Below, piece by piece: positions 1 to 64,000 of a DNA stretch of 64,000 bases. The first letter of the stretch is position 1; every line of letters begins with the position of its first letter. The stretch spans positions 1-64,000 of the forward strand of contig NZ_LOEP01000016.1 of assembly GCF_001482285.1 (NCBI RefSeq), in the 5' to 3' direction. Source of the DNA: Haloferax sp. Q22 (lineage in GTDB: Archaea > Halobacteriota > Halobacteria > Halobacteriales > Haloferacaceae). The notes under the pieces are model-generated. The model did no database searches, had not been told where the DNA came from, and saw only the letters and a list, made by a program, of their open reading frames with translations. The position numbers were made by a program, and so were the translations under genes.

Positions 1-56
1 ACACACTCGTTGCCTCCTCATTCCTTCCGAAAAGTAACACCGATAAGCCGCCGCAG

Positions 57-419
57 TCATGCGGTTCTTCGCTTAGCTAAAGACGGATGGTACGTTCGGA
101 GTTCTCGGCCGTCCTCGGAGTTGCACCAGAATCCGGGCTTGCCGTTGGCTTCGCCCTTCTTCTGGAGCGCGAAGAACGACCGCCATGCTTCGCGGTTCTT
201 CCGTTCGATTTGCTGAACCGTAGACGCGCCGAGCGTGCCGCCGTAGCGCCCGCGATACTCGCTGATTTCCCACACGTCCGCGTCGGGGTCGGCGTAGTGT
301 TCGCGGCGCTCGTAGTTGATTTCGTTCCAGAGAGCGGCAGAAGCGTCCAACAGGCGTCGAAGCAACTCCTCGTCCGCGTCGGACTGAGGAACCACCTCGA
401 AGGTGTTGGTCCGCTTCAT
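57..419 (-). pseudogene. TnpB (IS200/IS605 OrfB) N-terminal remnant
   Basis: The reading frame opens at an ATG (complement of 417-419) and encodes 120 residues. It starts [20 protein letters not shown] and runs through [14 protein letters not shown] and [14 protein letters not shown], which is the N-terminal helix-turn-helix/wedge part of haloarchaeal TnpB, the RNA-guided nuclease of IS200/IS605-type elements. Full-length members have about 400 residues. Here homology stops near ELRTY and a short unrelated tail leads to a stop at 57-59. I could not recognise TnpB in any frame of bases 1-56, so the RuvC-like catalytic half is missing. It is best read as a truncated, probably inactive remnant. 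A small helix-turn-helix-like gene diverges from it. Confidence 0.8.
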
Positions 420-461
420 CACCAACACCTTGCATCCGAAGGCAGATGTATGTTTAGTTTT

Positions 462-483
462 TGTATGTATGTATGTATGTATG
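462..483 (+). repeat. TGTA tetranucleotide microsatellite at a start codon
   Basis: Five and a half perfect TGTA units run directly into the ATG at 481. Every unit contains an ATG, and consecutive ATGs lie in rotating frames, so several candidate starts exist. Gain or loss of a unit would change the leader but not the frame read from the last ATG. The repeat sits in the 61-bp gap between the diverging tnpB remnant and the small gene. Confidence 0.85.
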
Positions 484-612
484 GCGAAGAACATCCACGT
501 AGTAGTGGACGACGACGTGCATGAACGGTTGAAGCGAATCAAGGACGACCACGGCCTGACGTGGGAAGGGATGTTGCTCCACGCGGCGAAGGATTTGGAT
601 ACCCCGGACTGA
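481..612 (+). CDS. Small ribbon-helix-helix-like protein linked to tnpB elements
   Basis: This is a 43-residue protein starting [21 protein letters not shown] short beta strand followed by two amphipathic helices ([25 protein letters not shown]) is the layout of CopG/Arc-type ribbon-helix-helix DNA-binding proteins and of some antitoxins. In haloarchaea I have often seen similar small genes diverging from tnpB, as here. I chose the ATG at 481 because it is the last of a series inside a TGTA repeat and begins the conserved part; a start at 469 in the same frame would add MYVC. No toxin gene is visible beside it. The function as antitoxin or element repressor is inference. Confidence 0.65.
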
Positions 613-650
613 GCATTGTCGGCGGTTGTGTCCCTGTTGTCGGATTCACG

Positions 651-668
651 CCCGCCGTGAACGGCGGG
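651..668 (+). repeat. Perfect hairpin resembling an IS200/IS605 element end
   Basis: CCCGCCG and CGGCGGG form a perfect 7-bp stem around a TGAA loop. The flanking GGACTCTCTCC resembles the 3' end of tnpB elements and their guide RNA in haloarchaea as I remember it. Here it lies on the 5' side of the tnpB remnant, downstream of the small plus-strand gene, so it may be an element end or the leftover of a second copy. Confidence 0.5.
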
Positions 669-727
669 ACTCTCTCCTCGATTCAGGTAGGGGACGCTGA
701 ACGCTTTTTCGCGGCGACGCGCCACCG

Positions 728-1576
728 TCAGCCTCGCTCGTCACCCGTCGTCTCGTCACCCGCCGCCTCGTCGCCGGGGTACCAGTCGGCGTCGGCATCG
801 ACCCGGTTCGCCAGCACCGCGTTGACGACGACGCCGACGAGCAGGGCCAGCGAGCCGACGTACAGCCACGTCAGGATGAGCAAGACCCCGCCCGCGGCAC
901 CGTAGAGTTCGATGCTCTGCGAGACGCCGAAGTAGAGGCGGAGCGCCTGCAGCGACGCCGTCCACCCGAGCGCCGCGAGCGCGGCCCCCGGAACCGGTTC
1001 GAGCGGGGAGACGTCGACGCCCGGAAACAGCGCGTACATCGGAACGAAAAGCACGGTGAGCAGCGCCCACAGGAGAACCGGCGCGACGACCGACCACAAC
1101 AGTTGTGTCACGCGGAAGGAGACGACGAGACCGGCGGCGGCGATGACGCCGACGCCGACCGCGACCGTCGCCATGACGAGGACGCTGTTGAGGAATCGCC
1201 TGAGCGCCGAGACCTCTTTCCGCGTGCCGTACACCTCGCTGAAGACGCTGTCCATCCCGCGAAACAGTCGGAGCGAACTCCAGAGAAAGATACCGAGGGC
1301 GAGCGCCGCGGCGCGTACTCGCCCGGCCGAGTTCCCGCTTACCGCTCTGAGCGTCGGTTCGAACTGCGAGAGGTCGACGCCGACGAGCAGTTCGAACGTG
1401 GGGAGCAAAGCTTCGACGCGGCCGTACGTCGTGACGAGGACGAAAAGCAGGAGCGTCAGCGGGACGAGCGAGTTGAACGCGTAGTACGCGAGACTCGCGG
1501 CCGTCACCGTGACGTTCTTCTCGCGGATGACGGCGAGCGTCCGCGCGGCGAGGCGGCGGGCTCCGTCGCGGTCCAT
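728..1576 (-). CDS. YihY/BrkB-family inner membrane protein
   Basis: The product has 282 residues from the ATG at 1576. An in-frame start at 1633 exists, but its extra 19 residues look non-conserved. It carries the YihY/UPF0761 pattern: [19 protein letters not shown] near residue 20, then several long hydrophobic segments ([73 protein letters not shown]) and an acidic soluble tail ending [10 protein letters not shown]. The [21 protein letters not shown] block is typical. Members are multispanning membrane proteins of uncertain role. It stands alone between the tnpB remnant and the glucan locus. Confidence 0.85.
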
Positions 1577-1683
1577 GAGCGTCCAACGCGAGGCCCACGT
1601 AATAGTTCGGTGGCGGGCCTGCGAGCGCACCACGCGGCCGGCGATGCGACGGCCCGGGAGGAACAGGAACGGACTCGGAGAGG

Positions 1684-2754
1684 CTACTCGGCCGCCGTGA
1701 ACTCCACCGCGTCGGCCTCGAAGTCCTCGACGAATGCGCCCTGGCCGCCGATACTGTAGGTTCCCTCGTCAGTTTCGACGACGAAGGCGTTCTCGACCGG
1801 GAAGGAGTTGTTCGCGGGTTCGAGGAGGCCCTGGCGGATGTCGACCACGCAGCCGTGAAGTTCGGTCGGGCCGTCGGTGTGGACCATCCGTCCGGTGACG
1901 GTCACGTCGAGGTCGATGCCCGCGCGCTCGCAGAGCGCCGCCTGCAGGACGGCGTGGCGGAAGTTGTGGTACATCGCCGGGAGCGGGTCGGGGTCGGTCG
2001 TGTACGCCTCTGCAGCCATCGGCCAGTAGTTCCCGAAGAAGGAGCCGACGATGACCGGGCCGAGGTGCGGTTGGGCGAAGACGATGGCCTGCGATTCGGA
2101 GTTCGACCGGGCGACCATCTCGCCGGGGGAGATGAGCCCCGTTCGCGAGTCGACGGTGAGCATCATGGGCATGAGTTCGTGCCAGACGCGCACCAGCGAG
2201 GCCACGCCGTCGAGCGCGAGGTCGTCGTGCGGTTCGACGCCGCTGACGACGAGCGAGACGAGCACGCCGCGCTCGCGGGCCGCCCGGAGTTCGTCTTCGA
2301 CCTCGTCGAGCACGTCGTAGGGGAGCGACAGCGTGATTTCGGACTCGGCGCGACCGACGAGTTCGGCGATGCGCTTGAGCACCGTCACGCGGGACTTGAT
2401 GACCTCGAAGCGCTCTTGGTCCCGTGCGGTGGCCGTGTAGCGCTCCTCCAGCGCGGGGCGCATGGACTCGACGCTCTCGGAGAGCGATTCGATGACCTCC
2501 ATCGGCGGCAGCGGCCGAATCGTGGTCGGCACGACGTGGTCGTTGACCTCCACGAAGCCGCGCGATTCTAGTTCCTTGCTCACGCTGTAGACGTAGCGCT
2601 TGGAGACGCCCGCCGCGTCGGCGATCTGGCTCGCCTTCGCCTCCCCGAGTTCGAGAAGCGTCAGATACGTGTCGACGACCTTCTCTGAGAGCCCGAACTG
2701 CTCCAGGAGGTCGGCGAGTTCCCGGTCGTCCATGGTCGGACTGTCATCGACCAT
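1684..2754 (-). CDS. TrmB-family sugar-responsive transcriptional regulator
   Basis: The product has 356 residues. An N-terminal winged helix (DLLEQFGLSEKVVDTYLTLLELGEAKASQIADAAGVSKRYVYSVSKELESRGFV, residues 12-65) is followed by a C-terminal half with the TrmB effector-domain style, including SLPYDVLDEVEDEL near residue 145. TrmB proteins bind promoter palindromes and release or activate according to bound sugars. The gene begins 5 bp after the stop of the GH13 amylase on the same strand, so the two are probably co-transcribed, and it sits next to the glucan ABC importer. It is the likely controller of this locus. MDDRELAD at 2733 is an alternative start. Confidence 0.85.
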   Translation of the reverse strand: MVDDSPTMDDRELADLLEQFGLSEKVVDTYLTLLELGEAKASQIADAAGVSKRYVYSVSKELESRGFVEVNDHVVPTTIRPLPPMEVIESLSESVESMRPALEERYTATARDQERFEVIKSRVTVLKRIAELVGRAESEITLSLPYDVLDEVEDELRAARERGVLVSLVVSGVEPHDDLALDGVASLVRVWHELMPMMLTVDSRTGLISPGEMVARSNSESQAIVFAQPHLGPVIVGSFFGNYWPMAAEAYTTDPDPLPAMYHNFRHAVLQAALCERAGIDLDVTVTGRMVHTDGPTELHGCVVDIRQGLLEPANNSFPVENAFVVETDEGTYSIGGQGAFVEDFEADAVEFTAAE

Positions 2755-2759
2755 GATAC

Positions 2760-4964
2760 TTAATGGCTCGAATCGCCGACGGCGCGGAGCACGACCGCGT
2801 CGGCGACGGTGACGCGGACGCCCCCATCGCCCGTGGCCGCGCCGCTCGCGCCGACTCGCTCGCCCGTCAGGAGGTCGGTTCCCTCGACTTCCGCGCCGAG
2901 TTCGACGGTCGTCGGCTCCCCGTCGAAGTTCAGGACGACGACGAGCCGGTCGGTGCCGTCGTCGCGGGCGAACGCGACCACGCGGTCGGACTCGACACCA
3001 TCGTCTCCGGTGGGGGCAACGCTGGCAGAGACGGGTTCGACATTGCCGACTCGGAGTACCTTGTGCGCGTCACGGAGGCGGGAGAGTCGCCGGTGGAAAT
3101 CCACGAGGTCGGTGTCGGCGTCGTGCCAGCGCATCGTCCCGCGCTGGTCCGCGACGCCGGTCTCCTGGCCGTAGTATATCATCGGCGCGCCGGGGAGCGT
3201 GAACGTCGCGGCCGCGGCCGCCCGAAGCGCGTCGTCGCCGACTGCGCTCCGGTAGCGCTCCTCGTCGTGGTTCTCGATGTAGCGAAGTTGCACGGCGTCG
3301 TCGGGAAAGCCGTGCCAGCGGGCGTCGGCGACCGCGTCGAGGACGGCCGTCGCCGGTTTCTCGCCAGTGCCGACGTCGCGGAGCGCCCCGTACAGCGTCG
3401 TGTCGTAGTGGGCGTCGAACTCGGTCTCGTGGTACGCGGGGTCCCGCGGGATGGTCTCGTCGAGGAGCAGGAAGTCGGGGTCGTCGGCCTTCACTCGCTC
3501 GCGGACCTCTTTCCAGAAGCCGTGGGGGACGCCCCACGCCACGTCGCAGCGGAAGCCGTCGACGACCGCCGCCCACTCGGTGACCACGTCGAGCATCCAC
3601 GACCGGACCGCCGGCGAGTCGTAGTTGAGGTTCGGGATACGCGTCCAGTTGAAGTAGTATTCCGCCGCGCCGGGGCCACCCCAGTCCACGTCGGAGGGGT
3701 GCTCGCGCTCGGGAACGCGGGCGTAGTGGTCCTCGTAGCCGGGGACGCCGGTCGAGTGGAACTGGAAGGCCGGGTGGTCCCGCGACGTGTGGTTGATGAC
3801 GAGGTCGAAGACGACGCGGATGCCGGCGTCGTGACATCGGTCGACGAGCGCCTCGAAGTCCTCGCGCGAACCGAGGTCCGAGGCGGTCTCGAAGTAGTCG
3901 GTGACATGGTAGCCGTGGGTCGTGTGGCTCTCCAGTATCGGCGTGAGCCACAGGCAGTCGACGCCGAGCGATTCGAGGTAGGGGACGCGCCGGGCGAGTT
4001 CGTCGAACGTCGGGTCGGGCGTCTCGCCGACGAACGACCGGACGAACACCTCGTAGACGGTCGCGTGGTGCGCCCACTCGGGCGCGTCGCCGGGGCGCGA
4101 GATGGCAAGACCAGAACCGGACTCGTCGCCGACGATACCGGGGTCCACGACCAGCGTGTCGAGAACCGAGTGCCGGACGTGCGGTTCACCCGACCCGGTC
4201 GTCGTCTGGACCGCGACGGCGTGGAACCGAACCGACTCCGACGAATCGAATCCGCGGAGCGTTTCGACCGGGACGCGCAGATGGTCGTCGCCGACCTCGC
4301 AGTCGCCGGGTTCGAGCGCGTCACGGCCGTCGAACAGGAACTCGACGGCGATCGTCGCCTCCTCTCCGTCGGGCGCGGGCTCCGCGTCCGCGACGACGAC
4401 GAGTTCGGTTCGGTCGGAGTTCTCGCCTCCGTCGGCGTCGCCGTCAGTTACCTCGGTTCGCCCGTCGAGTCGGACCCGTGGGCGGCCCGGTCCGGGGACT
4501 TCGACGTCGCCGCGGACCTGTTCCGCGAGGTCGTCGTGCGGGGCAAACCCGAACGGGTGCGTGCCCGGCGGGAGGGCCACGTCGAGGACGTAGTCGTCGC
4601 CGACGCGGCGCGGTCGGTCGTGGCCGACGAGACGGTCGTTGAACGGGCCGATGACGGACACCTCGTCCGGCGATGCGGGTTCGAGGTCGGCCGCGGGAAC
4701 CGCCATCGTCGCCGGGCGGCGGTCGTCGGGGAAGGCGCGAACGGTCTGTTCGTGGTGGTCGTCGGGCGCGTCGAGTTCGAGACGGTAGGTACCGGGAACG
4801 TCGGGGGAGAGGTGGACGACCGGCCCGGAGCCGACCGTCGCGGCGCTCTCCGCGGGCGCGTCGAGAACGTGCCAGCGGTACGTTGCGTCCCGTTCGGGGG
4901 CTCTCGGGGCAAGTTCGACGGGGCGGCCGACCGTCGTGACTCGCGGCGGACCGGGGTGATGCAT
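2760..4964 (-). CDS. GH13 alpha-amylase family enzyme (cyclomaltodextrinase/neopullulanase-like)
   Basis: The product has 734 residues from MHHPGPPRVT; upstream in-frame ATGs at 5006, 5024 and 5069 fall in or beyond the promoter. A long N-terminal beta-sandwich and carbohydrate-binding-like part (residues 1-330) precedes a TIM barrel with all four GH13 regions: VFDLVINHTS (about 390), GFRCDVAW with the nucleophile Asp (about 472), LLLDETI with the acid/base Glu (about 500) and ENHDEE (about 565). A C-terminal beta domain follows. No signal peptide is visible, so it likely acts inside the cell on imported maltodextrins. It diverges from the glucoamylase and is followed by the TrmB-type regulator. 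Confidence 0.88.
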   Translation of the reverse strand: MHHPGPPRVTTVGRPVELAPRAPERDATYRWHVLDAPAESAATVGSGPVVHLSPDVPGTYRLELDAPDDHHEQTVRAFPDDRRPATMAVPAADLEPASPDEVSVIGPFNDRLVGHDRPRRVGDDYVLDVALPPGTHPFGFAPHDDLAEQVRGDVEVPGPGRPRVRLDGRTEVTDGDADGGENSDRTELVVVADAEPAPDGEEATIAVEFLFDGRDALEPGDCEVGDDHLRVPVETLRGFDSSESVRFHAVAVQTTTGSGEPHVRHSVLDTLVVDPGIVGDESGSGLAISRPGDAPEWAHHATVYEVFVRSFVGETPDPTFDELARRVPYLESLGVDCLWLTPILESHTTHGYHVTDYFETASDLGSREDFEALVDRCHDAGIRVVFDLVINHTSRDHPAFQFHSTGVPGYEDHYARVPEREHPSDVDWGGPGAAEYYFNWTRIPNLNYDSPAVRSWMLDVVTEWAAVVDGFRCDVAWGVPHGFWKEVRERVKADDPDFLLLDETIPRDPAYHETEFDAHYDTTLYGALRDVGTGEKPATAVLDAVADARWHGFPDDAVQLRYIENHDEERYRSAVGDDALRAAAAATFTLPGAPMIYYGQETGVADQRGTMRWHDADTDLVDFHRRLSRLRDAHKVLRVGNVEPVSASVAPTGDDGVESDRVVAFARDDGTDRLVVVLNFDGEPTTVELGAEVEGTDLLTGERVGASGAATGDGGVRVTVADAVVLRAVGDSSH

Positions 4965-4994
4965 ACCCCACCTCGGGTGAGCGGGGTCCTTACC

Positions 4995-5044
4995 GTTTCG
5001 AAACCGCATGAAAGTTTGAAGGAACATTACACCAAGATTATTAT
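4995..5044. promoter_or_regulatory. Divergent promoter region between GH13 amylase and glucoamylase
   Basis: The 104-bp gap is AT-rich. On the plus strand, TATTAT within 5036-5044 lies about 26-31 bp before the glucoamylase ATG at 5069, which fits a TATA box for a leaderless or near-leaderless transcript. On the minus strand, TTTCGAAA at 4995-5002 lies about 31-38 bp before the amylase start. I saw no convincing TrmB-type palindrome here. Confidence 0.45.
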
Positions 5045-5068
5045 CTGCGGGGGTCCCACGACTCAGCA

Positions 5069-7075
5069 ATGCAACTACGCGACGCGCTGGCCGACTACAA
5101 GCGGCACGCAGACCACCCGACTCGGTTTCCGGGCGAGCGACGGACGACGAGCGGCCTGTTTTCGGGGCTCGGTGACCGACTGGTCCACGTCGAGACCGAC
5201 GGCTCGCTCCGCGACTTCGGCTACCCCCTGTCCGGGCTCTGGGGCGTCGAGCGGTCCCGATTCGGCGTCCGCCCCGTCGGCGACGACGCGGGCGTCTACT
5301 GGTTCGACGAGGGCGCGAGCCAGTCGTACGCGGGCGACGGCGCGCTCGTCGTCACCGAGCACGAGACGCCCCACGGCGGCGTGACCCAGTACGACCTCGC
5401 GGTCGGCGACGGCCACGTCAGCCGGTTCGAGACCGACGCCGACGTGGAACTCGTCGCCTTCGTCCACTTCCAGCCGGACGGCCGCGACACGCTCGTCGGG
5501 CAACTGACCCACGGGGATGCGGTGGAAGCGTACCACGCCGAGGAACACGACTTCCTCGCGTCGTCGCCGGCGTTCGAACACGTCGAGGGACGCGTGCCCG
5601 AGGGCTTCGACGAACTGCTCTCGGAGGGCGAGGTCGAACTGCCGCGCCCCCGCACCGACGACTGCTACGAGGAGGGCCAACTGAGCGGCGCGGTCGTCGG
5701 GACGGTCCCGTTCGAGTCGGGCGCGGCCGCGGTCGGCCACCTGCTCACCGACGACACCGAGACGGGCCGCGAGGACGCGCTGGACCGCGTCCGTGGCCTC
5801 GTCGCCCGCGACCTCGACGACCTCCGCGAGCGCGCCGCGACGGAAGTCGAAGGCGCGGTGCCCGACCACCGCGAATCGGCCGCGATGCGCGCCGACATCC
5901 GCGTGCTCTCGCTGCTTTCGGGTGCGCTCGGCCTCCGCATCGCCGGCCCCGACTTCGACCCCTACTACGCCTACTCCGGCGGCTACGGCTACACGTGGTT
6001 CCGCGACGACGCCGAAATCTCGACGTTCCTCTTCGAGTCCGACGAGCGACTCGACCTCGGCCTCGACGCGTGGCACGAGCGGAGCGCCCGCGCCTACTGC
6101 CGCACCCAGCGCGAGGACGGCTCGTGGCCCCACCGCGTCTGGCCCTTCGACGGCTCGCTCGCCCCCGGCTGGGCGAACGCGCGTCTCGAATCCGGCGACG
6201 ACGCGGACTATCAGGCCGACCAGACGGGGAGCGTCATCGCCTTCCTCGCGGCCTACCATGACCGCTGTGCCGACGACGACCTCCGCGCCGACATCGAGGA
6301 GACGCTCTCGCGCGCCCTCGACAGCCTCGACGACACCCTCGGCGACGACGGCCTTCCCGTGGACTGCCAGAACGCGTGGGAGAACATGACCGGCCGGTTC
6401 AGCCACACCGCCGCGACGTTCCTCGAAGCCTACGCCGAACTCGCGCTATCTGACCTCGATTCGGCGCTGACTGACCGGGCCGCGGCGCGCGCCCGCGAGG
6501 TGTACGAGGGTATCGACCACCTCTGGAGCGAGGGCCGCGGCTGTTACGCGCTCCGCGTCGCCGACGGCGAACTCGACGACCGCTACGACTCCGCCGCGCT
6601 CGCGCTCGCGTCGGCCCACCGGACCTACGACCGACTCGACGGCGTCGACGACGACCGGCTGGACCGGCTCGTCCGCCACGTCGAGTCCGTCTTCGACGGC
6701 CTCTGGCACGACCCCGACGACAGCGACGTGAAGGGACTCGTCCGCTTCGAGGGCGACGACTGGCGGATGCGCGAGCAGTCCTCCGAGAAGATTTGGACCG
6801 TCTCGACCGCGTGGGGCGCGAACGCCGGCGTCGAGCTCGCCGCCCTGCTGGCCGAACACGGCGACGACCGGGCCGGGGAGTTCGCCGACGAGGGCCGGGC
6901 GCTCCTTGACCTCGTCCTCCCCGACGGCCCGCTGTGCACCGACGAGGGCTACCTCGCGGAGCAGTTCTTCGACGACGGCACGCCCGACAGCGCGACGCCG
7001 CTCGGCTGGCCGCACGCGCTCCGGCTGGCGACGCTGGCGACGCTCGACGCCGACGACGCCTTCGACGGGGAGTAA
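5069..7075 (+). CDS. GH15 glucoamylase (glucan 1,4-alpha-glucosidase)
   Basis: The product has 668 residues. An N-terminal beta-sandwich (residues 1-260, with GLGDRLVHVETDGSLRDFGYP) is followed by an (alpha/alpha)6 barrel. The barrel contains YAYSGGYGYTWFRDDAEIS (about 290-310), QREDGSWPHRVWPFDG, the probable general-acid Glu in NAWENMTGRFSH (about 437), and WGANAGVELAALLAEHG with GYLAEQF near the end, all typical of archaeal and bacterial GH15 enzymes. They release glucose from non-reducing ends of starch or maltodextrins. No signal peptide is visible, which suggests cytoplasmic breakdown of imported oligosaccharides. It diverges from the GH13 gene and converges on the ABC ATPase. Confidence 0.9.
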   Translation: MQLRDALADYKRHADHPTRFPGERRTTSGLFSGLGDRLVHVETDGSLRDFGYPLSGLWGVERSRFGVRPVGDDAGVYWFDEGASQSYAGDGALVVTEHETPHGGVTQYDLAVGDGHVSRFETDADVELVAFVHFQPDGRDTLVGQLTHGDAVEAYHAEEHDFLASSPAFEHVEGRVPEGFDELLSEGEVELPRPRTDDCYEEGQLSGAVVGTVPFESGAAAVGHLLTDDTETGREDALDRVRGLVARDLDDLRERAATEVEGAVPDHRESAAMRADIRVLSLLSGALGLRIAGPDFDPYYAYSGGYGYTWFRDDAEISTFLFESDERLDLGLDAWHERSARAYCRTQREDGSWPHRVWPFDGSLAPGWANARLESGDDADYQADQTGSVIAFLAAYHDRCADDDLRADIEETLSRALDSLDDTLGDDGLPVDCQNAWENMTGRFSHTAATFLEAYAELALSDLDSALTDRAAARAREVYEGIDHLWSEGRGCYALRVADGELDDRYDSAALALASAHRTYDRLDGVDDDRLDRLVRHVESVFDGLWHDPDDSDVKGLVRFEGDDWRMREQSSEKIWTVSTAWGANAGVELAALLAEHGDDRAGEFADEGRALLDLVLPDGPLCTDEGYLAEQFFDDGTPDSATPLGWPHALRLATLATLDADDAFDGE

Positions 7076-7138
7076 GTCGGCGGCGACGCGGCTGTCGAAC
7101 AGCGAGGGACCGCCGCGAGAAAACAGCGAACTACTTCT

Positions 7139-8278
7139 TCACGCCTGCTGCGTCGGGGCCGCGCGCCGCTTGGACTCGCGGTAGAGGAGCGACTCGCCGG
7201 TCCGCGGGTGGAAGACGTGGAGGTCCGACTCGTCGAAGGTGACGCCGACCGTCTCGCCCGTCTCGGGTTCGATGTCCGAGTCGACGCGGGCGATGAAGTC
7301 GGGGCCGATGTCGAGGTGGAGGTAGTTGTCCGAGCCGATGGGTTCGACGACGCCGACGGTCGAGTCGACGACGTTCTCGCCGGACGAGGCCGTCACCACG
7401 TCCTCCGGGCGGACGCCGACTCGGAGGTCGGTCGCGTCGGTGGCCTCGCGGAGCGTCGCCGAGAACGATTCGGACAGGCGGTAGGAGAACGCCCCGTCGC
7501 CGACGAGGACGAGACGGTCGCCCTCGCGTTCGACCGACACGTCGAGGAAGTTCATCGAGGGCGAGCCGACGAAGCCGCCGACGAACTCGTTGGCGGGGTT
7601 CTCGTACACGTCCTTCGGGCGGCCGACCTGCTGGAGTTTCCCGTCGTTGAGGATGACGATTTTGTCGCCCATCGTCATCGCCTCCTCCTGGTCGTGGGTG
7701 ACGTACAGCGAGGTGATACCGAGTTCGTTCTGGAGGCGCTGAATCTCGGTGCGCATCGTGGTGCGGAGCTTCGCGTCGAGGTTCGAAAGCGGCTCGTCGA
7801 ACAGGAAGACGCGAGGCTCGCGGACGATTGCCCGCCCGAGCGCGACGCGCTGTTTCTGCCCGCCGGAAAGCTCGTCGGGCTTGTCGTCGAGGAGGTCCTC
7901 GATGCCCATCATCGCCGCCGTCTCGCGGACGCGCTCGCGGCGCTCGTCCTTCGAGAGGTCGGTGCTCATCCGCAGGCCGAACGCCATGTTCTGCATGACG
8001 GTCTTGTGCGGGTACAGCGCGTAGTTCTGGAACACCATCGCCACGTCGCGCTTGCGGGCGTGCTGGTCCGTGACGTCCTCGTCGCCGATTCGAATCGTGC
8101 CGCCGGAGGGCGATTCCAACCCCGCGACCATGCGGAGTGTGGTCGATTTCCCGCACCCCGAGGGACCGACGACGGTGATGAACTCGCCGTCCTCGACGTC
8201 GAGCGAGAGGTCCTCGACGGCGACGACGCGACCCCGGTCGTACTCCTTGCGAAGCGCTTCGAGCGTGAGACGTGCCAT
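7139..8278 (-). CDS. ABC importer ATP-binding protein, MalK/UgpC family
   Basis: The product has 379 residues from MARLTLEALRKEY; an in-frame ATG at 8305 would add nine residues unlike the family. It has Walker A GPSGCGKST (about residue 37), signature LSGGQKQRVALGRAI (about 136), Walker B VFLFDEPLSNLD (about 157), the switch His in YVTHDQEEA, and a C-terminal regulatory beta domain (GVRPEDVV) typical of carbohydrate importers. It should power the permease pair encoded from 9806 and 10738. The gene points away from the binding-protein operon across a 223-bp regulatory region. Confidence 0.92.
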   Translation of the reverse strand: MARLTLEALRKEYDRGRVVAVEDLSLDVEDGEFITVVGPSGCGKSTTLRMVAGLESPSGGTIRIGDEDVTDQHARKRDVAMVFQNYALYPHKTVMQNMAFGLRMSTDLSKDERRERVRETAAMMGIEDLLDDKPDELSGGQKQRVALGRAIVREPRVFLFDEPLSNLDAKLRTTMRTEIQRLQNELGITSLYVTHDQEEAMTMGDKIVILNDGKLQQVGRPKDVYENPANEFVGGFVGSPSMNFLDVSVEREGDRLVLVGDGAFSYRLSESFSATLREATDATDLRVGVRPEDVVTASSGENVVDSTVGVVEPIGSDNYLHLDIGPDFIARVDSDIEPETGETVGVTFDESDLHVFHPRTGESLLYRESKRRAAPTQQA

Positions 8279-8501
8279 TACTCTCTGTCTGTCCCCATCG
8301 TCCATAATCGTTTTCCTATTTTCTGAATTTGTGATGCAATAGTTCGTATTATATTTTATCGCTTGTTTTCGGCTTACTGAAAGCCTCTACACCACATATC
8401 GTGAATCGAACCCGACCACCAGAGTGGCAATTTTCTCCGCGAATGCGGCCGTCATTCCGAACTATTAAATATATGAACACATAGTTCATCATAGATTCGT
8501 T
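8279..8501. promoter_or_regulatory. Divergent regulatory region of the glucan ABC importer
   Basis: This AT-rich gap serves the ATPase (minus) and the binding-protein operon (plus). A perfect palindrome ATGAAC-ACATA-GTTCAT occupies 8473-8489, between the TATA-like AAATATA (about 8467-8473) and the ATG at 8502, a good operator position. A nine-base word AATAGTTCG at 8338-8346 recurs inverted as CGAACTATT at 8458-8466, one near each promoter. A second TATA-like stretch (8348-8358, minus strand) serves the ATPase. The neighbouring TrmB-type protein is the obvious candidate to bind; that is inference. Confidence 0.55.
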
Positions 8502-9800
8502 ATGCCAATGAACCGCCGCACAATCCTGAAGCAACTGGCAGGCACGACGGCCGTCGGCGCACTCGCAGGGTGCGTGGGCGTGTCGGAGACCGATTCGACG
8601 CAGACGCCCGAACAGAGCGGTGCGGAGGGCGACGACGGTGGCGAAGAGACCACCGCGGGAGCGGAGACCGAGTCCGCGGGCCCGAGCGGGACGTTCACGC
8701 TCTGGCATCAGCGCGCGGAAGCCGAGAAGAAGGCGCTCGAAGCCAACGCCGAGACGTTCACCTCGGAGACGGACCACACGGCCAAGCCCGCCGAAATCGC
8801 CGACCTCCGGAAGAAGACCACCTCCGCCATCCCGGCCGGACAGGGCGCGGGCATGTTCGACTGGGCCCACGACTGGACCGGCGAGTACTACCAGAACGGC
8901 TTCCTCTCGGACCAGAGCGACCAGCTGGACGTGGACCTCTCGGTCTACACCCGCCCCGCGCAGGAGGCGGTCCAGTTCGACGGCGCGACCGTCGCGCTCC
9001 CCTACGCGGCCGAGACCGTCGGCCTCATCTACAACAAGGAGATGGTGGACGAAGCGCCCGAGACCATCGCCGACATGACGGCCATCATGGAGGAGTACCA
9101 CGACCCCGAAAACGGGATGTACGGCCTCAGCTACCCGCTGGACGCCTACTTCATGAGCGCGTGGGCTCACGCCTTCGGCGGCTACTACTTCGACGAGTCG
9201 AACGTCGAACTCGGCCTGTCGAACGAGGCGACCCTCGACGGGTTCCAGTTCATCCTCGACAACTTCGTCCCGTACCAGCCGAAGGACACGGGCTACGACC
9301 CGCAGGCGGCCGTCTTCCTCGAAGGCAACGCCCCGTTCGCCATCAACGGACCGTGGTTCCTCGGCGACGTTCGCTCCAACGACATCGACGCCGGCATCGC
9401 CCGGCTCCCCTCGCCCGAGGGCGACGCCGAGCCCAAGCCGTACACGACGGTCAAGCAGCTCTACTTCACCTCGACGCTGGAGGGCGACGAGGCGACGGCG
9501 GCCGCGTCCCGCGCGTTCGCCGAGTGGTACACCACGAACACCGACGTGCTCTCGGCGAACGCCGAGGAGTTCGGCTACATCCCGGTCCACAAGGAACTCG
9601 CTTCGAGCAGCGACCTCCCCGAGGCCGTCCAAGGCTTCTCGGAGTCCGTCTCGCTCGGCACTCCCATCCCGACCCACCCGAACATGGGCGACGTGTGGGG
9701 GCCGCTCGAAGACGCCTTCAACAGCGTGAAAAACGGCGACGCGGAGCTCGAACCCGCGTTCACGAAGGCCGAAGAGAGCATCCGGTCTAACTGGGAGTAA
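8502..9800 (+). CDS. Carbohydrate ABC importer substrate-binding lipoprotein (MalE type)
   Basis: The product has 432 residues. The N-terminus MPMNRRTILKQLAGTTAVG has a twin-arginine motif (R5-R6) and a lipobox LAGC with Cys24, followed by a Ser/Thr/Glu-rich linker, so it should be Tat-exported and lipid-anchored on the outer membrane face. The mature part is a family-1 extracellular solute-binding protein (GTFTLWHQRAEAEKKALEA, FAINGPWFLGDV). Its operon with two permeases, next to amylase and glucoamylase, points to maltodextrin or a related alpha-glucoside. A start at M3 (8508) is equally possible. Confidence 0.9.
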   Translation: MPMNRRTILKQLAGTTAVGALAGCVGVSETDSTQTPEQSGAEGDDGGEETTAGAETESAGPSGTFTLWHQRAEAEKKALEANAETFTSETDHTAKPAEIADLRKKTTSAIPAGQGAGMFDWAHDWTGEYYQNGFLSDQSDQLDVDLSVYTRPAQEAVQFDGATVALPYAAETVGLIYNKEMVDEAPETIADMTAIMEEYHDPENGMYGLSYPLDAYFMSAWAHAFGGYYFDESNVELGLSNEATLDGFQFILDNFVPYQPKDTGYDPQAAVFLEGNAPFAINGPWFLGDVRSNDIDAGIARLPSPEGDAEPKPYTTVKQLYFTSTLEGDEATAAASRAFAEWYTTNTDVLSANAEEFGYIPVHKELASSSDLPEAVQGFSESVSLGTPIPTHPNMGDVWGPLEDAFNSVKNGDAELEPAFTKAEESIRSNWE

Positions 9801-9805
9801 GGACG

Positions 9806-10741
9806 ATGAGCGTCGTCGACAGCGCCGTCGAGCGCGTCGCGGACAGCCCGGTGGTGAGCAAGGACGACCTACCCTTGCTGTTGGTACTGCCGGGGCTGTT
9901 CGTCTTCCTCGCGTTCATGCTGTTTCCCGTCCTGTACCTGGTGTATCTCTCGTTCACCAACGCGGAGCCGGCCACGCTGTTCCAGGGCAAAGAGCAGTGG
10001 GTCGGCCTCGCCAACTACGTGACGGTCCTCTCGGACGGCCAGTTCTGGAACTCGATGGGCGTGACGTGGCTGTTCGTCGCCACGTCGGTCGCGCTCAAGG
10101 TGCTCGTCGGCCTCGGCATCGGGCTCGTGGTGACGGGCGAGCGCGTCCGCGGCAAGCGGTTCATGCGAGCGCTCATCATCATCCCGCTCGGCCTGCCGGG
10201 TATCTTCACCATCACCATCTGGCGCGGTATCTTCAGTTCGGCCGAGTTCGGCCTCGCCAACCAGTTCCTTCGGATGGCCGGCCTCGACTCGGTCGCCTGG
10301 CTCTCCGAGCGCTGGATGGCCTTCCTCGCCTACAACGTCACCGAGGCGTGGCTGGCGTACCCGTTCATGGTCATCATCACCGTGAGTGCCCTGCAGGACG
10401 TGTCCGAGGAGCTCCACGAGGCGGCGATGATAGACGGCGCGGGCTTCTTCGCCCGCTTCCTGCACGTGACGCTTCCCTCTATCAAGCGCCCCGTGCTGTT
10501 CGCCTCGATTCTCACGGCCGCGGCGTCGTTCCAGCAGTTCCTCATCCCGTACGTGTTCAATCAGGGCGGGCCGTCGCGGACGAACGAACTGCTCATCGTC
10601 TACGGCTACCGCGAGGCGTTCCGCTTCCAGAAGTACGGTGAGGGCGCGGCTATCATGCTCGTCGCCGTGGCCGTCATCGGCGTGTTCATGATGCTGAACG
10701 TTAAGAAGGGACAGCTCGCCGACGGGGTGGACGACGCATGA
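9806..10741 (+). CDS. ABC sugar permease, MalF type
   Basis: The product has 311 residues and about six membrane segments (LLLVLPGLFVFLAFMLFPVLYLVYLSF, VTWLFVATSVALKVLVGLGIGLVV, ALIIIPLGLPGIFTITIW and others). The permease signature that docks the ATPase coupling helix is EELHEAAMIDGAGFFARF (about residues 205-222). It begins 5 bp after the binding-protein stop and overlaps the next permease gene, so the three form one operon. It lacks the large extra periplasmic loop of enterobacterial MalF. Confidence 0.9.
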   Translation: MSVVDSAVERVADSPVVSKDDLPLLLVLPGLFVFLAFMLFPVLYLVYLSFTNAEPATLFQGKEQWVGLANYVTVLSDGQFWNSMGVTWLFVATSVALKVLVGLGIGLVVTGERVRGKRFMRALIIIPLGLPGIFTITIWRGIFSSAEFGLANQFLRMAGLDSVAWLSERWMAFLAYNVTEAWLAYPFMVIITVSALQDVSEELHEAAMIDGAGFFARFLHVTLPSIKRPVLFASILTAAASFQQFLIPYVFNQGGPSRTNELLIVYGYREAFRFQKYGEGAAIMLVAVAVIGVFMMLNVKKGQLADGVDDA

Positions 10742-11814
10742 GCGTCATCTCCGACATCGTGGCCGAACTCGCCGACGACGCGCGGGCCGCCGCAATGGCT
10801 CCCGTCGAGTCGGTCAAGGACGCCAAGTACACCCTCGAAGGCATCCGCGAGGGGCGCGTCAGCCCCGCGACGGTGCTGAAGACCGCCGGCATCACTCTCG
10901 GTGCCGCGGTCGTCGTCGCGCTCCTGTTGTTCCCGCTGTACTGGGTCGCCGTCGGGGCCTTCTCGGGCACCGGCGCGTCGCTGTACTCGTCGAGCGGGAT
11001 TCGCCTGTGGCCGGCCGACCCGACAATCGAGCCGTTCCTGTGGGTCATCGGCGACCTCATCGTCCCGAGCTACCGCATCAGCCTCGGCCTCGGCGGCTAC
11101 GAGGTGTTCCTGCAGACACCCGAACTGACGTTCCTCGACGTGTCGCAGTACGGGGTCACGGAGACCTCCGAGTTCAAGCGGTTCTTCGCGAACAGCCTCA
11201 CCGTGGCGATTCCGACGGTGCTGCTCGCGATGTGTCTCATCGTCCCCAGTGCGTACGCGCTGTCGCGCCGGCAGTTCATCGGCCGCTCGAAGGTGCTGTA
11301 CGGCTACGTGCTGTTCACCCAAATCGGCGGCGGGCTGGGCGTCGCGCTCCTCATCGCGCTGTACGCCCTGTTCGTCCAGTTCGGCTTCAACGACAGCAAA
11401 CTCGCGCTGTCGGCGTACTACGCCGCCACCGCGGTTCCGTTCAACACGTGGCTCCTGAAGACGTACATGGACGGGATTCCCGTCTCCTACGAGGAGGCCG
11501 CGATGATGGACGGCGCGCCGTCGTGGAAAATCGTCACCGAAATCATCCTGCCGCTGTCGAAGGCGGGGCTGGCGACGGTGTTCATCTTCACCTTCCTCAC
11601 CGGGTGGACCGAGTTCGTCGTCGCCCAGACGCTGCTTTCGACGGACAACTACACGCTGCCCGTCGGGCTTTACTCGCTCGTCGGCCGGTACTCCATCCCG
11701 TGGGCCCGGTTCTCGGCGTTCGCGCTGACGTTCGCCGCGCCGATTATGCTCATCTACCTGTTCGCACAGCGCTACATCGAAGGTGGTCTGTCGTTCGGCG
11801 GGATGGAAGGCTGA
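10738..11814 (+). CDS. ABC sugar permease, MalG type
   Basis: The product has 358 residues. ATGA overlap with the upstream permease stop indicates translational coupling. The N-terminal 55 residues are cytoplasmic. Six membrane segments follow, including TLGAAVVVALLLFPLYWVAVGAF, SLTVAIPTVLLAMCLIVPSAYAL and VFIFTFLTGWTEFVVAQTLL, with the ATPase-docking loop YEEAAMMDGAPSWKIVTEIILPL (about 250-272). A longer than usual external loop lies between segments 1 and 2 (residues 80-145). With the preceding permease it forms the heterodimeric channel. Confidence 0.9.
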   Translation: MSVISDIVAELADDARAAAMAPVESVKDAKYTLEGIREGRVSPATVLKTAGITLGAAVVVALLLFPLYWVAVGAFSGTGASLYSSSGIRLWPADPTIEPFLWVIGDLIVPSYRISLGLGGYEVFLQTPELTFLDVSQYGVTETSEFKRFFANSLTVAIPTVLLAMCLIVPSAYALSRRQFIGRSKVLYGYVLFTQIGGGLGVALLIALYALFVQFGFNDSKLALSAYYAATAVPFNTWLLKTYMDGIPVSYEEAAMMDGAPSWKIVTEIILPLSKAGLATVFIFTFLTGWTEFVVAQTLLSTDNYTLPVGLYSLVGRYSIPWARFSAFALTFAAPIMLIYLFAQRYIEGGLSFGGMEG

Positions 11815-12042
11815 GCCGCGTCGGGCGCATCCTCGATACCGTCTTTTTCGATCGCCTCATCGCGTGAGTCGGTGGCACGCGCGTCGCTCGAATCCGAAGT
11901 CCTTAACCCTCCCCTGCCGGTAGTTCCGCCAACTCGCTGGCAATGCGGGCACGCCAGAGGGCACCCGTCACGAACGGGACGAAATGTGGTCTCAGGGGGA
12001 TTCCCCGACGGACTGAATCGCAAGCGCCCGCGGTGATATACA

Positions 12043-12633
12043 ATGGCACGAAGCTTCTATTCCCACATCAAGGAAGCGTGGAAGACCCCGAAGGAAGGCA
12101 AGCTGGCCGAACTCCAGTGGCAGCGAAAACAGGAGTGGCGCGAGCAGGGCGCTATCGAGCGCATCGAGCGCCCCACCCGCCTCGACAAGGCCCGTGAGCT
12201 CGGCTACAAGGCCAAGCAGGGCATCGTCGTGGTCCGCGTCTCCGTCCGCAAGGGCGGCGCGCGCAAACAGCGCCACAAGGCCGGCCGCCGCACGAAGCGC
12301 CAGGGCGTCAACCGCATCGGCCGCCGGAAGTCCATCCCGCGCATCGCGGAGGAGCGCGCCTCGCGCAAGCACCCCAATCTGCGCGTGCTGAACTCCTACG
12401 GCGTCGGACAGGACGGCTCCCAGAAGTGGCAGGAAGTCATCCTCATCGACCCCGAGCACCCGGCCATCCAGAACGACGACGACCTCAACTGGATCTGCGA
12501 CGACACCCACGACGGCCGCGCCTTCCGCGGTCTCACCAACGCGGGCAAGAAGAACCGCGGTCTCCAGAACCGCGGCAAGGGTACGGAGCACATCCGTCCC
12601 TCCATCCGCGCCGGCAACGGCCGCGGCAAGTAA
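12043..12633 (+). CDS. rpl15e: 50S ribosomal protein L15e
   Basis: The product has 196 residues starting MARSFYSHIKEAWKTPKEGK and ending NRGKGTEHIRPSIRAGNGRGK. It is highly basic in a proteome that is otherwise acidic. The conserved VRKGGARKQRHKAGRRTKRQG and KHPNLRVLNSYGVGQDG blocks make it unambiguous. Archaeal and eukaryotic L15e binds 23S rRNA domain I. It stands alone after a 228-bp leader without a recognisable gene. Confidence 0.97.
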   Translation: MARSFYSHIKEAWKTPKEGKLAELQWQRKQEWREQGAIERIERPTRLDKARELGYKAKQGIVVVRVSVRKGGARKQRHKAGRRTKRQGVNRIGRRKSIPRIAEERASRKHPNLRVLNSYGVGQDGSQKWQEVILIDPEHPAIQNDDDLNWICDDTHDGRAFRGLTNAGKKNRGLQNRGKGTEHIRPSIRAGNGRGK

Positions 12634-12752
12634 CGTCCCGCACACCGCGCCAATCTTCTCTCTTTATCGACCGCCGAGCCGTTGCTTCGTCTCCGTCGGA
12701 ATCGACGGCCCGTACGCTTATTCCGGCCGGTCAGAACTACTGACACGACTGC

Positions 12753-12986
12753 ATGGTCAGTATCGAACTCGGCGGGCCGCTGCTCCTCGCCGCCGCGGTC
12801 CTCGGAGCGGCGTGGCTATATCGGGACGCGAAGCGTCGGGCGATGGACACGGCGGACATGTGGGCGGTGGGATTCTTCGTCGCGTTCGTCCTCCTGCCGG
12901 TGCTCGGCGGCCTCGCAGTCTTCGTCTTCTATCTGCAGAACCGAAACCGGCGGCGCGGGTCGCCCGTCACGGTGCCCGGTGAGTAG
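12753..12986 (+). CDS. Small two-helix membrane protein
   Basis: The product has 77 residues: a hydrophobic segment (GGPLLLAAAVLGAAWLY), a basic loop (RDAKRRAMDTAD), a second hydrophobic segment (MWAVGFFVAFVLLPVLGGLAVFVFYL), and a short basic tail NRNRRRGSP. The basic loop predicts that the loop and tail face the cytoplasm differently from one another. I recognise it as a conserved haloarchaeal type but know no function. It lies between rpl15e and a convergent rhodanese gene. Confidence 0.6.
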   Translation: MVSIELGGPLLLAAAVLGAAWLYRDAKRRAMDTADMWAVGFFVAFVLLPVLGGLAVFVFYLQNRNRRRGSPVTVPGE

Positions 12987-13040
12987 GCACGGACGTCGCT
13001 CTGCGAGTCAAAGCGCAGTCCGAAAAGAAGCGTCGACGAT

Positions 13041-13394
13041 TCAGAACGGCGACGTGGGACCGAGGTCCGCTTCGTCCTCGCCCTCCATGCCGTCTTCGAC
13101 CGCGCCGTCCCACGCGTCGAAGCCGCCGCGGAGGCTGGACACGTCCGCGTCGACGTTGCTGTCCAGCACCGAGGCGACCTGTTTCGAACTCTTGCCGACG
13201 TAACACGAGACGACCACCTCGGCGGGCCACTCGCGGTCGAACACCTCGGGGCCGAGCGTCGCCGCCGGGAGGTTCTCCGACCCGGGGATGTGTCCGGACG
13301 TGTACGACGAGGGGTCTCGGATATCGATGACGGCGAGGTCATCGTCGTCGGCCAGTTTCTCGCGTAGTTCGTCGGGCGTCGTCTCGGCGACCAT
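13041..13394 (-). CDS. Rhodanese-domain sulfurtransferase
   Basis: The product has 117 residues from MVAETTPDELREK; longer in-frame starts would run into the ubaA promoter. It is a single rhodanese fold with VIDIRDPSSYTSGHIPGSEN, the active-site Cys64 in VVVSCYVGKSS, and LRGGFDAW near the end. Rhodaneses carry a persulfide on this Cys. It diverges from ubaA, the E1-like enzyme that uses persulfide sulfur for tRNA thiolation and molybdopterin, so a shared sulfur-relay role is plausible but inferred. Confidence 0.85.
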   Translation of the reverse strand: MVAETTPDELREKLADDDDLAVIDIRDPSSYTSGHIPGSENLPAATLGPEVFDREWPAEVVVSCYVGKSSKQVASVLDSNVDADVSSLRGGFDAWDGAVEDGMEGEDEADLGPTSPF

Positions 13395-13535
13395 ACCCGA
13401 CGTGACGGACGGAGCGGCAAAGGCGCGTCGCTTCCGGCGATGCAGTCGTCGGAGGCGACGGCCCGGGTTCCGAGCCACGGGAGACGGTTCCGCCCGTGCC
13501 GCGGGTTTATTCGGGGCCGACGCCAACCTCGGGAT

Positions 13536-14348
13536 ATGACGCTCTCACTCGACGCCACCCAGTTGGACCGCTACTCGCGGCACATCATCATGGACGAGGT
13601 CGGCCCGGAAGGCCAAGAGCGACTGCTCTCGGCGCGGGTCGTCGTCGTCGGCGCGGGCGGATTGGGCGCGCCGGCCATCCAGTACCTCGCGGCGGTCGGC
13701 GTCGGCGAACTCGTCGTCGTCGACGACGACGTGGTCGAGCGGAGCAACCTCCAGCGGCAGGTCGTCCACCGCGACGACGACGTAGGCGTGGCCAAGGCCG
13801 AGAGCGCCGCCGCGTTCGTCCGCGGGCTCAACCCCGACGTGTCGGTCGAACCAGTCGAGGCCCGCGTGGACAAGTCGAACGTCCACGGGGTCGTCGCGGG
13901 CGCGGACGTGGTGGTCGACGCCTCGGACAACTTCCCGACGCGCTACCTCCTCAACGACGTCTGTCGCTTCGAGGGAATCCCGCTGGTCCACGGGGCGATA
14001 TACAAGTTCGAGGGACAGGCGACGACGCTCGTCCCCGACGGCCCGTGCTATCGGTGTCTGTTCCCCGAAGCGCCCGAACCGGGGACGGTCCCCGACTGCG
14101 CGACGACCGGCGTCCTCGGCGTCCTCCCCGGCACGGTCGGCTGTATTCAGGCGACGGAAGCGATGAAGCTCCTTCTCGAGGAGGGCGAGGTGCTCGACGG
14201 GCGGCTCCTGTTTTACGACGCCATGGACATGACGTTCGAGACGGTCCCGTACCGGAAGAACCCGGACTGCCCCGTCTGCGGCGAGGACGGCGTCGACTCC
14301 ATCGAGGACATCGACTACGTCGAGAGCTGTGCAATCGGCCTCGACTGA
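13536..14348 (+). CDS. ubaA: UbaA, E1-like activating enzyme for SAMPs and sulfur transfer
   Basis: The product has 270 residues of the HesA/MoeB/ThiF family. It shows the adenylation Rossmann loop VVVGAGGLGAP (37-46), the Arg-finger region ERSNLQRQV, zinc ligands CYRC (171/174) and CPVC near the end, and the catalytic Cys188 in PDCATTG. From memory this is the H. volcanii enzyme that adenylates the ubiquitin-like SAMPs for protein conjugation and for sulfur transfer to tRNA and molybdopterin. The ATG at 13536 is used; in-frame sequence upstream is non-conserved. It diverges from the rhodanese gene. Confidence 0.93.
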   Translation: MTLSLDATQLDRYSRHIIMDEVGPEGQERLLSARVVVVGAGGLGAPAIQYLAAVGVGELVVVDDDVVERSNLQRQVVHRDDDVGVAKAESAAAFVRGLNPDVSVEPVEARVDKSNVHGVVAGADVVVDASDNFPTRYLLNDVCRFEGIPLVHGAIYKFEGQATTLVPDGPCYRCLFPEAPEPGTVPDCATTGVLGVLPGTVGCIQATEAMKLLLEEGEVLDGRLLFYDAMDMTFETVPYRKNPDCPVCGEDGVDSIEDIDYVESCAIGLD

Positions 14349-14378
14349 GGAGCGGGCGTAGTCAGTAAAGCGTTGCTG

Positions 14379-14759
14379 CTATTCGACGCCTGACTGGGGG
14401 CCAGCAACGGATACGGCAGGCGGCCCAGCGCCGACGAAGCTGATGGCGATAATCCAGTCCTCAGTAGTCGGGTTCACCACTCGCCTGATCGTGTGCGGCG
14501 GGACGTAGACGAAGTCACCTGCGTCGAGTTCGACCGATTCCTGACCAGCCGGCCCGTACTCCAGAACGGCGTGACCTGCCACGACATACCCGTAGACGTG
14601 GCGGTCACCGTTGTGATGCCACCCAGTTGTGACTCCACCGGCGACCCGTGACTGAACCACCATGGTATCCTCGGTCTCGAATATCGCTTGTCGTGAAACG
14701 TCGGTGGAGTCGTCTGGTTCTCCCAAACTGGCTCGTGTAACGACTGTAACTGCTTCCAT
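14379..14759 (-). CDS. Cupin-domain protein
   Basis: The product has 126 residues from MEAVTVVTRASLG. It is a single small cupin barrel: GWHHNGDRHVYGYVVAGHAVLEYG (about 45-70) carries the His-x-His...Glu-like metal-ligand pattern in degenerate form, and GDFVYVPPHTIRRVVNP is the second motif. The substrate cannot be told. The gene and its flank to 14900 are visibly less GC-rich than the neighbours, which hints at a later arrival. It converges on ubaA. Confidence 0.8.
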   Translation of the reverse strand: MEAVTVVTRASLGEPDDSTDVSRQAIFETEDTMVVQSRVAGGVTTGWHHNGDRHVYGYVVAGHAVLEYGPAGQESVELDAGDFVYVPPHTIRRVVNPTTEDWIIAISFVGAGPPAVSVAGPQSGVE

Positions 14760-14907
14760 GCCGGTACCCCGTCTACCTACGACTGGCAACGAGATAATCG
14801 CTCTCTCGAGAGCGCCACCAGTAGGTTCGAGCGCTGTATTCAGCAGGTCTCAGCAAACGAGTAGTAGTTGAGGATTCTAACAGCGCCGTCGTCTCGGGGG
14901 AGACGCG

Positions 14908-16578
14908 CTACCGGTCGAACTGGAACCCGCCGAACTCGTCGTCCGACCCGCCGTCGGTCGCTGCGCGAATCGAGTCGGCGTCCGCGTCGTCGACCACGTC
15001 GGCATCCGCGTCGTCGAAGTCCATCGCGTCCAGTTCTTCGACCGCCGTCGCGTCGCCGCCGACGAGGGCGTCCACCCGGTCGGCGAGCGCGTCGAGGGCG
15101 ACCGTCTGGTCGGCCGTCGCGTCGGTGATGTCGGTCGTCGACGCCTCGGCGGCCGTCGCGTGCTCTTGGGCCACCTGAATCGTGGTCGTGACCTCCTCGA
15201 TGTTCGTCGCCTGCGAGTCGGTCGCGCGGGCGACCTCGGTGACGCCGTTGGCCGCGGAGTCCGCGGCGTCCGCGATTTCGGAGAGCGAGGCGAGCACGTC
15301 CTCGATTTCGCCGGAAGCGACCTGAATCTGCTCGTGTGACTGCTCGGAGGCCAACACCGTCTCGTCGGCCTGTTCCTGAATCTCGGCGATGCTGTCGGCG
15401 ATTTCCTCGGTGTGCTCGTGGGTCTGGTTCGCGAGCTGTTTGACCTCGTCGGCGACGACCGAGAATCCCTCACCGGCCTCGCCGGCGCGGGCGGCTTCGA
15501 TGTTCGCGTTGAGCGCGAGCAGGTTCGTCCGGTCTGCGACCTCCGCGATGACCTCGACGACCTCCTCGATGACGCCCATGCGCTGTTGGAGTTCGGTCAC
15601 GCTGTCGAGCAGTTCGTCGGAGATGTCGATGACCTGGTCGGTCGCGCTCCGGATGCTCTGGCCGGCTTCCTGCCCGTTTTCGGCGGCTGCGCGGGCCTGA
15701 TTCGCCGCCGAGGCGACCTCGTCGGAGGTGGCAGCTATCTCCTCCATACTGGCCGAGAGGTCTTGCATCTCCTCTGCGCCCGTCGAGAGGAGGTCCGCCT
15801 GCTCCGTGACCTGCGACTCGATGTCGGTCGCGGCCGTCGCGGCCCGCTGAATCGCGCCGCCGAGGTCGGCTGTCGTGGCGTCGACCTCGCTGGCGAGGCG
15901 GTCGAACCGGGTCGCCATCTCGTTGAGGTCCGAGACGACCGCCAGCGTCTCGTCGTTGAGGACGTCCCGGTCGTCCGTGAACGACGCGCGGGCCGAGAGG
16001 TCACCTGCCGTGAGGCTCCCGATGGTGGTCGAGACCTCGTCGACGAGCGCCTCGGACGCCCGCTGTTTCTCCACGGCGTCGGTCCGGTCGTGGACCGCCT
16101 CGACGACGCCGACCAGTTCGTCGCCCTCGAACAGCGGTTGGGCGGTAAAGGCGATGTGGCGCTTCGCGCCGTTTCGGTCCGTCATCGTGCTGGTGTCGCG
16201 GTAGAGCCGGCGGCCCTCGTCGACCACGTCGAGCCCGTGGACTTCGTCGGCGGTCCGCGGGTCGTCGAGCACCTTGTCGGCGAGCGTCTTCGCCCGCCGA
16301 CCGTCCGGGTAGAACAGTTCGCTCACGTGTTCCGACCCGAGCGCCTCCGACGCGGGGACGCCCGTGAGCTTCGAAATCGGGTCGTTCCACGCGATGATTC
16401 GGTTGTCGGCGTCGAGGACGAACACCGGCATCCCCACGCCGTCGAGCAGAGCACCCGTGTCCAGTCGCTCCGCCGCCAGCGCGACCGTCCCTCGTTCGTC
16501 CGCCTGTGCGCCACCGTCGGTCCGCGTCCGAGCCCCGACCCCCGGGACCAGCGCCGCGAGTCGCGAAAGCAGGTCCAT
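14908..16578 (-). CDS. Soluble PAS-containing chemotaxis transducer (Htr)
   Basis: The product has 556 residues with no transmembrane segment. A PAS domain (about 48-170: [25 protein letters not shown]) leads to a linker and an MCP signalling domain whose hairpin tip is [30 protein letters not shown]; the C-terminus is acidic. It should sense a cytoplasmic signal, perhaps redox or light through a PAS cofactor, and control CheA. It follows the transmembrane transducer on the same strand but has its own TATA box at 16603-16608. Confidence 0.9.
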
Positions 16579-16602
16579 ACATTCTCCCCACGAGGATTGC
16601 CG

Positions 16603-16608
16603 GTATAA
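16603..16608 (-). promoter_or_regulatory. TATA box of the soluble transducer
   Basis: TTATAC on the minus strand lies 25-30 bp before the ATG at 16578, the spacing expected for a leaderless haloarchaeal transcript. Confidence 0.55.
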
Positions 16609-16772
16609 CGCTACGCTCTAAGCTATCATATCTGATATTGGGTGGTACTGAATCGGTATCTTCGGCGAGCGGATGCGGAACACGAACGGTCGAGAAACGC
16701 GGTCGTCGGGTGGGAGAGCCGAGTAGGGGACCGGGGAGGGCCGGAGAGGGCCGAATAGGGGACCCGAGAAGA

Positions 16773-16796
16773 CCGAATGGGTGACGAGCCATTCGG
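16773..16796 (-). terminator. Hairpin after the transmembrane transducer gene
   Basis: CCGAATGG and CCATTCGG form a perfect 8-bp stem with an 8-base loop, 38 bp beyond the transducer stop in the direction of transcription. It may stabilise the mRNA end or separate the two transducer messages. Termination by hairpins is not the usual archaeal mechanism, so this role is a guess. Confidence 0.35.
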
Positions 16797-16834
16797 AGGG
16801 GTGCGGGGCCGCCCTGCGACGGGCGAGCGCGGCG

Positions 16835-19303
16835 TCAGTCGAGTCTGTCGGAACGATCGTCGTCGATGCGGTCGGAACGGCCGTCTGCGTCGAGACCACC
16901 GTCGGTCGCCGGGGCGTCGAGTTCGACGGTCGACGCAGCGTCGGAGTCGACGAGCGCGCCGTCGCGGCCCGCGGCGTCGTGGTCGACGGTGAACTCGGAG
17001 ACGAGCGACATCAGCCGCTCGGACTGGGTGGCGAGACGGTCCGCGCCGTCGGAGACCTCGCTGAGCGAGGCGGTCTGTTCTTCGGCCGCGGCCGCGACCG
17101 ACTCGGCGCGCTCGGCGGTCTCGTCACTGATATCGGACACGCGGTCCATCATCGACGCGACCTCCTCGGTCGAGGCGGCCTGTTCGTCCGTGGTCCGGCT
17201 GATTTCGTCGACGCCGTCGGTCGTCTCGCGGACGTTCTCGACGATGGTGTCCAGCGAGTCGCGGGCGGTCTGGACCGCGTCGACGCCGGAGTCGACGGCG
17301 TCGCGCGTCTCGCGCATCTCGGAGACGGACGCCGCGGACTTCGCTTGGACCTCCTCGATGGTCGCCTCGATTTCCTCGGCGGAGGCCTTGGTCTCGCCGG
17401 CGAGTTCCTTGACTTCGTTGGCGACGACCGAGAAGCCCTCGCCGGCCTCGCCGGCGCGGGCGGCCTCGATGTTCGCGTTGAGCGCGAGGATGTTCGTCTG
17501 CTCCGCGATGTCGGTGATGAGTTCGACGATGTCGCCGATTTCGGCCATGTCGCCTTCGAGGTCCTCGATGCGGTCGACCGTTCGGCGGGTCTGCGTCTCG
17601 ACGGTCTCGATGGTGTCGATGGCGTTAGCGGCCGCCTCGTGGCCGTCCTCGCTCGCTTCGAGGGTGTGCTGGGCTGTGCGTTCGAGTTCGCTCGCCGAGG
17701 AGGCGACCTCCTCGATGGTCGCAGAGAGGTTGCTCGTCTCGCTCGTCGTCTGCCGGAGATTCTCGCGCTGTTCGTGCGCGCCCTCGGCCATGACCTGCGT
17801 GGATTCGCTGACCTGCCGGCTCGCGCGCTCTATCTCTTGGGAACTCGCGGTGACCTCCTGACTGGCCGCGGCGACGGTCTCGGCGAACTCGACGACCTCC
17901 GCGACGGTCGCTTCGAGTTCGTCGGCCATGTCGTTGAACGACCGCGCCATCTCGTTCATCGCGTCGTTGTCGGCGTCCTCGGACATCCGGCGCGTGAGGT
18001 CGCCGTCGGCGGCGTCCGCCATCGTCTCGCTGAACTCGGCCGCCTTCGCTTCGAGTTCGGTGATGAGGGCTTCGAGTTCCGTGTGCGTCTGGCCCATCGA
18101 CTCGCCGAACGACCCCGGAATGTCTTCGTCGAGGACGGGGTCATCGAAGCGCTTGTCCGCGAGCGCCTCGGCCTGCCCGGCGACGGTTGTCAGATACGCC
18201 TGCATCGACTCGAAGGAGTCGTACAGCCGGCCCATCTCGTCGATGCGGGCGGTGTTCGGGAGGTCGCCGTCGACCTCGCCGTTGGCGATATCGTCGGCGT
18301 TGCGGGCGACGACCGAGAGCGACCGCGCGGTGCCGCGGCCGATGGTCGCACCGACGAGGAACAGCGCGCCGACGGCGAAGGCGACGAGGAGCATCACGTT
18401 CGTCGTCACCTGTGACTGGAGCGCGAACGCCCGGTCGGCCGGGACGTGGTAGGTGAGCACCCAGTCGGTGCCGGTGATAGGCGCGTACGCCATTGCGTAC
18501 TCGCCGGACTCCATGCCCGTGCGGGCGGAGACGACATCGTAGCCGGTCTGCCCGGACAGCGCGGCATCGATGGCCTCGATGGACGAGCCGTCGGCGGCCG
18601 CGTACTGGTCGAGGATGGACGCCTTGCGGTTGTCGAAGAGGATGGTTCCCGACTCGGAGACGACCTTGGTGTCGCCGGTCGCATAGGGCGATTCGAACTG
18701 GTGGGAGCCGGCTTCCAGCGACGCCGTCAGGACGATTGCCCCGTTGGCGCCGGAGACGGGGGCGGCGAACGCGACGACCGGTTCGCCGCCGGACTCGTAC
18801 GGCTCGGTGACGGTCACGGACTGGCCGGACGCCAGCGCCGCGGCGTCGTCGGCCCACGGCGCGGACAGCGAGTCGAGCGACTGCCCGGTCGCGCTGTCGG
18901 TCGTGCTGGCGACGACCGCGCCGGTGTCGGCGTCCACGTAGTGGAGCGAGTGAACGTCACCGGAGAGCTGGATGAGTTTCCCTTCGAGCCATCGTTGGTG
19001 GTCGGCCGCCGGGGTGCCCGCCGGCTGGTCGGCAAGCGACTCGGCGAGGAACGAGACGGTCGACTCCTTCGAGGACACCCAGTCGGAGACCGACTTGGCC
19101 TCCGTCGCCGCCGCGCCGCGAATCTGGGACTCGGTCTGCGACTCCACGACGGATTTGGTGTCGAAGTGGATGTACGCGCCCGCGCCGCCCATGACGACCA
19201 CGATGAGGAGGAGCACGACGCCGAACTTCGCCGCGTAGCGGCGGCGAATCACGTTCGGAAGCGCTCGTTCGAGGAGGCTCGTCAGCCGCGAGAACGGGTT
19301 CAT
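16835..19303 (-). CDS. Transmembrane methyl-accepting transducer with Cache-like sensor
   Basis: The product has 822 residues. TM1 (27-46), an extracellular Cache-like domain (about 50-298, with [15 protein letters not shown] and [20 protein letters not shown]) and TM2 (301-322) precede two HAMP segments and an MCP signalling domain with tip [29 protein letters not shown]. Its ATG overlaps the stop of the preceding binding-protein gene (ATGA), so the two are translationally coupled. Such pairs resemble BasB-BasT of Halobacterium, where a binding lipoprotein presents an amino acid to its transducer. The ligand here is not known. Confidence 0.92.
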
Positions 19304-20544
19304 TGGTCACCCCCGGACTCGAAGAACTGGCGCTGGAGGAGTTCGACCTGTTCGACCGAGCCGTTGTGGACACGCTCGACGAGGTACGAACTCAGCGGTT
19401 CGAGCGCGGCCGTGAGGTCGACCCCGCTCGACGCGCCCTGATAGTTCAGTTCGCGGCCGGCGTCGACGAGGGTCCGAACCCGGTCGAACTCGCCGACTGA
19501 GACGGTGTGTCCGGTTCCACCCGAGACCGCCTGCAGGGCGTCGGCGATGGCCGGTCCGGACGCCTCGCCCGCGTACTCCGCCGCGGTCGCCATGAGGAAC
19601 AAGGCGTCGTAGGCGTTCGCCGCATAGGGTTGCAGGGGCGCGATGTCGGAGAGCCGCTGGGAGAGGTGGAAGTAGCCGTCAGTCCGAACCGACGACAGCG
19701 AGGCGCTGTAGAAGCCCTCGTAATAGGACGGTATCTCGCCGTCGAAGAGGCCCGCCGAGAAGACCCACGGGGCCTCGTAGTCGGATGCGCCGTAGGCGTC
19801 GAGGACGCCTCCTTCCTGTCCGGGGACGCTGACGAAGCCGACCGCGTCGGGCGAGTCGGCGAACACCTCGTCGACGACGCCGCCGAAGTCGTCCGCGGCC
19901 GGGTCGTAGCTGACCTCGGTGACGACCTCCGCGTCGAGTTGGTCGCCGAGCGCGGTGCCGAGGTCCGAGCCGAACGCCCCGTCGACGGTGAGGAGGGCGA
20001 CCCGGTCGGCGTCGGCGTACTGCGGCGCGTCGAGAATCTTCGCCATCGCGGTCGCTTGCAGGCTGTCGCTCGGGACGGTCCGGCCGAAGAACTTCCGCCC
20101 GTCGGAGCGCCCGGCGTCCGAGAGCCGCGGGTTCGTGCTCGCCGGAGACATCTCCATGACGGCGTCGTCGGCCGCCTTCGGAGCGAGCGCGAGCGACACG
20201 TCGCTGACGAGGCCGCCGACGAAGCCGACGACGCCCGCGTCGACCAGCGAGGCGTAGCCGTCAGTCGCGACCGACGCGGACCCCTCCGTGTCCACGGTGG
20301 TCAGTTCGACCGGCCGCCCGAGCACGCCGCCCGCGCGGTTGATGTCTTCGACCGCCTGCTCGGCGGCACGCTTGCCGTGCGTTCCAACCTGCTCCAGCGA
20401 CCCGCTGACGGGCAACATCGCCCCGAATCGAACGGGCTCCCCGGACTCCGTTCCGAACGTCCCCACGCACCCGGACAGCGAGCCGAGCCCCACCGCGCCG
20501 GCGGCGGTGCGAAGAAACGTTCGTCTGTCGTACCTTGCTGTCAC
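19300..20544 (-). CDS. Type-1 (Leu/Ile/Val-like) substrate-binding lipoprotein
   Basis: The product has 414 residues from a GTG at 20544 that directly precedes the Tat motif [13 protein letters not shown] and lipobox LSGC (Cys26). A TATA box lies 25-31 bp upstream, which supports this start over upstream in-frame codons. The mature part is a family-I periplasmic-binding fold ([32 protein letters not shown] and VDTEGSAS). No permease or ATPase genes are adjacent. The gene is instead coupled to a chemotaxis transducer, so its main job is probably sensing. Confidence 0.88.
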
Positions 20545-20567
20545 AGATTGCCCGAGACAACTCCCCC

Positions 20568-20575
20568 ATATAATT
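20568..20575 (-). promoter_or_regulatory. TATA box of the binding-protein/transducer operon
   Basis: AATTATAT on the minus strand is 24-31 bp before the GTG start at 20544. This is the standard distance for a leaderless transcript and argues for the GTG start. Confidence 0.6.
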
Positions 20576-20761
20576 TTGGGCCGCCAATTATCATACGCTG
20601 TATTTTTGGGAGGATTGTCCAACATCGAACACGAAATATGGACATGCTACCATTCGACATACAACCGGGTCGTCGCAGCGGGCGGGTTTGACTCGGGTCG
20701 CGCGCACCCCGTCGGCCGGGGCATCGTAGCGTTTTATCCGCCGGCCCGCCCACGTGCGGAC

Positions 20762-23485
20762 ATGACTACTCAGGGAATCGTCGGACAGTTCCTCTCGTTG
20801 AAAGAGGAGACCGACGCCGACCTGCTCGCCATGCAGTGCGGCGACTTCTACGAGTTCTTCGCCGACGACGCCGAGACGGTCGGCCGCGAACTCGACCTCA
20901 AGGTCTCCCAGAAGTCCTCGCACGGGTCGTCGTATCCGATGGCGGGCGTGCCGCTGAACGACCTGACGCCCTACCTCAAGGCGCTCGTCGAGCGCGGCTA
21001 CCGGGTCGCCGTCGCCGACCAGTACGAGACCGAGTCCGGCGACCTCCGCCGCGAAATCAAGCGCGTCGTCACCCCGGGGACGCTCCTCGAAACGTCCCGT
21101 GCCGACGCGCAGTTCCTCGCGGCCGTCGTGACCGACGGCGACGGCGTCGGCCTCGCGTTCGCCGACATCACGACCGGCCAGTTCCTCGTGACCGAGGCCG
21201 AGACCGTCGACGACGCCGCGGCCGAACTCTACCGTTTCGCTCCCGTCGAAGTCCTCCCCGGCCCGGACCTGCGGAGCGACGACGAGACGCTCTCGCGGCT
21301 GCGCGAGGCCACCGACGCCTCTTTCTCGCTTTTCTCCGCCGAGGCGTTCGCGCCGGGTCGCGCCCGCCACGCCGTCCGCGAGCAGTTCGGCGCGTCAACG
21401 GTCGATAGCGTCGGCCTCGACTCCGACCTCGCGACCCGCGCCGCCGGCGGTGTCCTCGCCTACGTCGAGGAGACGGGCGCGGGCGTCCTCCGGTCGATGA
21501 CGCGCCTGCAGGTCTACCACCCCTCGGACCTGCTCGAACTCGACGCGACCACCCAGCGTAACCTCGAACTCACGGAGACGATGCACGGCGACCGCTCGGG
21601 GTCGCTGTTCGACACGATAGACCACACCGTCACCTCGCCCGGCGGCCGCCTCCTCCGCGAGTGGTTGACCCGGCCGCGGCGCGACCGCGACGAACTCGCT
21701 CGCCGCCTCGACGCGGTGCAGTCGCTCGCCTCGGCTGCCCTCGCCCGCGAGCGCGTCCGAGAGGTGCTCGACGGGGCGTACGACCTCGAACGACTCGCCT
21801 CCCGGTCGGCGTCCGGAAGCGCCGGCGCGTCCGACCTGCTGTCGGTTCGGGACACGCTCTCGGTGCTTCCCGCCCTCGCCGACGCCATCGAGGGGACCGA
21901 ACTCGCGGACTCCCCGCTCGCGGAAGTCGTCTCGCGGCCCGACCGGGACGCCGCGGCCGACCTCCGAACCGACCTCGCCGACGCGCTCGCGGAGGACCCG
22001 CCGAAGACGGTCACGCAGGGCGGCCTGTTCCAGACGGGCTACGACGACGAACTCGACGACCTCATCGAGCGCCACGAGTCGGCGAAGTCGTGGCTCGACA
22101 CGCTCGCCGACCGCGAGAAGCGGGACCACGGCCTCTCGCACGTCACCGTCGACCGCAACAAGACCGACGGCTACTACATCCAAGTCGGCAAGTCGGTCGC
22201 CGACCAGGTGCCCGACCACTACCGGCAGATAAAGACGCTCAAGAACTCCAAGCGCTTCGTCACCGAGGAGTTAGAGGAGAAAGAACGCGAGATTCTCCGG
22301 CTCGAAGAGGCCCGCGGCGACCTCGAATACGAACTGTTCGAGGACCTCCGCGAGCGCGTGGCCCAGCACGCCGAACTCCTACAGGACGTGGGTCGGACCA
22401 TCGCCGAGGTGGACGCGCTGGCGTCGCTCGCGACCCACGCCGCCGGCAACGGGTGGACGCGCCCCGAACTCACCGAGGCCGGAGCGCTCGACATCGAGGC
22501 CGGGCGCCACCCGGTCGTGGAGACGACGACCGACTTCGTCCCGAACGACCTCCGCATGGACGACGAGCGCGGCTTCCTCATTGTCACCGGGCCGAACATG
22601 TCCGGCAAATCGACGTACATGCGGCAGGCGGCGCTCATCACGCTCCTCGCGCAGGTCGGCAGTTTCGTCCCCGCGCGCTCGGCGACCGTCGGCGTCGTCG
22701 ACGGCATCTACACCCGCGTCGGCGCGCTGGACGAACTCGCGCAGGGTCGCTCGACGTTCATGGTCGAGATGCAGGAGCTCTCGAACATCCTCCACTCGGC
22801 CACCGAGGACTCGCTCGTCATCTTAGACGAGGTGGGCCGCGGGACCGCGACCTACGACGGTATCTCCATCGCGTGGGCGGCCACCGAGTACCTCCACAAC
22901 GAAGTGCGCGCGAAGACGCTGTTCGCCACGCACTACCACGAACTGACGAGCCTCGCGGACCACCTCGACCGCGTCGCCAACGTCCACGTCGCGGCCGACG
23001 AGCGCGACGGGGACGTGACGTTCCTCAGAACCGTCGTCGACGGCCCGACCGACCGGAGCTACGGGATTCACGTCGCCGACCTCGCGGGCGTCCCGCGCCC
23101 GGTGGTCGACCGCGCCGCCGACGTGCTCGACCGGCTCCGCGAGGAGAAGGCCATCGAGGCGAAGGGGTCCGGAACCTCGGAGCCCGTACAGGCCGTCTTC
23201 GACGTGGGAAGTGGGCAGATGAAAGTCGCCGAGGGCCGTGACGCCACGGGCGGCTCAGCGGGCTCCGACGCGGCCGCGAACGGCGCGGCGGGCAACGGGT
23301 CGGTCGGTGCGGTCGCCGACGCGAGTACCGAGACGGAGGCGGACGCCGAGCCCGCGCTGGACTCGGAGACCGAAGCCGTCCTCGACGAACTCCGGGCGAC
23401 CGACGTGAACGATACGTCGCCGTTGGACCTGATGTCGAAGGTGCAGGCGTGGCAGTCGAAACTGGACGGCGGTGACGGCGAATGA
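20762..23485 (+). CDS. mutS: DNA mismatch repair protein MutS
   Basis: The product has 907 residues. The mismatch-recognition domain has the F-x-E motif in GDFYEFF (about residues 27-33). Connector, clamp and lever regions follow, then the ATPase with Walker A GPNMSGKSTYMRQ and the signature/Walker B stretch STFMVEMQELSNIL...LDEVGRGTATYDG. An acidic Ala/Gly-rich tail precedes a C-terminal helix pair (ELRATDVNDTSPLDLM). The start MTTQGIVGQFLSLKEE follows a TTTTATCC box about 26 bp upstream. It overlaps mutL by ATGA. This is the MutS1 type, which works with MutL. Confidence 0.96.
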   Translation: MTTQGIVGQFLSLKEETDADLLAMQCGDFYEFFADDAETVGRELDLKVSQKSSHGSSYPMAGVPLNDLTPYLKALVERGYRVAVADQYETESGDLRREIKRVVTPGTLLETSRADAQFLAAVVTDGDGVGLAFADITTGQFLVTEAETVDDAAAELYRFAPVEVLPGPDLRSDDETLSRLREATDASFSLFSAEAFAPGRARHAVREQFGASTVDSVGLDSDLATRAAGGVLAYVEETGAGVLRSMTRLQVYHPSDLLELDATTQRNLELTETMHGDRSGSLFDTIDHTVTSPGGRLLREWLTRPRRDRDELARRLDAVQSLASAALARERVREVLDGAYDLERLASRSASGSAGASDLLSVRDTLSVLPALADAIEGTELADSPLAEVVSRPDRDAAADLRTDLADALAEDPPKTVTQGGLFQTGYDDELDDLIERHESAKSWLDTLADREKRDHGLSHVTVDRNKTDGYYIQVGKSVADQVPDHYRQIKTLKNSKRFVTEELEEKEREILRLEEARGDLEYELFEDLRERVAQHAELLQDVGRTIAEVDALASLATHAAGNGWTRPELTEAGALDIEAGRHPVVETTTDFVPNDLRMDDERGFLIVTGPNMSGKSTYMRQAALITLLAQVGSFVPARSATVGVVDGIYTRVGALDELAQGRSTFMVEMQELSNILHSATEDSLVILDEVGRGTATYDGISIAWAATEYLHNEVRAKTLFATHYHELTSLADHLDRVANVHVAADERDGDVTFLRTVVDGPTDRSYGIHVADLAGVPRPVVDRAADVLDRLREEKAIEAKGSGTSEPVQAVFDVGSGQMKVAEGRDATGGSAGSDAAANGAAGNGSVGAVADASTETEADAEPALDSETEAVLDELRATDVNDTSPLDLMSKVQAWQSKLDGGDGE

Positions 23486-25719
23486 GCGACATCAAACAGC
23501 TCGACGAGAAGACCATCCAGCGCATCGCCGCCGGCGAGGTGGTCGAGCGACCGGCCTCGGTCGTCAAGGAGCTGTTCGAAAACAGCCTCGACGCGGACGC
23601 GACGCGCATCTCCGTGGCCGTCGACGCCGGCGGCGTGGAGGTCGTCCGCATCCGTGACGACGGCGTCGGCATGAGCGAAGAAGACCTCGAACTCGCCGTC
23701 CGCGAGCACACGACGAGCAAAATCGGCGACATCGAGGACCTCGAAGCCGGCGTCGGCACCCTCGGCTTCCGCGGCGAGGCGCTCCACACCATCGGCGCGG
23801 TGTCGCGGCTGACCATCCGGTCGAAGCCCCGCGGCGGCGACGTGGGCACCGAGTTGAAATACGAGGGCGGCGAGGTCGAGTCGATTCGACCCGCCGGCTG
23901 TCCCGAGGGGACCGTCGTCGAGGTCGACGACCTGTTTTACAACACGCCCGCCCGCCGGAAGTTCCTCAAGACGACGGCGACCGAGTTCGACCACGTCAAC
24001 GCGGTCGTCACGCACTACGCCCTCGCCAACCCCGACGTGGCCGTCTCGCTCGAACACGACGACCGCGAGGTGTTCGCTACCGAGGGCCGCGGCGACCTCC
24101 AGTCGACCGTGCTCTCGGTGTACGGCCGCGAGGTCGCGGAGTCGATGGTCCCTGTCGACCACAACGCCTCCGGCGTCTCCGTCTCGGGTCTCGTGAGCCA
24201 CCCCGAGACGACCCGGAGCACCCGCGACTACCTCTCGACGTTCGTCAACGGCCGTTACGTCACGGACCGCGTGCTCCGCGAGGCCGTCCTCGACGCCTAC
24301 GGCGGCCAACTCGACGCCGACCGCTATCCCTTCGCGGTGCTGTTCGTCGAAGTCGCCCCCGACGCCGTGGACGTGAACGTCCACCCGCGGAAGATGGAGG
24401 TCCGCTGGGACGACGAGTCTGGCGTCAAGCGCGACGTGACCGACGCGGTCGAAGACGCACTCTTGAGCAACGGCCTCGTCCGGTCGTCGGCTCCGCGTGG
24501 TCGGTCGAAAGCCGACGAGGCGGCTATCGAACCCGGCTCACCCGACGGCAACGACGCGACCTCGATGGACCCCCACGAGGTCCGGGAAGCGGAGCCGGAC
24601 GGCGAAACAGACGACGACGCGAATTCCCCGTCCGTACGAGACGTGCAGTCGGCGCGGGAGGCCCGCGAGTCGGGCGCTCGGTCGAACTCGGACCCGGATG
24701 CGGCCGCGACCGACGACGCCACCCCGGACACCACGCCTGCAACTGAACGGGGGGCGGGGGTCGACGCCGAGAATCCGGCTGACGGCGATGCATCCGACTC
24801 AGCCGCCGAAACGCCGACCGACTCGGCCGGTTCCACTTCGACGCCAGCGTCCACGCCGCCGACGCCGCCCCGCGAGTACGACCTCGCGCCGGGTCCGGAG
24901 ACGACCGAGCAGTCGTCGCTGGCGACCGACGACGGGTCCGAAGCGGGGGCGACACGGGAGGCGGGGTCGTCCGGCGACCACGAATCGGAGACCGAGCCGG
25001 GCAGCGGAACCCCTCCGCGTCGTCCCTCGCGCATCGCCGCACCGACGACCCAGCGCGACCTCTCCGGTGAGGAGGCGGACCTCTCGCCCGAGTTCGACTC
25101 GCTTCCGTCGATGCGAATCATTGGTCAACTCGCGGACACCTACATCGTCGCCGAGACCGACGAGGGGTTGGTCCTCGTCGACCAGCACGCCGCCGACGAG
25201 CGCGTGAACTACGAGCGCCTGAAGGGCGAGGTCGAAGGCGACACCCCGACGCAGGCGCTGGCCGACCCGGTCGAACTCGAACTCACGGCGCGCGAGGCGG
25301 CGCTGTTCGAGGAGTACCGCGAGGCGCTGGCGCAGGTGGGCTTCCACGCCGGGCGGACCGGCGAGCGGACCGTCTCGGTGCGGACCGTGCCGGCGGTGTT
25401 CGACGCCGCGCTTGACCCCGGTCTACTCCGCGACGCGCTGACGGCGTTCGTCCGCGAGGAGGCCGACGGCGGCCGGAAGACCGTCGACGCCGTCGCCGAC
25501 GAACTGCTGTCGGACCTCGCGTGTTACCCCTCGATTACGGGCAACACGTCGCTCCGGGAAGGCACCGTGCTCGACCTGCTCGCGGCGCTCGACGACTGCG
25601 AGAACCCCTACGCCTGCCCACACGGCCGCCCGGTCATCGTCGAGTTCGACCGCGACGAAATCGCCTCGCGCTTCGAGCGTGACTACCCCGGCCACGGCGG
25701 GCGGCGACGCGAGGAGTAG
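23482..25719 (+). CDS. mutL: DNA mismatch repair protein MutL
   Basis: The product has 745 residues. The GHKL ATPase N-terminus shows RIAAGEVVERPASVVKELFENSLDA, IRDDGVGMS and TLGFRGEAL. A long low-complexity acidic, Ser/Thr/Pro-rich linker (about residues 335-535) leads to the C-terminal dimerisation/endonuclease domain. There the metal motif DQHA-x2-E-x4-E is intact (DQHAADERVNYE), so nicking activity is expected. It is translationally coupled to mutS. Confidence 0.96.
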   Translation: MSDIKQLDEKTIQRIAAGEVVERPASVVKELFENSLDADATRISVAVDAGGVEVVRIRDDGVGMSEEDLELAVREHTTSKIGDIEDLEAGVGTLGFRGEALHTIGAVSRLTIRSKPRGGDVGTELKYEGGEVESIRPAGCPEGTVVEVDDLFYNTPARRKFLKTTATEFDHVNAVVTHYALANPDVAVSLEHDDREVFATEGRGDLQSTVLSVYGREVAESMVPVDHNASGVSVSGLVSHPETTRSTRDYLSTFVNGRYVTDRVLREAVLDAYGGQLDADRYPFAVLFVEVAPDAVDVNVHPRKMEVRWDDESGVKRDVTDAVEDALLSNGLVRSSAPRGRSKADEAAIEPGSPDGNDATSMDPHEVREAEPDGETDDDANSPSVRDVQSAREARESGARSNSDPDAAATDDATPDTTPATERGAGVDAENPADGDASDSAAETPTDSAGSTSTPASTPPTPPREYDLAPGPETTEQSSLATDDGSEAGATREAGSSGDHESETEPGSGTPPRRPSRIAAPTTQRDLSGEEADLSPEFDSLPSMRIIGQLADTYIVAETDEGLVLVDQHAADERVNYERLKGEVEGDTPTQALADPVELELTAREAALFEEYREALAQVGFHAGRTGERTVSVRTVPAVFDAALDPGLLRDALTAFVREEADGGRKTVDAVADELLSDLACYPSITGNTSLREGTVLDLLAALDDCENPYACPHGRPVIVEFDRDEIASRFERDYPGHGGRRREE

Positions 25720-25829
25720 CCGGCGCGGGTCGGTCGCGTTGCCCGCCGCTATCCGCGACCCGACCGCCGATTCTCGGAACCGATAGCATCGGCGAGGATT
25801 CAAGTCGGGGCACCGAGACGGTGGAGGCG

Positions 25830-26132
25830 ATGAACCCGCTGGTCTTTCTGGGCATTTGCTTCGGGCCGCTGGCGCTCGTCGTCTCGTATCTCTTCACGGC
25901 GGCGACGGGACCGAGCGTACCGCCGTGGGCCGACGCGGCCGGGCAGGCGATTCGCCTCTACGGGACGGCGGCCGCCGTGGTCGTCGGCCCGCTGGCACTC
26001 CACGCCGACCGACTGGACCTCGCCCGCGAGAGCGACTGGGTTCCCTCGCCCGCCTACTACCTCGTTGCGATTCCGTTTCTGAGCATCCCAATCGCGTTCA
26101 TCTACCTCGTCCGGCGATTGACGGCCGCGTGA
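25830..26132 (+). CDS. Small three-helix membrane protein
   Basis: The product has 100 residues from MNPLVFLGICFG; a start at 25821 adds three. It has three hydrophobic segments: LVFLGICFGPLALVVSYLF, AIRLYGTAAAVVVGPLALH and YYLVAIPFLSIPIAFIYLV, with a short RRLTAA tail. I recognise no domain. It sits alone between mutL and kdgK. Confidence 0.6.
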   Translation: MNPLVFLGICFGPLALVVSYLFTAATGPSVPPWADAAGQAIRLYGTAAAVVVGPLALHADRLDLARESDWVPSPAYYLVAIPFLSIPIAFIYLVRRLTAA

Positions 26133-26188
26133 GCAGGCGTGGGGACCAGATCGGCCGCAGGCGCTGCATTCGACGGCAACGCCGGACG

Positions 26189-26195
26189 TTTATAT
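26189..26195 (+). promoter_or_regulatory. TATA box of kdgK
   Basis: TTTATAT is 22-28 bp upstream of the ATG at 26217, consistent with a leaderless message. Confidence 0.6.
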
Positions 26196-26216
26196 CGCGC
26201 CCGCGAACGGCCGTCC

Positions 26217-27173
26217 ATGACAGCACTCGTGACCTTCGGCGAGACGATGCTTCGGCTGTCGCCGCCGCGTGGCGAGCGACTCGAAACCGCCCGTGAACTC
26301 GAAGTGCAGGCGGGCGGCGCGGAGTCGAACGTCGCCGTCGCCGCCACCCGACTCGGAGGGGACGCAGCGTGGTTCTCGAAGCTCCCGGACTCGCCGCTCG
26401 GTCGGCGAATCGTCGGCGAACTCCGGAGCCACGGCGTCAACACCGACGGCGTCGTCTGGGCCGAAGACTCCCGACAGGGGCTCTACTACCTCGAACACGG
26501 GGCGTCGCCGCGCCCGACGAACGTCGTCTACGACCGCGCCGACGCGGCCGTGACGACGCTGGAGACGAGCGAAACCGACCTCGACGCCGTCCGAAACGCC
26601 GAGGTGTGCTACACGAGCGGCATCACGCCCGCGCTCTCCGAGACGCTCCGCGAGACCACGGCCGACGTGCTCGAAGCGGCGCAGAACGCCGGGACGACGA
26701 CCGCCTTCGACCTGAACTACCGGACGAAGCTCTGGTCGCCCGACGAGGCGGCCGAAGTCTACCGCGACCTGCTCGGTTCCATCGACCTGCTGTTCGCCGC
26801 CGAGCGCGACGCGGCGACCGTCCTCGGGCGCGACGGCGACGCCGAGTCGGTCGCTCGCGGCCTCGCCGAGGACTACGACATCGAAACCGTCGTGGTCACT
26901 CGCGGCGAGGAGGGATCGCTCGCCGTCTCCGGCGGAACGGTGTCCGAACAGGGCGTCTACGAGGCGGAGACGTTCGACGCCATCGGGACCGGCGACGCCT
27001 TCGTCGGCGGCTACCTCGCCAAGCACCTCGCCGGCGGGAGCGTAGCCGAGTCGCTGCAGTGGGCGTCGGCGACGGCGTCGCTCAAGCGGACTATCGAAGG
27101 GGACATCGCCATCGTCAATCCCGAAGACGTCGAGCGCGTCGTCGCCGACGAGGGCGACGGCATCTCGCGGTAG
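26217..27173 (+). CDS. kdgK: 2-keto-3-deoxygluconate kinase (PfkB/ribokinase family)
   Basis: The product has 318 residues. It has the PfkB N-terminal sugar-binding motif ([34 protein letters not shown]) and the C-terminal ATP/anion-hole motif [19 protein letters not shown] with catalytic Asp in GTGDAF. The sequence agrees with my memory of the Haloferax KDG kinase of the semi-phosphorylative Entner-Doudoroff pathway, which makes KDPG from KDG using ATP. Monocistronic, with a clear TATA box. Confidence 0.88.
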
Positions 27174-27224
27174 GACCGCCGGGCGACCGGCAGGCGTATT
27201 TCCGTCCGTCCAGTAGCCGCCGAT

Positions 27225-27869
27225 ATGGAGGTCACGACGACCGGCCGGTTCCGGGTCTATCACAGTCCGCGCGACGGAGACGAACTCCTCTTGCTCGAAC
27301 TCCCCGAGGAGCGCGTCGACTGGACCGACCCGGCCGTCGAGACCGACGTCGACGACGTCTACTCGCCGACCTACGTGCCACAGACCGGCTACAACGGCGA
27401 CCTCGCAGAGCGCGTCTCGGCGCTCGAACCCGGCAACGAAATCGAGGCCACGCTGACGTGGGACGACGGCGACCCGCGCTTTGCTGACGTGTCGGTCCGC
27501 GACCGGACCCGCTTTCGGTTCGTCGGTGCCGCGACGGGGCTGTTCGAGGCCGCCCGCGAGACGTGGCGGGCGACCGGCGACGGCGAAGCTATCGGCTCGC
27601 GCGTCACCTACGGCACCGACGGCGACCCGAACGCCGTGCTCTACGTCTTCGCGAAACAGCCCGGCGCGCGCGACCTGTTCGACGAGTTCGGCGACGGCGT
27701 CGTCCCCGTGGACCCGCTTTTAGACCGCCTCGACGACGAGGCCGACGTCCCCGACGCGCCCCGCGAGGTGTTCGTCCTGCGCCCCCTCGACGAGGAGTTC
27801 GTCCTCGTCGCCATCGCGCTCGACCGAGACGGACTGTTCGCGCGGACGATGCGCGACACCTACTGCTGA
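27225..27869 (+). CDS. Conserved haloarchaeal protein of unknown function
   Basis: The product has 214 residues, soluble and acidic, with no signal or membrane segment. It opens MEVTTTGRFRVYHSPRDGDELLLLEL and includes FRFVGAATGLFEAARETWRAT and YVFAKQPGARDLFDEFGDGVVPVDPLLDRL; the last part is probably a small alpha/beta domain. I recall such proteins as a haloarchaeal DUF (possibly DUF6663) with no known role. It follows kdgK by 51 bp on the same strand and may be co-transcribed. Confidence 0.7.
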   Translation: MEVTTTGRFRVYHSPRDGDELLLLELPEERVDWTDPAVETDVDDVYSPTYVPQTGYNGDLAERVSALEPGNEIEATLTWDDGDPRFADVSVRDRTRFRFVGAATGLFEAARETWRATGDGEAIGSRVTYGTDGDPNAVLYVFAKQPGARDLFDEFGDGVVPVDPLLDRLDDEADVPDAPREVFVLRPLDEEFVLVAIALDRDGLFARTMRDTYC

Positions 27870-27919
27870 CGCGTCTCCGCGGGCCGTTCGCGCCGGTGGT
27901 GCGACGGCCCCGCCACGAC

Positions 27920-28084
27920 TCAGTCGTCGCTGTCGCCGTCGCTCGGCGCGCGAGAACCGCATTCAGAACACCGATAGACGGCCCGCCAGCCGCCGCCGGT
28001 GACGTACCGCCGCCGAAACGAGTGTCTCGCGCCGCACTCGTCGCAAACCGCCGGCGGTCCGTTCGGGTCGGTCGGGTCGCGCAT
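27920..28084 (-). CDS. Small C4 zinc-ribbon protein
   Basis: The product has 54 residues: MRDPTDPNGPPAVCDECGAR, a basic middle HSFRRRYVTGGGW, then YRCSECGSRAPSDGD. Two CxxC knuckles (Cys14/Cys17 and a pair near residues 42-45) about 25 residues apart should bind one zinc. Haloarchaea encode many such small zinc-finger proteins, mostly without known role. It converges with the gene ending at 27869. Confidence 0.65.
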   Translation of the reverse strand: MRDPTDPNGPPAVCDECGARHSFRRRYVTGGGWRAVYRCSECGSRAPSDGDSDD

Positions 28085-28195
28085 ACGCCGAGTAGTGGTG
28101 GAATGGACTAAATGCCACCGTCGCCAGTCGTCGCGACGGGAGAGCGTCCGGTCAAGTACGAGCGACTCGGCAGAAAATCGGGGCGACGGAGCGCG

Positions 28196-28693
28196 TCAGT
28201 TCTCTTGGGTCCAGCGCTGGTAGACCGCGGAGCCGCCGAGGGCGGCGAAGACGAGCGAGGCGAGGCCGGGCGCGCCGACGCCGGAGATGACGGGGACGCC
28301 GACGACGACGGCTATCATGAGGACGATACCGAGCGCGGCGAGCGCGGCGTAGTACTCGCTCCACGAGAGTTCGCCCTCGGGGACGACCTCCATGTAGACC
28401 GTCACGTCGCCCGCCTCGGCCAGCGAGACGACCTTCGACTCATCGTCGTAGTTCACGATGTCCAGTTCGTCGAGTTTGGGGATGTGAGTCTGTTGCAGCG
28501 AAACGTAGGCGCTCTGGCGGATGTTCCGCGGCGGCGGCGACTCCCCGGTCTCCGCTTCCGCGATGCGCTCCGAGAGTTCGCGGAGGGTCAGGTCGCCGTC
28601 TTGGAGGAACTCGATGGCCATCCGACGGCGGTCATTACTCAGTACCTCGTGGATTCGCGTCTCGGAGAGTCCGGGTTCGGATGTTGTCGCCAT
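28196..28693 (-). CDS. HTH-domain membrane protein (DUF7344-like)
   Basis: The product has 165 residues. An N-terminal winged-helix-like part (HEVLSNDRRRMAIEFLQDGDLTLRELSERIAEAE...IRQSAYVSLQQTHIPKLDELDIVNYD) resembles haloarchaeal DUF7344 regulators. Two membrane segments follow (YYAALAALGIVLMIAVVVGVPVI and APGLASLVFAALGGSAVY). It may be a membrane-tethered regulator. A TATA-like CTATAT region lies about 35-42 bp before the start. Confidence 0.7.
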   Translation of the reverse strand: MATTSEPGLSETRIHEVLSNDRRRMAIEFLQDGDLTLRELSERIAEAETGESPPPRNIRQSAYVSLQQTHIPKLDELDIVNYDDESKVVSLAEAGDVTVYMEVVPEGELSWSEYYAALAALGIVLMIAVVVGVPVISGVGAPGLASLVFAALGGSAVYQRWTQEN

Positions 28694-29032
28694 ACGAGGA
28701 TTCGATCGATTTGTGACTGGTCGCTTCTCCTATATCAACAGTTCGCCTCCGGTATCGCCATCCGGAATAACGAGTATCGGCGGAAAACCAGCCCGTTATC
28801 TCCTTCTACCGACCGAATGGCCGTTCGATTTCGACAGTTCATCGGCCAGAAGATACATCAATGACATGTTCTGCGCCCGATGCGAATCGAAGGGTCGTGG
28901 AATGGAGACACGAGTTTCTAGCACGCATCTCCGTGGAGTACGCAGTCGTCGAGAGGTGACTGCTCGGAACAGAGGCCACACGGAACGGGCCCGACGAGAA
29001 GACTCAACAGGTCGCGGCGACGACGTGGGACG
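28694..29032. other. Gene-free stretch of 339 bp
   Basis: This gap between a leftward HTH gene and the rightward glutaredoxin-like gene is less GC-rich than the coding DNA. Apart from the promoter-like CTATATCAA near 28730 I see no gene, RNA or repeat in it. Short frames in it lack the codon bias of neighbours. Confidence 0.5.
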
Positions 29033-29293
29033 ATGAGCGACCCCGTCCCCATCGTCGTCTACACGCGCATGGAGTGTCACCTCTGCGACGAGGCCGAGGC
29101 GACCGTCCGCGAGGTCGCAGACGAGGCGGACGTCCCGGTCGATATCGACCTCGTGAACGTCGACACCGACGAGGAACTCCGCGAGAAGTACGGAGAGCGG
29201 GTCCCCTACGTCTACGTCGACGGCCGGCCGGCGTTCAAGTTCCGCGTCGACGCCGACCGGCTCAGAGAGAAACTGACCGCGGCGCGGGAGTGA
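29033..29293 (+). CDS. Glutaredoxin-like thiol protein
   Basis: The product has 86 residues. It has a compact thioredoxin fold with the redox pair Cys15-His-Leu-Cys18 (YTRMECHLC), the cis-proline region RVPYVYVDG and a final helix DADRLREKLTAARE. This matches the glutaredoxin/DUF836 group. Likely a dithiol-disulfide carrier, though haloarchaea use gamma-glutamylcysteine instead of glutathione. Confidence 0.85.
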   Translation: MSDPVPIVVYTRMECHLCDEAEATVREVADEADVPVDIDLVNVDTDEELREKYGERVPYVYVDGRPAFKFRVDADRLREKLTAARE

Positions 29294-29299
29294 CTGCCG

Positions 29300-31393
29300 T
29301 CACTCGGCGCCGTGGGGGTCGACCCACTCGACGCCGCGGAACTCGAAGCGCGCGCCGCCGTCGGTGCCGTCGGTGAGCGTGACCGACCAGCCGTGGGCCT
29401 CGGCGATGTTTTCGACGATAGCCAACCCGAACCCCGTCCCGCTTCGGTCGGTCGTGTACCCGTGTTCGAACACCCGCTCGCGGAGCGACTCGGGGATGCC
29501 GTCGCCGTCGTCTTCGACGTAGAAGCCCGCGTCGTCGGCGAGTCGGCCGACGGTCACGGTCGTGGCCGCGCCGCCGTTCTCGACGGCGTCACCGGACGTA
29601 GTCTGGTTGCCTGTGGAACCATGTTCCACAGCGTTCCGAAACAGGTTCTCGAACAGTTGGAGCAGCCTGCCCGTGTCGGCGCGGATCACACCGAGGTCGA
29701 GCGATTCGAGGCGGGCGTCCTCGGTGGCGACGAAGCTCCACGCGTGGGTGACCTTCGACCGGAGGTCGACCGCCTCGAACTCCGTGACCGGCGAGCCCTG
29801 TCGGGCGAGCGTGAGCAGGTCGCTGATGAGCGCGTTCATCCGTTCGAGCGCCGTCTCTATCTTTTCGAAGTGCTCCGGGTCGCCGGTGTCGGCCGCGATT
29901 TCGAGGTAGCCCTTGGCGACCGAAAGCGGGTTTCTGAGGTCGTGTGCCACCACGGAGACGAACTCGTCGAGGCGCTCGTTCGCCGCCGCGAGTTCGGCCT
30001 CGCGGTCGCGGAGCGTCTGTTCGCGCTTCGCCCGCTCGATGGCCGACGAGACGGTTGACGCGAGCAGTTGGAGGAGTTCGACGTCGACATCGGTGAACGA
30101 CCCTCGACGGGTGTCGCCGGTGAGGAGGATGCCGTACTCGCCGAGCGGGACGTGGACCTCCGACTCGATGGGCGAGTCGGGGTGCTGCACCTCCGACCCG
30201 TCGACAGTTCGCTCGTACACCCGCACCTCGTTGGCGTCGAACGCCTCCCAGATGAGCGTCTCCTCGCCGTCTCGGTGAAGGGTGGGCGACTCGCCGAACA
30301 CCTGCCGGGCGGCGTCGGACTGCGCGACCGGGACGAGCGCGTCGTCGTCGGGGTCGTAAAACCACACGCCCGAGATGGGCCAGCCGACCACGTCGCGGAC
30401 GGCGTCGACGGCGACGGCCGCGACCGCCTCGCTCGTCTCGACGCGGAGGAGTTCGCGGGCGACCGACTGGAGGTCGCGAAGCGCCCGTTCGAGCCGCTCG
30501 CGCTCGGCGGCGTCTCTGCCCGGGAGACGCGTCCCCGCGTTCGGTCCGGCTCCGCAGTCACTCTGGTCCGCGACTCCCCCGGCGTCGGGACTCGCAGCGT
30601 CGGTATCGGGTCTGTCCGCCGCGGCTGCGGAATCGGAGGCGACCTCGCGGATGAAGACGCTCACCCCGCTGTCGTCGGGATAGATTCGCGCCGAGACGCG
30701 AACGTCGAAGGCGTCGATTCGGGTGTCGAGTCGGGTCGTGGCTCCCGACGCCATCGCGGCTTCGAACGCCCCGTGAATCTCGGAGCCGACCTCGGGAAAG
30801 AGCTCGCGGAAGTCCCGGTTGAGGGTCTCCGCGGCCGGAACGCCGGTGCGCTCGGCCATGGCGTCGTTCCAGTAGCTGACGGCCCAGTCATCGTCTAACG
30901 CGAAGATGCCGTCGGTGACGCGGCCGTAGACGGTCTCGAGGTGCGCGTCGGACTCGGTGAGTCGCTCTTGGACGCGGTGCTGCGACACCGCGTTGAACAC
31001 GCGGCTCGCGAGGAGATGGAAGTCCTCGTCGCCGGCGGTCCGCCGGACGTAGTCGCTGACGCCGAGCGAAATCGCGCGGCTCGCCACCGCCTCGTCGCCG
31101 TGGGCGGTGTAGAGGATGAACGGCAGGTCGGACGAGCGGGCGCGAACGGCGGTGAGGAGGTCGAGGCCGTCGCCGTCCCGGAGGTGGTACTCCGAGACGA
31201 CGCAGTCGACGCCGTCGTCCTCGACGACAGAGATACCGTCGATGACGGCGGTCTCGCCCCGGACGTCGAGCCGGTCGGACTCGCGTTCGAGCGCCGTCGC
31301 GACGAGGGCGACGAACTCCGGGTCCCGGCCGACGTAGAGGACGGAGATGGGGTCGTCACCGCCGTTCCCGGTGCTGTCGTCGGGGGTGGACAT
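29300..31393 (-). CDS. Hybrid sensor: pseudo-receiver, PAS, GAF, histidine kinase
   Basis: The product has 697 residues. Order: receiver-like domain (1-135), PAS (about 150-260), Ala/Asp-rich linker, GAF (about 315-455), HisKA with the phospho-His in VSVVAHDLRNPLSVAKGYLE (about 490), and HATPase with N box (LFENLFRNAVEHG), GDGIP and GFGLAI. In the receiver the usual phospho-acceptor Asp is Glu68 (VVSEYHL) and the usual Lys is Arg in DYVRRTAG, so it is probably not phosphorylated. No membrane segment, hence a cytoplasmic sensor; no partner regulator is adjacent. Confidence 0.88.
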   Translation of the reverse strand: MSTPDDSTGNGGDDPISVLYVGRDPEFVALVATALERESDRLDVRGETAVIDGISVVEDDGVDCVVSEYHLRDGDGLDLLTAVRARSSDLPFILYTAHGDEAVASRAISLGVSDYVRRTAGDEDFHLLASRVFNAVSQHRVQERLTESDAHLETVYGRVTDGIFALDDDWAVSYWNDAMAERTGVPAAETLNRDFRELFPEVGSEIHGAFEAAMASGATTRLDTRIDAFDVRVSARIYPDDSGVSVFIREVASDSAAAADRPDTDAASPDAGGVADQSDCGAGPNAGTRLPGRDAAERERLERALRDLQSVARELLRVETSEAVAAVAVDAVRDVVGWPISGVWFYDPDDDALVPVAQSDAARQVFGESPTLHRDGEETLIWEAFDANEVRVYERTVDGSEVQHPDSPIESEVHVPLGEYGILLTGDTRRGSFTDVDVELLQLLASTVSSAIERAKREQTLRDREAELAAANERLDEFVSVVAHDLRNPLSVAKGYLEIAADTGDPEHFEKIETALERMNALISDLLTLARQGSPVTEFEAVDLRSKVTHAWSFVATEDARLESLDLGVIRADTGRLLQLFENLFRNAVEHGSTGNQTTSGDAVENGGAATTVTVGRLADDAGFYVEDDGDGIPESLRERVFEHGYTTDRSGTGFGLAIVENIAEAHGWSVTLTDGTDGGARFEFRGVEWVDPHGAE

Positions 31394-31548
31394 ACTCGTT
31401 CGAGAGCCGTGAGTTCAATAGATGTTTCGTCAGCAACAGCGGCCGACGGCGGCGGGTCGAGCCGCGGGGGCGAACCGTACAGTTCGCGCTCCGGTCGCTC
31501 GGACGAGGCGGGCGTACGCCTATGACCTCGGCGCCCCTTTGGATACTC

Positions 31549-31968
31549 ATGGAAGCTGACAGACGACTCCTCCGACAGGCGCGCGAGCGACTCGACGGGT
31601 GGACCTACACGGCCCGCGACCGAGCCTACCGCGAGCTGTTCGCCGGCGACGCCGCCGCCGTCACCACCGAGGAGCGACAGCTTCTCGACGAGGTGGACGC
31701 GGAGCTCGCGGGCGACGGCGGTGACGGGCTCTGGGGGACAGACGAGTACGCCGTCGTCATGGGGCACCCGAAGAATCACCCGATTTCGGTCGTCTGCACT
31801 CGCCACCCGGAGATCCCATCGTCGTGGTCGCGGGGCGGTGAGAGCCTGACCGAACCGGAGCGCGAGCAGTTCAACGACCTCCTGTGGGACTACTGCGAGC
31901 GCGTCCGCCGGTACGTCCAAGACGAGGTCAACGAGTTCGTCGGGGTCGCGGGCGTCCCCGAGGAGTAA
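31549..31968 (+). CDS. Conserved haloarchaeal protein, unknown function
   Basis: The product has 139 residues from MEADRRLLRQARERLDGWTY; an in-frame start at 31522 would add nine residues. It is soluble and mostly helical, with VVMGHPKNHPISVVCTRHPEIPSSW and a helical end LLWDYCERVRRYVQDEVNEF. I know no function for it. It precedes a zinc-finger gene by 10 bp and is probably co-transcribed with it. Confidence 0.65.
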   Translation: MEADRRLLRQARERLDGWTYTARDRAYRELFAGDAAAVTTEERQLLDEVDAELAGDGGDGLWGTDEYAVVMGHPKNHPISVVCTRHPEIPSSWSRGGESLTEPEREQFNDLLWDYCERVRRYVQDEVNEFVGVAGVPEE

Positions 31969-31978
31969 TTCGAAGCCG

Positions 31979-32161
31979 ATGCGCGTCATCCATCCGGCGG
32001 ACCACCGAACCTGTTATCGCTGCGGCGAGCGCGCCGACGTGGTCGTCGCCCGCGGCCACGACCTGCGGTACTGCTGCTGGGACTGTTCGTACTCGCTTCT
32101 CGAACACGGCGGCGTCATCGTCGCGGGCGAACTGGGGAAGTCCCGCCCCAGACCCCCGTGA
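31979..32161 (+). CDS. Small zinc-finger protein (two CxxC)
   Basis: The product has 60 residues: MRVIHPADHRTCYRCGERAD and then RYCCWDCSYSLLEHGGVIV. CYRC and CWDC about 18-20 residues apart make a treble-clef or ribbon zinc site. The gene starts 10 bp after the preceding conserved gene. Role unknown. Confidence 0.65.
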   Translation: MRVIHPADHRTCYRCGERADVVVARGHDLRYCCWDCSYSLLEHGGVIVAGELGKSRPRPP

Positions 32162-32279
32162 GCCGGGGGATAAACCCTGAGATCCCGGCCATCGCCGCTC
32201 TGGAGCACCGTTCGCCCCGATTCCGACCGTGTGAGAACGAGTCCCGCATTCAAGCCCGCGGAGACCCTATCGGTCGACC

Positions 32280-35099
<2,820 letters not shown>

Positions 35100-35244
35100 G
35101 TCAGGACGCTGCGTCGGAGAACTGAGTTAGGGGACTGAGTCGGACCGGCGGCCGGCCGCCTCCGACCCACGCGTCGGACTCACCGAGAATCACGAACCGC
35201 CGAAGACGCGTAGATTCATCAGCCACGGAGTGCTATGTGATGGC

Positions 35245-35694
35245 ATGGCAACCGTGGCACCCGCGGTCCGCCCGACGTGGACGGACCTCATGCGTCGCGG
35301 AGCGGCGACCGCGGCGGTCGCAACCGTCGCGAACGCGCTCCTCTTGACGCTCGTCCTCGAAACGGGGCTCGTCGAACCGTTCGCACCGCTTTCGTACCCG
35401 CCGGTCGTGTTCCTCTCGGCCACCGGTGCGGTCGCGGCGACGCTCGTCTACGGGCTGCTTGCGGGCCGCGTCGCGGACGCGGACCGGACGTTCTTCAGGG
35501 TCGCCGTCGCGGTGCTCGTGGCGTCTTTCGCACCCGACCTCGGACTCCTGTACGTCGACCCCGGGGCGACGGTTCCGGGCATCCTCGTACTGATGCTGAT
35601 GCACGTCGTGGTCGCGGCGGTCTGTGTGGCGTCGCTCACCGAACTCGGCTGGGGCGTCCCGGAGGGGAAACGCCCGGACGCGACCGACGAGTGA
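35245..35694 (+). CDS. Four-helix membrane protein (DUF6069-like)
   Basis: The product has 149 residues from MATVAPAVRPTW; an upstream in-frame start at 35230 is possible. Four hydrophobic segments (ATAAVATVANALLLTLVLE, PPVVFLSATGAVAATLVYGLLAG, VAVAVLVASFAPDLGLL, ILVLMLMHVVVAAVCVASL) match what I remember of DUF6069. Function unknown. Confidence 0.65.
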   Translation: MATVAPAVRPTWTDLMRRGAATAAVATVANALLLTLVLETGLVEPFAPLSYPPVVFLSATGAVAATLVYGLLAGRVADADRTFFRVAVAVLVASFAPDLGLLYVDPGATVPGILVLMLMHVVVAAVCVASLTELGWGVPEGKRPDATDE

Positions 35695-35736
35695 CCGACT
35701 GACGTTCGACGCATGGACACTCCCGTGTCACTCGCA

Positions 35737-35752
35737 TTTAGGATGGCCTAAA
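35737..35752. promoter_or_regulatory. Iron-box-like palindrome 1
   Basis: TTTAGG-ATGG-CCTAAA is a perfect inverted repeat with a 4-bp spacer. The core TTAGG-N4-CCTAA matches the DtxR/IdeR box. It lies 36 bp (centre to centre) upstream of an almost identical second site in front of the operon that encodes a DtxR-family regulator. Confidence 0.75.
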
Positions 35753-35772
35753 AACCGAAGACACTATGTTGT

Positions 35773-35788
35773 TTTAGGTTGGCCTAAA
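35773..35788. promoter_or_regulatory. Iron-box-like palindrome 2
   Basis: TTTAGG-TTGG-CCTAAA ends 4 bp before the ATG of a short leader frame (35793). Binding here would cover the presumed transcription start of the operon, so autoregulation is likely. Confidence 0.75.
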
Positions 35789-35792
35789 TAGT

Positions 35793-35849
35793 ATGACCAG
35801 AGCGGATTCCGAGGCAACCGCGGCGACGGCACCCTCGCAGGGAGACTGA
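35793..35849 (+). CDS. 18-residue leader reading frame before the DtxR operon
   Basis: ATG to TGA encodes MTRADSEATAATAPSQGD. It starts just after the second iron box and ends one base before the ATG at 35851, which would suit translational re-initiation onto the next gene. It could be a leader peptide or simply leader RNA; there is no direct evidence of translation. Confidence 0.35.
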   Translation: MTRADSEATAATAPSQGD

Positions 35850-35850
35850 G

Positions 35851-36663
35851 ATGAACACTGAGCGCACCGCGGGCGTCAGGGACGCGCTGGACCGCGTCGA
35901 ACGCGAGCGCGAACAGGTGCTGGCGAAGCGGCGGGCAGTCGAGCGGTTCGAACGGCGCGTTCGAAAGCTCGCCGCGCAGTCGGACCGCCCGCCGGCAGGG
36001 ACGGCCCGAGCGACCGCGTGCGGGACCGCGCCAGTGCCGACGGCGACGCGACGAGACGCCGGCGCTGGGCCGGGGCGACAGCGGGTCCGTGAGCTGTTCG
36101 CGGAGACGATACGGCCTCACAGCGTCTCCGACGTTAACGGGTCCGAGCCGCTCGCGGTGACGGTTCGCGAGGAGTTCGGCCCGGAGGTCGCGACGGTGCT
36201 CTCCCCGGACGCCGGGAGCCGCTTTACACCGGCGGTCAAGGAGGCGGTCGTGTCGGCGGCGACGGACCGGCAACGGGGCCTCGACGGGATGTGCCGGGCG
36301 CTCGACGCCGAGGAACGGTCACTCCGAGCGGCGCTCGCCGTGCTGGACGAGTGCGAGAACTGGCTGGGGCGGGCGGACGCGACGCCGCTTTCGGAACTGG
36401 GATTCGACGCTCTCCGGCGGCGTCACGAGACGCTCGCTGACCACCGGGAAGCGTGTGACCGACTCGTTCACGAGCGACAGCGGCATCTCGACGGGGCGAC
36501 CCGCCACACCGCGTCGGTCGAAATCGACCACCGGTTTCTCGCTGAGTATCTCTACGAGGACCGCGCGACCGACTATCCGGTCTTGACGGCCGCGGCCCGC
36601 CTGGTGGGCGTCTGCGTGGATTGTCAGCGGACCGTTCGCGACCACCTCGTCCGCCGCGTATGA
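35851..36663 (+). CDS. Coiled-coil haloarchaeal protein in the iron-box operon (DUF7260-like)
   Basis: The product has 270 residues. An N-terminal helix rich in charged residues (VRDALDRVEREREQVLAKRRAVERFERRVRKLAAQ) suggests a coiled coil. A Pro/Ala/Thr-rich linker and a mostly helical C-terminal domain ending VGVCVDCQRTVRDHLVRRV follow. I recall similar proteins as haloarchaeal DUF7260 without known function. It overlaps the DtxR-type regulator gene by ATGA and lies behind two iron boxes, so its expression probably depends on iron or manganese. Confidence 0.6.
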   Translation: MNTERTAGVRDALDRVEREREQVLAKRRAVERFERRVRKLAAQSDRPPAGTARATACGTAPVPTATRRDAGAGPGRQRVRELFAETIRPHSVSDVNGSEPLAVTVREEFGPEVATVLSPDAGSRFTPAVKEAVVSAATDRQRGLDGMCRALDAEERSLRAALAVLDECENWLGRADATPLSELGFDALRRRHETLADHREACDRLVHERQRHLDGATRHTASVEIDHRFLAEYLYEDRATDYPVLTAAARLVGVCVDCQRTVRDHLVRRV

Positions 36664-37094
36664 TCGGCGCGCCGCAGTACCTCCTCACGCTGTACATCGC
36701 CGAGCGGGAGGACGGCGAGGAGACGCCGATTTCGCCGGGCTACGTCGCCGACGCGCTCGACCGCTCACCGCCCGCTGCGACGGAGCGCCTCCAGAACCTC
36801 GACGCGAAGGGGCTCGTTCGCTACGAGCCCTACGAGGGCGCGACACTCACTGACGAGGGCCGCGACGCCGCCGAAGAACTCTACGACACCTACCGCATTC
36901 TCTCGCGGTTCTGTCGGGACGTACTCGGCGTCGACGACCACGAGGACGAGGCGATGCAACTGGTCGGAAACGTCAGCCCGACGGTTGCCGAACGGCTCGC
37001 GGCGACGCTGCTCCGCGGGGGCGACAACCGCGGCGAAGCGACCGAGGCGGCCGAATCGGCGTCGCAACCCTCTCCCGACAGCCCCGCGAGTTGA
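36660..37094 (+). CDS. DtxR-family transcriptional regulator with degenerate metal sites
   Basis: The product has 144 residues. It has a winged helix (TPISPGYVADALDRSPPAATERLQNLDAKGLVRYEPYEGATLTDEG, about 22-67) and the dimerisation helices YRILSRFCRDVLGV and VSPTVAERLAATLL typical of the DtxR/IdeR/MntR family, with no SH3-like domain. Aligned by eye to DtxR, ligands M10, H79, E83, C102, E105 and H106 appear as Q, Y, S, M, V and G, so canonical metal sensing is doubtful. ATGA overlap couples it to the preceding gene. It is the natural candidate to bind the iron boxes nearby. Confidence 0.8.
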   Translation: MIGAPQYLLTLYIAEREDGEETPISPGYVADALDRSPPAATERLQNLDAKGLVRYEPYEGATLTDEGRDAAEELYDTYRILSRFCRDVLGVDDHEDEAMQLVGNVSPTVAERLAATLLRGGDNRGEATEAAESASQPSPDSPAS

Positions 37095-37178
37095 ACGCGT
37101 CGCGGTAAACTCGGCCCGATGTTGGTGATTGTCAACAAATGCCACGCAAATACCGCCGCGGAACCGCACCCTTTTTGT

Positions 37179-37194
37179 TTTAGGTTTCCCTAAA
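37179..37194. promoter_or_regulatory. Iron-box-like palindrome 3
   Basis: TTTAGG-TTTC-CCTAAA is a third perfect copy. It ends 8 bp before the ATG at 37203 and follows a T-rich promoter-like stretch, so it should control the small gene there. Confidence 0.75.
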
Positions 37195-37202
37195 CCCTCG
37201 TA

Positions 37203-37370
37203 ATGGCCGCTGGTACGCAGTCGAACGCTGAATCCGCGTCGGAACCGGACCGACCCGACTCCCCCGAGATATCCGTCTGCAAGGGCGGTCCGGGGAAATC
37301 GGTGTTCATGGAGTCGGGCAACAGCGACGGCTGGATTTCGAGCGACGTGACCGTCGACGTGACGCAGTAA
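37203..37370 (+). CDS. Small haloarchaeal protein behind an iron box
   Basis: The product has 55 residues: MAAGTQSNAESASEPDRPDS, then PEISVCKGGPGKSVFMESGN and an end rich in Ser/Asp/Val (SDGWISSDVTVDVTQ). It has one Cys, no signal and no membrane segment. The well-formed C-terminal half and the operator 8 bp upstream support a real gene. I recall small proteins with a similar end (SDNPDAWISSD-like) as a haloarchaeal DUF. A role in the metal response is inferred from the operator only. Confidence 0.6.
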   Translation: MAAGTQSNAESASEPDRPDSPEISVCKGGPGKSVFMESGNSDGWISSDVTVDVTQ

Positions 37371-37498
37371 CTCCGTTCGACCCGGTTGCGCGGAGTGTGG
37401 ACCTGACGAGCGCAGTCGCTGAACGGCGCTGGCAGCTCGGCAAAAGGCGTCGAACGTCGGAACGGGGGCGTCGTCCTCCGACGCGTCGGCGGCGGTGC

Positions 37499-38029
37499 TT
37501 ACTGGACGAGCGTGTCGTCTTCGAGGTAGTGGTCGATGACGTGGGCGTGTTCTTCGATTTCGATGAGTTGCTCGCGGAGCATGTGCGCCGTCGCGTGGTC
37601 GCCGAGACCCGCGGCGAGTTCGATGTGTTCGCGGTAGCTCTCGATGATGTCGCCGTACATCTCGAGGTCGTTCGAGAGCGACGTGCGGATGTCGTAGACG
37701 TCCTCGTCCTCGGGCTCGACGGTTGCCGCCTCGCTCAGCGCCGGCATGCTGGCGTGGGGAACGCCGCCGATGGACTGGAGGCGTTCTGCGATTTCGTCCG
37801 CTGCCTCCTCGACTTCCTCGTAGGCCTCTTGGAGGAACTCGTGGATGCGGAGGTGCTCGGCGCCCTCGACGTTCCAGTGGTGCTTGTGGAGCTGGTGGTA
37901 GAGGACGTACGCGTCTGCGAGGTCGGTGTTCAGCGCTTCGATTATCTGTTCGGCCTTCTCGGTGTCGAGCCGAACGGGGTTGTCGCCGACGCTACCTGCT
38001 TCCTTGAGGACGGACTTCTGCGTGCTCAT
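37499..38029 (-). CDS. dpsA: Dps-type ferritin DpsA
   Basis: The product has 176 residues. It is a four-helix Dps protein with the ferroxidase-centre motif YHQLHKHHWNVEGAEHLRIHEFLQEAYEEVEEAADEIAERL (about 52-93). A 20-residue N-terminal tail and a C-terminal helix with HVIDHYLEDDTLVQ follow the haloarchaeal pattern. Dodecamers oxidise and store iron and protect DNA from peroxide. It has a degenerate iron box upstream and lies beside the DtxR-type operon. Confidence 0.94.
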   Translation of the reverse strand: MSTQKSVLKEAGSVGDNPVRLDTEKAEQIIEALNTDLADAYVLYHQLHKHHWNVEGAEHLRIHEFLQEAYEEVEEAADEIAERLQSIGGVPHASMPALSEAATVEPEDEDVYDIRTSLSNDLEMYGDIIESYREHIELAAGLGDHATAHMLREQLIEIEEHAHVIDHYLEDDTLVQ

Positions 38030-38057
38030 TACAATCAGTAGTTGGGGCTGAGGCCAC

Positions 38058-38066
38058 TTAATACTT
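38058..38066 (-). promoter_or_regulatory. TATA region of dpsA
   Basis: AAGTATTAA on the minus strand lies about 29-37 bp before the dpsA ATG at 38029, leaving a very short 5' leader. Confidence 0.5.
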
Positions 38067-38084
38067 ATCCGAGAACAAACAATT

Positions 38085-38100
38085 TTTCGTGTGGCCTAAA
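38085..38100. promoter_or_regulatory. Degenerate iron box upstream of dpsA
   Basis: Read on the minus strand this is TTTAGG-CCAC-ACGAAA: one half-site is perfect and the other retains three to four of six bases. It sits about 20 bp upstream of the TATA region, unlike the perfect sites, which overlap promoters or starts, so it could serve activation or weaker control. Confidence 0.4.
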
Positions 38101-38527
38101 ACATCGTTTGCTGAACTTGGCTGATTACTTCTAAAACGACGAATGGAGTGTGTGAGAAGGACACACGGCGCGGGGCGACGAATCTACTCGTCGGCGGGAG
38201 ATAGTCATGATATACCATATCAGTTATGTATTTTTTGAGTGGTTGGCGCGACGTTTCGTGAGTGTCGATTTACGCGGCTCACTACTGGTTCGTTACTCCG
38301 GTCGAAGACGGGCGGCGCTGGAGCGCGGCCAGAACGGGGTTCGCAGGTAGTCGCCCGTCCGCTGCCGTCGGCTCTACAGACTGGGCGGCGGCGGCGGGGC
38401 CCGTCAAGAGAGTTGTTCGACTCACGTCTACCGAGTGGAACACTCGTGTTTCGAACAGTCGGGACAGGGGCGGTATCGTACAGAATCGGACGATGCGCTG
38501 TGGGCTCGATTCCGTGTGGAGAACGTA
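38101..38527. other. Gene-free stretch of 427 bp before the tRNA pair
   Basis: The part from 38207 to 38245 is strongly AT-rich (ATGATATACCATATCAGTT and TATTTTTT). I see no gene, and no copies of the tRNA 3' end like those downstream of the tRNA genes at 44, 54, 56 and 58 kb. Open frames here are shadows without typical codon bias. Confidence 0.5.
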
Positions 38528-38602
38528 TGGGCCCTATGGGGTTCGAACCCATGACCACCCGGTTATGAGCCGAGCGCTCTGACCAGACTGAGCTAAGGGC
38601 CC
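38528..38602 (-). tRNA. tRNA with CAU anticodon (Met, or Ile2)
   Basis: The cloverleaf on the minus strand has acceptor GGGCCCT/AGGGCCC, D-arm GCTC...GAGC, anticodon loop CTCATAA, T-arm ATGGG-TTCGAAC-CCCAT and discriminator A73. CAU is read as elongator methionine, or as isoleucine AUA if the wobble C is modified to agmatidine. I cannot decide from the sequence. No CCA is encoded. Confidence 0.88.
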
Positions 38603-38699
38603 TCGGTCGATTCTTTCCCGTCGTCCCTCTTATGTCTTATCAGAAGCCGCCGCCGGCGAATCGGAGACGAACCGCTCACCGGCGTGAGAAACGGAGAAG

Positions 38700-38772
38700 C
38701 GCCACCGCCAGGACTCGAACCTGGGACAACCTCGTTAACAGCGAGGTGCTCTACCAACTGAGCTACGGCGGC
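38700..38772 (-). tRNA. tRNA-Asn (GUU)
   Basis: Minus strand: acceptor GCCGCCG/CGGTGGC with one G-T pair, D-arm GCTC...GAGC, anticodon loop with GTT, T-arm CCAGG-TTCGAGT-CCTGG and discriminator G73, all as expected for asparagine. It lies 97 bp upstream of the CAU tRNA on the same strand and may share a transcript. Confidence 0.93.
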
Positions 38773-38908
38773 TTTCGTCTGCACTCTCTCGTATTCGATG
38801 TTTCTTGATAGGGCTTTCGTTTTTACCCGACGGCTGGCGGATGCCACCGCCTGACGCGGTCGGGGGAGCACCGTCACGCTTTCGCCCGCCCGCGGGAAAC
38901 CAGCGGGC

Positions 38909-40294
38909 ATGACGAACTCGGACCTCGACGCGGTCGTCGCCGCGGTCCGCGAGCGCATCGACCCCGACGAGGCGGAGCGTCGGGCGCTCGCGGCGGCCGC
39001 GTCAGCCCTCGAATCCCGCGTCCGCGACGCTCTCGCGGACCTGCCGGTGGAGGCCGACGCGCTCCAAGTCGGCAGCACCGCCCGCGGCACGTGGCTCTCG
39101 GGCGACCGCGACATCGACCTGTTTGTGCGCTTTCCTGCCGACCTCGACCGCGAGGAGCTCGAAACGTACGGCCTCGAAGTCGGCCACGCGGTCCTTCCCG
39201 ACGGCCACGAAGAGTACGCCGAACACCCCTACGTGAAAGGCGACTACGACGGCTTCGACGTGGACCTCGTCCCCTGTTACGACGTTCCCACCGCCTCGGA
39301 CATCCGCTCTGCGGTCGACCGGACGCCCTTTCACAACGCCTACCTGACCGAGCGCCTCGACGACGACCTCGCGGCCGACGTGCGCGTGTTCAAGCGATTT
39401 CTGAAGGGTATCGGCGCGTACGGGAGCGACCTCCGAACTGAGGGCTTCTCGGGCTATCTCGCCGAACTCCTCGTGGTCGAACACGGCGGCTTCGAATCGT
39501 TGCTCCGGGCGGCCGCCGACTGGAGTCCGCAGGTCGAGTTCGACCCGGAGAACCACGGGACACCGAGCTTTTCCGACCCGCTCGTCGTCATCGACCCAAC
39601 CGACCCCAAACGGAACGTCGCCGCGGTCTGCTCGGCTGAGAACGTCGCCCGCCTCCAGCACTACGCCCGCGACCTGCTCGCGGACCCGCGCGAATCGCTC
39701 TTTTTCCGGCCGGATCCGCCGGCGCTCGACGCCGACGGCGTTCGGAATCACCTCGACCGCCGCGGGACCACGGCCGTCGCCGTCGTCTTCGACTGCCCGG
39801 ACCTCGTGGACGACCAGCTCTACCCGCAACTGAGAAAGTCACTGACTGGCGTCGCCGACGGCCTCGATAGACGTGGCTTCGACGTGTTCCGGCGCGCGAC
39901 GTTCGCCGACACCGATACCGACGGCGAGGGGCAGGGCGAGGCGGTCCTCTTCGCCGAACTCTCTGTCGCCGAGCGCCCGGTGGTCGAGCGCCACGAGGGG
40001 CCGCCGGTCCACGTCCGCCGCCACGCCGAGGGGTTTTACGGCGCGTACGAGGACGGCGACGACCACTACGGACCGTTCCTCGACGGCGACCGCTACGTGG
40101 TCGAGCGCGAGCGGGAGTTCACCTCGGCGACCGGCTTCCTCGAAAGCGACGCGCTGTTCGACGTGGCGCTCGGAAAACACGTGGAATCGACGCTCAGAGA
40201 GGAGGGCTACGACGTGCTCGTCGGCGACGACGTGGCCGCGCTCGCGGAGGCGTTCGGCGACGAATTGGGCCGTTACTTCGCGCCGAGACCGTGA
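38909..40294 (+). CDS. cca: CCA-adding tRNA nucleotidyltransferase (archaeal class I)
   Basis: The product has 461 residues. The polymerase-beta-type head has GSTARGTWLSGDRDIDLFV (about 51-69) with the catalytic DxD and a third carboxylate in GFDVDLVPCY. Then come the central domain (FKRFLKGIGAYGSDLRTEGFSGYLAELLV) and body and tail domains with VRRHAEGFYGAYED. None of the tRNA genes in the window encodes CCA, so this enzyme is needed for all of them. Confidence 0.95.
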   Translation: MTNSDLDAVVAAVRERIDPDEAERRALAAAASALESRVRDALADLPVEADALQVGSTARGTWLSGDRDIDLFVRFPADLDREELETYGLEVGHAVLPDGHEEYAEHPYVKGDYDGFDVDLVPCYDVPTASDIRSAVDRTPFHNAYLTERLDDDLAADVRVFKRFLKGIGAYGSDLRTEGFSGYLAELLVVEHGGFESLLRAAADWSPQVEFDPENHGTPSFSDPLVVIDPTDPKRNVAAVCSAENVARLQHYARDLLADPRESLFFRPDPPALDADGVRNHLDRRGTTAVAVVFDCPDLVDDQLYPQLRKSLTGVADGLDRRGFDVFRRATFADTDTDGEGQGEAVLFAELSVAERPVVERHEGPPVHVRRHAEGFYGAYEDGDDHYGPFLDGDRYVVEREREFTSATGFLESDALFDVALGKHVESTLREEGYDVLVGDDVAALAEAFGDELGRYFAPRP

Positions 40295-41286
40295 GCGGCG
40301 CGCACGTCGTCGACTAGCTCGACGTTCTTCTCGTCGGGGTCTTCGTCGGGCTCCATCGCGATGCGGCCGTCGAACGTCTCGTGGACGGTGGCGACACCCT
40401 CCGAGAGCGTGTCGAGCCCGTAGCCGCCTTCGAGGACGAACGCGATGGCAGCGTCGGTCGCCTCACAGAGGTCCTGAACGCACTCGGTGAGCATCGCGTA
40501 GCCCTCGGTCGAGACGCGCATCCGCGAGATGGGGTCGTGGCGGTGAGCGTCGAAACCGGCGCTCACGATGAACAGGTCGGGGTCGAACCGCTCGACTGCG
40601 GGCGCGATGGTCTCGTCGAACGAGTAGACGTAGTCGGCGTCGCCCGCGCCGGCGTGGAGCGGGACGTTGAGGGTCGTCCCCTCGCCGTCGCCCTCGCCGG
40701 TCTCTTCGACCTCGCCCGTGCCGGGGTAGAGGCCGTCCTCGTGGATGGACGTGTAGAACACGTCACCGCGGTCGTAGAAGATGTCCTGCGTGCCGTTGCC
40801 GTGGTGGACGTCCCAGTCGAAGATTGCGACGCGCTCGGCGAGGCCGTCGTCGATGACCGCCTGCGCGGCCACGGCGGCGTTGTTGAAGAAGCAAAAACCC
40901 ATGGCGTCGTCCTCGACGGCGTGGTGACCCGGCGGCCGGCCGAGCGAGAACGGCGTGTCGCGGCCGTCGTCGCCGTCGAGTGCGGCCCGGGCGGCCCACT
41001 CCGCGAGGCCGGCGGAGGTGAGCGCGGCGTCCCACGACGCCTCGACGGCGACCGTGTCGGGATCCCAGTTGCCGCCGCCGTCGCGACAGAAGTCGTGGAA
41101 CTCGTCGACGTAGCCGTCGTCGTGGACGGCCGCGACGGTCGATTTCTCGGCTGGGGGCGCGTCGACGTACTCGACGCCGTGACGCTTCGCCAGCCCGCGT
41201 CGTATCGCGCGGAGTCGGTCGGCCGTCTCGGGGTGTCGCGGCCCGGTGTCGTGGTCGAGACACGTTTCGCTGTAGCCGAATTGCAT
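40273..41286 (-). CDS. Histone deacetylase-family hydrolase
   Basis: The product has 337 residues. It is a class II-like HDAC/acetoin-utilisation fold with DHDTGPRHPETADRLRAIRRGL at the start, the catalytic dyad RPPGHHA, zinc ligands in FDWDVHHGNGTQDIFY and Asp in SAGFDAHRHDP, and EGGYG near the end. The ATG overlaps the histone stop (TAATG), so the gene is translated with the histone gene before it. It may deacylate lysines on the histone or other proteins; haloarchaeal histones have few lysines, so the target is open. Its last codons overlap the 3' end of cca. Confidence 0.92.
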   Translation of the reverse strand: MQFGYSETCLDHDTGPRHPETADRLRAIRRGLAKRHGVEYVDAPPAEKSTVAAVHDDGYVDEFHDFCRDGGGNWDPDTVAVEASWDAALTSAGLAEWAARAALDGDDGRDTPFSLGRPPGHHAVEDDAMGFCFFNNAAVAAQAVIDDGLAERVAIFDWDVHHGNGTQDIFYDRGDVFYTSIHEDGLYPGTGEVEETGEGDGEGTTLNVPLHAGAGDADYVYSFDETIAPAVERFDPDLFIVSAGFDAHRHDPISRMRVSTEGYAMLTECVQDLCEATDAAIAFVLEGGYGLDTLSEGVATVHETFDGRIAMEPDEDPDEKNVELVDDVRAAHGLGAK

Positions 41287-41717
41287 TATTCGAAGAGGGA
41301 GAAGTAGGTCTCGATGTCCTCGGATTGGACCGTCCGCCGGTCGGCGTGGTGGGCGAGTTTGACGGCGGCGCCCGCCACGTTGACGGCGTAGTCCTCGAGG
41401 ATATCGGCCAGGGCGATTCGAGCGTCCATCGCGACGCGGTAGCGGTCGTCGATTCGGAGGCGGGCGATGCGGTCGATGGGGGCGATCGGGAGGAGGAGTT
41501 CGTCGCGGTCGACGACCTGCTGGACGCCGAAGTCCTCGGCCATCAACGTCTTGCGACCGTCCGCCGTCGCCCGATCGGCGGCGTCTATCGCGAGTTCGGC
41601 GCCGTGGTCCTGAATCCGGCGGGCGAGCGCCTCGGCGGCGCCGGCGCTCACTCGCAACTCACCTGCGTTCTGCCGGATAATCGCGTCTACCGGGGCGAAC
41701 GGTAGCTCGACACTCAT
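41286..41717 (-). CDS. Archaeal histone with two fused histone folds
   Basis: The product has 143 residues. Two consecutive histone folds are visible: FAPVDAIIRQNAGELRVSAGAAEALARRIQDHGAELAIDAADRATADGRKTLMAEDFG (about 6-65) and LPIAPIDRIARLRIDDRYRVAMDARIALADILEDYAVNVAGAAVKLAHHADRRTVQSEDIETYF (about 75-140). This is the haloarchaeal head-to-tail dimer form and is unusually acidic for a histone. The start at 41717 has a TATA box at the right distance. It heads an operon with the deacetylase-family gene. Confidence 0.94.
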   Translation of the reverse strand: MSVELPFAPVDAIIRQNAGELRVSAGAAEALARRIQDHGAELAIDAADRATADGRKTLMAEDFGVQQVVDRDELLLPIAPIDRIARLRIDDRYRVAMDARIALADILEDYAVNVAGAAVKLAHHADRRTVQSEDIETYFSLFE

Positions 41718-41742
41718 ACCCACATATCGGGTCCGTGCGGCG

Positions 41743-41748
41743 TATAAT
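41743..41748 (-). promoter_or_regulatory. TATA box of the histone operon
   Basis: ATTATA on the minus strand is 26-31 bp before the histone ATG, consistent with a leaderless transcript. Confidence 0.55.
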
Positions 41749-41938
41749 CCTTTCCGTCGCGGCCCCTTCTGTATTTTATCGCACGCAGCGCTCCCGATCG
41801 GTTGGATTTCGCTCTGAGAGCCCGGAAAAACCGGACGAACGATGAGTCGGGTTCGATAGCCCGACGACGACGGGGCCATGGGCGACTGACCGTCGCTTCG
41901 GCGCTTCGGCGCTTTGCCGCGCTGTCGTTTCGTCGTCG

Positions 41939-43411
41939 TTACCGCTGTGCGCCGGTGTGGACCTCGACCGTCTCGGCGCTGATGCGGCCGTCGGTCTCCG
42001 TGCCGGAGACCGTCACCTCGTCGCCGAGGCCGAGGTCGGCGTCGGTATCGACGGTCTTGGTCTGCGTGCCGTCATCGAGGATGACCGGCGTCCCGGCCTG
42101 CACGACCGTCCCGGTGAACTCGACCGACTCGCCGGCGGATTCCGTCGCGGTCGCGTCCGACGAGGACCCGCCGTTCGAGGCGGACGTGCCGTCGGACGAC
42201 TCGGACGAACCGCCGGACGAACCGTCACCGGAGAACGCGCCGAGGCCTTGGTCGCTCGGCGGACTGGGTGCCGAATCGCCGGCGTCGGTTCCGGCAGCAC
42301 CCTCGGGAGCCTCGTCCATTACCGTAACGGACGACCGCCAGCCCGCGGAGGCTTCGAGGTCCTCCTGCCAGCCGTCTTTTATCTCCACGTCGGTGATGAC
42401 GACGTAGTCCGCGAGGTCGACGTCGGCGTCGGCTTTCTCGCCCCAGAGGGCGACCCGGATGTCGCCGGTGCCGTCCTTGACGCGGATGTTGCGGACCTGC
42501 CCCTCGGAGCCGTCGTCGCGGTCGAAGGTGCGCTTGCCGTCGGCCTCGATGACGCCGCCGGCGATGTCCACCGTCTGGCCGAGTTCGAGCGACCCGATAT
42601 CGGTCGTCTCGGGGACGTACTCGATGTCCTCGTCGATGACTTCGACCGCGCCGCGAGAGCCGACGTGGAGTTCGAGCGAGCCGTCGCGCTCGCGGACGTA
42701 GCCGTCGACGACCTCGACCGACTGGCCGGTTTCGAGCTCCTCGGCGAGGTCCGCCCGCTCGTCCCAGAGCGTGACGCGGATGCGACCGGTCGGGTCGCCG
42801 ACCGAGAGGTTCGAGACGCGGCCCTCGGTGCCGTCGTCGCGGTCGAACGTCCGGACGGTTCCGGTGTCGAGAATCTTGCCTTCGAGGTTCACGTCCGAGA
42901 GGCCGAGCGCGAGGTCTTCGACGCGGTAGGTGTCGAGCACCTGCACGTCGACCTCGGCGTCGAGGTCCTCTTCGACCTTGCTCGCGCTGACTTCGACGCC
43001 GTTGTAGCCGTCTTTCGGGCGACCGCCGATGCGGAGGACGGTTCCGACTTCGAGGTTCTCCTTCGCGCCGGCGGCCATCTCGTCCCACAGCGAGACGCGG
43101 ATGCGGCCGGTCTCGTCGGCGACCTCGATGTTGACGACCCGCCCGTCTTCGTCCTCGCCGTCGCGTTCGAACGTCCGAACTTCGCCGATGCTGACGACCT
43201 TGGCGAGGAACTTCACGTCCTCCATGCCGGGTTCGATGTCGGCGATGCCGTGTACCTCCTCGTCGCGCAGCTCGTGGGCGATGAGCATCGCCGCCGTCTC
43301 CTCGTCGGCGAGGCCGCCCATCTGTTCGACCTTGTCGTTGACCGCCGCCTCGAACTTCTCGAACTCGACATCGGTGTCGAGGTCGTCGTAGACCTCCCGA
43401 ATGACGCCCAT
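41939..43411 (-). CDS. rpa2: Replication protein A-type single-strand DNA-binding protein (RPA2)
   Basis: The product has 490 residues. It has three tandem OB folds with the same internal signature (RTFERDGEDEDGRVVNIEVADETGRIRVSLWDE about 80-115; RTFDRDDGTEGRVSNLSVGDPTGRIRVTLWDE about 190-220; KRTFDRDDGSEGQVRNIRVKDGTGDIRVALWGE about 300-330). A Ser/Gly/Asp linker and a small C-terminal OB-like strand set (FTGTVVQAGTPVILDDGTQ) follow. No zinc finger is visible. Order and size fit the Haloferax RPA2, which from memory is essential. Confidence 0.92.
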   Translation of the reverse strand: MGVIREVYDDLDTDVEFEKFEAAVNDKVEQMGGLADEETAAMLIAHELRDEEVHGIADIEPGMEDVKFLAKVVSIGEVRTFERDGEDEDGRVVNIEVADETGRIRVSLWDEMAAGAKENLEVGTVLRIGGRPKDGYNGVEVSASKVEEDLDAEVDVQVLDTYRVEDLALGLSDVNLEGKILDTGTVRTFDRDDGTEGRVSNLSVGDPTGRIRVTLWDERADLAEELETGQSVEVVDGYVRERDGSLELHVGSRGAVEVIDEDIEYVPETTDIGSLELGQTVDIAGGVIEADGKRTFDRDDGSEGQVRNIRVKDGTGDIRVALWGEKADADVDLADYVVITDVEIKDGWQEDLEASAGWRSSVTVMDEAPEGAAGTDAGDSAPSPPSDQGLGAFSGDGSSGGSSESSDGTSASNGGSSSDATATESAGESVEFTGTVVQAGTPVILDDGTQTKTVDTDADLGLGDEVTVSGTETDGRISAETVEVHTGAQR

Positions 43412-43598
43412 CAGGCGTCACCTCCCGGAACGAAGCGCGCGCGTCGCGGCAGACCAAACGTCGTACTCATACTATGGACGAACAGGGAAGGGCGGCGCTT
43501 AAGCGTTGTTTTCCTCCGGATTGGACCGCCGAACCGACCGCGCGAATCGAGCGACATAGCGGGGGTGGCCGCGGCCTCAGATTTGAACCTTCGGACCG

Positions 43599-44099
43599 TC
43601 AGGCGTCCGTATCGATGCGGGCGACCTCGCGACGACCGTCAGCATCGTTGTGGACGACGACCGCCCGGCCGGGGAGGCCGCTTTCGAACCGGAGCGTCGC
43701 CTCGTAGCCGCGAACGACCGGCGATTCGGTGCAGTTCTTCACGTCGGTCCGCTCGACGGCCTCAACGACGAGCGTGGCCGTATCCGACTCCGCGTCGTAG
43801 TCGGCCCGCGCGAGTCGGGCGATGGTACACTCGGTCGCTCCCGAGACACAGCCGACGACCGAGAACCCGGTCTCGGTCTCGGTCGCGAGCGCCCCATCGG
43901 CCGGACAGGCGTCGGCGCGGACGGGCGTGAGTGACCGCCCGACGAGTCGCGGACGGCGAGGTGTCTCTATCGGCGTCGACGACGCGGTCTCGGTCTCGGT
44001 GCTCGCGGTCGGCTGCTCCGCCGCGTTGTCGCCGCTCGCGCACCCCGCGAGCGAGGCGCACAGCCCGGCGGTTCCGAGGAGAAACGCGCGTCGATTCAC
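43599..44099 (-). CDS. Tat-exported lipoprotein of unknown function
   Basis: The product has 166 residues from a GTG at 44099 directly before the Tat motif NRRAFLLGTAG; the lipobox SLAGC places the anchor Cys at about 19. A Thr/Ser/Glu linker leads to a small beta-rich domain with four Cys (ACPADG, VGCVSGATECTIARL, KNCTES) that may form disulfides outside the cell. No domain recognised. Confidence 0.7.
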   Translation of the reverse strand: MNRRAFLLGTAGLCASLAGCASGDNAAEQPTASTETETASSTPIETPRRPRLVGRSLTPVRADACPADGALATETETGFSVVGCVSGATECTIARLARADYDAESDTATLVVEAVERTDVKNCTESPVVRGYEATLRFESGLPGRAVVVHNDADGRREVARIDTDA

Positions 44100-44332
44100 G
44101 CACGGGGATAGGGTCGCCGGCGAAAAAGTCCTTGCGTGCGGTACGCACGGTCGCCGCGGCGGACGGAAACGCGCCGGAGACGGCGTGAGAGACAACCGTC
44201 GTTCGCACTAGGTGGTCGATGCGCGTGCCCGGAGTTCGACGCCCGCCTCGTGCCGTGGTCCCGCGGTTCACTGGGAGTTCACATCGTAACCGTCTTAAGT
44301 AACCGTCGAGTACCGAAGAATGCAGCAAGACA

Positions 44333-44405
44333 GTCCTGATAGGGTAGTGGACTATCCTCCTGGCTTGCGGAGCCAGGGACCGGAGTTCAAATCTCCGTCA
44401 GGACG
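44333..44405 (+). tRNA. tRNA-Arg (GCG)
   Basis: Acceptor GTCCTGA/TCAGGAC, anticodon stem CTGGC/GCCAG with loop TTGCGGA (anticodon GCG), T-arm CGGAG-TTCAAAT-CTCCG and discriminator G73 give tRNA-Arg for CGC/CGU codons. Its 3' part is duplicated 122 bp downstream. Confidence 0.92.
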
Positions 44406-44504
44406 TTTCTCTCTGGAACTACACGACGAGCGAAGCGAGGAGTCTGTTCCTCGCTGAAACTCCGTCTCGGAGACTTGAACAGGGAGCGACAGGAGGGAGC
44501 GAGT

Positions 44505-44541
44505 GAGTTCAAATCTCCGTCAGGACGTTTCTCTCCGGAAC
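44505..44541 (+). repeat. Copy of the tRNA-Arg 3' end and its trailer
   Basis: Bases 44383-44419 (T-arm 3' part, acceptor strand and 14 bp of trailer) recur here with one mismatch in 37. The 85-bp spacer contains GAGCGAAGCGAG at 44428-44439. No integrase gene or other element lies between the copies. Confidence 0.85.
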
Positions 44542-44635
44542 CGGCCTTCGAGAGCCTTCTGTTCTCTCGGGGCGGTTCACATTCTCTGCGGACCTGAACG
44601 GCGAGCGATTTCGCCGCAAACGGGTTCAGCGCTCG

Positions 44636-45319
44636 TCAGGACTCGACGTGAGCGGCCAGTCCGAGGTCCAGTTCTTCGACCCCGTCGAGCACTAAGTCGG
44701 CCATGCGGCGCGCTCCGTGCTCGCTGAAATGCGTGTCGTCGGCGATTCCATCGAGATAGTTCGGGTGTTCGCCCGGCTCCAGATGGTTGTAGAGCGCCGT
44801 CGACGCTTCGGGGCCGAGTTCCGCTAAGAGTGACCGCGTTCGCTCGTCCATGTCGATGAACGGAACGTCGCGGTCGCGCGCGACGGCTCTGGTCAGGTCG
44901 GCGTACTCGCGGTGGGTGTCTTTCGGGACGCCGTCGTCGTCGAAGTGACGCCGCGCGATGGACGTGAGCAACACGGGCGTCGCCCCCTGCTCGCGCGTCT
45001 CACCGACGAATTTCCCGAGATTGTCGACGAACCCCTCCTTGGTCGTGTGCTGTTCTTTCGACGGCACCTCGTCGTTGTGGCCGAACTGGACGAACACGTA
45101 GTCGGTCTCGGTCAACTGGCGGACGACGGGACGCCAGCGTCCCTCCTCCAGAAACGTTCGGGTGCTACGCCCGTTTTGGGCGTGGTTCGCCACCGTGACG
45201 GCGTCGTCGAAACAGTCGGCGAAGGGCATTCCCCACCCGGTTTCGGGGCGCTCGTTCGCCTCCTTATCGGCCATGGTGGAGTCCCCGACGAGGTGGACGG
45301 TAATCGACTCGGACGACAT
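44636..45319 (-). CDS. SGNH/GDSL hydrolase (rhamnogalacturonan acetylesterase-like)
   Basis: The product has 227 residues from MSSESITVHLVGDSTMADK. It has SGNH blocks: catalytic Ser in VGDSTMAD (block I), NHAQNGRSTRTF, block III FGHNDE, and the Asp/His pair in DGIADDTHFSEHGARRMADL near residue 205. This matches CE12-type esterases that deacetylate pectin-like sugars. No signal peptide, so intracellular or exported by an unknown route. Monocistronic. Confidence 0.85.
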   Translation of the reverse strand: MSSESITVHLVGDSTMADKEANERPETGWGMPFADCFDDAVTVANHAQNGRSTRTFLEEGRWRPVVRQLTETDYVFVQFGHNDEVPSKEQHTTKEGFVDNLGKFVGETREQGATPVLLTSIARRHFDDDGVPKDTHREYADLTRAVARDRDVPFIDMDERTRSLLAELGPEASTALYNHLEPGEHPNYLDGIADDTHFSEHGARRMADLVLDGVEELDLGLAAHVES

Positions 45320-45497
45320 TTCGGTAGCGCTCGTCCGGGCGGCGTATAGAGCCACCGGTCGGGTCAATCCACGGGGCGAACGAGCATCCTAACCGTCGCT
45401 AACGGGAGCCTACCCGTCGGGTACGAACGTGGCGGTTGACGAAAGCGAACGCGGACTCCCGAGCGCTCTCGGCAGTCACAGACCGGGAAAAACGAGC

Positions 45498-45719
45498 TTA
45501 CGCCTCGTCGTAGGGTGGTTCGAGGTCGCGTGACCCGTCGTCCTCACGGCGGCGGACCGACGCGGTCGTGCGCGACCGCTGTGGGCGGGAACGAGGTGCC
45601 TCCTCGGACCGGGGCTTCGCGGCCCACGACCCGTGGCAGTCCCGACAGTAGTTGCCTTTGTACGCCCGCGTGAACAGGTACTGCTCACCGCAGCGGATAC
45701 AAACCGGGGACTGGGTCAT
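45498..45719 (-). CDS. Small zinc-ribbon protein
   Basis: The product has 73 residues from MTQSPVCIRCGEQYLFTRAY. Cys7-x2-Cys10 and Cys25-x2-Cys28 with a basic loop between form a C4 zinc ribbon. The tail is rich in Arg, Ser and Glu and looks disordered. Bacteria have similar zinc-binding modules in topoisomerase-like and CxxC-20 proteins. Function unknown. Confidence 0.65.
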   Translation of the reverse strand: MTQSPVCIRCGEQYLFTRAYKGNYCRDCHGSWAAKPRSEEAPRSRPQRSRTTASVRRREDDGSRDLEPPYDEA

Positions 45720-45863
45720 CGTACGACACCTCGGACGAGGGTTTCGAGGGCATTCATATGCTATCATACCACATAAGTCCCCGAGCGGCATAAGTATGCA
45801 AGGCCTACGGCGGGAGAGCCCGGTCTTCGCGGAATCTTTACTCGTGGACGGCGAACGGTTCGC

Positions 45864-46475
45864 ATGGACGATTCGCTTCGCGCAGGCGTCGCCATCTACA
45901 ACGCGGGCGCGTATCGGGCGGCCCACGGCGCGTGGGAGGCGAAGTGGCTCGCGCTCGAACGCGGGGGCGACGACGAGCGGTTCCTTCACGGCCTCATCCA
46001 GTTCACCGCGGCGGTCCACCACGCCCGCGACGGCAACGACTCGGGCGCGGTCGGTCTCGCCCGGAGCGCCCGAGAGTACCTCGACGGCCTTGCCGACGAC
46101 TACCGCGGCGTCGACCTCGCCGAGGTGCGGGCGTTCCTCTCACGACTCGAAGCCGACCCCGCCATCGCCGACGACCCGCTCGCGCTCCGACTCGACGGGC
46201 AAGTCGTCACCTACGACGACCTCGATTTCGACGCGGTCGCCGTCGCGGCCGAGACGCTCGCGGAGGAACTGGACGGCTACGAGGTGGATGTCGTCGCCGA
46301 CGCGGTCGAGTACGCCCGCGAGGAGGTCGCCGACGGGGCGCAGACGCAGTTCACGGCGATGGTGTTCGACTTCGTGCGAAACGAGGCACAGCGCGGGCTG
46401 GTGTTTCAGCGATTGAGCGAGCACGTCCGCCGGCGGCGACGGCGCGAAGACGACGTGAGCGACCTGTTCGAGTGA
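45864..46475 (+). CDS. DUF309-domain protein
   Basis: The product has 203 residues. The DUF309 pattern is clear: IYNAGAYRAAHGAWEAKWLALERGGDDERFLHGLIQFTAAVHHARDGN (about 11-58), a conserved helical metal-site-like motif. A long helical C-terminal extension has AVEYAREEVADGAQTQFTAMVFDFVRNEAQRGLVFQRL. Function of the family is unknown. Confidence 0.85.
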   Translation: MDDSLRAGVAIYNAGAYRAAHGAWEAKWLALERGGDDERFLHGLIQFTAAVHHARDGNDSGAVGLARSAREYLDGLADDYRGVDLAEVRAFLSRLEADPAIADDPLALRLDGQVVTYDDLDFDAVAVAAETLAEELDGYEVDVVADAVEYAREEVADGAQTQFTAMVFDFVRNEAQRGLVFQRLSEHVRRRRRREDDVSDLFE

Positions 46476-46633
46476 GAAACGATGGTGGGCGCTTTGAACT
46501 CCTCAACAGGCGACAATTTGACTCTGTGCGGTCGATACAGGACGGAGGCGAATCGGTTGCCATGGGATTTCTCGGCGCGAGCGTGCGGGGATAAACAACG
46601 GGACGCTAACAGCGGACTCACCCAATGGGAGGT

Positions 46634-46843
46634 TCAGAAATATGCCTCTTTGATGACGGAGAGTAGCCAGACTATCGGGGCGAGGGCAAGGAGCAAGCCG
46701 ACGATACCAATCAGATAGTTCCCTTCGACGAGTCCCCGCGCCCATCCTCTCCCGAGGTGAAACATGAACAGGGTAAGGACGAGTAACACCACGTTGCGGA
46801 GCGAAAAGCCCGAACCCTCCGCACTAGAACCAGGCGCGGACAT
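46634..46843 (-). CDS. Small two-helix membrane protein
   Basis: The product has 69 residues from MSAPGSSAEGSGFSLRN. It has two hydrophobic segments (VVLLVLTLFMFHLG and YLIGIVGLLLALAPIVWLLSVI). CTTATACAAA (46866-46875, minus strand) lies about 26 bp upstream of this start, so I prefer it over the in-frame start at 46918. Role unknown. Confidence 0.6.
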   Translation of the reverse strand: MSAPGSSAEGSGFSLRNVVLLVLTLFMFHLGRGWARGLVEGNYLIGIVGLLLALAPIVWLLSVIKEAYF

Positions 46844-46979
46844 ATCGTACTCGTTCTTGTCGAATTTGTATAAGTATTCTCCCGTCACGTTCGTACGCCT
46901 CCTGACCGGCTGTTTCACACGACGCCCATCTGAAAATCGGCGTTCAACGGGGCCGAAAATCGAGGTGCCGACGCCGCAA

Positions 46980-47768
46980 TCAGGCCTCGTCCAGCGGTTC
47001 GCCCTCGAAGGTGAACTCGGCGGAGTTGTCCTGCGGGTCGTAGCCGAGTACCGCGCGAGCCCGGTCGATAGAGTAGTACTTGCGGTCGTTGTCGGAGATA
47101 CCGTAGACGATTTCGTAGTCGTAGTCGGCTTCGATACAGCACTCGAAGAGGTGCGCGCAGTCGCGGTACGACAGCCACATAGCCTGCCCGCGCTCGTACT
47201 CCTTCGGCGGGTGGTGCTGGGTGAGGTTACCGATGCGGACGTTCACGACCGAGATGTCGTGGTGGTCGTGGTAGTACCGGCCGAGCGTCTCGCCGGCGGC
47301 CTTGCTCACGCCGTAGAGGTTACTCGGGCGCGGCAGTTCCGTCCCGTCGAGTCGGAACTCGTGGTGCGGACGGTACATGTCCGGGGTCCGATCCATCGTC
47401 TCGTACGCGCCGACAGCGTGGTTCGAGGAGGCGAACGCGAACTTCTCGACGCCCGCATCGACGGCGGCGTCGAACATCTGTTGGGTGCCGTCGATGTTGT
47501 TCCGCAGGACGCTGTCCCACGGCGCTTCTGGACGCGGGTCGCCCGCGAGGTGGATGACGGCCTCGACGCCGTCCATGGCGTTTCGCACGGCGGTCTCGTC
47601 GGTGACGTCGGCGACGTACACGTCCGTGGGGTCGACCGAGTCGGGTATCTTCTCGTCGGAGAGTGGCTCGCGGTCCAGCAGCCGCCAGTCGTAGGCGTCG
47701 CCGATGTGCCCTAGTATCGCCTGGCCGACGCGCCCGCCAGCCCCCGTCAGCAAAACCGGCTGGTCCAT
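46980..47768 (-). CDS. azf: NAD-dependent glucose-6-phosphate dehydrogenase Azf
   Basis: The product has 262 residues. It is an extended short-chain dehydrogenase with Rossmann motif LLTGAGGRVGQAI (6-18), VIHLAGDPRPEAPW, and the catalytic Tyr/Lys in LYGVSKAAGE. The sequence agrees with my memory of the archaeal zwischenferment of Haloferax, which oxidises glucose 6-phosphate with NAD and starts the oxidative pentose phosphate route. It is unrelated to classical Zwf. Confidence 0.9.
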   Translation of the reverse strand: MDQPVLLTGAGGRVGQAILGHIGDAYDWRLLDREPLSDEKIPDSVDPTDVYVADVTDETAVRNAMDGVEAVIHLAGDPRPEAPWDSVLRNNIDGTQQMFDAAVDAGVEKFAFASSNHAVGAYETMDRTPDMYRPHHEFRLDGTELPRPSNLYGVSKAAGETLGRYYHDHHDISVVNVRIGNLTQHHPPKEYERGQAMWLSYRDCAHLFECCIEADYDYEIVYGISDNDRKYYSIDRARAVLGYDPQDNSAEFTFEGEPLDEA

Positions 47769-47869
47769 TCGGTGTAAGTTCTAACAAGAGAGGCTAAGTA
47801 AGGACCGGTTCGCGCTCGCGCGACCCCTCAAACCGCCGAACTTTACCCGAGGGCGACGGAGTTCCGGGT

Positions 47870-48211
47870 ATGGTCACAGACCCGCAGACGGCCTGCTTCG
47901 AGGCGGGCATCAAGTTCGGGACGCTCTACCACCAGTTCGCCGGCACGCCGGTCTCGCCCGACAGCGCCCGGAGCCTCGAACGGGCCATGGCCGAGGCCAT
48001 CGAGAACCAACCGTACTGCGAGTCGGTCTCCGTGCGCATCCTCGACGACGTGCTGGACGCCGAACTCGCCGAGTCGACCGCCGACTACACGGAACTCACG
48101 GGGCGGTTCATGGAAGTCGAGATGGAAATCGACTACGAGGGCGTGCGCGTCAGGACGCGCATGGAGATGGAAGACGGCTACCCGCTGATGAAGCTCGTGT
48201 CGGTCGAATGA
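47870..48211 (+). CDS. mptD: Archaeal dihydroneopterin aldolase
   Basis: The product has 113 residues of the DUF372/MptD family. CFEAGIKFGTLYHQFAGTPVSPDSARSLERAMAEAIENQPYCESVSV covers the N-terminal half and MEVEMEIDYEGVRVRTRMEM the beta-strand end. MptD cleaves dihydroneopterin to 6-hydroxymethyldihydropterin in the pterin/folate pathway. It is coupled to the NUDIX gene by ATGA. Confidence 0.85.
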   Translation: MVTDPQTACFEAGIKFGTLYHQFAGTPVSPDSARSLERAMAEAIENQPYCESVSVRILDDVLDAELAESTADYTELTGRFMEVEMEIDYEGVRVRTRMEMEDGYPLMKLVSVE

Positions 48212-48678
48212 CTCAGCCGCGAAGCGCCGCCCGCGGCCTCGTCGTTCGCGACGGCGAACTCCTGACGATTCGGTACCGCACCGATGGCGAGGACTGGTAC
48301 GTCGCGCCCGGCGGCGGCCAGCAGCGCGGTGAGTTGCTCACGGAGACGGTCTGCCGGGAGGTGTACGAGGAGACCGGATACGAGGTCACCGTCGGGTCGC
48401 TCGCGTACGTCAGGGAGTTCGTGCCATCGACACACTACGAAAGCAGCGGCGACGACGACCATCAAGTGGACCACTTCTTCTGGTGCGAGCGGGTGAGCGA
48501 CGAGCCGGACGAACCGACAGCGCGGGATTCCGTTCAGGCGGGCGTGCGCTGGCTCCCGCTCGACGAACTCGACGACGTGCGGTTCTTCCCCAGCCCACTC
48601 GGCGACCGGCTTCGGGGCGACGACCCCGACGAGATGGGCGGCGCACGCGACGCGGTCTACCTCGGCGACGTGGACTGA
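48208..48678 (+). CDS. NUDIX hydrolase
   Basis: The product has 156 residues. The NUDIX box is GGGQQRGELLTETVCREVYEETGYEVTVG (about 32-60), with the R-E-x2-E-E metal core intact. The first strands (ARGLVVRDGELLTIRYRTD) fit nucleotide-type substrates, but the substrate is unknown. The ATG overlaps the stop of mptD, suggesting a pterin or nucleotide precursor, which is only inference. Confidence 0.9.
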   Translation: MTQPRSAARGLVVRDGELLTIRYRTDGEDWYVAPGGGQQRGELLTETVCREVYEETGYEVTVGSLAYVREFVPSTHYESSGDDDHQVDHFFWCERVSDEPDEPTARDSVQAGVRWLPLDELDDVRFFPSPLGDRLRGDDPDEMGGARDAVYLGDVD

Positions 48679-48766
48679 GAATCCGCCCGCGACGACCGCG
48701 GAGTCGTTCGATTTCACTTTCACTTTCGGGATCGTTTTTAAACCCCCGCGCGCCGAACGTGTGAGC

Positions 48767-49204
48767 ATGAGTCAAAGCACGCTCGGCGACGACGATCTGT
48801 TCGGAGAGGCGGCGGCGGAGATGCGCGCCGACGTCGAGGAACACCTCGACGAGGCTCGGTCGGCGCTGCCCGACCCGGACGACGTGTGGGACGCGGAGGC
48901 CGACAACGTCCTCGGCGTCCTCAACGGACTCCGCTCCTCGCTCGACGTCGAGGGCGCGGCCGAGCACGTCCGACAGGCCAAGAAGTGGTACGTCATCGGC
49001 CAGCGCGCCGAGGCGTTCGACGACCCCGAGGACCTCGAAGCGGCAATCGAGGAGCTCCAAGAGCTTATCGAGATGGTCGAGGAGGCCCACGAACTCGTCG
49101 GGGAACTCACCAACACGATGCCGCAACTCCGCGGCGCGCTCACCGACGCCGCGGAGGCGGCAGAAGCGGCCGACGCGGACGACGACGAAGACGAAGAGGA
49201 GTAA
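48767..49204 (+). CDS. Helical acidic haloarchaeal protein (DUF5790-like)
   Basis: The product has 145 residues. It is all helical, with LFGEAAAEMRADVEEHLDEARSALPDPDDVWD, LNGLRSSLDVEGAAEHVRQAKKWYVIGQRAEAF and an acidic Ala-rich tail. I recall this as haloarchaeal DUF5790, function unknown. TTTTTAAA at about 48735-48742 lies about 25-32 bp before the ATG; a GTG at 48761 could also start. Confidence 0.65.
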   Translation: MSQSTLGDDDLFGEAAAEMRADVEEHLDEARSALPDPDDVWDAEADNVLGVLNGLRSSLDVEGAAEHVRQAKKWYVIGQRAEAFDDPEDLEAAIEELQELIEMVEEAHELVGELTNTMPQLRGALTDAAEAAEAADADDDEDEEE

Positions 49205-49239
49205 CCTGCAGACCGCCTGACCGCCGATCCGCGGACCGT

Positions 49240-49962
49240 TCAGTCGAGTTGCCGGCGCTCGACCGCGTCGAGGAGCGACGCGAGCGAGTCGGCCGCGAGC
49301 GATTCCAGTTCCGCGCCGCGTTCGGCGTCACCCTCGGCGGGGTCGCCGACGACGCCGTTGTCGGTGAACTCGTCGGAGTCGTGCGCGAGGTTGACGCCCG
49401 AGACCCACTCGCCCCAGCGGTCGGAACCCCCATCGCGGGCCTCGTCGATTCGGTCCTCGCGGACCAGTTCGGGATGCGTGTGGCGGAGGAGTGCGGTTTC
49501 TAGCGGGCCGCCGTGGCCCATGTCCGAGGAGTGGTCGCCGACGGCGTCGAACCACGTGAACGCGACCGCGTAGACGTCGCCCGTCCGCGAGACGCGCCGG
49601 CAGAGCTCCGCGAGCGCGTCGATGTTACCGCCGTGGCCGTTGACGACGACGACGCGGTCGAAGCCGTGGTGGGCGAGCGATTCGACGGTCTCGCGGACGT
49701 ACGCGCGGAAGGTGTCCGGCGAGACCCAGAGCGTGCCGTCGAAGGCGCGGTGCTCCTCGGCGACGCCGACCGGGATGGTCGGGCCGACGACGACCTCGCC
49801 GTCGAACGCCTCGGCCCCGGCCTCGGCGACCGATTCGGCGTTGAGCGCGTCGGTTCCGAGCGGCGCGTGCGGGCCGTGCTGTTCCGTGCTTCCGACTGGA
49901 AGGAGCGCAAGGTCGGCGTCGAGGTCAGCGACCTCGGTCCAAGTGGCTTCGGAGAGTCGCAT
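49240..49962 (-). CDS. Creatininase-family amidohydrolase
   Basis: The product has 240 residues. The family metal motifs are present: PVGSTEQHGPHAPLGTDALNAE (about 22-43), EEHRAFDGTLWVSPDTF, VVVNGHGGNIDAL and DMGHGGPLETALLRHTHPELV. Relatives include creatininase, mycofactocin MftE and ArfB, the deformylase for archaeal riboflavin/F420 precursors. ArfB is plausible in a euryarchaeon but cannot be decided from the sequence. Confidence 0.85.
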   Translation of the reverse strand: MRLSEATWTEVADLDADLALLPVGSTEQHGPHAPLGTDALNAESVAEAGAEAFDGEVVVGPTIPVGVAEEHRAFDGTLWVSPDTFRAYVRETVESLAHHGFDRVVVVNGHGGNIDALAELCRRVSRTGDVYAVAFTWFDAVGDHSSDMGHGGPLETALLRHTHPELVREDRIDEARDGGSDRWGEWVSGVNLAHDSDEFTDNGVVGDPAEGDAERGAELESLAADSLASLLDAVERRQLD

Positions 49963-50005
49963 GCCGAAAGAAGTGTCGCCCCCCTCCTTAGTGGTACGCG
50001 AAGCC

Positions 50006-51943
50006 TCAGTCGTCGCCGGCGTCGACCTCGGCCTGCCGGCGGGCGGCGCGCTCGACGAACTCGTCGGGGAGTTGGTCGATTTCGCCGGCCTGAACCCCCC
50101 AGAGGTGGGCGTAGAGGCCGTCTTCCGCGAGGAGGTTGTCGTGGGTGCCGCGCTCGACGATGCGGCCGTCTTCGAGGACGAGAATCTGTTCTGCGTCCTT
50201 GATGGTCGACAGGCGGTGGGCGATGCTGAACGTCGTCCGGTCGGCCGTGAGTTCGTCCAGCGAGCGCTGGATGAGCATCTCCGTCTCGGTGTCCACGTCC
50301 GAAGTCGCCTCGTCGAGGACGAGGATGTCCGGGTCCTTCAGGATGGCGCGGGCGATGGAGACGCGCTGGCGCTGGCCGCCAGAGAGCTTCACGCCGCGCT
50401 CGCCGACTTTAGTGTCGTAGCCCTCGGGGAGGTTCGAGATGAACTCGTGGGCCTCGGCGGCCTTGGCGGCTGCGACGACCGCCTCGTTGTCGGCGTCGAA
50501 CGTCCCGTAGGTGATGTTGTCTCGGACGGTCCCGTAGAACAGGAACGTCTCCTGGCTGACGTAGGCGATGGACTCGCGGAGGCTGGAGATGGTCACGTCG
50601 CGCACGTCTTGGCCGTCAATGCTGACGCTCCCTTCGTCGGGGTCGTACATGCGCATCAGGAGCTTGAGAATCGTCGATTTCCCCGCGCCCGTGGGACCGA
50701 CGAGCGCGAGCGTCTCGCCGCCATCGACCTCGAAGGAGATGTCCTCGACGATGGTCTCGCCGTCGCCGTAGCCGAAGGTCACGTCGTCGTACTCGACGCG
50801 GCCCTCGGAGACGGCAAGGTCGGGCGCGTCGGGCTGTTCGGCCAACCGTGCGGGCTCGTCCATCAGGCCGAAGATGCGGGCGCTGGAGGCGTGGGCGCGC
50901 TGGTACATGTTGATGATCTGCCCGAACTGGGCGAGCGGCCAGACGAACTGCTGGGTGAGCAGGATGAACGTGACGAACTCGCCGACCGCGAGGTCACCGG
51001 TGAAGGGGCCGGGCCCCTGCCCGTTGATGACCCACAGGCCGCCGACGACGAAGGTGAGCGTGAAGCCGATGCCCGCGAGGATGCGGAGCGCGGGGAAGAA
51101 CTTGATACGGGTGTTGATGGCGTCCCAGTTGGCGTCGAAGTAGTCCATCGAGACGCCGTCGACGCGGTCCGATTCGTGAGGTTCGGCGTTGAACGTCTTG
51201 ATGACCTGGATGCCGCCGAGGTTGTTCTCCAGTCGGGAGTTGAGTTTGCCGACCGACGACCGCACGTCGGCGTACTTCGGCTGGATGATATCGACGAACT
51301 TCCACGTGAACAGCGCGATGAGCGGGACCGGCAACAGGGCGACGAGCGCGAGCTGCCAGTTGTACGACATGAGGACCACCGCGATGGCGACGACCATCAC
51401 GGAGAGGCGGAAAAACGAGTTCATGCCGTCGTTGAGGAACCGTTCGAGGCGGTTCACGTCGTTCGAGAGGATGGACATCATCTCGCCGGTCTGCTTGTCG
51501 GCGAAGAAGTCCATGTTGAGCAGTTGCATCCGGTCGTAGGTGTCGGTCCGGACGTCGTGTTGAATCTGCTGGGCGTAGGCGTTCCAGCCCCAGTTACGGA
51601 GCCAGTGGAACAGCGCGCCGGCGGTGAAACTGAACACGATGATGCCGACGGCGAAGAAGAACTGCCCGTCTCTGGTCGCGGGGACGTACGGCGCTATCCA
51701 CGCCTCGGGGAGGACGGGGAAGCCGGCCGCGAACGACTTGTCCTGCCGGATGATGGCGTCGATGGCGAGGCCGAGGATGACCGGCGGCATGAGGTCGAGC
51801 ACGCGGGCGGCGACGCTCGCGAGGACGCCGACCGCGAACTCGAAGGTGTTCTCGCGGCCGTACTCGGCGAACAGCCGCCGCATCGGGTTATCGACCCGCG
51901 CTCGTTGGTCCTCGAACGGGTCGTCTTCGGTATCGGGGGGCAC
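50006..51943 (-). CDS. ABC exporter half-transporter (membrane plus ATPase)
   Basis: The product has 645 residues. Six membrane helices in the N-terminal 340 residues (for instance FAVGVLASVAARVLDLMPPVILGLAIDAI and LSVMVVAIAVVLMSYNWQLALVALLPVPLIALF) precede an ATPase with Walker A LVGPTGAGKSTILK, signature LSGGQRQRVSIARAI, Walker B ILVLDEATSDVD and switch IAHRLST. It should function as a homodimeric exporter of a lipid, drug or peptide. Substrate unknown; no partner half is adjacent. Confidence 0.92.
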   Translation of the reverse strand: MPPDTEDDPFEDQRARVDNPMRRLFAEYGRENTFEFAVGVLASVAARVLDLMPPVILGLAIDAIIRQDKSFAAGFPVLPEAWIAPYVPATRDGQFFFAVGIIVFSFTAGALFHWLRNWGWNAYAQQIQHDVRTDTYDRMQLLNMDFFADKQTGEMMSILSNDVNRLERFLNDGMNSFFRLSVMVVAIAVVLMSYNWQLALVALLPVPLIALFTWKFVDIIQPKYADVRSSVGKLNSRLENNLGGIQVIKTFNAEPHESDRVDGVSMDYFDANWDAINTRIKFFPALRILAGIGFTLTFVVGGLWVINGQGPGPFTGDLAVGEFVTFILLTQQFVWPLAQFGQIINMYQRAHASSARIFGLMDEPARLAEQPDAPDLAVSEGRVEYDDVTFGYGDGETIVEDISFEVDGGETLALVGPTGAGKSTILKLLMRMYDPDEGSVSIDGQDVRDVTISSLRESIAYVSQETFLFYGTVRDNITYGTFDADNEAVVAAAKAAEAHEFISNLPEGYDTKVGERGVKLSGGQRQRVSIARAILKDPDILVLDEATSDVDTETEMLIQRSLDELTADRTTFSIAHRLSTIKDAEQILVLEDGRIVERGTHDNLLAEDGLYAHLWGVQAGEIDQLPDEFVERAARRQAEVDAGDD

Positions 51944-52005
51944 GACAACGGTTCAGGGGGCGCTCGCAGTAAAGTACTCGGGTGGGGGAGGGGGCAGCCG
52001 GTAGA

Positions 52006-52887
52006 TTAACACCGGGCGTTCCGGACCGTGTTCCCGGTCGAACCGCCGGATTCGACGACCGGCTGTTGGCTGACGCCGCAGAGGTCGTTCTGGATGAGTC
52101 GATTGCGGTGAGAGTCCTCCAAGGTGACGCCGTGGGCCAAGAGACCCGTCGTTACGACGTTCCTCTGAAGCGCGTTTCGGTCGCTCCCGACGAGTTCGAA
52201 CCCGGCGATGAGGATGTTCGCCTCGTTCTCGACGAAGAGGTTCCGGTGGCTGTCGCGGAGTTGGAAGGCAGGGCCACCGCCGTCGGCGAGGTTCCGTCGG
52301 AACAGGTTTCGATTGCTTCTGACGAGTCGCACCTGAAAGTCTTCGGTCAGGAACTCGCAGTCGACGAACTCGTTTCGGTGCGAGTCCGCGAGCGTGAGCA
52401 CGACGGGGCTCGTGAGCGTGCACGATTCGAACCGGGTCCGCGTGGTGCGTCTGAGAACCACACACCGCTCCCAGGTGAAGAAACTCGTATTGACGACTTC
52501 ACACCGGTCTGAGTCGGTGAACACGAACTGTAATCTCTCGTCGCCCGAGTAGCCGACGACGCGCGAGTCCGCTATCGACACCCGGCTCGAATCAGTGATT
52601 CGGCCGCCCTTCGTCAGCACGATGTCGGCTATCGAGACGCGACTGCCCGAAATCGTCGTCTCGCCGACGACCGCGTACCCCCGACCGTCGATGCGGACGT
52701 CGTCGGCGAGGACCTCCAGACAGTCGATATTGCCGTCGAGGTAGTAGCGACCCGATTCGGTGATGCGCGCGCATCCCGAAAGGCCCGTCCCGTCGGTTCT
52801 CAGTTGCAACACGCCCGGCGTGAACGCCGGAAGCGCGGCGAGGCCCAGCCCCCGAAGCGCTCTTCTCCTCGTGAGTCGAGTCGACAT
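52006..52887 (-). CDS. Tat-exported right-handed beta-helix (NosD-like) protein
   Basis: The product has 293 residues. The N-terminus STRLTRRRALRGLGLAALPAF is a Tat signal without a lipobox. The rest is a parallel beta helix with coils marked by repeated D-S-H-R-N or close variants (LADSHRNEFVDC, LRDSHRNLFVEN, VGSDRNALQRN, LEDSHRNRLIQN). Such folds bind or cleave surface sugars or form S-layer-associated proteins. Catalytic residues cannot be assigned. A TATA-like stretch near 52914-52924 lies about 27-37 bp upstream of the start. Confidence 0.8.
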   Translation of the reverse strand: MSTRLTRRRALRGLGLAALPAFTPGVLQLRTDGTGLSGCARITESGRYYLDGNIDCLEVLADDVRIDGRGYAVVGETTISGSRVSIADIVLTKGGRITDSSRVSIADSRVVGYSGDERLQFVFTDSDRCEVVNTSFFTWERCVVLRRTTRTRFESCTLTSPVVLTLADSHRNEFVDCEFLTEDFQVRLVRSNRNLFRRNLADGGGPAFQLRDSHRNLFVENEANILIAGFELVGSDRNALQRNVVTTGLLAHGVTLEDSHRNRLIQNDLCGVSQQPVVESGGSTGNTVRNARC

Positions 52888-53015
52888 GACACCTCCTCAA
52901 CTACAACACGTCGGCACAAATACAGATGTTGTGAGTTACGTACCATCTACATATCAGCATCTGTGACGTACTGTAACTCCGACTGGCGGGGCTGAGTCGG
53001 GCGCGTCCCCGACGC

Positions 53016-53285
53016 TCAGACGACTCGGTCTTCGACGTCGGGGTCGATGCCGGCCTCGACGAGGTCCTGTCGGACCCGCTCGCGAAGCGGGTCCGGGACC
53101 GTGTCGCGGTCGACGGGAACCGCGACTTCGCCATCGCCTTTCACCTTCCAGTAGAGGACGCAGTCCGACGGCTCGTAGTACTCGATACTGTAGGCGTCGT
53201 CCGCCCCGCGATAGTGGACGCGCGCCGCGAACTCCTCGGCGCGCCAGCCTTCGAGTTCGGAGAGCGCCGCGACGTGTGCTGTCAT
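53016..53285 (-). CDS. Small conserved haloarchaeal protein
   Basis: The product has 89 residues, soluble. It includes LSELEGWRAEEFAARVHYRG, then SIEYYEPSDCVLYWKVKGDGEVAVPVDRDTVPDPLRERVRQDLVEAGIDPD, an alpha/beta mix. No domain known to me. It ends one operon-like run with the DUF192 gene upstream on the same strand, 40 bp apart. Confidence 0.6.
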   Translation of the reverse strand: MTAHVAALSELEGWRAEEFAARVHYRGADDAYSIEYYEPSDCVLYWKVKGDGEVAVPVDRDTVPDPLRERVRQDLVEAGIDPDVEDRVV

Positions 53286-53325
53286 AGTGGGGTCAACGGT
53301 CGCCGGCCCCTCGGGCGTTTCGCTT

Positions 53326-53823
53326 CTACTCGATTTCGACCCGGTCTCCCGCGTCGATACCGGTCTCGTTCGTGTACCCGTACGGGAGTTCGAGGACGTA
53401 CTTCCCGGTTCCGCGGTAGCGGGTGAGGTCGGACTCGCTCGTTCCCTCGGGGTCGAGTTCGGCGTGGTGGATGCGCGTGATAGTGCCGTTTTCGGCGACG
53501 AAGACGATGTCCAGCGGGAAGTCCATGTCGCGCATCACGTAGGCGTAGGTGCCAGACGAGTCGTGGACGAACCACATCCCCTCGTTTTCGGCGAGCGATT
53601 CGGTGTCGCTCAGGCCGGTGAAGCGCTTGGCACGGGTGTCGGCGACGCGGGCGTTGACCGTCGCCAGCGTCTCGCCGGTCTCGTCGTCGACGACGGTGAG
53701 CGTGGTCCGTTCGTAGTCGTCGGTCGAGCCGGGGACGACCGCGGGGTTGGAGAGGTACGCGACGCTCGCGACCGCGACGACGACGGCGACGACGAGCAGC
53801 GCGGTTCGCGCGCGGGAGGTCAT
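53326..53823 (-). CDS. DUF192-domain protein, membrane-anchored
   Basis: The product has 165 residues. A signal anchor (ALLVVAVVVAVASVAYL, 8-24) leads to an extracellular DUF192 domain: RVADTRAKRFTGLSDTESLAENEGMWFVHDSSGTYAYVMRDMDFPLDIVFVAENG and AKYVLELPYG-like GTGKYVLELPYGYTNETGID. DUF192 is widespread in bacteria and haloarchaea with no settled function. Confidence 0.88.
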   Translation of the reverse strand: MTSRARTALLVVAVVVAVASVAYLSNPAVVPGSTDDYERTTLTVVDDETGETLATVNARVADTRAKRFTGLSDTESLAENEGMWFVHDSSGTYAYVMRDMDFPLDIVFVAENGTITRIHHAELDPEGTSESDLTRYRGTGKYVLELPYGYTNETGIDAGDRVEIE

Positions 53824-53916
53824 TGCCGGACGTGACGGTCGCCGCGGGTCTAAGGGTTCCGGGGACCGGTCGAAACGAAAACCGTTATGAGCGCGAACCG
53901 GTTCGATTGAGATGCA

Positions 53917-53990
53917 GGGCTCGTGGTCTAGTTGGTTATGACGCGGCCTTTACAAGGCTGAGGTCGGTGGTTCGAATCCGCCCGAGCCCA
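53917..53990 (+). tRNA. tRNA-Val (UAC)
   Basis: Acceptor GGGCTCG/CGAGCCC, anticodon stem CGGCC/GGCTG with loop TTTACAA (anticodon TAC), T-arm GGTGG-TTCGAAT-CCGCC and discriminator A73. Three partial copies of its 3' end follow within 300 bp. Confidence 0.94.
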
Positions 53991-54079
53991 CTAATTCTGT
54001 GCGAGCGATAGCGAGCACGAATTCGTGAACCGAGGGCGGTCGAACCTTGCGGCAACCGAGTGTAGCGAGGTTGACGGAG

Positions 54080-54102
54080 TGGTTCGAATCCGCCCGAGCC
54101 CA
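54080..54102 (+). repeat. tRNA-Val 3'-end copy 1
   Basis: A 23-base identical copy of the tRNA end at 53968-53990 (T-arm, acceptor strand and discriminator A), 112 bp downstream. The spacer contains GAGCGATAGCGAG (54003-54015) and GAGTGTAGCGAG (54058-54069). Confidence 0.9.
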
Positions 54103-54200
54103 TCAGATTTTGTGACGAACCGAACGGTGAGTCACAAATCTGTTCCGCGAGGGCGATTCTAACCTGACGACGAGCGAGGCGAAGCCGAGCGAAGTCGGCG

Positions 54201-54223
54201 TGGTTCGAATCCGCCCGAACCCA
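54201..54223 (+). repeat. tRNA-Val 3'-end copy 2
   Basis: Same 23 bases with a single change in the acceptor strand (GAACCCA for GAGCCCA), 121 bp after copy 1. The spacer carries CGAGCGAGGCGAAGCCGAGC in the 30 bp before the copy. Confidence 0.9.
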
Positions 54224-54264
54224 CTTCTGACGGCACAACACGACGAGCGTAGCGAGTCTCGGTG

Positions 54265-54286
54265 CGGTTTGAATCCGCCCGACTCA
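54265..54286 (+). repeat. tRNA-Val 3'-end copy 3, degenerate
   Basis: GGTTTGAATCCGCCCGACTCA is a more diverged copy about 64 bp after copy 2, preceded by GAGCGTAGCGAG (54245-54256). Divergence rises with distance from the tRNA gene. Confidence 0.75.
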
Positions 54287-54496
54287 CACGCTCCGTTGCA
54301 TCACGAACAGCGACATCGGGACGCTGGCGGCGACGAGACCGAACGCGCCGCCGACGATCGGTTCGACACCCAGCGACGGGCCGAGGAGGTAGCCACCGAC
54401 GAACCCGAGCGGGTCGAAAGCTAACGCGAGGATGACGAGCTGTACTGCGAACGGTTTGGAGGTGAACCAGCGGGGGAGTAGTGACACGGTCGTCAA
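54284..54496 (-). CDS. Small two-helix membrane protein
   Basis: The frame has 70 residues if read from a TTG at 54496, or 67 from the GTG at 54487. It has two hydrophobic stretches (FAVQLVILALAFDPLGFVGGYLLG and EPIVGGAFGLVAASVPMSLFVM). CTAAATAG (about 54518-54526, minus strand) lies 22-30 bp before the TTG. The stop touches the degenerate third tRNA copy. Weak start codons lower my confidence. Confidence 0.5.
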   Translation of the reverse strand: MTTVSLLPRWFTSKPFAVQLVILALAFDPLGFVGGYLLGPSLGVEPIVGGAFGLVAASVPMSLFVMQRSV

Positions 54497-54590
54497 AACA
54501 TGTCTTCCACCTGCTATTTAGTTCCGTGTGGTCGCCGCCGAGCCACGAGGACGCGACCCTTTTAGCCCGAGACGCACCCACCACCGAGTA

Positions 54591-54989
54591 GTGAACCCCG
54601 TCACGCGACTCCGCGAGAACCCTCGGCGGGCGGCTATCGCGGTCGGGTACGCGTTCGTTGTCCTCGTGGCGTCGGTCGTGCCGACGCCGCCGGGGAGCCT
54701 CACACCGATGGGTCCGCTCGGCCTCGTCGGCCTCGACAAGTGGGTCCACGCGGTCGGGTACGCCGGCCTCGGATTCACCGTCGGGGCCGCGGTGCGCGCC
54801 AGGGGACGCAAAGAAGTCGTTAGAGCCGTCGTCGTCGTCGCCGCGTTCGGGACGGGAATCGAACTCGTGCAGGCGGTGCTGCCGTACCGGTCGTTCGGCG
54901 TCGCCGATGCGGGGGCGAACCTTCTCGGTGCGGTCGTGGGCGGGGCGCTCTGGGTCGCAGTCGCGTGGGTCGCGGAGCCCCGGAGGTAG
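54591..54989 (+). CDS. VanZ-like membrane protein
   Basis: The product has 132 residues from a GTG at 54591. It has four hydrophobic segments with the VanZ-family features DKWVHAVGYAGLGFTVGAAV and TGIELVQAVLPYRSFGVADAGANLLGAVVGGALW. The role in haloarchaea is unknown. Confidence 0.85.
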   Translation: MNPVTRLRENPRRAAIAVGYAFVVLVASVVPTPPGSLTPMGPLGLVGLDKWVHAVGYAGLGFTVGAAVRARGRKEVVRAVVVVAAFGTGIELVQAVLPYRSFGVADAGANLLGAVVGGALWVAVAWVAEPRR

Positions 54990-55326
54990 GGTTATCTCAC
55001 CCCCTCACGAAGGGCGAACGAACGGTGAAGGCAATGGGCACGAGACGACTCATCCGGGCACTCGGTCTCGCGGGAATCGGCGTCGTCGGGACGTACCTCC
55101 TCGCGGTTCGACCGTGGCACAGGCGCTGGGGGACCACCGACGACGAGGCGACGGGCTGGCTCCCCGGCGACGACTTCGTCGGCGACGCGGACGTTACCTC
55201 GACGCGGGCGATTACGATTGCGGCCCCCGCGCGGGCGGTCTGGCCGTGGGTCGTCCAGTTGGGACAGGACCGCGGCGGCTTCTACAGCTACGAGCGACTA
55301 GAGAATCTGTTCGGGTTACAGATTCA

Positions 55327-55350
55327 CAACGCGGATCAAATCCTACCACA
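55327..55350 (+). repeat. Arm 1 of a perfect 24-bp inverted repeat
   Basis: This lies inside the intact reading frame (His-Asn-Ala-Asp-Gln-Ile-Leu-Pro). Its exact reverse complement occurs at 55494-55517, 143 bp further on. Being part of the conserved domain, this arm is probably the original. Confidence 0.95.
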
Positions 55351-55493
55351 GCACCAGCGGCTCGACGTTGGCGACGAGATACGACTCGGCCCGCCGGGCT
55401 CGGGCGCGCCGTCGTTCCGCGTCGCCTTGGTCGAACCCGAGCGGACTCTCGTGTTGAGTGCGCCGGGCTGGGAGACCGGCGAGAGCCCGGCGG

Positions 55494-55517
55494 TGTGGTA
55501 GGATTTGATCCGCGTTG
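55494..55517 (-). repeat. Arm 2 of the 24-bp inverted repeat, at the gene lesion
   Basis: Reverse complement of 55327-55350. It contains the TAG stop and shifts the frame by one. This arm is probably the newly copied one. Confidence 0.95.
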
Positions 55518-55770
55518 CACGAGGTTGCACCCGGCGCGACGCGGTTAATCATCAGATACCGCGGCCGGTCGGAGACGCTCCGTAGGCGCGCGGTGAATCG
55601 GATGGTCGTCGAGCCGGTCCAGTTCGCCATGGAACGGAAGATGCTCAAGGGGATTCGGTCGCGGGCGGAGCGGGCGCGGGCGAGCGCGACGGGCGGCCGG
55701 CACCGCTGACCCAGCGCCGACGGGCGATTCGAAAGTCTTTTTGATGCGGTCCGGCTTCGGAAGAGTGCGA

Positions 55771-55844
55771 GCCGCCTTAGCTCAGACTGGGAGAGCACTC
55801 GACTGAAGATCGAGCTGTCCCCGGTTCAAATCCGGGAGGCGGCA
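55771..55844 (+). tRNA. tRNA-Phe (GAA), copy 1
   Basis: Acceptor GCCGCCT/AGGCGGC, D-arm GCTC...GAGC, anticodon loop CTGAAGA (GAA), T-arm CCCGG-TTCAAAT-CCGGG and discriminator A73. It is identical in all 74 bases to the tRNA at 57626. TTCGAAAGTCTTTTTGAT upstream looks like the promoter. Confidence 0.95.
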
Positions 55845-55945
55845 TTTTTCTGTTCCTGACCGCCGAGCGAAGCGAGCGTGGCAGGTACTGTAACCGCGAC
55901 CCGCCGGATTCTGAACCAGCGAGCAAATCTTTGATTTGCGAGCGA

Positions 55946-55961
55946 GGTTCAAATCCGGGAG
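55946..55961 (+). repeat. tRNA-Phe T-arm copy, locus 1
   Basis: GGTTCAAATCCGGGAG repeats the tRNA-Phe T-arm, preceded by a hairpin GCAAATC-TTT-GATTTGC and GGATTCTGAACCAGCGAGC. GAGCGAAGCGAG occurs at 55865-55876 in the spacer. Confidence 0.85.
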
Positions 55962-55974
55962 ACTGGACCCAGAG

Positions 55975-55991
55975 AAATCCGGGAGGCGGCA
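55975..55991 (+). repeat. Second tRNA-Phe 3'-end copy, locus 1
   Basis: AAATCCGGGAGGCGGCA repeats the T-arm 3' strand and acceptor strand with discriminator, 13 bp after the T-arm copy. Confidence 0.85.
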
Positions 55992-56129
55992 ACCGAATTC
56001 TCAACGACACACTACGAACGACGTGGAATCCAAGCGACTCGATCCCGGAGACCCGACTACACCGCACCGCAGGAACCAGAGGCGTGCTTCAGAAGACTTA
56101 TCCGCGTGAGGTCGCTGGATTCAAAGGCA

Positions 56130-56324
56130 ATGGCGAAAGGTAAGGTCGACTTCTTCAACGACACTGGCGGCTACGGTTTCATCTCTACTGACGACGCGGA
56201 CGACGACGTGTTCTTCCACATGGAAGATGTTGGCGGTCCGGACCTCGAAGAGGGTCAGGAAATCGAATTCGACATCGAGCAGGCCCCCAAGGGCCCGCGC
56301 GCGACGAACGTCACCCGCCTCTAA
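56130..56324 (+). CDS. Cold-shock domain protein, copy 1
   Basis: The product has 64 residues. It is a CspA-type OB fold with RNP1 GGYGFIST and RNP2 DVFFHM, starting MAKGKVDFFNDTG. It is acidic, as usual in haloarchaea, and likely an RNA chaperone. It differs from the second copy only at I45V. The first 135 coding bases of the two genes are identical, which suggests recent duplication or gene conversion. TTATCCG about 30 bp upstream is shared by both promoters. Confidence 0.93.
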   Translation: MAKGKVDFFNDTGGYGFISTDDADDDVFFHMEDVGGPDLEEGQEIEFDIEQAPKGPRATNVTRL

Positions 56325-56471
56325 GCAGGCTTCCGTTCACCGCAGTACATTCACAAACTGACGAACTTTCCTCCGTTTTTCACGACCGTGAGCGGCGGCG
56401 TTCGCGACCGGGTGAGTGAGTCACAGACATGCGGAAGGGTTATCCGTCCGCAGGGTCGTTGTACAGTTGCA

Positions 56472-56666
56472 ATGGCGAAAGGTAAGGTCGACTTCTTCAA
56501 CGACACTGGCGGCTACGGTTTCATCTCTACTGACGACGCGGACGACGACGTGTTCTTCCACATGGAAGATGTTGGCGGTCCGGACCTCGAAGAGGGTCAG
56601 GAAGTGGAGTTCGACATCGAACAGGCCCCCAAGGGCCCGCGCGCGACGAACGTCACGCGCCTGTAA
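56472..56666 (+). CDS. Cold-shock domain protein, copy 2
   Basis: The product has 64 residues, 342 bp downstream of the first copy in the same direction. It has a similar TTATCCG box but an otherwise unrelated upstream sequence, so the two may be expressed under different conditions. A T7 run at 56711-56717 may end its transcript. Protein identical to copy 1 except Val for Ile at residue 45. Confidence 0.93.
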   Translation: MAKGKVDFFNDTGGYGFISTDDADDDVFFHMEDVGGPDLEEGQEVEFDIEQAPKGPRATNVTRL

Positions 56667-56710
56667 TTCGGTTTCCGAATTCAGCAGACAGACGAATCGA
56701 TTTCTGAGAG

Positions 56711-56717
56711 TTTTTTT
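56711..56717 (+). terminator. T-tract after the second cold-shock gene
   Basis: Seven consecutive T about 45 bp beyond the stop codon, the kind of U-rich end used by archaeal RNA polymerase. Confidence 0.45.
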
Positions 56718-56850
56718 ACGCACCCTTGAGCCGTGAGGCTGCGCTGTAGGACTCCCCGCCGCGAGTAGACGCAGTCCCGACCGGACATCACGAACCTGTC
56801 GAACCCAGAAGGCTCTTATCCTCTCGTAGTTGTGCATCAAACGAACAACA

Positions 56851-57576
56851 ATGTCCGACGACGGGGAGCTGGAACCTCCCGCGGGAATGGACGACACCCA
56901 TATCGGTGCGGGCGTCTTCGACGAGACGATGGGCCCTGGTTCGTCGTTTGCACACCTTTACCGGGGCGAGATACACCGGATGAAGTCGTGGCGCGAGCGA
57001 CTCGACCGAACCAGCAACTGGGCGATTACGCTGATGGCCGGGATTCTAACGTGGTCGTTCTCTGCACAAACGCACCCCCACTACATCATCCTCCTCGGCG
57101 TGGTGACGCTGAGTATCTTCCTCAGTATCGAGGCGCGGCGTTTCCGCGCGTACGACATCTGGCGCTCCCGGGTCCGGATGATTCAGCAGAACGTCTGGGC
57201 GTACGCGCTTGACCCGGACGGCGGCGTCCTCGACGAGGACTGGCGGAAGAAACTCGGCGAGGACTACCGCACGCCGAACATGAAGATACCCTTCGAGGAG
57301 GCGCTGGCCCACCGGCTCCGCCGGGTGTACCTGCCGCTGTTCCTCGTGATGCTCGTCGCGTGGGTCATCCAGCTCACGGCGTACACGGACGGGACGACGC
57401 TCGTCGGGAGCGCCGGCGTCGGCGGCGTTCCCGGAAACATCGTCGTCGCGTTCGTCGCCGGGTTCTACGCGACCCTGCTCGGTATCTCGTTCCGCCCGCG
57501 CGAGTGGCACGTCAACGGCGAACTCATTCCGAGCGATGTGACGGGATGGGAAGAGTCGGGGTACGGCGACTCGTAG
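56851..57576 (+). CDS. DUF2270 membrane protein
   Basis: The product has 241 residues. It carries the DUF2270 core: FAHLYRGEIHRMKSWRERLDRTSNWAITLMAGILTWSFS, HYIILLGVVTLSIFLSIEARRFRAYDIWRSRVRMIQQNVWA, and two further membrane segments (LPLFLVMLVAWVIQLTAYT, GNIVVAFVAGFYATLLGISF). Function unknown. CTTATCC about 30 bp upstream is a probable TATA box. Confidence 0.85.
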   Translation: MSDDGELEPPAGMDDTHIGAGVFDETMGPGSSFAHLYRGEIHRMKSWRERLDRTSNWAITLMAGILTWSFSAQTHPHYIILLGVVTLSIFLSIEARRFRAYDIWRSRVRMIQQNVWAYALDPDGGVLDEDWRKKLGEDYRTPNMKIPFEEALAHRLRRVYLPLFLVMLVAWVIQLTAYTDGTTLVGSAGVGGVPGNIVVAFVAGFYATLLGISFRPREWHVNGELIPSDVTGWEESGYGDS

Positions 57577-57625
57577 CGTCGCAATTCGAAATGGTTTTTT
57601 CGCTCCTGCGCGTCTGTCGAATCGC

Positions 57626-57699
57626 GCCGCCTTAGCTCAGACTGGGAGAGCACTCGACTGAAGATCGAGCTGTCCCCGGTTCAAATCCGGGAGGCGGCA
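57626..57699 (+). tRNA. tRNA-Phe (GAA), copy 2
   Basis: All 74 bases equal copy 1 at 55771. ATTCGAAATGGTTTTTTCGC upstream resembles the promoter of the first copy. The trailer starts with the same GCATTTT and carries a T-arm copy about 105 bp downstream. Confidence 0.95.
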
Positions 57700-57803
57700 T
57701 TTTCCTGCGAACTACCGAGGGAGCGTCGCGACCGAGTCGTGAGCAGTGAAACTGCAACCCGACCGGATTCTGAACCAGCGAGCAAATCTCCGATTTGCGA
57801 GTG

Positions 57804-57820
57804 CGGTTCAAATCCGGGAG
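57804..57820 (+). repeat. tRNA-Phe T-arm copy, locus 2
   Basis: CGGTTCAAATCCGGGAG preceded by hairpin GCAAATC-TCC-GATTTGC. The same unit GGATTCTGAACCAGCGAGC seen at locus 1 precedes it; the stem is conserved while the loop differs (TCC versus TTT). Confidence 0.85.
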
Positions 57821-57877
57821 AAGATCGTTCTAAACCGAGAGCGTCAGCGAAAGCCAAAGCTCGAAACCAACTCCCGC

Positions 57878-58687
57878 TTACGCCCGCGCCTCGTCGAGCC
57901 ACGCGGGTTCGTCGACGGTCGTCGAACCGACGCCCGTAAGCGAGTACTCCCACGACCCACTCACCTCGGTCCCGTCGTCCATTCGTCCCGAGAACGACCA
58001 CGATTCGGAGCGCGAGAGGCCGTCTTCGTCGACGAGGACGGCGTACTCGAAGTTCGTAACCTCCAGGTTCCCGGGCTCGCCCTGCGCCGCGGCCGAGCCG
58101 GCGAGAATCAGCGCCTCGCTCGCGGTCGATAGCTCGTAGCGCTCGACCGACACCCCGTCGAACGTCTCGGTGCCGGCGAACGTCAGGTCGTCGTCAGCGC
58201 CGTACGCGCGAGCCTGCGAGAGCGCGATGGCGGTGGCGAGAACCTCCATCGATCCCTCGTAAGAGGTGTACGTGGCCTCGTCGCCGTCGCCAATCCGGAC
58301 GTACGTCACGCCGTCGGCGACGTACTGTTCGACGTCGCCCGCGTCGGACTGGCCGTCGGTCGTCGATGTCGTGCGACTGTACGACTGCTCAGCTTCGAGG
58401 TCGGCGTAGAACTCGCGGGTGACTTGGGTCTCGACGCCGTTCGCGTCGACGCCGGTGTACGACCAACTGACGGTGAAGCTCCCGGCGTCGCGGAGGAGAC
58501 GCTCGGGGTCGCTCAACTCGAAGTCGTCGGCGTCGGTTGACTCGCCGGTATCCGCGCTGTCGCCGCCGTCGGTGGGGGAGTCGGTGTCGTCGGTGTCGCC
58601 GGCCGGCGCGACGTCCGCGCCGCCGGCACAGCCGGCGAGGAGCACGAGGACCGCGATAATCAGGACTGGAATGCGGTTGGAATACAC
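57878..58687 (-). CDS. Sec-type lipoprotein of unknown function (DUF7537-like)
   Basis: The product has 269 residues from a GTG at 58687. A Sec signal with lipobox LVLLAGC (Cys20) is followed by an Asp/Thr/Gly-rich linker and a domain with SFTVSWSYTGVDANGVETQVTREFYADLEAEQSYSR and TFDGVSVERYELSTASEALI, which recalls LppX/LolA-like or DUF7537 lipoproteins. A TATA-like CTTAAGATT lies about 20-30 bp before the GTG. Confidence 0.75.
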   Translation of the reverse strand: MYSNRIPVLIIAVLVLLAGCAGGADVAPAGDTDDTDSPTDGGDSADTGESTDADDFELSDPERLLRDAGSFTVSWSYTGVDANGVETQVTREFYADLEAEQSYSRTTSTTDGQSDAGDVEQYVADGVTYVRIGDGDEATYTSYEGSMEVLATAIALSQARAYGADDDLTFAGTETFDGVSVERYELSTASEALILAGSAAAQGEPGNLEVTNFEYAVLVDEDGLSRSESWSFSGRMDDGTEVSGSWEYSLTGVGSTTVDEPAWLDEARA

Positions 58688-58790
58688 GACAACCGTACGA
58701 CGAGTAGAATCTTAAGTAGGCACAGCAAATCCCGGTCGTATCGGCGCGACCGGCGGCGAAACTGATGGATGAAAACCGTGAGCGGAGCGT

Positions 58791-59183
58791 TCAGGCCGTC
58801 ACCGACGCCGACTGCGGCACGTCGCGGTGCGAGACGCGGACCTCGACGCCCGACGGGGTGACGGAGACGGTCACGTCGTCGACGGTGCGTTCGTACTCTG
58901 CGGTGTGGGTGCCCGACCGGGAGATTCGGAGGCGCTTCGAGAGGAGGCCGGCGTCCACGAGCGGGTCGAGCTTTCGGTACGTCGTCGAAAGCGGGAGGTC
59001 GCACGCCTCCGAGAGTTCGCTCGCCGAGCGAGCGACGCCGTCGGTCGCGTCGAGGATGCGTCGGCAGTCGTCGTCTTCGAGAAGCGAGAAGAGCGCGTCG
59101 ACCGCGGCGTGGTCGTCGACGACGCGGGGTTCGGACGAGGCGGACGGAGAGCGGGTAGCGAAGGGGAACGAAGCCTGACTCAT
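58791..59183 (-). CDS. Winged-helix regulator, paralogue A
   Basis: The product has 130 residues from MSQASFPFATRSPS. An ArsR-like winged helix covers about 25-95: LLEDDDCRRILDATDGVARSASELSEACDLPLSTTYRKLDPLVDAGLLSKRLRISRSGTH. No metal-site Cys. A second paralogue lies at 61087. Both flank a cluster of a Bat-type regulator, a PPOX protein and two zinc ribbons. Confidence 0.8.
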   Translation of the reverse strand: MSQASFPFATRSPSASSEPRVVDDHAAVDALFSLLEDDDCRRILDATDGVARSASELSEACDLPLSTTYRKLDPLVDAGLLSKRLRISRSGTHTAEYERTVDDVTVSVTPSGVEVRVSHRDVPQSASVTA

Positions 59184-59280
59184 ACTTCTGTAGAGCCGCC
59201 GGACGGGGACCAACGGACAACCACGATAGCGTGGGATGTTTATATACTCCGACGCCGGGAGGACGGCGGGGCCGGAGTCG

Positions 59281-59928
59281 CTATCCCTCTTCGAGCACGT
59301 CACCGAGCAGTTTCGTCAGGGCGGCGGCGAGGTGTTCCGAGAACGTCGATTGGTTGATGTCGAGTTCGGCCGCGACCTCGGTCGCGTTGGCACCCCGCGG
59401 GCGCTCGAAGTAGCCCATGTCGTAAGCCGTTTGGAGGACTTCGAGCTGACGGGTAGTGAGCTTCCCGCGGTCGACGAAGACGCTGTCGCCGGGGGCGTCG
59501 CCGGTGGGCGAGCGCACGAGCCGCTTGATGTCGAGTCCGGGGAAGCGGTCGCGAAGCTCGCCGATGACGGCCTGCAACTGCTCGTAGTCGGCGGCGTGGA
59601 AGACGAGCGTCAGACTGCCGCGCTGGGCGAAGTAGCGGTCGACCGGACAGCCGAACTCGCCGAGGCACTCGCACGGGCAGCCCGCGCTCCCGTCGTGGGT
59701 GTAGCGGTAGAGGTGCTTCGAGCCGTAGGAGAAGATAGGTTCGAGCGCGGACGCCTCCGGCGGGTCGTCGGCCTCGACGACGAACTCGGAGACGCTGACA
59801 TCGCCGGGGGTCGAGACGACGCTGGTCGAGACGGAATCGACGACGGAGTCCGTCGAATGGGCGACCGAGGCGACGGGGCAGACCGACGGCGAATCGAATT
59901 CGACCGTGGCGCGAATACCGGCGGGCAT
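59281..59928 (-). CDS. Bat-type HTH regulator with a cysteine cluster
   Basis: The product has 215 residues. The N-terminal half ends in a Cys-rich motif, GCPCECLGEFGCPVD (about 83-97), and another Cys lies near residue 17. The C-terminal part is the bacterio-opsin-activator HTH: LTTRQLEVLQTAYDMGYFERPRGANATEVAAELDINQSTFSEHLAAALTKLL. Haloferax NarO and DmsR share this layout and control anaerobic respiration, so an oxygen- or redox-sensing cluster is plausible. The exact Cys spacing differs, so it is not assigned as either. Confidence 0.82.
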   Translation of the reverse strand: MPAGIRATVEFDSPSVCPVASVAHSTDSVVDSVSTSVVSTPGDVSVSEFVVEADDPPEASALEPIFSYGSKHLYRYTHDGSAGCPCECLGEFGCPVDRYFAQRGSLTLVFHAADYEQLQAVIGELRDRFPGLDIKRLVRSPTGDAPGDSVFVDRGKLTTRQLEVLQTAYDMGYFERPRGANATEVAAELDINQSTFSEHLAAALTKLLGDVLEEG

Positions 59929-60014
59929 GTGTTACGTGCGGGCGACTCGGGGTTCGCCGGTGGACGCGGCGACCGCCGCGACGGGGGCCGCCCCGAAGGC
60001 GACGACTGCGGGCA

Positions 60015-60476
60015 TTACTGGTCGGACTCCGCGGCGTCCAGTTCGACGGCCCGGCCGCCGAGCGTCTCGGGGTCGAGTTCGAACAGCTGGATGTCGAGGT
60101 CGCGCTTCGTCTCGCCCCAGATTTCGAACAGCGGCCGCTTGGCCTTGCCGTACTGAACGATGCGTTCGACGGTCAACTCGTCGGGGTCGACGCGTTCGAG
60201 CGTCCCCTCGGCGATGATGCTCCGATAGCTCCCGTCGTTCGACTCGTGGACGACGAGTCGGGCCCGCGGCGACGACGTGAGGAACTGCCGTTTTTCGCTT
60301 TCGGGTGTGGAGACGAGTCGGAGATAGAACCGACCGGTCTCGCCGTCGTAGCCGTAGGAGATGGGAATCGCGTATGGTTCGTCCGCCTTCGCGAGCGAGA
60401 GGACGCCCGTCTCGTGACGGGACAGGACCTCGCGTATCTCGTCGGGCGAGAGTTCGGTCTGTTGGTCCAGAGACAT
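60015..60476 (-). CDS. PPOX-fold flavin-binding protein, paralogue 1
   Basis: The product has 153 residues. It is a split-barrel FMN-binding fold of the pyridoxamine-phosphate oxidase superfamily: EIREVLSRHETGVLSLAKADEPYAIPISYGYDGETGRFYLRLVSTPESEKRQFLTSSPRARLVVHE. Small haloarchaeal members may bind FMN, F420 or heme; the substrate is unknown. A paralogue lies at 62482. Confidence 0.85.
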   Translation of the reverse strand: MSLDQQTELSPDEIREVLSRHETGVLSLAKADEPYAIPISYGYDGETGRFYLRLVSTPESEKRQFLTSSPRARLVVHESNDGSYRSIIAEGTLERVDPDELTVERIVQYGKAKRPLFEIWGETKRDLDIQLFELDPETLGGRAVELDAAESDQ

Positions 60477-60596
60477 CGGTTCGTACCACCAGACTCGCGG
60501 CCGACGTAATTACTGTTACTTCTCGGCGACGCCCGAGAGAGTCGAGTCGGGTGATATCGGCGGACTCGGTCGCGACTCGGTCGCGGGGGCGCGCGC

Positions 60597-60743
60597 TCAG
60601 GTAGTCGAGAAGTCGTCGGTCGTGAGCGCGGCGCTGCAGATGACACAGCCGTTTTCGAGGAGGGCGTCGCGCATGGAGTCGTTGACCAGCATGGACTCCG
60701 CACACTCCGGGCAGACGAATGTGTAGTCCGCGCTGTCGCTCAT
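60597..60743 (-). CDS. Tiny zinc-ribbon protein, paralogue 1
   Basis: The product has 48 residues: MSDSADYTFVCPECAESMLV, then NDSMRDALLENGCVICSAAL. C11-x2-C14 and C33-x2-C36 form a C4 zinc site. Its central NDSMRDALLENGC matches NGGMRAAVLERGC of the protein encoded at 60858, so the two are diverged duplicates. Confidence 0.7.
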   Translation of the reverse strand: MSDSADYTFVCPECAESMLVNDSMRDALLENGCVICSAALTTDDFSTT

Positions 60744-60857
60744 GTGGTTCGTAGTACGTGTGGCACACGTATATGTAGCCTACTGTTTTTCGAACGCCGG
60801 TGTCGCGGTGGAGCAAGCGCCTCGACCGGGCGCGCGGGCGCGATCAAAAGGTGAAGC

Positions 60858-61016
60858 TCACGCGGAACATGGGTCGAAGGCGTCGGTCGAGACGGGACTC
60901 CCGCAGATGGGACAGCCGCGTTCGAGGACCGCGGCGCGCATCCCGCCGTTGACGGCGAAGCCCTCGCCGCACTGCGAACACGTGAAGTCGTAGTCGTCCG
61001 TCGTCGTCGCGTTCAT
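60858..61016 (-). CDS. Tiny zinc-ribbon protein, paralogue 2
   Basis: The product has 52 residues: MNATTTDDYDFTCSQCGEGF, then AVNGGMRAAVLERGCPICGS. C13-x2-C16 and C35-x2-C38 form a C4 zinc site. Together with paralogue 1 I recall them as a haloarchaeal zinc-ribbon DUF. Role unknown. Confidence 0.72.
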   Translation of the reverse strand: MNATTTDDYDFTCSQCGEGFAVNGGMRAAVLERGCPICGSPVSTDAFDPCSA

Positions 61017-61086
61017 CAGTCCACCTCCGGCGAGGCGAGCGCCGTCTCGGTTCGCTCCGTCCGCCGCGCGGCGGTGCGCGTCGCGG

Positions 61087-61485
61087 TCATCGCGACCGGC
61101 CCTCCGCGCCGTCTTCGCCACCGTCGGTGGCGACCTGCCGGAACGCGAGCGACACGCCGGCGTCGTCGAACGAAAACGAGAGCGTGTCGAAGTTGGTCGC
61201 GAACTCCCGCGGGTGGTGCGTCGCCGTCTGGATACGGAGTCGCTCGTCGAGGAGCGCCGCCTCGGTGAGCAGGTCGAGTTTCCGGTAGACCGTCGACAGC
61301 GGCACGTCACAGAGTTCGGCGCACTCCTGTGCAGTTCTCGGGGCCTCGTCGCAGGCGGCGAGGATTCGCCGGCTGTCGCCGTCGCTGAGCGCCGAGAGAG
61401 CGCTCGATGGGTCAGAGAGGACGTGGCTGCGGCGCGAGTTTCGGGTCAACGACTGTTCGACGGCGGAGACAGATGACGTGTTCAT
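61087..61485 (-). CDS. Winged-helix regulator, paralogue B
   Basis: The product has 132 residues from MNTSSVSAVEQSLTRN. A winged helix (LSALSDGDSRRILAACDEAPRTAQECAELCDVPLSTVYRKLDLLTEAALLDERLRIQTAT) aligns with the regulator at 58791 over its whole length. A C-terminal strand pair DTLSFSFDDAGVSLAFRQ follows. The pair differs mainly in the N-terminus and in the wing. Confidence 0.8.
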   Translation of the reverse strand: MNTSSVSAVEQSLTRNSRRSHVLSDPSSALSALSDGDSRRILAACDEAPRTAQECAELCDVPLSTVYRKLDLLTEAALLDERLRIQTATHHPREFATNFDTLSFSFDDAGVSLAFRQVATDGGEDGAEGRSR

Positions 61486-61541
61486 ACATCTATAGACAGC
61501 AGACAACGGGAGGTATCTCCGCCCGCGCTATCCGGGGTGGT

Positions 61542-62399
61542 TTAAGTACTCGACCCGTCACCAGCTTCGAGTTGCGCCAGTCGGCGACGCACCGCGGGGT
61601 TCGAACTCGGCGCGAGAATGAAGTGACCCGCGCCCATCGTGAGGCTCCGCAGGTACCAGTAGACGACGCGTTCGATCGGGCGGAACCGCCCGTCGGTTAG
61701 CGCGACTGCACCGCGCCACGCGTTCCGCCGGCCCTCGCGGAGCGTGAAAAACGACAGCGCCTCGTCCAGCCGACCCAGCGACTCGTCGATGTCGGCGATG
61801 CCGTCGGCGTACCGCTCGGCGATGAGGTCCTGTTCCTCGTCGACGAGGCTGCGGAGGACCCGGTTGATGCGGCGGTGGTCGTCGTACTTCGCGGGGCGGT
61901 CGGGGTCGATGCCGACCTCGTGGAGCGCCAGCGCGAGGTCGTAGTTCACGTGCGCGTTGACGCCGAGCAGCACGTCCTGTACCACGAGCGACTCCCCGGC
62001 GAGCGCCGTCTCGAAGGAGAGCTGCCACGGGTCGGGCACGTCGTCGTGGTCGCCGCGCTCGAAGGCGTGGAACGCCCGGCGGTAGTGGTCGGCGAAGGTG
62101 ACGAGGTAGTCGGCGACCCACTCGGGGTCGGTGAACTCGTCGCCGCCGAGGCCGCGGTCGACTTCGGCGGTCACGCGGACGTAGATGGTCAGGAAGGCGG
62201 CTCGGCGGTCACCGCGCTCGTACAGGAGCGATTCGAGCGCCGACAGGCGGTCGTGGGCGTCGGCCACGTCCCGGAACGGCGCGTCGACGAGGTCGAGAAT
62301 CTCATCGCTCGCGTCACGGGCGACGCCGGCGAGCGACGGGTTCGGCGTCCGCACCGCGGCCGCGAGCTTCCTCCCCTCCTCGAACGTCGTCCGTCGCAT
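61542..62399 (-). CDS. DUF5995-like helical protein
   Basis: The product has 285 residues from MRRTTFEEGRKL. It is all helical, with DRRAAFLTIYVRVTAEVDRGLGGDEFTDPEWVADYLVTFADHYRRAFHAFE, GVNAHVNYDLALALHEVG and FFTLREGRRNAWRGAVAL, which matches what I remember of DUF5995. The His and Asp in these motifs hint at a metal site. Function unknown. Confidence 0.65.
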   Translation of the reverse strand: MRRTTFEEGRKLAAAVRTPNPSLAGVARDASDEILDLVDAPFRDVADAHDRLSALESLLYERGDRRAAFLTIYVRVTAEVDRGLGGDEFTDPEWVADYLVTFADHYRRAFHAFERGDHDDVPDPWQLSFETALAGESLVVQDVLLGVNAHVNYDLALALHEVGIDPDRPAKYDDHRRINRVLRSLVDEEQDLIAERYADGIADIDESLGRLDEALSFFTLREGRRNAWRGAVALTDGRFRPIERVVYWYLRSLTMGAGHFILAPSSNPAVRRRLAQLEAGDGSST

Positions 62400-62481
62400 G
62401 AGCTGAATTCTCAGACGGTCTCGGCTTCGATAACGATACCGGCGCGAACGCGCTCGCGACCGAGAACCGTCCGTGGAGCGC

Positions 62482-62937
62482 TCACGCGCGCCGGCGCTGA
62501 AGCCCGGACCGGGAGTCGATACGAAGCTCCCAGCCGAGGATGTCCTGCATCGGCTCCGTCTCGGAAAACAGGGTCGGATACCACGCGTTGTCTTCGAGTA
62601 CGTCGCGGACGCGGTCCCAGTCACCGTCGTCAACCCGGTGGAGTTCGCCGTCGACGACGACGCTCTCCCACTCGTCCCGCGAGGGGGCGTTCCAGACGGC
62701 GAAGCTCGCGCGGGCGGTCCGCTCGGCGAACTCGGTCTTCTTCGAGGACTCGCCGGGGCGGAGGAAGACGAAGTAGAGTCGCTCCCGCTCGGCGTCGTAC
62801 CCGAACGAGAGGGGAATCCCGTAGGCGACGCCGTCGTCGGCGAGCGAGAGGACGCCGACGCCCTCCTCGCGGAGCAGGCGGTCTATCTCCTCCGGCGGCA
62901 TCTCGATTCGGTTGTGTTGGGCGAAGTCAGGGGCCAT
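62482..62937 (-). CDS. PPOX-fold flavin-binding protein, paralogue 2
   Basis: The product has 151 residues from MAPDFAQHNRIEMPPEEIDR. It is the same split barrel as the protein at 60015 (LLREEGVGVLSLADDGVAYGIPLSFGYDAERERLYFVFLRPGESSKKTEFAERTARASFAVW). It differs in the C-terminal third. Cofactor and substrate unknown. Confidence 0.85.
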   Translation of the reverse strand: MAPDFAQHNRIEMPPEEIDRLLREEGVGVLSLADDGVAYGIPLSFGYDAERERLYFVFLRPGESSKKTEFAERTARASFAVWNAPSRDEWESVVVDGELHRVDDGDWDRVRDVLEDNAWYPTLFSETEPMQDILGWELRIDSRSGLQRRRA

Positions 62938-63093
62938 GGTAGATATACGCTCGGAGATGGCATAAGCCTGCCAGCGACCCGGAAACCGGCGACCAGCGAC
63001 CGACTGGCGACCGCCGCGGCGCTCGCTAGCTCGACCCCGACGCGCGACGCGGGGCTTATCCCCGGCGGCGACGAACCGCGGGACGACACCCGG

Positions 63094-63900
63094 ATGACGG
63101 TGAACACACTCCACCGGCCGACGCATCGCGACGCCCTCGTCCACCTCGAAGCCGCCTTCGAGCGCGGCGACATGGTGACGATATTCGGGCGGTGCACGGT
63201 CGACTACGACGGCCGCGCGACGAGCGAACTCGGCCCCGGCGACCGGCTCGTCGTCCTGAAGCCGGACGGCTCAATTCTGGTCCACACCGACGAGAAGCGG
63301 ACGCCCGTCAACTGGCAGCCGCCGGGGTGTACCCACTCCGCGAGCGTCCGGGACGGCCGGCTTCGGGTCCGGAGCACGCGCACGAGCCCCGACGAGCGAC
63401 TCGACGTACATTTCGAGCGCGTCGAGCAGTGTTCGTCCTACGCCGTCAACGACCGCAGCGACCTCGAACTCGTCGGCAGCGAGGAAGACCTGCGCCAGCA
63501 CATCCTCTCGGACCCCGACAGCCTCGAACCGGGGTTCGAGCCGCTGGAGACCGAGCGACAGAGCGACGCGGGCGCTATCGACATCTTCGGGAAGGACGCG
63601 GACGGCGTCCCGGTCGTCGTGGAGTTGAAACGGCGACGCGTCGGCCCCTCGGCGGCGAGTCAGCTTCGACGGTACGTCGATGCGCTCCATCGGGAGTTCG
63701 GCGACGACGAGCCGATTCGGGGCGTCCTCGTCGCTCCTTCGGTGACTGAGCGAGCGGCGGACATGCTCGACCGCGAGGGGCTGGAGTTCGTCGCGCTCGA
63801 CCCCGAGACGGGCGAGCCGCCGGTCGAGGAGGACGACGGCGAAACCAACGGTTCAGATGGGGGCGAATCGGAAGAAGACGGCGACGGCGACGACGCCTAA
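63094..63900 (+). CDS. nucS: Endonuclease NucS (EndoMS)
   Basis: The product has 268 residues. An N-terminal DNA-binding/dimer domain (MVTIFGRCTVDYDGRATSELGPGDRLVVLKPDGSILVH) leads to a RecB-like nuclease domain with the D...E-x-K motif in DAGAIDIFGKDADGVPVVVELKRRRVG and QLRRYVDALHREFG. The acidic tail ends GDGDDA. NucS cuts both strands at mismatches or branched DNA ends and offers a MutS-independent repair route. Confidence 0.94.
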   Translation: MTVNTLHRPTHRDALVHLEAAFERGDMVTIFGRCTVDYDGRATSELGPGDRLVVLKPDGSILVHTDEKRTPVNWQPPGCTHSASVRDGRLRVRSTRTSPDERLDVHFERVEQCSSYAVNDRSDLELVGSEEDLRQHILSDPDSLEPGFEPLETERQSDAGAIDIFGKDADGVPVVVELKRRRVGPSAASQLRRYVDALHREFGDDEPIRGVLVAPSVTERAADMLDREGLEFVALDPETGEPPVEEDDGETNGSDGGESEEDGDGDDA

Positions 63901-64000
63901 TCAGTCCAGGCCGGCGGCGGCGACGAAGTTCTCGACGGTTCGAGCGGCCGTCACGTCGTCGAAGTCACGGTCTGCGTCGGCGTCGGGCCAGCCGAAGTCG
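63901..64000 (-). CDS. C-terminus of a gene cut by the window edge
   Basis: The last 32 codons before a TGA (complement of 63901-63903) read DFGWPDADADRDFDDVTAAR and then TVENFVAAAGLD. The frame is open to the window edge and shows haloarchaeal codon bias. Too little is present to name a family. Confidence 0.55.
   Translation of the reverse strand, partial: DFGWPDADADRDFDDVTAARTVENFVAAAGLD

Follow-up and report, generated by a model that had tools for sequence, protein, structure and literature searches.

Hairpin-containing units that end in a copy of the tRNA 3' end behind tRNA genes of Halobacteria

The systems closest to the repeats described here are: (i) the tail repeats of E. coli tRNA genes; (ii) the scars left by integrases (attL/attR); (iii) integron cassettes; and (iv) short dispersed palindromes. 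The E. coli tyrT/tyrV tail repeats (rttR, tpr) are tandem non-coding units behind a tRNA gene, each of which ends in a copy of the tRNA 3' end; at tyrV, these copies lie 156, 334 and 512 nt behind the tRNA (178 bp spacing), with 3 mismatches in 22 positions. We know of no core common to different tRNAs among the E. coli tail repeats, and RttR is a case in which an RNA role has been proposed for a tRNA trailer. In integrase scars, part of the tRNA 3' end is repeated behind the gene. Integron cassettes with attC hairpins are chained, have the hairpin beside the exchange point and are anchored at a fixed site, and REP, PATE and MITEs are short, non-coding, palindromic and repeated. In a haloarchaeal study, PATE elements are named and a Haloquadratum prophage is marked by a 22-nt tRNA duplication (PMC3119063). 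In haloarchaea, tandem units ending in the tRNA 3' end, as in the E. coli tyrT type, are found behind tRNA genes of many isotypes.

The locus from which they are approached lies in a stretch of 64,000 nucleotides of Haloferax sp. Q22 (hereafter, the window), whose source genome is a 3.98-Mb draft in 56 contigs. A tRNA-Arg (GCG) gene is located there at 44333..44405 on the + strand (ARAGORN; Rfam RF00005, 53.6 bits). A sequence-only reading had claimed that a 37-bp block with the 3' end of this tRNA and 14 bp of trailer recurs downstream, and a repeat search confirmed both the recurrence and the content: the first copy (44383..44419, +), which comprises the 3' part of the T-arm, the acceptor strand and the 14 bp of trailer, and the second copy (44505..44541, +), in which 44507-44527 corresponds to tRNA nt 53-73, differ at 1 of 37 positions and start 122 bp apart. 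A third copy of the tRNA 3' end, decayed and with one deletion, was recognised by eye at 44624..44642 (+). Hairpin 1 of this Arg unit (44415..44450, +) is weak, with five pairs (GGAAC / GTTCC) and the apex GAGCGAAGCGA at 44428-44438, and in its region (44406-44460) the DNA fold, with a z of -1.41, prefers another pairing. Hairpin 2 has its 5' arm at 44468..44480 (+), the reverse complement of the T-loop/T-stem copy with one mismatch, and its region (44466-44520) reaches a DNA fold z of -2.10. As a whole, the Arg unit of the window folds no better than shuffles (z -0.24 and -0.44 on the two strands).

From the inclusion of the trailer, the same reading had concluded that the repeat looks like a duplicated unit rather than a simple att core. 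A unit that goes beyond a bare att core is borne out, but the trailer is not its defining part: the 14 bp inside the repeat are specific to the Arg locus and its near relatives, and in general identity drops past discriminator base 73. The term duplicated unit is likewise incomplete, since the copies enclose a hairpin architecture that recurs behind many tRNAs throughout the Halobacteria.

Arg had been described as the third amino-acid family with this arrangement in the window, and indeed Arg, Val and Phe all show it. The tRNA-Val (TAC) gene (53917..53991, +, ARAGORN) is followed on the same strand by hairpin 2 of a first unit at 54034..54102, with the 3' end copy at 54082-54102 (DNA fold of 53992-54102, z -4.94), by hairpin 2 of a second unit at 54151..54223, with the copy at 54203-54223 (DNA fold of 54103-54223, z -3.75), and by a third, decayed copy at 54267..54287. 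Behind the first tRNA-Phe (GAA) gene (55771..55844, +, ARAGORN), hairpin 2 occupies 55904..55967 (+) and the copy, with 3 mismatches, 55947-55967 (DNA fold of 55845-55970, z -3.65); behind the second tRNA-Phe (GAA) gene (57626..57699, +, ARAGORN), hairpin 2 is at 57763..57826 (+) and the copy, with 5 mismatches, at 57806-57826. The Val and first Phe units are predicted to fold strongly as DNA (z -3.65 to -4.94). The tRNAs for Met (38528) and Asn (38699) in the window are without the tail arrangement. Two other repeats are seen near the Phe genes: an inverted repeat (55327-55367 and 55477-55517; arms of 41 nt, 83% complementary, gap of 109 nt), and, between the two Phe genes, a tandem short gene starting with MAKGKVDFFNDTGGYGFI, with copies of 209 nt that are 95% identical (56127-56335 and 56469-56677), which we take to be cold-shock-like. 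Adjacent pairs of tRNA-Phe, Asp and Val, as in the window, are described for Hfx. volcanii (PMC2841640).

For a survey of the whole genome, each of 49 tRNA loci was searched, up to 400 bp downstream, for a recurrence of its own last 21 nt (T-loop to base 73). An own copy at up to 2 mismatches was found at 16 of the 49 loci, versus 3 of 2236 pairs in a mismatched control (a tRNA 3' end against the downstream stretch of another amino acid's tRNA), which excludes chance. Three of the 16 matches are whole neighbouring tRNA genes (upstream bases 40/40 identical), leaving partial copies at 13/49 loci: Arg GCG and CCT; His; Gly CCC; Lys CTT; Val TAC and CAC; Ser TGA and GGA; Met; Asp; Tyr; and Leu TAG. 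At 3 mismatches, one Phe and one Glu are added. In a genome from another family of the same order (G177), a copy is present at 20 of 43 tRNA places, but in cross pairs at only 1 of 1718. The Leu CAA case among the 20 is a longer, near-whole tRNA copy (upstream bases 35/40 alike), which leaves 19/43; the Ser TGA tail of this genome has up to five copies. A non-halobacterial archaeon (G147) has no copy within 400 bp at any of 31 places, belonging to 30 of its 44 tRNA loci; a perfect tRNA-end copy lies 649 nt behind one of its tRNA-Met genes.

Among genomes of the order, 37 of 53 contain a generic hairpin pattern (GATTTGARC, 12-42 nt, GTTCAAATC), as do 2 of 241 others of the phylum; the reversed-pattern control gives 0. 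Thirty of the loci were read, and 27 of them are at most 600 bp from a tRNA gene. Forty named stretches contain the tRNA-Arg version, including Haloarcula, Halorubrum, Haloferax, Halobellus, Natrinema and Halovenus. Among 74 tRNA-Arg places in 70 genomes, 47 places, from 17 of 27 genera, have a copy at up to 3 mismatches, a share biased upward by 30 of the 70 loci being best-scoring matches; the other 27 have no copy at that threshold. At these 74 places, where copies were sought up to 400 bp only and more distant ones may have escaped notice, no long mobile element was seen between tRNA and copy. In a set of 96 distinct tRNA-Arg places, some of which were selected because they have copies, a copy lies 85-200 nt downstream at 68, and 58 of the 68 copies are identical to their own tRNA; where the tRNA end is of the variant CCGGACG, its own variant stands downstream in 13 of 14 cases. 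The tRNA-Arg (GCG) gene itself is duplicated within about 0.5 kb at L061, L056, L114 and L089 (genomes G034, G025, G007 and G047).

The anatomy of a unit was derived from a copy-edge profile of 158 units of 33 isotype/anticodon kinds, from which whole tRNA neighbours had been removed. The first copy spans tRNA nt 52/53 to 73, that is, the partial 3'-end copy by which integrase scars are also recognised. It matches the tRNA at 0.94-1.00 over nt 53-73, partly by construction (at most 3 mismatches were allowed), partially at nt 51-52 (0.61 and 0.78) and at 0.20 at nt 50; downstream of base 73, the match is 0.54, 0.71 and 0.41 at +1 to +3, where trailers are T-rich, and 0.26-0.46 thereafter. Units often have two hairpins: (i) hairpin 1, which in many units begins directly past base 73 (e.g., 13 perfect pairs in L077) and in others, the Arg unit of the window among them, is weak; and (ii) hairpin 2, whose 3' arm is the T-loop/T-stem copy and whose 5' arm is its reverse complement, with at least 9 of 14 Watson-Crick pairs in 83 of 91 modules. 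Copies number 1 to 5 per array, with interiors of about 60-190 bp between them. By eye, a shorter module of about 65 bp, with some 13 nt of the acceptor end as its end, is found behind tRNA-Arg, and a second class of hairpin 1 with a constant-looking apex (CGAGAGAC-CTCYGT-GTCTCTCG and variants; L082, L069, L114, L107, L098 and L102) takes turns there with the GAGCGNAGCGAG class.

The 14-nt arm forms 7-13 Watson-Crick pairs with its own copy (n=41) and commonly 8-11 with the ends of other tRNAs, a modest whole-arm specificity that is due to the T-loop being common to tRNAs; in the tRNA-specific T-stem part, 664 of 865 cells agree with the arm's own tRNA, compared with 17347 of 35505 for other tRNAs. 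Of the sites of the form GAGC-loop-GCGA with loops of three, 67 of 81 have a GNA loop, and GNA loops have unusual stability in DNA. Three such motifs occur in the window, all at tRNA tails, although with 0.89 expected and 3 reached in 5 of 100 shuffles the count alone is weak.

Interiors are shared between tRNAs. When up to 1 mismatch is allowed, 35 of 99 genomes in the order contain a 28-nt core, AGTCGCGCGCAGCGNAGCGAGCACGTCT (control, 0). Thirty of its loci were read; a tRNA gene is no more than 700 bp away from 27 of them, with 11 isotypes represented, and the flanks of the core, read by eye, spell the T-arm of the neighbouring tRNA in most of them. An identical stretch of 47 nt follows both Lys TTT and Arg CCG in G177, and one of 49 nt follows both Leu TAG and Leu GAG; in the genome of the window, none of the 23 units compared has 22 nt or more in common with that of a different tRNA. 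The same interiors behind different tRNAs, with tRNA-specific flanks, imply that an interior can pass from one locus to another, the arms remaining those of the local tRNA. Exact hairpins of the tRNA-Arg type adjoin a tRNA-Arg gene in 19 of 19 cases.

The comparison between strains that the sequence-only reading had asked for was made in an alignment of 11 congeners, which shows absent, truncated and swapped units. The Arg unit is complete in 4 of the 11. In G102 it is absent, with the junction inside the repeat; G117 keeps its first hairpin and lacks the second; the unit of G085 and G065 begins with another kind of hairpin 1; and in G049, G091 and G112 there is a trailer hairpin and no tRNA-end copy. 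Within arrays, the first copy is less decayed than the last in 46 cases, more decayed in 4 and equally so in 16, a gradient that is in part a cut-off effect, first copies having been allowed 3 mismatches and later ones 6.

These observations could be accounted for in different ways. Units that are co-oriented with the tRNA and begin at its processing site may be co-transcribed as structured RNA, with trailer hairpins for 3' processing, termination or small RNAs; the GNA motif is mostly tRNA-sense (160 vs 39), a G.U pair at U54 is kept, and hairpins upstream of some termination sites are reported for Hfx. volcanii (PMC7237163). Even so, this explanation is rated as unlikely. A helix selected as RNA should tolerate G.U and not A.C, as is the case in the acceptor and T stems of 71 tRNAs (position-based control; 41 G.U, 3 A.C), whereas the units have 100 G.U and 98 A.C in a count that includes whole tRNA neighbours (Fisher P 4e-8 versus tRNA stems, a guide only, as cells share ancestry). 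Their G.U:A.C ratios are 74:58 in hairpin-2 arms (edge and U54 columns excluded), 9:30 in inner stems (to which a single constant C.A of the core contributes) and 17:10 in hairpin 1. A first count of 116 G.U vs 25 A.C had suggested RNA selection, but 92 of the 116 came from the U54 pair and the outer-edge column, and the difference was gone without these two columns; a bracket-based tRNA control (141 G.U, no mismatches) was replaced by the position-based one because the program notation hides mismatches. The absence of a G.U excess in the stems argues against selection on the transcript, and the pattern of a conserved structured RNA is not seen in the units apart from one column: the U54 pair, excluded from the symmetry count, is kept as G.U in 58 of 83 modules and is readable as RNA selection. 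In Rfam, the units have no match (E values up to 1 for the Arg tail, gathering scores for 16 loci), the tRNA being the only hit in the Arg tail; 33 of the 49 tRNAs of the same genome do without a tail copy at 2 mismatches; and readings as H/ACA guides or kink-turns were dropped, as the expected boxes were absent by eye.

About equally doubtful is the explanation of the units as attachment-site remnants, either minimal non-autonomous elements or interior-deleted scars, left by a tyrosine recombinase crossing over in the T-loop. A partial copy from the T-loop to base 73 is the leftover expected of such integration, of which the 22-nt tRNA duplication at the Haloquadratum prophage is an example (PMC3119063), and presence and absence are clean within the genus. 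Scars, however, would not be expected to have conserved hairpin interiors common to many isotypes and families, and an excision scar as the whole story is rejected on this ground; nor was an integrase-bearing element seen between tRNA and copy in the 400 bp searched. The AGTCGCGCGCAGCGNAGCGAGCACGTCT core matches no IMG/VR contig, the Arg unit is absent from plasmid records, and the sole IMG/VR contig with a tRNA-Arg (GCG) end (L161, 9595-9655) carries about 60 nt of the tRNA, from the D arm on; this viral contig ends in the tRNA, as if cut at an integration site. The generic hairpin pattern was found in 79 IMG/VR stretches, which on reading resemble coding sequence or bacterial palindromes, and viral or plasmid carriage was therefore set aside. 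As a separate observation, the IMG/VR contigs L317, L322, L328, L347, L351, L366 and L371 (58-65% GC) have a long palindrome of T-arm/acceptor-like sequence and its reverse complement. Still less probable is that tandem duplication, slippage and palindrome correction behind highly transcribed genes produce the units as a neutral by-product, with neither element nor function. Recombination between repeats of this size is easy, G102 and G117 resemble repeat-mediated deletions, of a kind reported in Haloquadratum (PMC3119063), and template switching would preserve palindromes without selection, in agreement with the G.U/A.C symmetry; but the same interiors behind different tRNAs would be left unexplained, and so would the presence throughout the order versus 0/31 in the non-halobacterial control. 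Ordinary duplication is insufficient for the tail units.

With regard to the systems named at the outset, the E. coli tyrV repeats differ from the haloarchaeal units in having no reverse-complement arm (7/14 pairs; one locus examined), and integrase scars differ from them in that the haloarchaeal interior is a conserved hairpin pair common to several isotypes, with no integrase seen within 400 bp. Integron cassettes share with the haloarchaeal units, as a resemblance only, the chaining, the hairpin beside a presumed exchange point and the fixed anchor, but the haloarchaeal units are putatively devoid of integrase and, in those examined, of ORF, have many anchors and have arms fitted to each tRNA. 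Like REP, PATE and MITEs, the units are short non-coding palindromic repeats and, unlike them, they are not scattered in the sets tested; a dispersed palindrome is disfavoured by the exact tRNA-Arg hairpin being found only beside its tRNA. No description of the tails was found in a literature search covering mostly non-subscription sources, PMC3119063, PMC2841640, PMC8371274, PMC7714728 and PMC7237163 among them.

The reading preferred here, for which the chances are judged to be about even, is that the Arg unit of 122 bp is one of a Halobacteria-wide family of non-coding, tRNA-anchored hairpin cassettes that turn over by recombination. The anatomy, the distribution across isotypes and genera, the match of the arms to the local tRNA, the common interiors and the differences in content between close species are directly observed; the cassette mechanism and its benefit are put forward conditionally. 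According to this proposal, a cassette would sit directly behind a tRNA, starting past the discriminator base, usually with two hairpins, and ending in nt 53-73 of the same tRNA, so that any cassette could follow the tRNA harmlessly and chaining would be possible. The hairpins would matter as DNA, in a cruciform or in single strands. Cassettes would arise, spread and vanish when recombination or template switching takes place in the T-loop sequence, which would serve as an exchange sequence common to the tRNA, its copies and other tRNAs, and conversion would keep copy and tRNA alike. In a bolder and rather unlikely version, tRNA genes would be anchors for swappable DNA hairpin cassettes with a common core and target-programmed arms, able to use any tRNA by means of a recombinase or of templated strand switching. 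The units are ranked here with a known kind, repeats carrying a tRNA 3' end, and there is a real chance that they are something further.

Tails of this type, without match in Rfam, stand at 13/49 (about a quarter) and 19/43 (nearly half) of the tRNA loci of two halobacterial genomes. They bear on (i) tRNA genes as integration hot spots; (ii) concerted evolution in archaea with many genome copies; and (iii) tRNA 3' processing. Hfx. volcanii being genetically tractable, both the turnover and the function of the tails are directly testable.
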